This document shows positions 1 through 20,170 of a DNA stretch of 20,170 bases, piece after piece. The notes under the pieces are model-generated. The model was not told the origin of the DNA. It was given only the letters and a program-made list of their open reading frames with translations, and ran no database searches. The DNA lies in the IMG/VR virus record IMGVR_UViG_3300018417_000104, positions 1 to 20,170 of that record; one strand, given 5' to 3'. The position numbers were made by a program, and so were the translations under genes. The number at the start of each line of letters is the position of its first letter. Positions within the stretch are counted from its first letter, which is position 1. The DNA is from a virus.

Positions 1-78
1 GCGCTTGGCTCAATGTTTCAAATATCTTCTGTAGCATTTATGATAATTGCTTTTTATCTAATTGATAAAGGACTATGA
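1..78 (+). CDS. C-terminal end of a membrane peptide (partial)
   Basis: The frame is open from the left edge of the window to TGA at 76-78 and encodes 25 residues of which about 16 (roughly residues 5-20, from MFQISSVAFMI to FYLI) are hydrophobic, followed by a short polar tail IDKGL. This looks like the last transmembrane helix of a small membrane protein whose start lies outside the window. The stop overlaps the next start (CTATGAG), so the two genes are probably translationally coupled. No family can be named from so little sequence. Confidence 0.45.
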   Translation, partial: ALGSMFQISSVAFMIIAFYLIDKGL

Positions 79-221
79 GCAAAGACTTTGAGTACGAAGA
101 AAAGATAGCAGAGTTATTAGAAATACCTTTGAAGTGTCCTCATTGTAAAGAAGTACTAAAAGAGTACGAAACAGAAGAAAAACCTATTAATCCACCAGTT
201 AAAAGATATTGGATGAAATGA
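75..221 (+). CDS. Small unknown protein, 48 aa
   Basis: ATG at 75 overlaps the preceding TGA by four bases, and the frame ends at TGA 219-221, which in turn overlaps the next ATG at 218. The product begins MSKDFEYEEKIAELLEIPLK and contains a single CPHC pair (C-x2-C) near residue 24. That could be half of a zinc site or a redox pair. The rest is rich in Lys and Glu. Phage early regions often hold chains of such tiny overlapping genes. I do not recognise the family. The support is the overlapping start and stop arrangement and coding-like composition. Confidence 0.5.
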   Translation: MSKDFEYEEKIAELLEIPLKCPHCKEVLKEYETEEKPINPPVKRYWMK

Positions 222-427
222 GTAAAGTAGAAGAATATAAAGCAAAAATTACAAAACAGTTTGATGAACTGGAAGAAATGATGAACAAACAAATGCATCT
301 TACTCATCCCGAATTAGTCGAGGAAAAGATGTATTCAATAAATTATAAGTGGCATTTTATATCTGAAGAAGATAGAGACTTCTATCAAGGATGTAGATAT
401 GCCATTGAAAACGGACTAAAGTGGTGA
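218..427 (+). CDS. Small unknown protein, 69 aa
   Basis: I place the start at ATG 218, which overlaps the upstream stop as ATGA, rather than at the in-frame TTG at 209. The product starts MSKVEEYKAKITKQFDELEE and looks helical and charged, with an aromatic C-terminal part (YKWHFISEEDRDFYQGCRYA). It probably forms a short coiled or helical domain. The stop TGA at 425-427 overlaps the GTG start of the next gene. No family recognised. Confidence 0.55.
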   Translation: MSKVEEYKAKITKQFDELEEMMNKQMHLTHPELVEEKMYSINYKWHFISEEDRDFYQGCRYAIENGLKW

Positions 428-789
428 GTGGAGTATATAATCAAACTTACTTTAATAATAGACCTGAAGAAAAAGAAAGAGAAGGTGTATTGTATGGAGT
501 CATTTTAGTCAATCAAAAAACCTTTGAGCGCGAATGCATCAAAGTCGGAATCGCTAGTGGTAAAGACTGGCGGCACGTAATTAAAAGAAGTCGTGGATTT
601 AAAGGATACGATTTGCGTATACAACGAACCTACCACGATACAATCTATAACTGCTGGCAAATCGAGCAGTCCCTTCATGAACAGTTTAAGCACGATAGTT
701 ATAAACCAAAACAAAAGTTTGGTGGGCATACGGAGTGCTTTAACATAGATTCAAAAATATTAACGTACTTTCCAAAAAATAAATCTTGA
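424..789 (+). CDS. GIY-YIG / T5orf172-like nuclease-fold protein
   Basis: The 121-aa product has the order of elements seen in the T5orf172/MUG113 branch of the GIY-YIG superfamily. A first strand GVLYGVILV (about 21-29) is followed by a second strand with KVGIA (40-44) in the place of YIG, then an Arg-bearing helix (WRHVIKRSRG, candidate catalytic R50). A later helix carries E81 (IEQSLHEQF), and the domain closes with the HTECF element (102-106). Such proteins cut or bind DNA, and in phages may act in homing, repair or host DNA degradation. The start is taken as GTG 424 overlapping the previous TGA (GTGA); GTG 421 is also possible. The gene is a single domain with no separate DNA-binding module, so a free-standing nuclease is likelier than a homing endonuclease. 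Activity is inferred from the fold only. Confidence 0.65.
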   Translation: MSGVYNQTYFNNRPEEKEREGVLYGVILVNQKTFERECIKVGIASGKDWRHVIKRSRGFKGYDLRIQRTYHDTIYNCWQIEQSLHEQFKHDSYKPKQKFGGHTECFNIDSKILTYFPKNKS

Positions 790-814
790 CTTTTGGTTAT
801 TCGTTTGATATAAT
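786..814 (+). promoter_or_regulatory. Near-consensus sigma70-type promoter (P1)
   Basis: The -35 box TTGACT (786-791) and -10 box TATAAT (809-814) are separated by 17 bases. A TG at 806-807 gives an extended -10 (TTTGATATAAT). Transcription would begin near 821, giving a leader of about 20 nt that contains the AGGAG ribosome site. The -35 box overlaps the stop codon of the preceding gene. The same arrangement with the same TTTGATATAATAT core recurs at 11229-11257. Confidence 0.85.
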
Positions 815-826
815 ATATTCATATTT

Positions 827-832
827 AGGAGA
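827..832 (+). promoter_or_regulatory. Ribosome binding site fixing the ligase-fragment start
   Basis: AGGAGA lies about 10 bases upstream of TTG 843 and downstream of promoter P1. The frame is open back to TTG 786, but that codon is part of the -35 box and would not be present in the P1 transcript. This site therefore supports TTG 843 as the start. Confidence 0.7.
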
Positions 833-842
833 AAGAAAAACT

Positions 843-1607
843 TTGAGACAGATAGTACCGCCAACAAATTGTCCAGCATGTAACAGTGATTTGGAACTTG
901 TAAACGATCAACTATTTTGTCGCAACAGTCTTTGTCCTGCACAGTCAGCAAAGAAATTAGAACACTTTGCACGAACAATCAAGATCAAAGGTCTAGGTCC
1001 TTCGACTATAGAAAAACTTGGTCTTGAGACTTACAATGATATCTACTCGTTATCCCAAGAGCAGATATCAAATTTATTGGGATCAGAGAAATTAGGTACG
1101 AAACTACACAATGAGATAGAAAAATCAAAGAGTGTCGACCTTATAACTCTACTTCCAGCTTTTTCGATACCGCTGATTGGCTCAAGTGCTTCAAATAAAT
1201 TAGCGAAACACATCTCATCATTAAGTGAGATAACCCTAGAGATATGTACAGAAGCAGGTCTGGGTCCGAAAGCGGCGTCGAATCTTATTGATTGGTTAGT
1301 AAACACTTTCCATTTCGAAGAATACTATAACTTACCCTTTTCTTTTACTTGTAAAAAGCAAATACAGGTCAGTCCAACTGACACTAAGGGAACAGTTTGT
1401 ATCACAGGAAAGTTGAAAAGCTATCCAACTAAAGCAGCCGCTCAACAAGTATTAGAAAAGTACGGCTTTGCAGTTAAGGATAATTTAACGAAAGATGTTA
1501 CTCTCGTTTTAAATGAGAGTGGTATTGAAAGTGCAAAAACCAATAAAGCAAAACAAATGGGAATAACAATATATAGTAATATAAAAACATTATTAGAGGA
1601 TAATTAA
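843..1607 (+). CDS. C-terminal half of NAD-dependent DNA ligase (zinc finger-HhH-BRCT)
   Basis: The 254-aa product matches only the rear half of a bacterial LigA. It has a four-Cys zinc finger (C10, C13, C26, C31; NCPACNSDL and NSLCPAQ), then helix-hairpin-helix repeats (KIKGLGPSTIEKLG around 47-60, IPLIGSSASNKLAKHI around 109-124, AGLGPKAASNLIDWL around 138-152). A BRCT domain (about 182-254, GTVCITGKLKSYPTKAAA) completes it. The NTase domain with the KxDG lysine and the OB fold are absent, and the start falls at the OB/zinc-finger boundary. By itself it cannot form ligase-adenylate. T5-type phages encode the ligase as two polypeptides, so this may be a 'subunit B' with its partner elsewhere in the genome; alternatively it is a DNA-binding clamp of another function. 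It is the first gene after promoter P1 and is followed after one base by the Myb-repeat gene. Start TTG 843 is chosen from the RBS at 827-832. Confidence 0.85.
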   Translation: MRQIVPPTNCPACNSDLELVNDQLFCRNSLCPAQSAKKLEHFARTIKIKGLGPSTIEKLGLETYNDIYSLSQEQISNLLGSEKLGTKLHNEIEKSKSVDLITLLPAFSIPLIGSSASNKLAKHISSLSEITLEICTEAGLGPKAASNLIDWLVNTFHFEEYYNLPFSFTCKKQIQVSPTDTKGTVCITGKLKSYPTKAAAQQVLEKYGFAVKDNLTKDVTLVLNESGIESAKTNKAKQMGITIYSNIKTLLEDN

Positions 1608-1608
1608 A

Positions 1609-2325
1609 ATGGCATTACCAAAATGGACAGACGAAAGAACTCAACAATTAACAGATTTTGTTGGTTCTGAAAGCCCTATCTCTCAAGCTACTGTTGCTAA
1701 CGCAGCTGATGAACTAGAAACATCAACTCGTTCAGTATCAAGCAAATTGAGAAAAATGGGATATGACGTTGAACTAGCTTCAGCATCAGCTTCTAAATCT
1801 TTTTCTGAAGAACAAGAAGCAACTCTAAGAGCATTCGTTAGCGATAACTCAGGCTCTTACACATATGCAGAAATTGCATCACACTTTGAAGGCGGAAACT
1901 TTTCTGCTAAATCAATTCAAGGAAAAATTCTTTCTATGGAACTTACAGAGCATGTAAAACCAGCTCCTAAAGTAGAAACAGTTAGAACTTATACTCCTGA
2001 AGAAGAAAGCACATTTGTAGAAATGGTTAACGGTGGATCTTTCGTAGAAGAAATCGCAGACGCATTAGGCAAATCTGTAAATTCAATCAGAGGTAAAGCT
2101 CTTTCTTTACTTAGAAGTGGCGACATCAACGCTATTCCAAAACAAAAAGAAACAAAAGGCTCAAGCAAAACTGACGTTTTAGCAGATTTAGATATCGCTG
2201 GAATGACTGTTGAAGCTATTGCTGATGAAATTGGAAAAACTGTTAGAGGTGTAAAAACCATGTTGACAAGACGTGGACTAGCATGTTCTGACTACAACGG
2301 CGCAGCTAAAAAAGAAATCGGTTAA
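1609..2325 (+). CDS. Four-repeat Myb/HTH-like DNA-binding protein
   Basis: The 238-aa protein consists of four related units at about residues 4-56, 63-115, 127-178 and 186-230. The first three open with an aromatic-Thr/Ser-x-Glu/Asp signature (KWTDER, SFSEEQE, TYTPEEE) typical of Myb/SANT-like helices. All four end with a recognition-helix-like motif (RSVSSKLRKMG, KSIQGKILSME, NSIRGKALSLL, RGVKTMLTRRG). Tandem Myb-like units normally bind double-stranded DNA, so a transcription regulator or DNA-coating protein is the best guess; the target is unknown. ATG 1609 has AGAGGA at 1595-1600. Codons are visibly richer in pyrimidine endings (GCT, TCT, ACT, GTT) than in neighbours, suggesting strong expression. 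It is the last gene before the palindromic terminator, in one unit with the ligase fragment. Confidence 0.75.
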   Translation: MALPKWTDERTQQLTDFVGSESPISQATVANAADELETSTRSVSSKLRKMGYDVELASASASKSFSEEQEATLRAFVSDNSGSYTYAEIASHFEGGNFSAKSIQGKILSMELTEHVKPAPKVETVRTYTPEEESTFVEMVNGGSFVEEIADALGKSVNSIRGKALSLLRSGDINAIPKQKETKGSSKTDVLADLDIAGMTVEAIADEIGKTVRGVKTMLTRRGLACSDYNGAAKKEIG

Positions 2326-2345
2326 TTAAACCTTTTTATTTTAAT

Positions 2346-2373
2346 AAGCAGGGGTAGATCTACCCCTGCTTTC
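2346..2373 (+). terminator. 24-bp perfect palindrome, probable intrinsic terminator
   Basis: AGCAGGGGTAGA (2347-2358) is followed immediately by its exact reverse complement (2359-2370). As RNA this folds to a 10-bp, GC-rich stem with a GAUC tetraloop, preceded by AATA and followed by the T-rich TTTCTGTTGT. It sits 21 bases after the stop of the Myb-repeat gene, the usual place for a terminator. The U tract is interrupted, so termination may be partial, and the symmetry would also suit a dimeric DNA-binding protein. Confidence 0.7.
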
Positions 2374-2401
2374 TGTTGTACATTTTACTTGGGAGAGTTC
2401 A

Positions 2402-3754
2402 TTGAATATTGCGTCGGCGTTACTAAAACAAATTATTGTTCAGAAAGACCTTGACACATGGTCTAAACTAAAAGAACATTACCTACCTGGTGAATATCAG
2501 TCAATATTCCGCATCCTTGATAAACATATAGATAATTATCAAGACCTTCCACAATTCGAAGATCTCCAATATGAAGTGCGAGATCGAAAACTTCAAGAAA
2601 AAATATTCGCAATCGAGTCAGTAGATGTCGAGGTAGACGCGTGGCTTTTACTTGACTATCTAAAAAATGAATATGCACAAATCGAAATACTAGATGAACT
2701 AGATAAGTATATCGACAATACAGTTGCAATGGCAACAGCAGAAGAAAATATAGAACAACTCCAAGAAATAGTTTTAAGGGTAAGTGACAAGGTAGATGTC
2801 AAAGCACCTGAAGAAAGTATGCAAAGCATTTCTTTGTTTGAAGATGACAAAGAACTAGCAAGTTACTTACCCTTAGGACTCAATAGTGAGTACGACTCTC
2901 AAATCCAGTTCTCTCCCAAAGACTTAGTGCTTGTGGGCGGGAGACGAGGTGCAGGTAAATCTCTTACCTGTTGTAATCTAGCTTCTAATGTATATGATTC
3001 AGGGCGTAGTGCTTTGTATTTTACAATAGAAATGGACAGTAGACAAATTCTTCAGAGAATTTGTTCAGTCTCAACTAAAATTCCACTTAAACGATTACGC
3101 AGTAAAATGCTTTCATCAGAGGAGTGGAGTAGAGTTGGCGGCTGGTGGGCAGGACGTTTTGATGGTGGACATGACTTATTACCAGAGTTTGAAAAAACTC
3201 ATGACTTTGATACATTCCACAAGAACTTAACAAAACTTCCCTTACATAAAGAAAGACAGTTGGATGTTATCTATGATCCAGCCCTTACTCTTTCTAAGAT
3301 ACAGTCCGAACTCGATAAAAAAGTTAATCAACTTGATGTCGGAGTAGTAATAGTAGATTATCTAAACCAAGTCAAACGTCACAATGCACCAAGTCGATCT
3401 GGTCAATACGACTGGACAGAACAGATTGAAGTAAGTAAGAAAATGAAACTTTATGCACAAGAGTATGAAACATTGTTTTTTGCACCATATCAAACAGATG
3501 CTAGTGGTGAAGCTAGATTTGCAAAAGGTATACTGGATGCTGCAGATGCAGCGTTCTCTCTTGAAACATGGGAACAATCAGATAATTGCATGACTTTTAA
3601 TTGTACAAAAATGAGAAGTAATCGTATGCAAAGTTTTACTAGTGAAGTAGACTGGGAAACTTTAAAGATTGGACCTGGCTCAGCACTGAATCCGAAAGAA
3701 AGAGAAGATATAGAAAGTAACATGAAAACTGGAGAAAACGTAGACGACATATGA
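2402..3754 (+). CDS. DnaB-type replicative DNA helicase
   Basis: The 450-aa protein has an N-terminal helical region (about 1-160) and a RecA-like motor domain. Walker A is GGRRGAGKS (179-187), the segment after it includes FTIEMD (207-212), and Walker B is VVIVDYLNQV (315-324). Near the end is a KMRSNRMQSFTSEVDWETL segment resembling the C-terminal motif of DnaB/gp41 helicases. It would form a hexameric ring unwinding the fork for PolA and recruit the primase encoded at 4649. There is no fused primase. The start is TTG 2402 with GGGAGAG at 2391-2397. No clear promoter is visible between the palindrome at 2347 and this start, so expression may depend on read-through. The stop overlaps the next ATG (ATGA). 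Confidence 0.88.
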   Translation: MNIASALLKQIIVQKDLDTWSKLKEHYLPGEYQSIFRILDKHIDNYQDLPQFEDLQYEVRDRKLQEKIFAIESVDVEVDAWLLLDYLKNEYAQIEILDELDKYIDNTVAMATAEENIEQLQEIVLRVSDKVDVKAPEESMQSISLFEDDKELASYLPLGLNSEYDSQIQFSPKDLVLVGGRRGAGKSLTCCNLASNVYDSGRSALYFTIEMDSRQILQRICSVSTKIPLKRLRSKMLSSEEWSRVGGWWAGRFDGGHDLLPEFEKTHDFDTFHKNLTKLPLHKERQLDVIYDPALTLSKIQSELDKKVNQLDVGVVIVDYLNQVKRHNAPSRSGQYDWTEQIEVSKKMKLYAQEYETLFFAPYQTDASGEARFAKGILDAADAAFSLETWEQSDNCMTFNCTKMRSNRMQSFTSEVDWETLKIGPGSALNPKEREDIESNMKTGENVDDI

Positions 3755-3912
3755 TTTTATATACAGAAGCACAATTGATGATAGCATATACTAGGTATGT
3801 GCGAAAGTTGGAAGAATCTACAGTAAAAGTGATTACTCCAACAATAGAGGAGTTTCGTAAAATTTACGAAACAGAATTAGAAGAACAACTATGGGATGAA
3901 ATAAATGACTAA
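3751..3912 (+). CDS. Tiny unknown protein, 53 aa
   Basis: ATG 3751 overlaps the helicase stop as ATGA, and TAA at 3910-3912 falls inside the next gene, whose ATG is at 3905. The product begins MILYTEAQLMIAYTRYVRKL and ends with an acidic helix (EELEEQLWDEIND-like). A single helical hairpin is likely. Comparable tiny genes sit next to the helicase in marine T4-like phages, but I cannot name a family. The support is the tight coupling on both sides and full use of the 150-base gap between better-supported genes. Confidence 0.6.
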   Translation: MILYTEAQLMIAYTRYVRKLEESTVKVITPTIEEFRKIYETELEEQLWDEIND

Positions 3913-4162
3913 AACAGAAAAAGCAGCACTACAAGAATCAGTAGTTCAAGTAGCAGTTGCACTAGCAATTAACTTTCCATTACAAACTTTTATGTTATGG
4001 TTAATGATAGAAAGATGGCAATGGGAAAGTGCTTTTCTTATCTCTTTAACAACAACTTTTATAATGACAGTTGTAGCATTAATCAGAACATACATGATTC
4101 GTATGGAGATAGAAAAAAGACGCAGACACGGAATCTGGAGAAAACAGCGTGGCAGCAGATAG
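3905..4162 (+). CDS. Small two-helix membrane protein, 85 aa
   Basis: Two hydrophobic segments (about residues 13-35, VVQVAVALAINFPLQTFMLW, and 43-63, AFLISLTTTFIMTVVALI) are joined by a short ERWQWES loop. They are followed by a strongly basic tail (EKRRRHGIWRKQRGSR), so both ends should lie in the cytoplasm by the positive-inside rule. Its place between helicase and primase suggests tethering of replication to the membrane, but this is inference. ATG 3905 overlaps the preceding stop by 8 bases, and its own stop overlaps the next gene by 14 bases. Confidence 0.7.
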   Translation: MTKTEKAALQESVVQVAVALAINFPLQTFMLWLMIERWQWESAFLISLTTTFIMTVVALIRTYMIRMEIEKRRRHGIWRKQRGSR

Positions 4163-4652
4163 AATTAGTAAGGCAACGGCAGAGTTAGTAGCTCTGCCAC
4201 CTTATACATGGGAAACACGATCAGTTAAGTTTCTATTGAATCAGAAAAAGATTTATCAGAATATAGAACGAGTACCTTTAAATGAACCACTATATGATAG
4301 TATTATAAAACATGGTATTGAATCCCCCATATTGTGTATGCCCAACTATTATCCAATCGCAGGAAGTCAAAGAATGAGAGTGATGTGGGAAATAGTAAGA
4401 AAACATAAGGATGGATGGATGTTTAAAACAATGAATGTAAAAGTTTGCCGATTTGAAAAAGAATGGTGGAATATGTTCTACTTGTGGGGAGATAAAAAAG
4501 AAAGAGATCGAATGATTGCAATTTGGTTTCAAATGGTAGAACTTGCTTGGAAAAGTAAGTATTATGAGCATGAGACAGATCCAAGTGGAAAAAAGATGAC
4601 AGATTTTGAAGAACTTGGTGATAAACTGAAATGGAAACACGATAAAAAATGA
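4149..4652 (+). CDS. ParB/sulfiredoxin-fold-like protein
   Basis: The 167-aa product carries a stretch resembling the ParB-like nuclease/sulfiredoxin domain. The element IERVPLNEPLYDSIIKHGI (about 39-57) corresponds to the 'act on both sides of a target, non-unique solution' helix. SPILCMPNYYPIAGSQRMRV (about 59-78) corresponds to the 'xPIxGxxRxxA' box, here IAGSQRMR in place of the usual GxxR. The C-terminal half is rich in Trp and charged residues and unrecognised. Related domains bind or nick DNA or hydrolyse nucleotides. The start is GTG 4149 inside the end of the membrane-protein gene; the stop overlaps the primase ATG (ATGA). It lies in the replisome operon, so a replication accessory role is plausible. 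Confidence 0.55.
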   Translation: MAADRISKATAELVALPPYTWETRSVKFLLNQKKIYQNIERVPLNEPLYDSIIKHGIESPILCMPNYYPIAGSQRMRVMWEIVRKHKDGWMFKTMNVKVCRFEKEWWNMFYLWGDKKERDRMIAIWFQMVELAWKSKYYEHETDPSGKKMTDFEELGDKLKWKHDKK

Positions 4653-5488
4653 CAGTAGAAGAACTACTACAAGAACGAAAAATACAGTATAAGTTATCTC
4701 CAGCAGATGCTATTGTTGCGTGTCTCAATCCTGAGCATGACGACAGTAATCCAAGTATGAGAATTGATAGAATTACTGGTGTATACAACTGCTTTTCTTG
4801 TGGTTTTAAAGGTAATATTTTTAATTATTACGACGCTCCATCGAATCCTTTAGATATTCGTAGAGAAAAGATCAGAAGAAAAGTAGAAGAAAAAAGAGCA
4901 TCTTCCGTAGGATTGAAGATGCCAAAGAATTTTATGCCTTATGTAGGTAACTGGCGTAGTATTACTCCAGAGACTTACAAGTTGTTTGATGCCTTTTTGC
5001 ATCCAGACAAACCTTTTACAGGCAGAATTTCTTTTCCGATTAAGGACTTGACGGGAAGAATAGTAGCATTTAACTGCAGAACACAGTCCCCAACTGATGT
5101 TCCAAAGTACTTAATACATCCCCCCAAAGCAGTATTGCCGCTTTATCCCGCTCGAGTCCGCCCCATTAAAGGGCGAGTAATATTGGTAGAGGGAATATAC
5201 GACATGATAAATCTACATGATAAAGGTTTAGAAAATGTAATGTGTTGCTTTGGTACTAGAAATATTGATATTGAAAAACTTAAATTGTTAAAAATGCAAG
5301 GAGTTACTTCAGTAGATATTTTATTTGATCCTGATGAAGCAGGACAAGAAGCAGCCACTCGAGTCGCCGAAATGTGCGATATTGCAGAGATACTATCAAA
5401 AAATATAAAATTACCAATACAATTAGGAGATGCGGGGGCATTGAACAAAGAAAAAGTAAAACAATTAAAGGAACAATTATATGGCTAA
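4649..5488 (+). CDS. DnaG-type DNA primase (zinc finger and TOPRIM)
   Basis: The 279-aa protein starts with a CHC2-type zinc module (C25, H30, C48, C51; NCFSCGFKGNIFNYY). A linker leads to a TOPRIM core with the catalytic Glu in VILVEGIYD (E181) and the acidic pair in ILFDPDEAG (D227, D229); D261 in QLGDAGAL may supply another acidic residue. It synthesises RNA primers for the lagging strand. It is short compared with bacterial DnaG (about 580 aa), lacking the helicase-binding C-terminal domain, so contact with the helicase must use another surface. ATG 4649 overlaps the preceding stop as ATGA; the gene overlaps the polymerase by 8 bases. Confidence 0.88.
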   Translation: MTVEELLQERKIQYKLSPADAIVACLNPEHDDSNPSMRIDRITGVYNCFSCGFKGNIFNYYDAPSNPLDIRREKIRRKVEEKRASSVGLKMPKNFMPYVGNWRSITPETYKLFDAFLHPDKPFTGRISFPIKDLTGRIVAFNCRTQSPTDVPKYLIHPPKAVLPLYPARVRPIKGRVILVEGIYDMINLHDKGLENVMCCFGTRNIDIEKLKLLKMQGVTSVDILFDPDEAGQEAATRVAEMCDIAEILSKNIKLPIQLGDAGALNKEKVKQLKEQLYG

Positions 5489-7748
5489 AATAGCACTAAT
5501 AGAAAATAAACCTAGTCGAAATGACTATGTTAAATTATTTAATAACGAGTTTGAATTTGATAGATTTGCATTATGCTCAGATCCGTCAGTAAAGAAAGTT
5601 CTAAAACGAGATGTTGATATTGATATTAATATTGATGACTACAAGTGGATAATTCTTGTTGGGTCTGAATGTTTAAAATTCTATACAAAACAAAACTCAG
5701 TAACAGAATACAGTGGTCGAGTTATAGATGACAAGTTTTTACCTGTTATTAACCCAGCTATGTTAGCTTTCAAACCAGAAGCTAAGAAAACATGGGAAGA
5801 GTCTCGAACAAATATTGCAAAATACATTGCAGGAACATTGAAGCAACAAAAACTTGGAGACGATAAATGTTATGGAATTACAGATTCAAAAAAACTACAT
5901 GAATTCCTTATCAATGCAAGAGATCATGCAAATGATTTTATAGCACTTGACTCAGAGACATCTGGATTATATCCTCGAGATGGATATATGCTTGGCATTA
6001 GTATATCATATGAGCCAGAACATGGAGCGTATATAGACTGTGAGTGTATTGACGAGACAGCAGAAGTATTACTTCAACAAATATTTAACAAAAAGAGAGT
6101 AGTATTTCATAATGCTAAGTTTGACTTAGCTTTCTTTGAGTATCATTTTAACTTCAAATTTCCAAGATTTGAAGATACTATGTTACTACACTATATGCTA
6201 GACGAAAATCCTGGCACACATGGTTTGAAACAACTATCACTTAAGTACACACCTTACGGAGATTATGAGAAAGGTATGTATGAATGGATAGATGATTACT
6301 GCCGTAGAAATGGAATACTCAAAGGTAGCTTTACTTGGGATATGATTCCTTTTGAAATTATGAGAGATTATGCTGCAATGGATGCAGTGTGTACCTTCTT
6401 ACTATTTCAGAAGTTTGAAAATGCACTAGTAAAGAATGATAGATTATATGGAGTGTATAAAGATATTCTTATTCCAGGCTGTAGATTCCTGACAGATATA
6501 CAAGATCATGGTGTACCTTTTGATAAAGAAAGACTACAGACATCTTCAGTACTTATGCAAGATCAGATTGATGAAGCTATACAAAAGTTATATACTTATC
6601 CAGCTATTAAAGAATTTGAACACTCACAAGGTAAAGACTTCAATCCAAACAGTACAATGCAACTACGATCTTTATTGTTTGATTACTTAGGATTAAAACC
6701 TACAGGTAAGAAAACCGGAACGGGTGCGGACAGTACTGATGCGGAAGTGCTAAAAGAGTTAGCCGACAAACATGAAGTGCCTCAGTTAGTGCTTGACATA
6801 AGACAGAAAGTAAAAATCAAGAGTACATATCTTGACAAAATTTACCCACAACTTGACAGAGATAGTAGACTTCGCACAGGTTTCAACCTACACGGAACAA
6901 CTTCTGGAAGGTTGTCATCAAGTGGTAAAATGAATATGCAACAGATTCCTCGAGACAATCCAATTGTAAAAGGATGTATTCGAGCTGCAGAAGGTAAGAA
7001 GATAGTTGCAATGGACTTAACAACAGCAGAAGTATATTGTGCGGCCGTGCTTGCAAATGATAAAAACTTAATGGATGTATTCCGAAGTGGTGGAAACTTT
7101 CACTCAAACATTGCAAAGCTCGTCTTCAATCTTCCTTGCGAGGTAGATGAAGTTGCAGAACTATATGGTACACAAAGGCAGATGGCAAAAGCCGTTACAT
7201 TTGGAATCATGTATGGAGCTGGACCAAAGAAAATCAGTGAACAAGTCACCAAAGACTCAGGAAAATACTTTAGCATGAATGATGCAAAAGAAGTTATTGA
7301 AGATTACTTTCAACAGTTCTCTGGATTGAAAAAATGGTTAGACAATCAAAAACGATTTATCGAAGATAATGGATTTATATATTCTCACTTTGGTAGAAAG
7401 AGAAGATTACCAAATGTATTCTCTGAAGATAGAGGAATTGCATCTCATGAAGTAAGATCAGGTATTAATTTTCTAGTACAATCTATTGCTTCTGATGTAA
7501 ACTTACTCGGAGCGATTGATGCCCATAATGAAATTGACAGTAGTAAAGCAAAGATATTTGCTCTCGTACATGACTCTATTCTTGCAGAAGTAGACGAAGA
7601 TTATGTAGACGACTACATGACAATTGTAAAAAATTGTATTCAAAAAGACAGAGGTATGTCAATACCAGACTGTCCAGTTGGATGTGACTTTGATGTCGGA
7701 GACGATTATTCCTTTGGTAAGTTTGAAGAAAAGTATGAAACTAAATGA
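5481..7748 (+). CDS. Family A DNA polymerase with 3'-5' exonuclease and UDG-like N-terminus
   Basis: This 755-aa replicative polymerase has three parts. Residues 1 to about 118 resemble a degenerate uracil-DNA glycosylase fold (IALIENKP, WIILVGSECLKFY, FLPVINPAML). Residues about 130-310 are a proofreading exonuclease with ExoI D157/E159 (LDSET), ExoII HNAKFD (210-215) and ExoIII Y297/D301 (DYAAMDA). Residues about 330-755 are the polymerase: TTSGRLSSSG, motif A with D512 and E517 (AMDLTTAEVY), motif B with R566, K570, F574 and Y578 (RQMAKAVTFGIMYG), motif C with H697/D698 (LVHDSI). F574 aligns with E. coli Phe762. In motif A the usual Gln and Arg of DYSQIELR are Thr and Tyr. There is no 5' nuclease domain; that activity is encoded separately at 15954. 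ATG 5481 has AAAGGA at 5467-5472. Confidence 0.95.
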   Translation: MAKIALIENKPSRNDYVKLFNNEFEFDRFALCSDPSVKKVLKRDVDIDINIDDYKWIILVGSECLKFYTKQNSVTEYSGRVIDDKFLPVINPAMLAFKPEAKKTWEESRTNIAKYIAGTLKQQKLGDDKCYGITDSKKLHEFLINARDHANDFIALDSETSGLYPRDGYMLGISISYEPEHGAYIDCECIDETAEVLLQQIFNKKRVVFHNAKFDLAFFEYHFNFKFPRFEDTMLLHYMLDENPGTHGLKQLSLKYTPYGDYEKGMYEWIDDYCRRNGILKGSFTWDMIPFEIMRDYAAMDAVCTFLLFQKFENALVKNDRLYGVYKDILIPGCRFLTDIQDHGVPFDKERLQTSSVLMQDQIDEAIQKLYTYPAIKEFEHSQGKDFNPNSTMQLRSLLFDYLGLKPTGKKTGTGADSTDAEVLKELADKHEVPQLVLDIRQKVKIKSTYLDKIYPQLDRDSRLRTGFNLHGTTSGRLSSSGKMNMQQIPRDNPIVKGCIRAAEGKKIVAMDLTTAEVYCAAVLANDKNLMDVFRSGGNFHSNIAKLVFNLPCEVDEVAELYGTQRQMAKAVTFGIMYGAGPKKISEQVTKDSGKYFSMNDAKEVIEDYFQQFSGLKKWLDNQKRFIEDNGFIYSHFGRKRRLPNVFSEDRGIASHEVRSGINFLVQSIASDVNLLGAIDAHNEIDSSKAKIFALVHDSILAEVDEDYVDDYMTIVKNCIQKDRGMSIPDCPVGCDFDVGDDYSFGKFEEKYETK

Positions 7749-8214
7749 TATTCGTTTTCCAGTTTATGTAGTTCACACTGATGATGTTCTCACAAGAGAT
7801 GGATTGTTATGGTGTGATGGAAAAGTAATAGACGACAAGAATATAGAAGGAAACTCCTTAGGAGAAAGACGATTAAGAAGTCCAATAAAACATTTATATG
7901 ATTTAAAGTATCAAATAGATGACTTTGGAGGACTCATAAAACATAGAGGAAGATTCTATGTAGATTCAAATGGAAAGTTTTTCATTTACGAAAAAAGTAA
8001 AAGTGCAAAATTGAAGTATCACTTAATAGGAAAGTTAGAACATAAAGATGTTGCTACTCTTATGTGGATTCAAGGCATACCTTTTCCTTTTGAATTACCA
8101 AGACCACCTGCAATGACAATGCGTTACGCAGGTATTTTATATATAGGTGATAAACCATCTTTCGTATATGATTTCTCAGAAACTTTACAGAAAGATAGCT
8201 GGAGAAAAATATGA
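7735..8214 (+). CDS. Unknown protein, 159 aa
   Basis: The start is placed at ATG 7735, inside the end of the polymerase gene (14-base overlap), because the reading frame further upstream runs through the conserved polymerase C-terminus. The product starts MKLNDIRFPVYVVHTDDVLT and appears mixed alpha/beta with a Pro-rich stretch (GIPFPFELPRPPAM, about 114-127). It has no Cys cluster, P-loop or membrane segment. I do not recognise it. It is coupled at both ends, to the polymerase and to the oxygenase (ATGA at 8211), so it belongs to the same translational chain. Confidence 0.7.
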   Translation: MKLNDIRFPVYVVHTDDVLTRDGLLWCDGKVIDDKNIEGNSLGERRLRSPIKHLYDLKYQIDDFGGLIKHRGRFYVDSNGKFFIYEKSKSAKLKYHLIGKLEHKDVATLMWIQGIPFPFELPRPPAMTMRYAGILYIGDKPSFVYDFSETLQKDSWRKI

Positions 8215-8795
8215 TAAGAATGGCATATGCAGTACCTTTTTGGTACTCTAAAAAAGACAGGATATCCGACGAAGCCTGTGATGAAATAATAAAACTCGGA
8301 AAAGAAAATGGATTAGATAAAGCAGGAATATACGGCGCTACTGGAACTTCTCAAAAAAGTAATAAAAAACTGCGAACATCAAATGTATCGTGGTTTGAGA
8401 AAGGACATTTCTTAGAAACTATGTTACAAGGATATACTACGCTAGCAAACTTAGAAGCGTGGAACTTTATTGTAACAGGTAAAGAGCAAATACAGTTTGG
8501 TGAGTATAAAACAGGTGGTTTTTATAACTGGCATACAGATTCAAATTTGAATCCTTCAGTGCCTTTTCGAAAACTATCTATTACAGTTAATTTATCTGAT
8601 CCAAAAGATTATCAAGGTGGTAACTTTGAACTAAAAAATCCACAAGGGCAAGAACTAAAAATGCCTTTAGGACAGTTAAGAAAAAGAGGAACAGTAATTA
8701 TTTTTCCTTCTTTTCTACAACATAGAGTTACTGAAGTAAAAAGAGGGACACGATACTCACTAGTTCAGTGGTATAATGGTCCCGAGTTTAAATAG
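8211..8795 (+). CDS. 2OG-Fe(II) oxygenase (prolyl-4-hydroxylase-like)
   Basis: The 194-aa double-stranded beta-helix protein shows the iron triad H108-x-D110 (NWHTDSN) and H171 (LQHRV), with R181 (RGTRYSLVQW) in the position that binds 2-oxoglutarate. FPSFLQHRVTEVKRGTRYSL is characteristic of phage PKHD-type hydroxylases. It uses O2 and 2-oxoglutarate to hydroxylate a substrate, which could be a protein, a nucleotide or DNA; the sequence does not say which. Similar genes are common in marine phages. ATG 8211 overlaps the previous stop (ATGA) with GGAGA upstream. The stop TAG is embedded in the AGGAG of the following gene. Confidence 0.88.
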   Translation: MIRMAYAVPFWYSKKDRISDEACDEIIKLGKENGLDKAGIYGATGTSQKSNKKLRTSNVSWFEKGHFLETMLQGYTTLANLEAWNFIVTGKEQIQFGEYKTGGFYNWHTDSNLNPSVPFRKLSITVNLSDPKDYQGGNFELKNPQGQELKMPLGQLRKRGTVIIFPSFLQHRVTEVKRGTRYSLVQWYNGPEFK

Positions 8796-8803
8796 GAGAT
8801 AAC

Positions 8804-9415
8804 ATGGCAAATCATGTTTACTTTACAATAAATATATCAACAAATGAAGAAGGAGAAAAAGCCTTTGACAAAGCTCTTGTTACTCAAACCTCAACATATA
8901 AAGATTGGGAAGGCACGGCTAGAGAAATGGAAGAACTGTCAGAGTTACACACCTTACCTTTTATGCCCGAAGCAGAACTAGATGAAGAAGGATTTGTAGT
9001 AAATTCGTGGGATTATTACTGCGACAATGTAGGAGCAAAGTGGTGTAACATTGAAGATTGGTCTAGTGATTGGCTTAGTGGATATTCTGCTTGGTCACCC
9101 CCTTCTCAGATGTGTGAAAACATAATAAAATATCTTATGAAATTTGATCCAAATGTTTCATTAAAAATGACTTATGAAGATGAGTTTCGAAATTTTGTTG
9201 GAAAACTTTGGATAGACGCTGCAGACGGTGAAATTTCAATTGACGAAGAAGAAATGGATGGGGATGAAATAACAGAGCAAGTTGCAAAACATTTAGGACT
9301 TGAAGAAATACCTGAAGATTTTGAATGGGGCGAGGAGTTTGAAATGGAAGATGGTGATACAGTATATCCATATGAAGTTTCAGATGACATAGTATATGCT
9401 TTCTTCGAAGAATGA
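8804..9415 (+). CDS. Acidic Api92/YubB-like ferredoxin-fold protein
   Basis: The 203-aa product contains the pair of motifs seen in the Api92-like (DUF1281) family: an NVGAKWCNIEDW stretch (about 75-86, cf. NWGTKW) and SGYSAWSPP (about 92-100, cf. TAWSPP). The N-terminal MANHVYFTINI strand also fits that family. The second half is very acidic (EEEMDGDEITEQ, EEIPEDFEWGEEFEMEDGD), an extension that could mimic nucleic acid or bind a basic partner. Function of the family is not established to my knowledge. ATG 8804 has a strong AGGAG at 8794-8798 that includes the previous stop codon. The gene ends in an ATGA overlap with the next. Confidence 0.65.
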   Translation: MANHVYFTINISTNEEGEKAFDKALVTQTSTYKDWEGTAREMEELSELHTLPFMPEAELDEEGFVVNSWDYYCDNVGAKWCNIEDWSSDWLSGYSAWSPPSQMCENIIKYLMKFDPNVSLKMTYEDEFRNFVGKLWIDAADGEISIDEEEMDGDEITEQVAKHLGLEEIPEDFEWGEEFEMEDGDTVYPYEVSDDIVYAFFEE

Positions 9416-9954
9416 TAGTAGTTAATTTTTTCGGAGGAGCGGGGTCAGGTAAGTCGTCACAGGCTGCTGGACTCTTTTGGGCAATGAAAGCCCAGCATTT
9501 TAGTGTGGAACTTGTAAATGAGTTCCCCAAACAGCTCGTCTGGGAAAAGCATACAGATCCTTTATCAGATCAATTATATATTTTTGGAAACCAAAACCGA
9601 CAAGTTTATCGGCTCGAAGGACAAGTTGAGTATTGTATTACGGACTCTCCCACCCTTTTGAGTATCGTCTATAAAGACGCATATTCAAAATCCCCGTACT
9701 CAGACGCATTATCTCAGCTTGTCCTAGAGAGCTATTATAGAAATAAGAATATAAATTTCTTCTTAGAACGCACAGAGAGTTACGAAACTACAGGGAGAAA
9801 GCAATCAAGAGAAGAATCAATGAAAATTGACGCAAGTCTAAAGAACATTCTTGATAGTAACAATATTAATTATAAGACATTAAATTATGAGAACGAAACC
9901 AATATTCTTCTTACAATGTTAGAGTATGTAAAAAGTGAAAGCAGTACTCTCTAA
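9412..9954 (+). CDS. P-loop NTPase, AAA_28/nucleoside-kinase-like
   Basis: The 180-aa protein opens with strand VVNFFGGAGSGKSS, a Walker A P-loop (8-15), and has a likely Walker B/substrate Asp at D78 (YCITDSPTLLS). An Arg-rich lid region follows (FFLERTESYETTGRKQSREE, about 117-135). This layout matches small phage kinase-like ATPases grouped with NadR/AAA_28 proteins, which phosphorylate nucleosides, nucleotides or cofactors. A role in nucleotide supply fits its place among replication genes and the downstream reductase, but the substrate is not deducible. The start overlaps the previous stop (ATGA); the tail overlaps the helicase gene by 20 bases. Confidence 0.7.
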   Translation: MIVVNFFGGAGSGKSSQAAGLFWAMKAQHFSVELVNEFPKQLVWEKHTDPLSDQLYIFGNQNRQVYRLEGQVEYCITDSPTLLSIVYKDAYSKSPYSDALSQLVLESYYRNKNINFFLERTESYETTGRKQSREESMKIDASLKNILDSNNINYKTLNYENETNILLTMLEYVKSESSTL

Positions 9955-11212
9955 CAGAATATACATGGAGGTAACTTCTTCTTATCAGTCACAGCTTGAT
10001 AAAGAACTTACATACAGTATACCCCCAAGGCGACCAATCGATCCACCCATCATAATTAAAAATATGGGTATAATTCGTGCTGGTCTAGTTACTGTACCTG
10101 CAGGTCGTACTGATTTAATACCAGAGGACTACGAAATTGTTGATAAGAGGGTTGACAAGCCAGTAGAACCTTATGACTTTAAGTTTACTTTACGAGAATC
10201 ACAACAAAAAGTATATGACGAAGTTGATAGTAGTTGTATAATTAACGCTTGGGTAAGCTGGGGTAAGACATTTACTGCGTTAGCTATCGCAAATAAATTA
10301 AAACAAAAAACGCTTATAGTAACACATACATTAGCGTTGCGATCTCAGTGGGAAAAAGAAGTACAAAAAGTTTTCGGGGTTGCGGCGGGTGTGATTGGCT
10401 CGGGAAAGTTTGACATAAATAGTAACATTGTCGTTGGAAACGTACAAACTCTCTATCGAAATGTCGACAAAATCGCAAATGAGTTCGGTACAATTATATT
10501 GGATGAGATGCACCATGTATCTTCGCCTACTTTTACCAGACTTATTGATGCCTCTCGCGCACGATACAAAATTGGACTTACTGGTACAATGCAGAGAAAG
10601 GATGGACGACATGTAATATTTCGTGACTATTTCTCAAATACAGTATTTAAACCACCCAAAGAAAACTATCTTACTCCACGAGTTGATATCTTAAAGAGTG
10701 GAATAAGATTTCATGATGGTGCACTTGATTGGGCATCTAAAATTAACGCACTTGCATATGATTGGGAATACCAAAATACTATGGCAGTGCTAGCAGCAAG
10801 TTATGCTGCAAAAGGACACAAAGTTTTATTAGTAAGTGATAGAGTTGATTTTCTAAAAGCGTGTGCTCGTCTCATTGGTGATGATGCAATCTGCGTAACT
10901 GGAGCTATTCCATATGAAGAAAGACCTGCGCTTATTAAAGAAATTTATAATGATAAAAGTGTGCTATGTGGAACACAGTCGATTTTTAGTGAGGGAATTA
11001 GTGTTGATTGTTTGAGTTGTCTTATATTAGCTACTCCAGTAAACAATGAACCACTACTAACTCAGCTCATAGGTCGTGTTATACGGATGTATGACGGAAA
11101 GCCTCAGCCTGTAATTGTAGATATACACTTAGAAGGGCGAACAGCTAAAAAACAGGCAACTGCAAGAATGGGATACTACATACGACAAAGCTATGAAGTA
11201 TCTGAAATATAG
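9935..11212 (+). CDS. UvsW-like SF2 DNA helicase
   Basis: The 425-aa protein has superfamily 2 helicase motifs in order: a Q-like segment FTLRESQQKVYD (84-95), motif I ending SWGKT (108-112), motif II DEMHH (190-194), motif III LTGT (215-218), motif V region CGTQSIFSEGISV (345-357), and motif VI QLIGRVIR (377-384). T4 UvsW unwinds branched DNA and R-loops and moves the phage from origin- to recombination-dependent replication, a role consistent with nearby gp46/gp47 genes. Motif I lacks the usual first Gly (AWVSWGKT rather than PTGxGKT). GTG 9935 is chosen because the residues before ATG 9965 (AVLSNRIYM) look like the first conserved strand; ATG 9965 remains possible. Confidence 0.85.
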   Translation: MKAVLSNRIYMEVTSSYQSQLDKELTYSIPPRRPIDPPIIIKNMGIIRAGLVTVPAGRTDLIPEDYEIVDKRVDKPVEPYDFKFTLRESQQKVYDEVDSSCIINAWVSWGKTFTALAIANKLKQKTLIVTHTLALRSQWEKEVQKVFGVAAGVIGSGKFDINSNIVVGNVQTLYRNVDKIANEFGTIILDEMHHVSSPTFTRLIDASRARYKIGLTGTMQRKDGRHVIFRDYFSNTVFKPPKENYLTPRVDILKSGIRFHDGALDWASKINALAYDWEYQNTMAVLAASYAAKGHKVLLVSDRVDFLKACARLIGDDAICVTGAIPYEERPALIKEIYNDKSVLCGTQSIFSEGISVDCLSCLILATPVNNEPLLTQLIGRVIRMYDGKPQPVIVDIHLEGRTAKKQATARMGYYIRQSYEVSEI

Positions 11213-11228
11213 CATGAAAAAATATATC

Positions 11229-11257
11229 TTGACATGGAGTTAAATTTTTGATATAAT
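11229..11257 (+). promoter_or_regulatory. Consensus sigma70-type promoter (P2)
   Basis: TTGACA (11229-11234), a 17-base spacer and TATAAT (11252-11257) are a perfect match to the sigma70 consensus. TG at 11249-11250 adds an extended -10. It lies in one of the two longest gene-free gaps of the + strand block, right after the UvsW-like gene. It shares ATC before TTGAC and TTTGATATAATAT with the promoter at 786-814. It probably boosts expression of SSB and the genes after it. Confidence 0.88.
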
Positions 11258-11665
11258 ATGTTATTCTATAATTGGGAAAAAGTAAAAAGGGAAAGCAATG
11301 GCAGTGTTAAGGATATCTTAACAATCCTCCATATACTTACTTATAAACTTCCACCAGTGAATAGACATGACAGAATATATAAGTTTTGGACTAAAAATTT
11401 TCATGGACATAGTTTCTTGTTAAATCCAAAACCTTTATTTATTCAAAGAAGGAGATATTCAGATAGCGAGATTGCGCAGTATGCAGGTGTCGCTTCTCTA
11501 CGCAACTATTTTGAATATCAAAAAACGAAAGACACCAGATTAGACCTCCTTCACTTTACAGGGAACGAGGACAGTATTAAAAACAATAGATTACTAAAGA
11601 TAGAGGGCGATTATATTCGCTTTTTGTTTGAAGAAATCACTATAGGAGAAATAAAATGGCAATAA
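11258..11665 (+). CDS. Unknown phage protein following the UvsW-like helicase, 135 aa
   Basis: The product begins MLFYNWEKVKRESNGSVKDI and contains a central segment DSEIAQYAGVASLRNYFEYQ (about 69-88) followed by LDLLHFTGNEDSIKNNRLLK. Genes with a similar pattern follow uvsW-like helicases in marine T4-like phages as I recall them, but no function is known to me. The only plausible in-frame ATG, 11258, directly follows the -10 box of promoter P2, so P2 transcripts (start near 11264) would lack it. It is therefore probably translated from messages coming through the helicase gene. Otherwise the true start would be the internal GTG near 11360, which would remove about a quarter of the protein. 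It overlaps the SSB start by 10 bases. Confidence 0.65.
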   Translation: MLFYNWEKVKRESNGSVKDILTILHILTYKLPPVNRHDRIYKFWTKNFHGHSFLLNPKPLFIQRRRYSDSEIAQYAGVASLRNYFEYQKTKDTRLDLLHFTGNEDSIKNNRLLKIEGDYIRFLFEEITIGEIKWQ

Positions 11666-12282
11666 AATTTAATCAAGCCAAGGGCGAAGCCCAAAAGAAC
11701 AAAATCGATAGCTACCAATATGTAGAAGGCGATAACAAAGTAAGAATGGTCGGTGACATGTTACCAAGATATGTATACTGGCTAAAAGGTGAGAATGGAA
11801 AAAACTTACCGTTCGAATGCCTATCATTCGATAGGAACAAAGAAGCATTTACCAACGTAGAAAAAGACTGGGTGAGAGAATATCATCCTGAGCTTAAGTG
11901 CGGCTGGTCATATGCTATTCAGTGTATACATGATGGCAAAATCAAAGTGCTTAATCTTAAAAAGAAATTACTTGAACAAATCATGGTAGCAGCTGAAGAT
12001 CTCGGTGATCCTACCGATCCTGAAACTGGATGGGATGTACATTTTAAAAGAGTTAAAACAGGCCCAATGGCTTATAATGTTGAGTATCAATTACAAGCTC
12101 TTAAATGTAAACCTCGCCCATTGACAGAAGCAGAGCAGGAGCTTGTTTCTGAACTTAAATCTATGGATGAAGTCTTAACTAGACCTACTCCAGATGCTCA
12201 AAAAGAGCTACTTGATAGATTGAGAGAAGGTTCTAGCAATGAGCCTGATGAAACAATTTCTGACGAATTCGATATTTCTTAG
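11656..12282 (+). CDS. Single-stranded DNA-binding protein (gp32-like)
   Basis: The 208-aa protein resembles phage gp32-like SSBs. It has a conserved core with KVLNLKKKLLEQIMVAAEDL (97-116), GDPTDPETGWDVHFKRVKTG (117-136) and NVEYQLQALKCKPRPL (141-156). It ends with an acidic tail (SNEPDETISDEFDIS), the part that in SSBs recruits other replication proteins. The basic and aromatic stretches (MLPRYVYWLKG) fit DNA contact. The Cys/His zinc knot of T4 gp32 is not evident. A very good ribosome site (AGGAG 11644-11648) and promoter P2 upstream fit a protein needed in large amounts. The stop TAG is part of the AGGAG of the next gene. Confidence 0.75.
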   Translation: MAIKFNQAKGEAQKNKIDSYQYVEGDNKVRMVGDMLPRYVYWLKGENGKNLPFECLSFDRNKEAFTNVEKDWVREYHPELKCGWSYAIQCIHDGKIKVLNLKKKLLEQIMVAAEDLGDPTDPETGWDVHFKRVKTGPMAYNVEYQLQALKCKPRPLTEAEQELVSELKSMDEVLTRPTPDAQKELLDRLREGSSNEPDETISDEFDIS

Positions 12283-12291
12283 GAGAGCATT

Positions 12292-12795
12292 ATGTTAACA
12301 GTAGGAGACAGATTCCCAGACTTACACATGAAAGGTGTAAATGAAGAAAATGAAATCATTGATGTAGATGTATTACTTGCCGAATGGTCAGTAGTATATT
12401 TCTATCCAAAAGATTTTACTTTTATTTGCCCAACAGAAATAGCTGGCATGGACGAATTAAGTAGTCGTTGTGATGTTATTGGTGTAAGTGGAGACAATGA
12501 GTTTTGTAAACTTGCTTGGAAAAAAGATAACTCTCTCATTCGAGACATAAAACATATTCTTGCAGCAGATTGCGGTCTTCGACTTTCTCGTCAACTAGGA
12601 ATAGTTAATGAGGAGGAAGGAGTATGCTATCGTGCAACTTTTATAATTGATCCCGAAGGAATCATTCAACATGTATCAGTAAACGCACTAGATACAGGAA
12701 GAAGTGCAACTGAAATCTCACGAACACTACAAGCCTTACAGGCAGGTGGTCTAACAGGGTGTTCTTGGACACTCGGGGACGAGTTCGTAGGATGA
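12292..12795 (+). CDS. AhpC/TSA-family 2-Cys peroxiredoxin
   Basis: The 167-aa thioredoxin-fold protein carries the PxxxTxxC active site (P39, T43, C46 in YPKDFTFICPTE) and R114 in the conserved ATFIID-type strand (CYRATFIIDPEG). A likely resolving cysteine is C157 in GGLTGCSWTLGDEF, a C-terminal element typical of AhpC-like peroxiredoxins. It would reduce hydrogen peroxide or organic peroxides using an external thiol donor; no thioredoxin or AhpF is visible here. It may protect dNTP synthesis and the phage genome from oxidative stress. ATG 12292 follows AGGAG (12281-12285). It is an unusual insert between SSB and the gp47 nuclease, and its stop overlaps the gp47 start (ATGA). Confidence 0.88.
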   Translation: MLTVGDRFPDLHMKGVNEENEIIDVDVLLAEWSVVYFYPKDFTFICPTEIAGMDELSSRCDVIGVSGDNEFCKLAWKKDNSLIRDIKHILAADCGLRLSRQLGIVNEEEGVCYRATFIIDPEGIIQHVSVNALDTGRSATEISRTLQALQAGGLTGCSWTLGDEFVG

Positions 12796-13745
12796 TTTTA
12801 TTTACTGCAGATTGGCATATTAAACTTGGACAAAAGAATGTACCAATAGCTTGGGCGTGCTCAAGGTATAAGATGTTCTTTGAACAAATTTATGAACTTG
12901 AAAAAGACGTTGATTTGCACATCATTGGTGGGGACTTGTTTGACCGAGTCCCCAGCATGGATGAACTTACACTTTACTTTGACTTTGTAAAGGGTGTTTC
13001 AGTAGATACTATTATATTTGATGGTAACCATGAAGCAACACGCAAAAACCAAACATTTTTTACAAATTTAAAAAGAGTTACAGAAGAATTAAATCCTTTT
13101 GTAAAAGTATATACAGAAACTTTCTATAAAGACGATTGGGCAATACTGCCTTATGCAGACTTACATAAAAAACAAAGTATAGAAAATATTAATACAGACG
13201 TACTATTTACTCATGTCAGAGGAGAAATACCACCTCACGTTACACCAGAAGTAAATTTAAAAAGATTTGATAAATTCAAAGTTGTGTTTGCAGGAGACTT
13301 ACACGCACATAGCAACACACAAAGAAATATAGTATACCCTGGAAGTCCTATGACTACAAGTTTTCACAGAAATAATGTTGAGACAGGGTATTTGATGATA
13401 GACGATAATGATGGATTTCAATGGACATGGCATACATTTGATCTACCACAATTAATTCGTAAAACAGTTACAGATCCTAGTGAGATGGTACAAACAGAGT
13501 TTGACCATACAATATATGAAATTGAAGGAGATGTATCAGACTTGAGTAATATCAAGAACAGTGAATTACTAGATAAAAAAGTAATTAAAAGAAAGACAGA
13601 AGCAACTCTAATATTGGACAAAGAAATGACAATAGAAGAAGAACTAGGAGAGTACCTAGGTTATATATTAGAGTTAGATAATGATAAAGTAAAAAACATT
13701 TTAGGAGTATTCAGTGATTACGCTAAAGAAGCTAACGTGGAGTAA
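12792..13745 (+). CDS. gp47/SbcD/Mre11-type recombination nuclease subunit
   Basis: The 317-aa calcineurin-like phosphoesterase has all metal-binding motifs: ADWHI (D7, H9), GGDLFDR (D48), DGNHE (N79, H80), FTHVRGE (H141) and AGDLHAH (H171, H173). With gp46 it forms the complex that resects double-strand ends for recombination-dependent replication. ATG 12792 is chosen over the in-frame ATG 12759 because the protein begins with the first metal-binding strand (MILFTADWHI) and this start makes an ATGA overlap with the peroxiredoxin stop. Length is close to T4 gp47. The last 32 bases overlap the gp46 gene. Confidence 0.9.
   Translation: MILFTADWHIKLGQKNVPIAWACSRYKMFFEQIYELEKDVDLHIIGGDLFDRVPSMDELTLYFDFVKGVSVDTIIFDGNHEATRKNQTFFTNLKRVTEELNPFVKVYTETFYKDDWAILPYADLHKKQSIENINTDVLFTHVRGEIPPHVTPEVNLKRFDKFKVVFAGDLHAHSNTQRNIVYPGSPMTTSFHRNNVETGYLMIDDNDGFQWTWHTFDLPQLIRKTVTDPSEMVQTEFDHTIYEIEGDVSDLSNIKNSELLDKKVIKRKTEATLILDKEMTIEEELGEYLGYILELDNDKVKNILGVFSDYAKEANVE
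13703..13707 (+). promoter_or_regulatory. Ribosome binding site fixing the gp46 start
   Basis: AGGAG, six bases before GTG 13714, lies inside the end of the gp47 gene. It supports a GTG start and a 32-base overlap of the two nuclease subunit genes. Confidence 0.6.
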
Positions 13746-15531
13746 TTGTTTTAGTTATGGTTCGGACAATGAACTTAACCTTGATGAAAGCATAGTAAAC
13801 CAACTAGTTGGAACAAATGGAACAGGAAAAAGTTCAATTCCGTTAATACTTGAAGAAGTATTATTTAATAAAAATTCAAAAGGAATCAAAAAAGCAGACA
13901 TACCAAATCGTGAAGTCAACAAAGGCTATGACATAGGTTTGACTTTTGATGTTGTAGATGATGAGTATGAAATCGAAGTAGTACGCAGAGGAAATATAAA
14001 AGTAAAATTATATAAAAACAAAGAAGATATTTCTAGTCATACAGCAACAAATACATACAAAACACTAGAAAAGATTATTGGTATTGATTTTAAAACTTTT
14101 TCGCAGATTGTATATCAAAATACAAATGCAAGTTTGCAATTTCTTACTGCGACTGACACAAATCGTAAAAGATTCTTAATTGATCTTTTGCAGTTAGATA
14201 ATTATGTAAAATACTTTGAAGTTTTTAAAGATTTATCACGAAATTTGAGTGGAGAAGTTTCAGTCATACAAGGGAAAATTGACACAATTGATAAGTGGTT
14301 ATTAGATAATAAATTGGAAGATACATCACTACTTTCGAAATTAGAACTACCATTTTACTCGGAAGAAGATGAAGAGTCTTTGCGGTCTTTACAATTAGAA
14401 TTCCAAAATATCTCAGAAATTACGAAAAAAATTAACCAAAATAATTTATACAAAAGCCAGTTAGAATCCCTTGATTTAGGCTTTGCGAAAGATTATGTTG
14501 CAAAGAATGAATGGCAAGACACAGAACAGTTAGTAGAAGAAATTGGAGAAATAAAATCAAAAAGTTCGCAAGAAGTACGAATGGTCAAGAAGTATATGGA
14601 CTTGCAGGAATTAGATGCTGCAGGATGTCCAACTTGTGGTCAAGACATAGACATAACATTTATTAAAAAAGAATTACATAAACATCAAACTGCTCGTACA
14701 GCATACTCTGAAAAACTAGAGGAAGCAAACGACAAACTAGCAGACATGAATGCAGCAAATAAAATGCTAAAACAAATGGAGCAGAGAATAAATAGTTGGG
14801 AAGAAGTCTATCGAAGTATAGATCAGACACTTCCTTTACAAGTTCCAGATTCCGAAGAAGTACAAGACAAAATAATTAAATTAAAAGAGAGAATACGTAA
14901 CCGACAAGAAAGAGTAAATGAAGTTATAGCGGAAAACGAAAGAATAGAAAGACATAATACTCGACTCTCCATAATTGAAGAACAACAAAGCGATTTCGAA
15001 GAACAACTACAAGAACTCTCTACAGATATTATAGACGTAGAAGATAAACTTGGTCATGTTGAAATATTGAAAAAAGCATTTAGTACAAATGGACTACTTG
15101 CATATAAAATTGAGAACTTAGTAAAAGATCTCGAAGAATTAACAAACGAATACCTTGCAGACTTATCGGATGGAAGGTTTAGTTTAGAATTTGTTGTCTT
15201 AAATGACAAACTTAATGTAGAAATAGACGATAATGGAAAGTCAGTAGAAATTCTAGCCCTTAGTGCAGGAGAACTCGCAAGAGTTAATACCTCAACACTA
15301 TTAGCAATTAGAAAACTCATGAGTAGCATCTCAAAGTCGAGAATAAATGTACTGTTTCTGGATGAAGTAACAAATGTATTAGATGAACAAGGAAAAGAAA
15401 GACTAGTAGAAATTCTACTGAGAGAGGAAAATTTGAATACTTATATAGTATCACATGGCTGGACACACCCACTATTGTCCAAGATAGAAGTTATAAAAGA
15501 ACAAAAAATTAGTAGGCTCGAACTTGGTTAA
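13714..15531 (+). CDS. gp46/SbcC/Rad50-type recombination ATPase subunit
   Basis: The 605-aa SMC-like protein has Walker A GTNGTGKSS (33-41), a Q-loop region QIVYQNTNAS (131-140), and long charged coiled-coil arms (about 165-300 and 315-450). A zinc hook CPTCG (C305, C308) sits at the apex, the ABC signature is LSAGE (516-520) and Walker B is NVLFLDE (545-551), followed by D-loop and H-switch residues (VSHGW, 579-583). It dimerises through ATP and the hook and drives the gp47 nuclease. The arms are short, as in phage gp46, compared with cellular Rad50. GTG 13714 has a good AGGAG; the stop overlaps the next gene by 8 bases. Confidence 0.93.
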   Translation: MITLKKLTWSNCFSYGSDNELNLDESIVNQLVGTNGTGKSSIPLILEEVLFNKNSKGIKKADIPNREVNKGYDIGLTFDVVDDEYEIEVVRRGNIKVKLYKNKEDISSHTATNTYKTLEKIIGIDFKTFSQIVYQNTNASLQFLTATDTNRKRFLIDLLQLDNYVKYFEVFKDLSRNLSGEVSVIQGKIDTIDKWLLDNKLEDTSLLSKLELPFYSEEDEESLRSLQLEFQNISEITKKINQNNLYKSQLESLDLGFAKDYVAKNEWQDTEQLVEEIGEIKSKSSQEVRMVKKYMDLQELDAAGCPTCGQDIDITFIKKELHKHQTARTAYSEKLEEANDKLADMNAANKMLKQMEQRINSWEEVYRSIDQTLPLQVPDSEEVQDKIIKLKERIRNRQERVNEVIAENERIERHNTRLSIIEEQQSDFEEQLQELSTDIIDVEDKLGHVEILKKAFSTNGLLAYKIENLVKDLEELTNEYLADLSDGRFSLEFVVLNDKLNVEIDDNGKSVEILALSAGELARVNTSTLLAIRKLMSSISKSRINVLFLDEVTNVLDEQGKERLVEILLREENLNTYIVSHGWTHPLLSKIEVIKEQKISRLELG

Positions 15532-16015
15532 TCCTAGACAAAAAGGTCACCGAGGTGAGCAGCAAGTATTATCTATGCTTGAAAGACTTACGAATGAAAA
15601 ATGGGTACAAACTCCAGGATCTGGTAGTGGAAAGATCAAAGGGGATTGCATGGTACCCGATAAAGTAAACTTATTTACTGTTGAAGTCAAATTCTATAAA
15701 GATATTGGTTTCAATAGTAAAATATACACTCAGAAAAGTAATAATCTTTTCAAATGGTGGAGTAAACTTTGTAAACAAGCACAACAAATGGGACAAGAAC
15801 CACTGTTGATATTTAGAGAGAACCACGGAAAGTTCTTTGCAGCAACAGTACGAAAACCAAAAAACACATTGCGGTATATGCACATTGCCTGGCTAGGTGC
15901 TTATATACTAATCGCAGAACACTGGCTAGAAAAAGAGGAGATACAATTTACAAATGGCGATAACATTCTCAGACCTTGGGAGCCCAGCTCCAAGTGGGAA
16001 CTTGCTGATAGTTGA
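15524..16015 (+). CDS. RecB/Hjc-fold nuclease (resolvase-like)
   Basis: The 163-aa product has the layout of small PD-(D/E)XK nucleases. An N-terminal Glu lies in KGHRGEQQVL (E12), D41 in TPGSGSGKIKGD, and the E-x-K pair in FTVEVKFYKD (E54, K56), followed by a helix with Q86 (CKQAQQMGQEPLLIFREN). The TPGSGSG loop with Asp and the VEVK strand recall archaeal Hjc resolvases and related phage endonucleases, so cutting of branched recombination intermediates is a good guess. Neighbours gp46/gp47 and the flap exonuclease support that. The start is TTG 15524 with AGTAGG upstream. The gene's last 62 bases overlap the exonuclease gene, the longest overlap in the window. Confidence 0.7.
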   Translation: MVNPRQKGHRGEQQVLSMLERLTNEKWVQTPGSGSGKIKGDCMVPDKVNLFTVEVKFYKDIGFNSKIYTQKSNNLFKWWSKLCKQAQQMGQEPLLIFRENHGKFFAATVRKPKNTLRYMHIAWLGAYILIAEHWLEKEEIQFTNGDNILRPWEPSSKWELADS

Positions 16016-16802
16016 TAGTCTCAATATAGCATTTAGATGGAAACATCAAGGTGTAACAGACTTCAAATATGATTATGTCCGAACAATAGAAAGTTTAGCA
16101 AAATCATACAACGCAGGTACGATTGTAATTACTGCTGATGGTGGTAGTTCATATCGTAAAAATATATTCCCCGAATATAAGGCAAACAGAAAAGAAAAAT
16201 ATGCAGAACAAACTCCTCAAGAAGAAAAAGAGTTTGCTATGTTTATGGCAGAGTTTAGTAATACTTTAACATTACTGAAAGAAAAATATCCAGTATTTCA
16301 ATTCAAGGGAGTTGAGGCTGATGATATTGCAGCATACATTAGTATGAATTTAGATAAGTACGGACTAGACGAATGTTGGATGATATCATCTGATAAAGAC
16401 TGGGACTTACTTATTAACGATAGAGTTTCTCGTTTTAGTACAGTTACTAGAAAAGAAACTACAATACACAATTGGGATGAACATTATGATTTTGATATTC
16501 CTGATTATATAACATTCAAATGTCTGACTGGCGACAAGGGGGACAATGTTCCAGGTATCCCTGGAATTGGTCCAAAGCGCGCAGTGCAGCTAATGGAACA
16601 ATATGGAGACGTTTTCGATATCTATGATGCTTGCCCAATAGACGGAAAGTATAAATATATTCAAAGCCTCAACGAAAATGCAGAACAACTTCTAGTAAAC
16701 GTTGAGCTTATGGATTTAATTACTTACTCAGAGGAAGCAATAGGAAAAGAAAACACAGAAGTTATTAATACAACTTTAAAAAGGCACTTAAATGAAAATT
16801 GA
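15954..16802 (+). CDS. 5'-3' exonuclease / flap endonuclease
   Basis: The 282-aa FEN-family protein shows the acidic metal sites of PolI-type 5' nucleases: D21 (LLIVDSLN), D62 (ITADGG), E121/D123/D124 (VEADDIAAYI), D147/D149 (SSDKDWDLL), and D194/D197 (TGDKGDNVPG). A helix-three-turn-helix, GIPGIGPKRAVQLMEQYG (201-218), contacts DNA. It removes RNA primers and flaps, supplying the domain absent from the family A polymerase. ATG 15954 is used; AGGAG at 15936-15940 is 13 bases upstream, slightly far, and translation may be coupled to the overlapping nuclease gene. Its stop overlaps nrdA by 11 bases. Confidence 0.92.
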   Translation: MAITFSDLGSPAPSGNLLIVDSLNIAFRWKHQGVTDFKYDYVRTIESLAKSYNAGTIVITADGGSSYRKNIFPEYKANRKEKYAEQTPQEEKEFAMFMAEFSNTLTLLKEKYPVFQFKGVEADDIAAYISMNLDKYGLDECWMISSDKDWDLLINDRVSRFSTVTRKETTIHNWDEHYDFDIPDYITFKCLTGDKGDNVPGIPGIGPKRAVQLMEQYGDVFDIYDACPIDGKYKYIQSLNENAEQLLVNVELMDLITYSEEAIGKENTEVINTTLKRHLNEN

Positions 16803-18552
16803 TTTTACAAAAGACAAACTTCTTACAGAGTTTAGTCTTAAAACACTAGAAGATAGGTACATGATTGGCGACGAAAGTAGTCCTCAAGAGGCTTTCGCTC
16901 GAGCAGCAAAAGCTTTCGCAGATGATGAAGATCATGCACAAAGACTATATGATTACGCAAGTAATTTATGGTTTATGTTTTCTACCCCTGTACTTTCAAA
17001 TGGTGGTACAGAACGAGGTATGCCTATCTCATGTTTTCTTAATTATGTAGAAGATAGTCGAGAAGGTATTACAGAACACTACACAGAAAACGCTTATCTA
17101 TCATCTTTTGGTGGTGGTATAGGTGGATCATGGAGTGCAGTTCGTTCACAAGGAACAAGAACCTCAAAAGGTTCAGAGTCCACAGGTGCAATTCCTTTTA
17201 TGAAAGTAGTAGATGCAGAGATGCTCGCTTTTTCACAAGGAGTCACTAGAAGAGGTAGTTATGCAGGTTACTTACATATTACTCACCCTGAGATAGAAGA
17301 ATTTTTAGATATTCGAAAAGCAACGGGCGGGGACATCAATCGTAAGTGCACCAATCTACACCACGGAATAGTTATAAATGATAAATTTATGGAAACTATA
17401 CACCGTGCAACAAAAGAAGAAAACTTTGATGATAGTTGGGAACTTATTGATCCTCACACTCAAGAAGTTAAAAAAGTAGTGTCAGCAAGAACACTATGGG
17501 TAAAATTATTACAGAATAGAATGGAGACAGGCGAACCCTATCTTATGTTTGAAGATGCTGTAAATCAAGATTTACCCGAATTTCAAAAGAAGAAAGGTCT
17601 CTATGTAAATCATAGTAATCTTTGTTCTGAAATCACTCTTGCTACAAATGAAGAAAGAACAGCAGTATGTTGTCTATCAAGTGTAAATCTCGAATACTTT
17701 GATGAATGGTCAAAGATTCCAGCATTTATACCAGACTTAGTACGAATGTTAGATAATGTATTACAATTCTTTATTGATAATGCACCTAGTCAAATGGAAA
17801 GAGCAAAGTACAGTGCTATGAGGGAGAGAAGTATTGGACTTGGAGCTATGGGATTCCATGCATATTTGCAAAGGAATAGTATACCTTTTGAAAGTATTGG
17901 AGCAAGTGCCGTAAACTTTACAATGTTTAAGCACATCAAAGAAGATGCATTACAAGAAACTCGTAGACTTGCTGTTGAAAGAGGAGCGTGTCCTGATGAT
18001 GATAGTTGCGAAGTAAGAAACGCACATTTATTAGCGATTGCTCCAAATGCCAGTTCTAGTATTATTTGCGGAAATACTTCTCCAAGTATTGAACCTTTTC
18101 GTGCCAATGCTTACACTCAGAAAACAAAGAGTGGATCATTTTTACAGAAGAACAAATACTTAGAAGCTCTACTCGAAAAGAAAGAAGCAAACACAGAAGC
18201 TGTGTGGAGAGATATTGTCTCAAATAAAGGAAGTGTACAACATCTTGAAATACTTACACCAGAAGAAAAAGAAGTCTTTAAGACTGCAGTAGAAATAAAT
18301 CAAGCTTGGGTAGTGGAACACGCTGCTCAAAGACAAGAGTTTATTTGTCAGTCTCAAAGTGTAAACTTATTTTTTCCACCTGATGTGAGTAAGGGGGATC
18401 TTCATAATGTACATATGCTGGCATGGGCAAAGAATTTAAAAACGTTATATTATCTAAGAAGTGAGGCAATTAGCCGAGCAGATAATGTATCAAATCAAGT
18501 AAAAAGGGAAATAATCTTTGAACAAGAAGATTGTTTAGCGTGCGAGGGATAA
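16792..18552 (+). CDS. nrdA: Class I ribonucleotide reductase, alpha subunit (no ATP cone)
   Basis: The 586-aa catalytic subunit reduces ribonucleotides to deoxyribonucleotides. The active site is N276-x-C278-x-E280 (SNLCSEI), with redox cysteines C81 (PISCFLN) and C293 (VCCLSS). The radical-transfer tyrosines Y553/Y554 (TLYYLRSE) and the C-terminal CxxC shuttle (CLACEG, C581/C584) are also present. It is much shorter than E. coli NrdA (761 aa), mainly because the N-terminal ATP-cone that senses dATP is absent, so overall dATP inhibition should be lost, as in many phage reductases. The specificity-site region SFGGGIGGSWSAVRSQG is kept. ATG 16792 follows AAAAAGG; the stop TAA shares a base with the nrdB ATG. 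Confidence 0.95.
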   Translation: MKIDFTKDKLLTEFSLKTLEDRYMIGDESSPQEAFARAAKAFADDEDHAQRLYDYASNLWFMFSTPVLSNGGTERGMPISCFLNYVEDSREGITEHYTENAYLSSFGGGIGGSWSAVRSQGTRTSKGSESTGAIPFMKVVDAEMLAFSQGVTRRGSYAGYLHITHPEIEEFLDIRKATGGDINRKCTNLHHGIVINDKFMETIHRATKEENFDDSWELIDPHTQEVKKVVSARTLWVKLLQNRMETGEPYLMFEDAVNQDLPEFQKKKGLYVNHSNLCSEITLATNEERTAVCCLSSVNLEYFDEWSKIPAFIPDLVRMLDNVLQFFIDNAPSQMERAKYSAMRERSIGLGAMGFHAYLQRNSIPFESIGASAVNFTMFKHIKEDALQETRRLAVERGACPDDDSCEVRNAHLLAIAPNASSSIICGNTSPSIEPFRANAYTQKTKSGSFLQKNKYLEALLEKKEANTEAVWRDIVSNKGSVQHLEILTPEEKEVFKTAVEINQAWVVEHAAQRQEFICQSQSVNLFFPPDVSKGDLHNVHMLAWAKNLKTLYYLRSEAISRADNVSNQVKREIIFEQEDCLACEG

Positions 18553-19511
18553 TGAGTTTATTAGATGAAAGAAACTTTTATAAGCCGTTTGATTATGGTT
18601 GGGCTTATGAAGCATATAAAAAACAAAACCAGATGCACTGGATGCCCGAAGAAGTTCCTCTACAGGACGACATTCGAGACTACAAAGAAAAATTAACACC
18701 TGCAAATAGAGCCTTAGTAGATAATATATTTAGGTTCTTTACACAGGCAGATGTTGATGTTTGTTGTGGTTATGCAAAACACTACTTACCAACATTCAAA
18801 GCTCCTGAAGTAAGAATGATGTTAGTATCTTTTGCAGCAATGGAGGCAGTGCATCAAGATGCTTATTCTTTGCTATTGGAAACACTAGGAAAAGAAGAAG
18901 AAATCTACAAAGAATTCATGGATATACAAGAAATGGTAGAGAAACATGAGTATTTATCAGACTTTAGTATGAATTCGAAACATGATATTGCGAAAACTAT
19001 GGCAGTATATAGTGGATTTACAGAGGGAGTACAATTATTTAGTAGTTTTGCTATATTATTGAATTATCCTCGACATAATTTAATGAAAGGTATGGGACAG
19101 ATTGTTACATGGTCAATACGAGACGAAACTCTCCATGTTGAGAATGTATCAAAACTTTTTAGAACTTTTATTGCAGAGAATCCTGAGATATGGACAGATA
19201 AGTTAAAGTATGAAATCTACTGCGCTGCAGAACGAGTTGTTGAACTAGAAGATAAGTTCATTGATATTTGTTTTGATAAAGCAGAGATTCCAGATTTAAC
19301 AGCAGCAGAAGTAAAAGAATATATTCGTTACATTGCTGACAGAAGATTATTAGGATTAGGAATGAAGAATATTTTTCATAGTGACGAGAATCCGTTACCA
19401 TGGATTGATATGCAAGTAAATGCAGTTGAGCATACAAACTTTTTTGAAAACCGTGCTACTGAGTATGCAAAAAGCAGTACACAAGGAAATTGGCAAGATA
19501 TTTTTAAATAG
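18552..19511 (+). CDS. nrdB: Class I ribonucleotide reductase, beta subunit
   Basis: The 319-aa radical-generating subunit has a full set of metal ligands by alignment with E. coli NrdB: D67 (TQADVD), E98 and H101 (MEAVHQDAY), E158 (GFTEGVQLF), and E192/H195 (RDETLHVEN). The radical tyrosine is Y105, seven residues after E98. All are present, so an ordinary di-metal/tyrosyl radical enzyme is expected rather than a metal-free type. It supplies the radical to NrdA through its C-terminal tail (GNWQDIFK). ATG 18552 overlaps the nrdA stop by one base (TAATG) and gives the usual length; the in-frame extension to 18531 lies in nrdA coding sequence. The stop TAG is part of the next AGGAG. Confidence 0.95.
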   Translation: MSLLDERNFYKPFDYGWAYEAYKKQNQMHWMPEEVPLQDDIRDYKEKLTPANRALVDNIFRFFTQADVDVCCGYAKHYLPTFKAPEVRMMLVSFAAMEAVHQDAYSLLLETLGKEEEIYKEFMDIQEMVEKHEYLSDFSMNSKHDIAKTMAVYSGFTEGVQLFSSFAILLNYPRHNLMKGMGQIVTWSIRDETLHVENVSKLFRTFIAENPEIWTDKLKYEIYCAAERVVELEDKFIDICFDKAEIPDLTAAEVKEYIRYIADRRLLGLGMKNIFHSDENPLPWIDMQVNAVEHTNFFENRATEYAKSSTQGNWQDIFK

Positions 19512-19520
19512 GAGAAAATA

Positions 19521-19751
19521 ATGAGTCCACAAGTAACAAATGAAGAACCGATTCTAGAAATGGATGGTAAAAAATATGTCATTTCTGAACTTTCGGATAA
19601 TGCAAAGTATTTTGTAGGAGCTTTGAACAATATTCAAGTAAAAATGAATCAATTAAAAGTTGAACAAGATACATTGACACTTGCTCAAGAGGGATTTACT
19701 TCTCGATTGAAACAAGAAGTTGAAAAACCTTCGGAAGAAGATTCAGAATAA
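19521..19751 (+). CDS. Small DUF6447-like phage protein, 76 aa
   Basis: The product has a short acidic N-terminus, an EMDGKKYVISELSDNAKYF box (about 13-31), a helical ALNNIQVKMNQLKVEQDTL segment (34-52) likely to form a coiled coil, and an acidic tail (KPSEEDSE). The 'DGKxYxIxxLSDxAK' pattern followed by a helix matches a small family common in cyanophage and marine phage genomes (DUF6447 as I recall it), of unknown function. A clear AGGAG (19510-19514), fused to the nrdB stop, precedes ATG 19521. It is the last gene before the strong terminator. Confidence 0.75.
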   Translation: MSPQVTNEEPILEMDGKKYVISELSDNAKYFVGALNNIQVKMNQLKVEQDTLTLAQEGFTSRLKQEVEKPSEEDSE

Positions 19752-19753
19752 CG

Positions 19754-19778
19754 AAAGGGGCTTTAAGCCCCTTTTTTA
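19754..19778 (+). terminator. Intrinsic terminator closing the + strand block
   Basis: AAAGGGGCT (19754-19762) pairs with AGCCCCTTT, with a short TTA loop, followed by six consecutive T. It starts a few bases after the stop of the small gene at 19521 and is a textbook rho-independent terminator. The stop codon of the converging - strand gene (TTA on this strand, 19776-19778) lies in the T run. On the - strand the same hairpin is followed by only three T. Confidence 0.92.
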
Positions 19779-20170
19779 TTGTCTTTTAGCATGAACAATT
19801 CTTTGTTCATAGTTTTCAAAATGCTTAGGATCACTAAAATGTATATCGCAAGCAACAGACAGTCTTGGTTCATCCTTTATGTTTTCTTTTACTCCATGCC
19901 AAAGGTGGCAATCAATTAAATGCAACTCCCCTACATTATTAGGAATATGACCTACATCATCATAAAAAGTAAAACAATTATCAGGTCCTGAGATAAAAAT
20001 GTTACAAGCATAAAATATATTTTCAGGATGACCATGATTGTGCATAGGTATTCCTTCGCCTTTATTCAGAATATTAACCCAACATTGAATCCAAAATTCA
20101 TCTTCATCTTGCATAATTGGTAAGTCAAAAAACTTTTTTGTTATATCAATTTCAGGTATGTAATTTAAAA
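19776..20170 (-). CDS. 2OG-Fe(II) oxygenase-like protein, C-terminal part (partial)
   Basis: This gene converges on the + strand block. Its frame stays open to the right edge (residues LNYIPEIDITKKFFDLPIMQ precede the first in-window Met), so the 5' end lies outside; about 131 residues are visible. The pattern WIQCWVNILNKGEGIPMHNH, then GHPENIFYACNIFISGP, FTFYDD, HLIDCHLWHGV and DEPRLSVACDIHF resembles a group of putative phage 2OG-Fe(II) oxygenases. The HNHGH cluster and the His of LWHGV are candidate iron ligands, and Arg of PRLSVA may bind 2-oxoglutarate. It differs from the oxygenase at 8211 and may belong to a structural or late module read from the other strand. Confidence 0.7.
   Translation of the reverse strand, partial: LNYIPEIDITKKFFDLPIMQDEDEFWIQCWVNILNKGEGIPMHNHGHPENIFYACNIFISGPDNCFTFYDDVGHIPNNVGELHLIDCHLWHGVKENIKDEPRLSVACDIHFSDPKHFENYEQRIVHAKRQ

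Follow-up and report, generated by a model that had tools for sequence, protein, structure and literature searches.

A marine T5-like phage gene assigned to subunit B of a heterodimeric NAD+-dependent DNA ligase, and its ligA counterpart on an overlapping contig

The window, that is, the whole stretch of DNA analysed, is a virus fragment of 20,170 nucleotides (IMG/VR record IMGVR_UViG_3300018417_000104), whose left end lies just 842 bases upstream of ligB. The features at the locus are the following.

786–814, + strand: sigma70-type ligB promoter, TTGACT (786–791), 17 bp and TATAAT (809–814), read from the sequence and conserved in relatives.
827–831, + strand: ribosome-binding site AGGAG, 11 nt 5' of the TTG start, read from the sequence; relatives have a similar purine-rich stretch.
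843–1607, + strand: ligB, subunit B (zinc finger, helix-hairpin-helix and BRCT domains) of a heterodimeric NAD+-dependent DNA ligase, by its matches to phrog_3498, PG07 subunit B and chain B of 9hu3.
870–935, + strand: Cys4 zinc finger (C10, C13, C26, C31), with all four cysteines invariant in 33 relatives.
936–1352, + strand: helix-hairpin-helix (HhH) domain (about residues 32–170), of which residues 29–171 superpose on LigA 1dgs.
1365–1604, + strand: BRCT domain (about residues 175–254), by a PF00533 match and a BRCT superposition.
1609–2325, + strand: D5-like DNA-binding regulator (phrog_323, E 7e-48), adjoining ligB as in the T5 order ligB-D5.

The ligB reading frame starts with TTG, encodes 254 amino acids and contains no internal stop codons. 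In the profile search, LigB was aligned with positions 388–648 of the 652-position LigA model TIGR00575 (E 1.6e-33), corresponding only to the last 40% of LigA; in E. coli LigA (2owo) the aligned part comprised residues 400–662. Pfam by itself gave only weak BRCT and HhH matches to LigB, that to PF00533 covering residues 184–243 with a score under the gathering cut-off. Both the HhH and the BRCT folds were present in the predicted structure of LigB (pLDDT 86), in which residues 29–171 were superposed on LigA 1dgs with Z 15.7 and 2.0 Å over 143 residues, and the BRCT region on BRCT domains with Z 8–10. A match of the whole length was obtained with phrog_3498 ('NAD-dependent DNA ligase', PHROGs), residues 3–253 of LigB being aligned with 2–252 of 256 (E 3.2e-67), and this subunit-B family match begins at the zinc finger. 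The preliminary description, made from the DNA letters, had seen here the rear half of LigA, with zinc finger, HhH and BRCT domains, as a stand-alone reading frame, and these alignments agree with it.

Matches to LigB were found in 991 phage records, of which 968 matched along 80% of the protein or more. The best was 'subunit B' of Vibrio phage PG07 (47% identity); homologues in T5 (about 40% identity) and other phages carry the same annotation. Together with 265 IMG/VR stretches, these 968 phage records constitute the relatives of LigB size.

The promoter and ribosome site that had been proposed for ligB alone were both found, and the promoter is conserved: relatives with as little as 52% protein identity still have, in nearly all cases, TTGACA-N17-TATAAT, identical to the consensus at 12 of 12 positions, 27–33 bases upstream of the start codon. 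The upstream sequence of one contig (L006) deviates from that of the other relatives, possibly as an assembly variant. Promoters P-K28b and P-K28a are annotated in T5 immediately 5' of ligB, in the same place as here. Just upstream of ligB, a small protein for which only a T5orf172 domain was detected is encoded at 421–789 of the window.

Gene order was compared with that of T5 and PG07. The order in T5 is ligA, P-K28b, P-K28a, ligB, D5, D6 helicase, primase, polymerase, D10, D11, D12, D13, D14 and D15. In the window, ligB is followed by the D5-like gene, a DnaB-like helicase, primase, a family A polymerase, a D10-like helicase, an SSB-like gene, SbcD-like and SbcC-like genes, a PDDEXK/RusA-like nuclease and a flap exonuclease, which is the T5 order with some extra genes interspersed; the succession from ligB through D5, helicase and primase to polymerase agrees with PG07 as well. 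A peroxiredoxin (AhpC/TSA, PF00578, E 8e-25) is encoded at 12292–12795, between the SSB-like and SbcD-like genes, and two 2OG-Fe(II) oxygenase-like reading frames are located at 8211–8795 and 19776–20168 (- strand).

A profile search of the 20,170-base record for the adenylation family PF01653 was negative, in agreement with the statement of the preliminary description that 20 kb of this DNA hold no NTase half. The statement holds for the record and not for the phage population, as the half is missing because the contig ends about 1.2 kb short of ligA. Contig L005 overlaps bases 1–4083 of the window over 4,083 bases with 99.8% identity and extends 9 kb further left. On it, a search for a LigA NTase/OB polypeptide with a KxDG motif, as the same description had proposed, yielded an intact, separate gene of 316 amino acids (L005:6987–7937) with the motif KLDG, whose stop codon lies about 1.2 kb to the left of window base 1. 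Its product has the domains PF01653 (E 6e-28) and DNA_ligase_OB (PF03120, E 4e-25), and its residues 1–315 were aligned end to end with phrog_3359 (E 4e-98). The same arrangement is seen on contigs L001 and L002. The alignment of the L005 LigA reaches residue 388 of E. coli LigA and that of LigB begins at about 400; the two genes therefore split LigA in the linker between the OB domain and the zinc finger, in accordance with the clean domain boundary earlier claimed for the start of ligB. Claims of a 'missing partner' based on a 20-kb fragment thus need overlapping contigs. Further genes of this phage population lie to the left of the window: a glutaredoxin-like reading frame (PF00462, E 3e-11) is placed immediately 3' of ligA (L005:7895–8158), and an IscU/NifU-like Fe-S scaffold protein (PF01592, E 7e-39), an unusual cargo for a phage, is encoded at L005:4993–5406.

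To place this pair among its relatives, 50 LigB-bearing records were searched for PF01653, which was present in 41 of them. On contigs with both genes, LigA is a separate gene upstream of LigB, at a distance of 0.5–2.0 kb in the nearer group and of 2.6–5.9 kb in another group of marine T5-like contigs (L070, L113–L192; up to 105 kb). Every contig with only one of the genes has a flank shorter than the maximum spacing of its own group. Exactly one LigB was found on 15 of the 16 long LigA contigs (22–105 kb), and the sixteenth stops 1.1 kb past LigA. The matched LigA and LigB stretches of the 47 paired contigs contain no stops, and KLDG was found in all 42 contigs on which both genes are near full length. 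A group with LigB of 52–58% identity (L069, L072, L073, L076–L078 and L080) apparently had no LigA within 2.5–4.6 kb upstream; this absence was rejected as unsupported, because the spacing in the group, established with the L070 LigA as query, is 2.6–5.9 kb and the contigs can end too soon. LigA and LigB distances across contigs were correlated with r = 0.90, a value that shared ancestry alone would lead one to expect, and it is not taken as a sign of contact.

The best structural match of the LigB model was chain B of 9hu3 (Z 17.5, 239 residues, 37% identity), with an rmsd of 12.1 Å that is probably due to domain orientation. One-chain LigA proteins followed, with Z about 15–16 and 2–3 Å over 143–170 residues. 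The model of the A subunit was of low quality (pLDDT 68) and unfit for a fold search. In sequence comparisons with the separate chains of 9hu3, chain B matched LigB with E 6e-37 and chain A matched the L005 LigA with E 6e-64. This entry is entitled 'PR1 phage heterodimeric DNA ligase in complex with 21-mer nicked DNA containing phage nick sequence', so that ligases of this split type have a precedent as two-chain complexes on nicked DNA; literature searches found no open-access paper for it.

Three known systems can be compared with the pair. The T5 genes ligA and ligB (T5.116/T5.117; phrog_3359, phrog_3498) are likewise two genes with the break between the OB domain and the zinc finger, with a promoter directly 5' of ligB and with D5, helicase, primase and polymerase following; they differ in an identity to the window phage of about 40% (LigB) and 43% (LigA), and in a gap between ligA and ligB of 0.2 kb, compared with 2.0 kb and several small reading frames here. 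In the ligase of phage PR1 (PDB 9hu3, also 9i5i), chain B covers the whole of LigB and chain A matches the A subunit, but it belongs to another phage. In one-chain bacterial LigA (E. coli 2owo, T. filiformis 1dgs), LigB is aligned with residues 400–662 and the A subunit up to 388 (E. coli numbering); the bacterial enzyme is a single polypeptide, in contrast to the two genes broken here in the OB-Zn linker.

Sequence, gene order, the occurrence of the A subunit on an overlapping contig and the heterodimer solved as 9hu3 make it almost certain that the window gene is the ligB gene of a marine, T5-like phage (Demerecviridae-related) and encodes subunit B of an NAD+-dependent DNA ligase of the heterodimeric type. 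The split ligase of T5-like phages is an already known type, of which this gene is a further marine member, and of the readings first put forward that of a B subunit as in T5-like phages is the one retained. The other, in which the back half of LigA would have been repurposed as a DNA clamp or nick sensor working alone, with no NTase partner, agrees with a 20-kb record devoid of an NTase domain, but it is very improbable in view of the intact LigA gene 1.2 kb past the contig end on a 99.8% identical contig, of relatives that hold both genes whenever the flank suffices, and of a solved homologue that is a ligase heterodimer. That a full-length ligase gene is decaying here and has left this remnant, as the presence of only half of a normal LigA might suggest, is still less credible given so many relatives of the same extent, the lack of stops, the invariant zinc cysteines, the conserved consensus promoter and a front half intact as its own gene.

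As subunit B of the split ligase, and by analogy with the homologous structure and the known mechanism of LigA, LigB of the window phage would form a heterodimer with LigA that binds and seals nicks. The A subunit, comprising the adenylation and OB domains and an N-terminal Ia-like segment, would be adenylated by NAD+ at KLDG, giving ligase-AMP. LigB would bind LigA and close round the nicked DNA in trans, a clamp role that the C-terminal half performs in cis in one-chain LigA; by encircling the nick with LigA, which would be the sealing subunit, it would enable AMP transfer and sealing. Nicks of Okazaki fragments are the likely substrate. T5-like phages package nicked DNA, and if the window phage does so like T5, nicks in the incoming genome would be a further likely substrate. 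The T5 nick core RGCGC occurs at 8 sites in the 20 kb of the window against 13.5 expected, a count to be read knowing that T5 has few major nicks and that the recognition site may differ here. LigB, which has a strong, conserved promoter of its own, might also act independently of LigA, for instance as a nick-bound factor recruiting replication proteins, but this is considered improbable.

With this pair, the split ligases known from T5-like phages gain a marine branch, and the arrangement in two genes and the separate promoter of ligB are seen to be old and stable.
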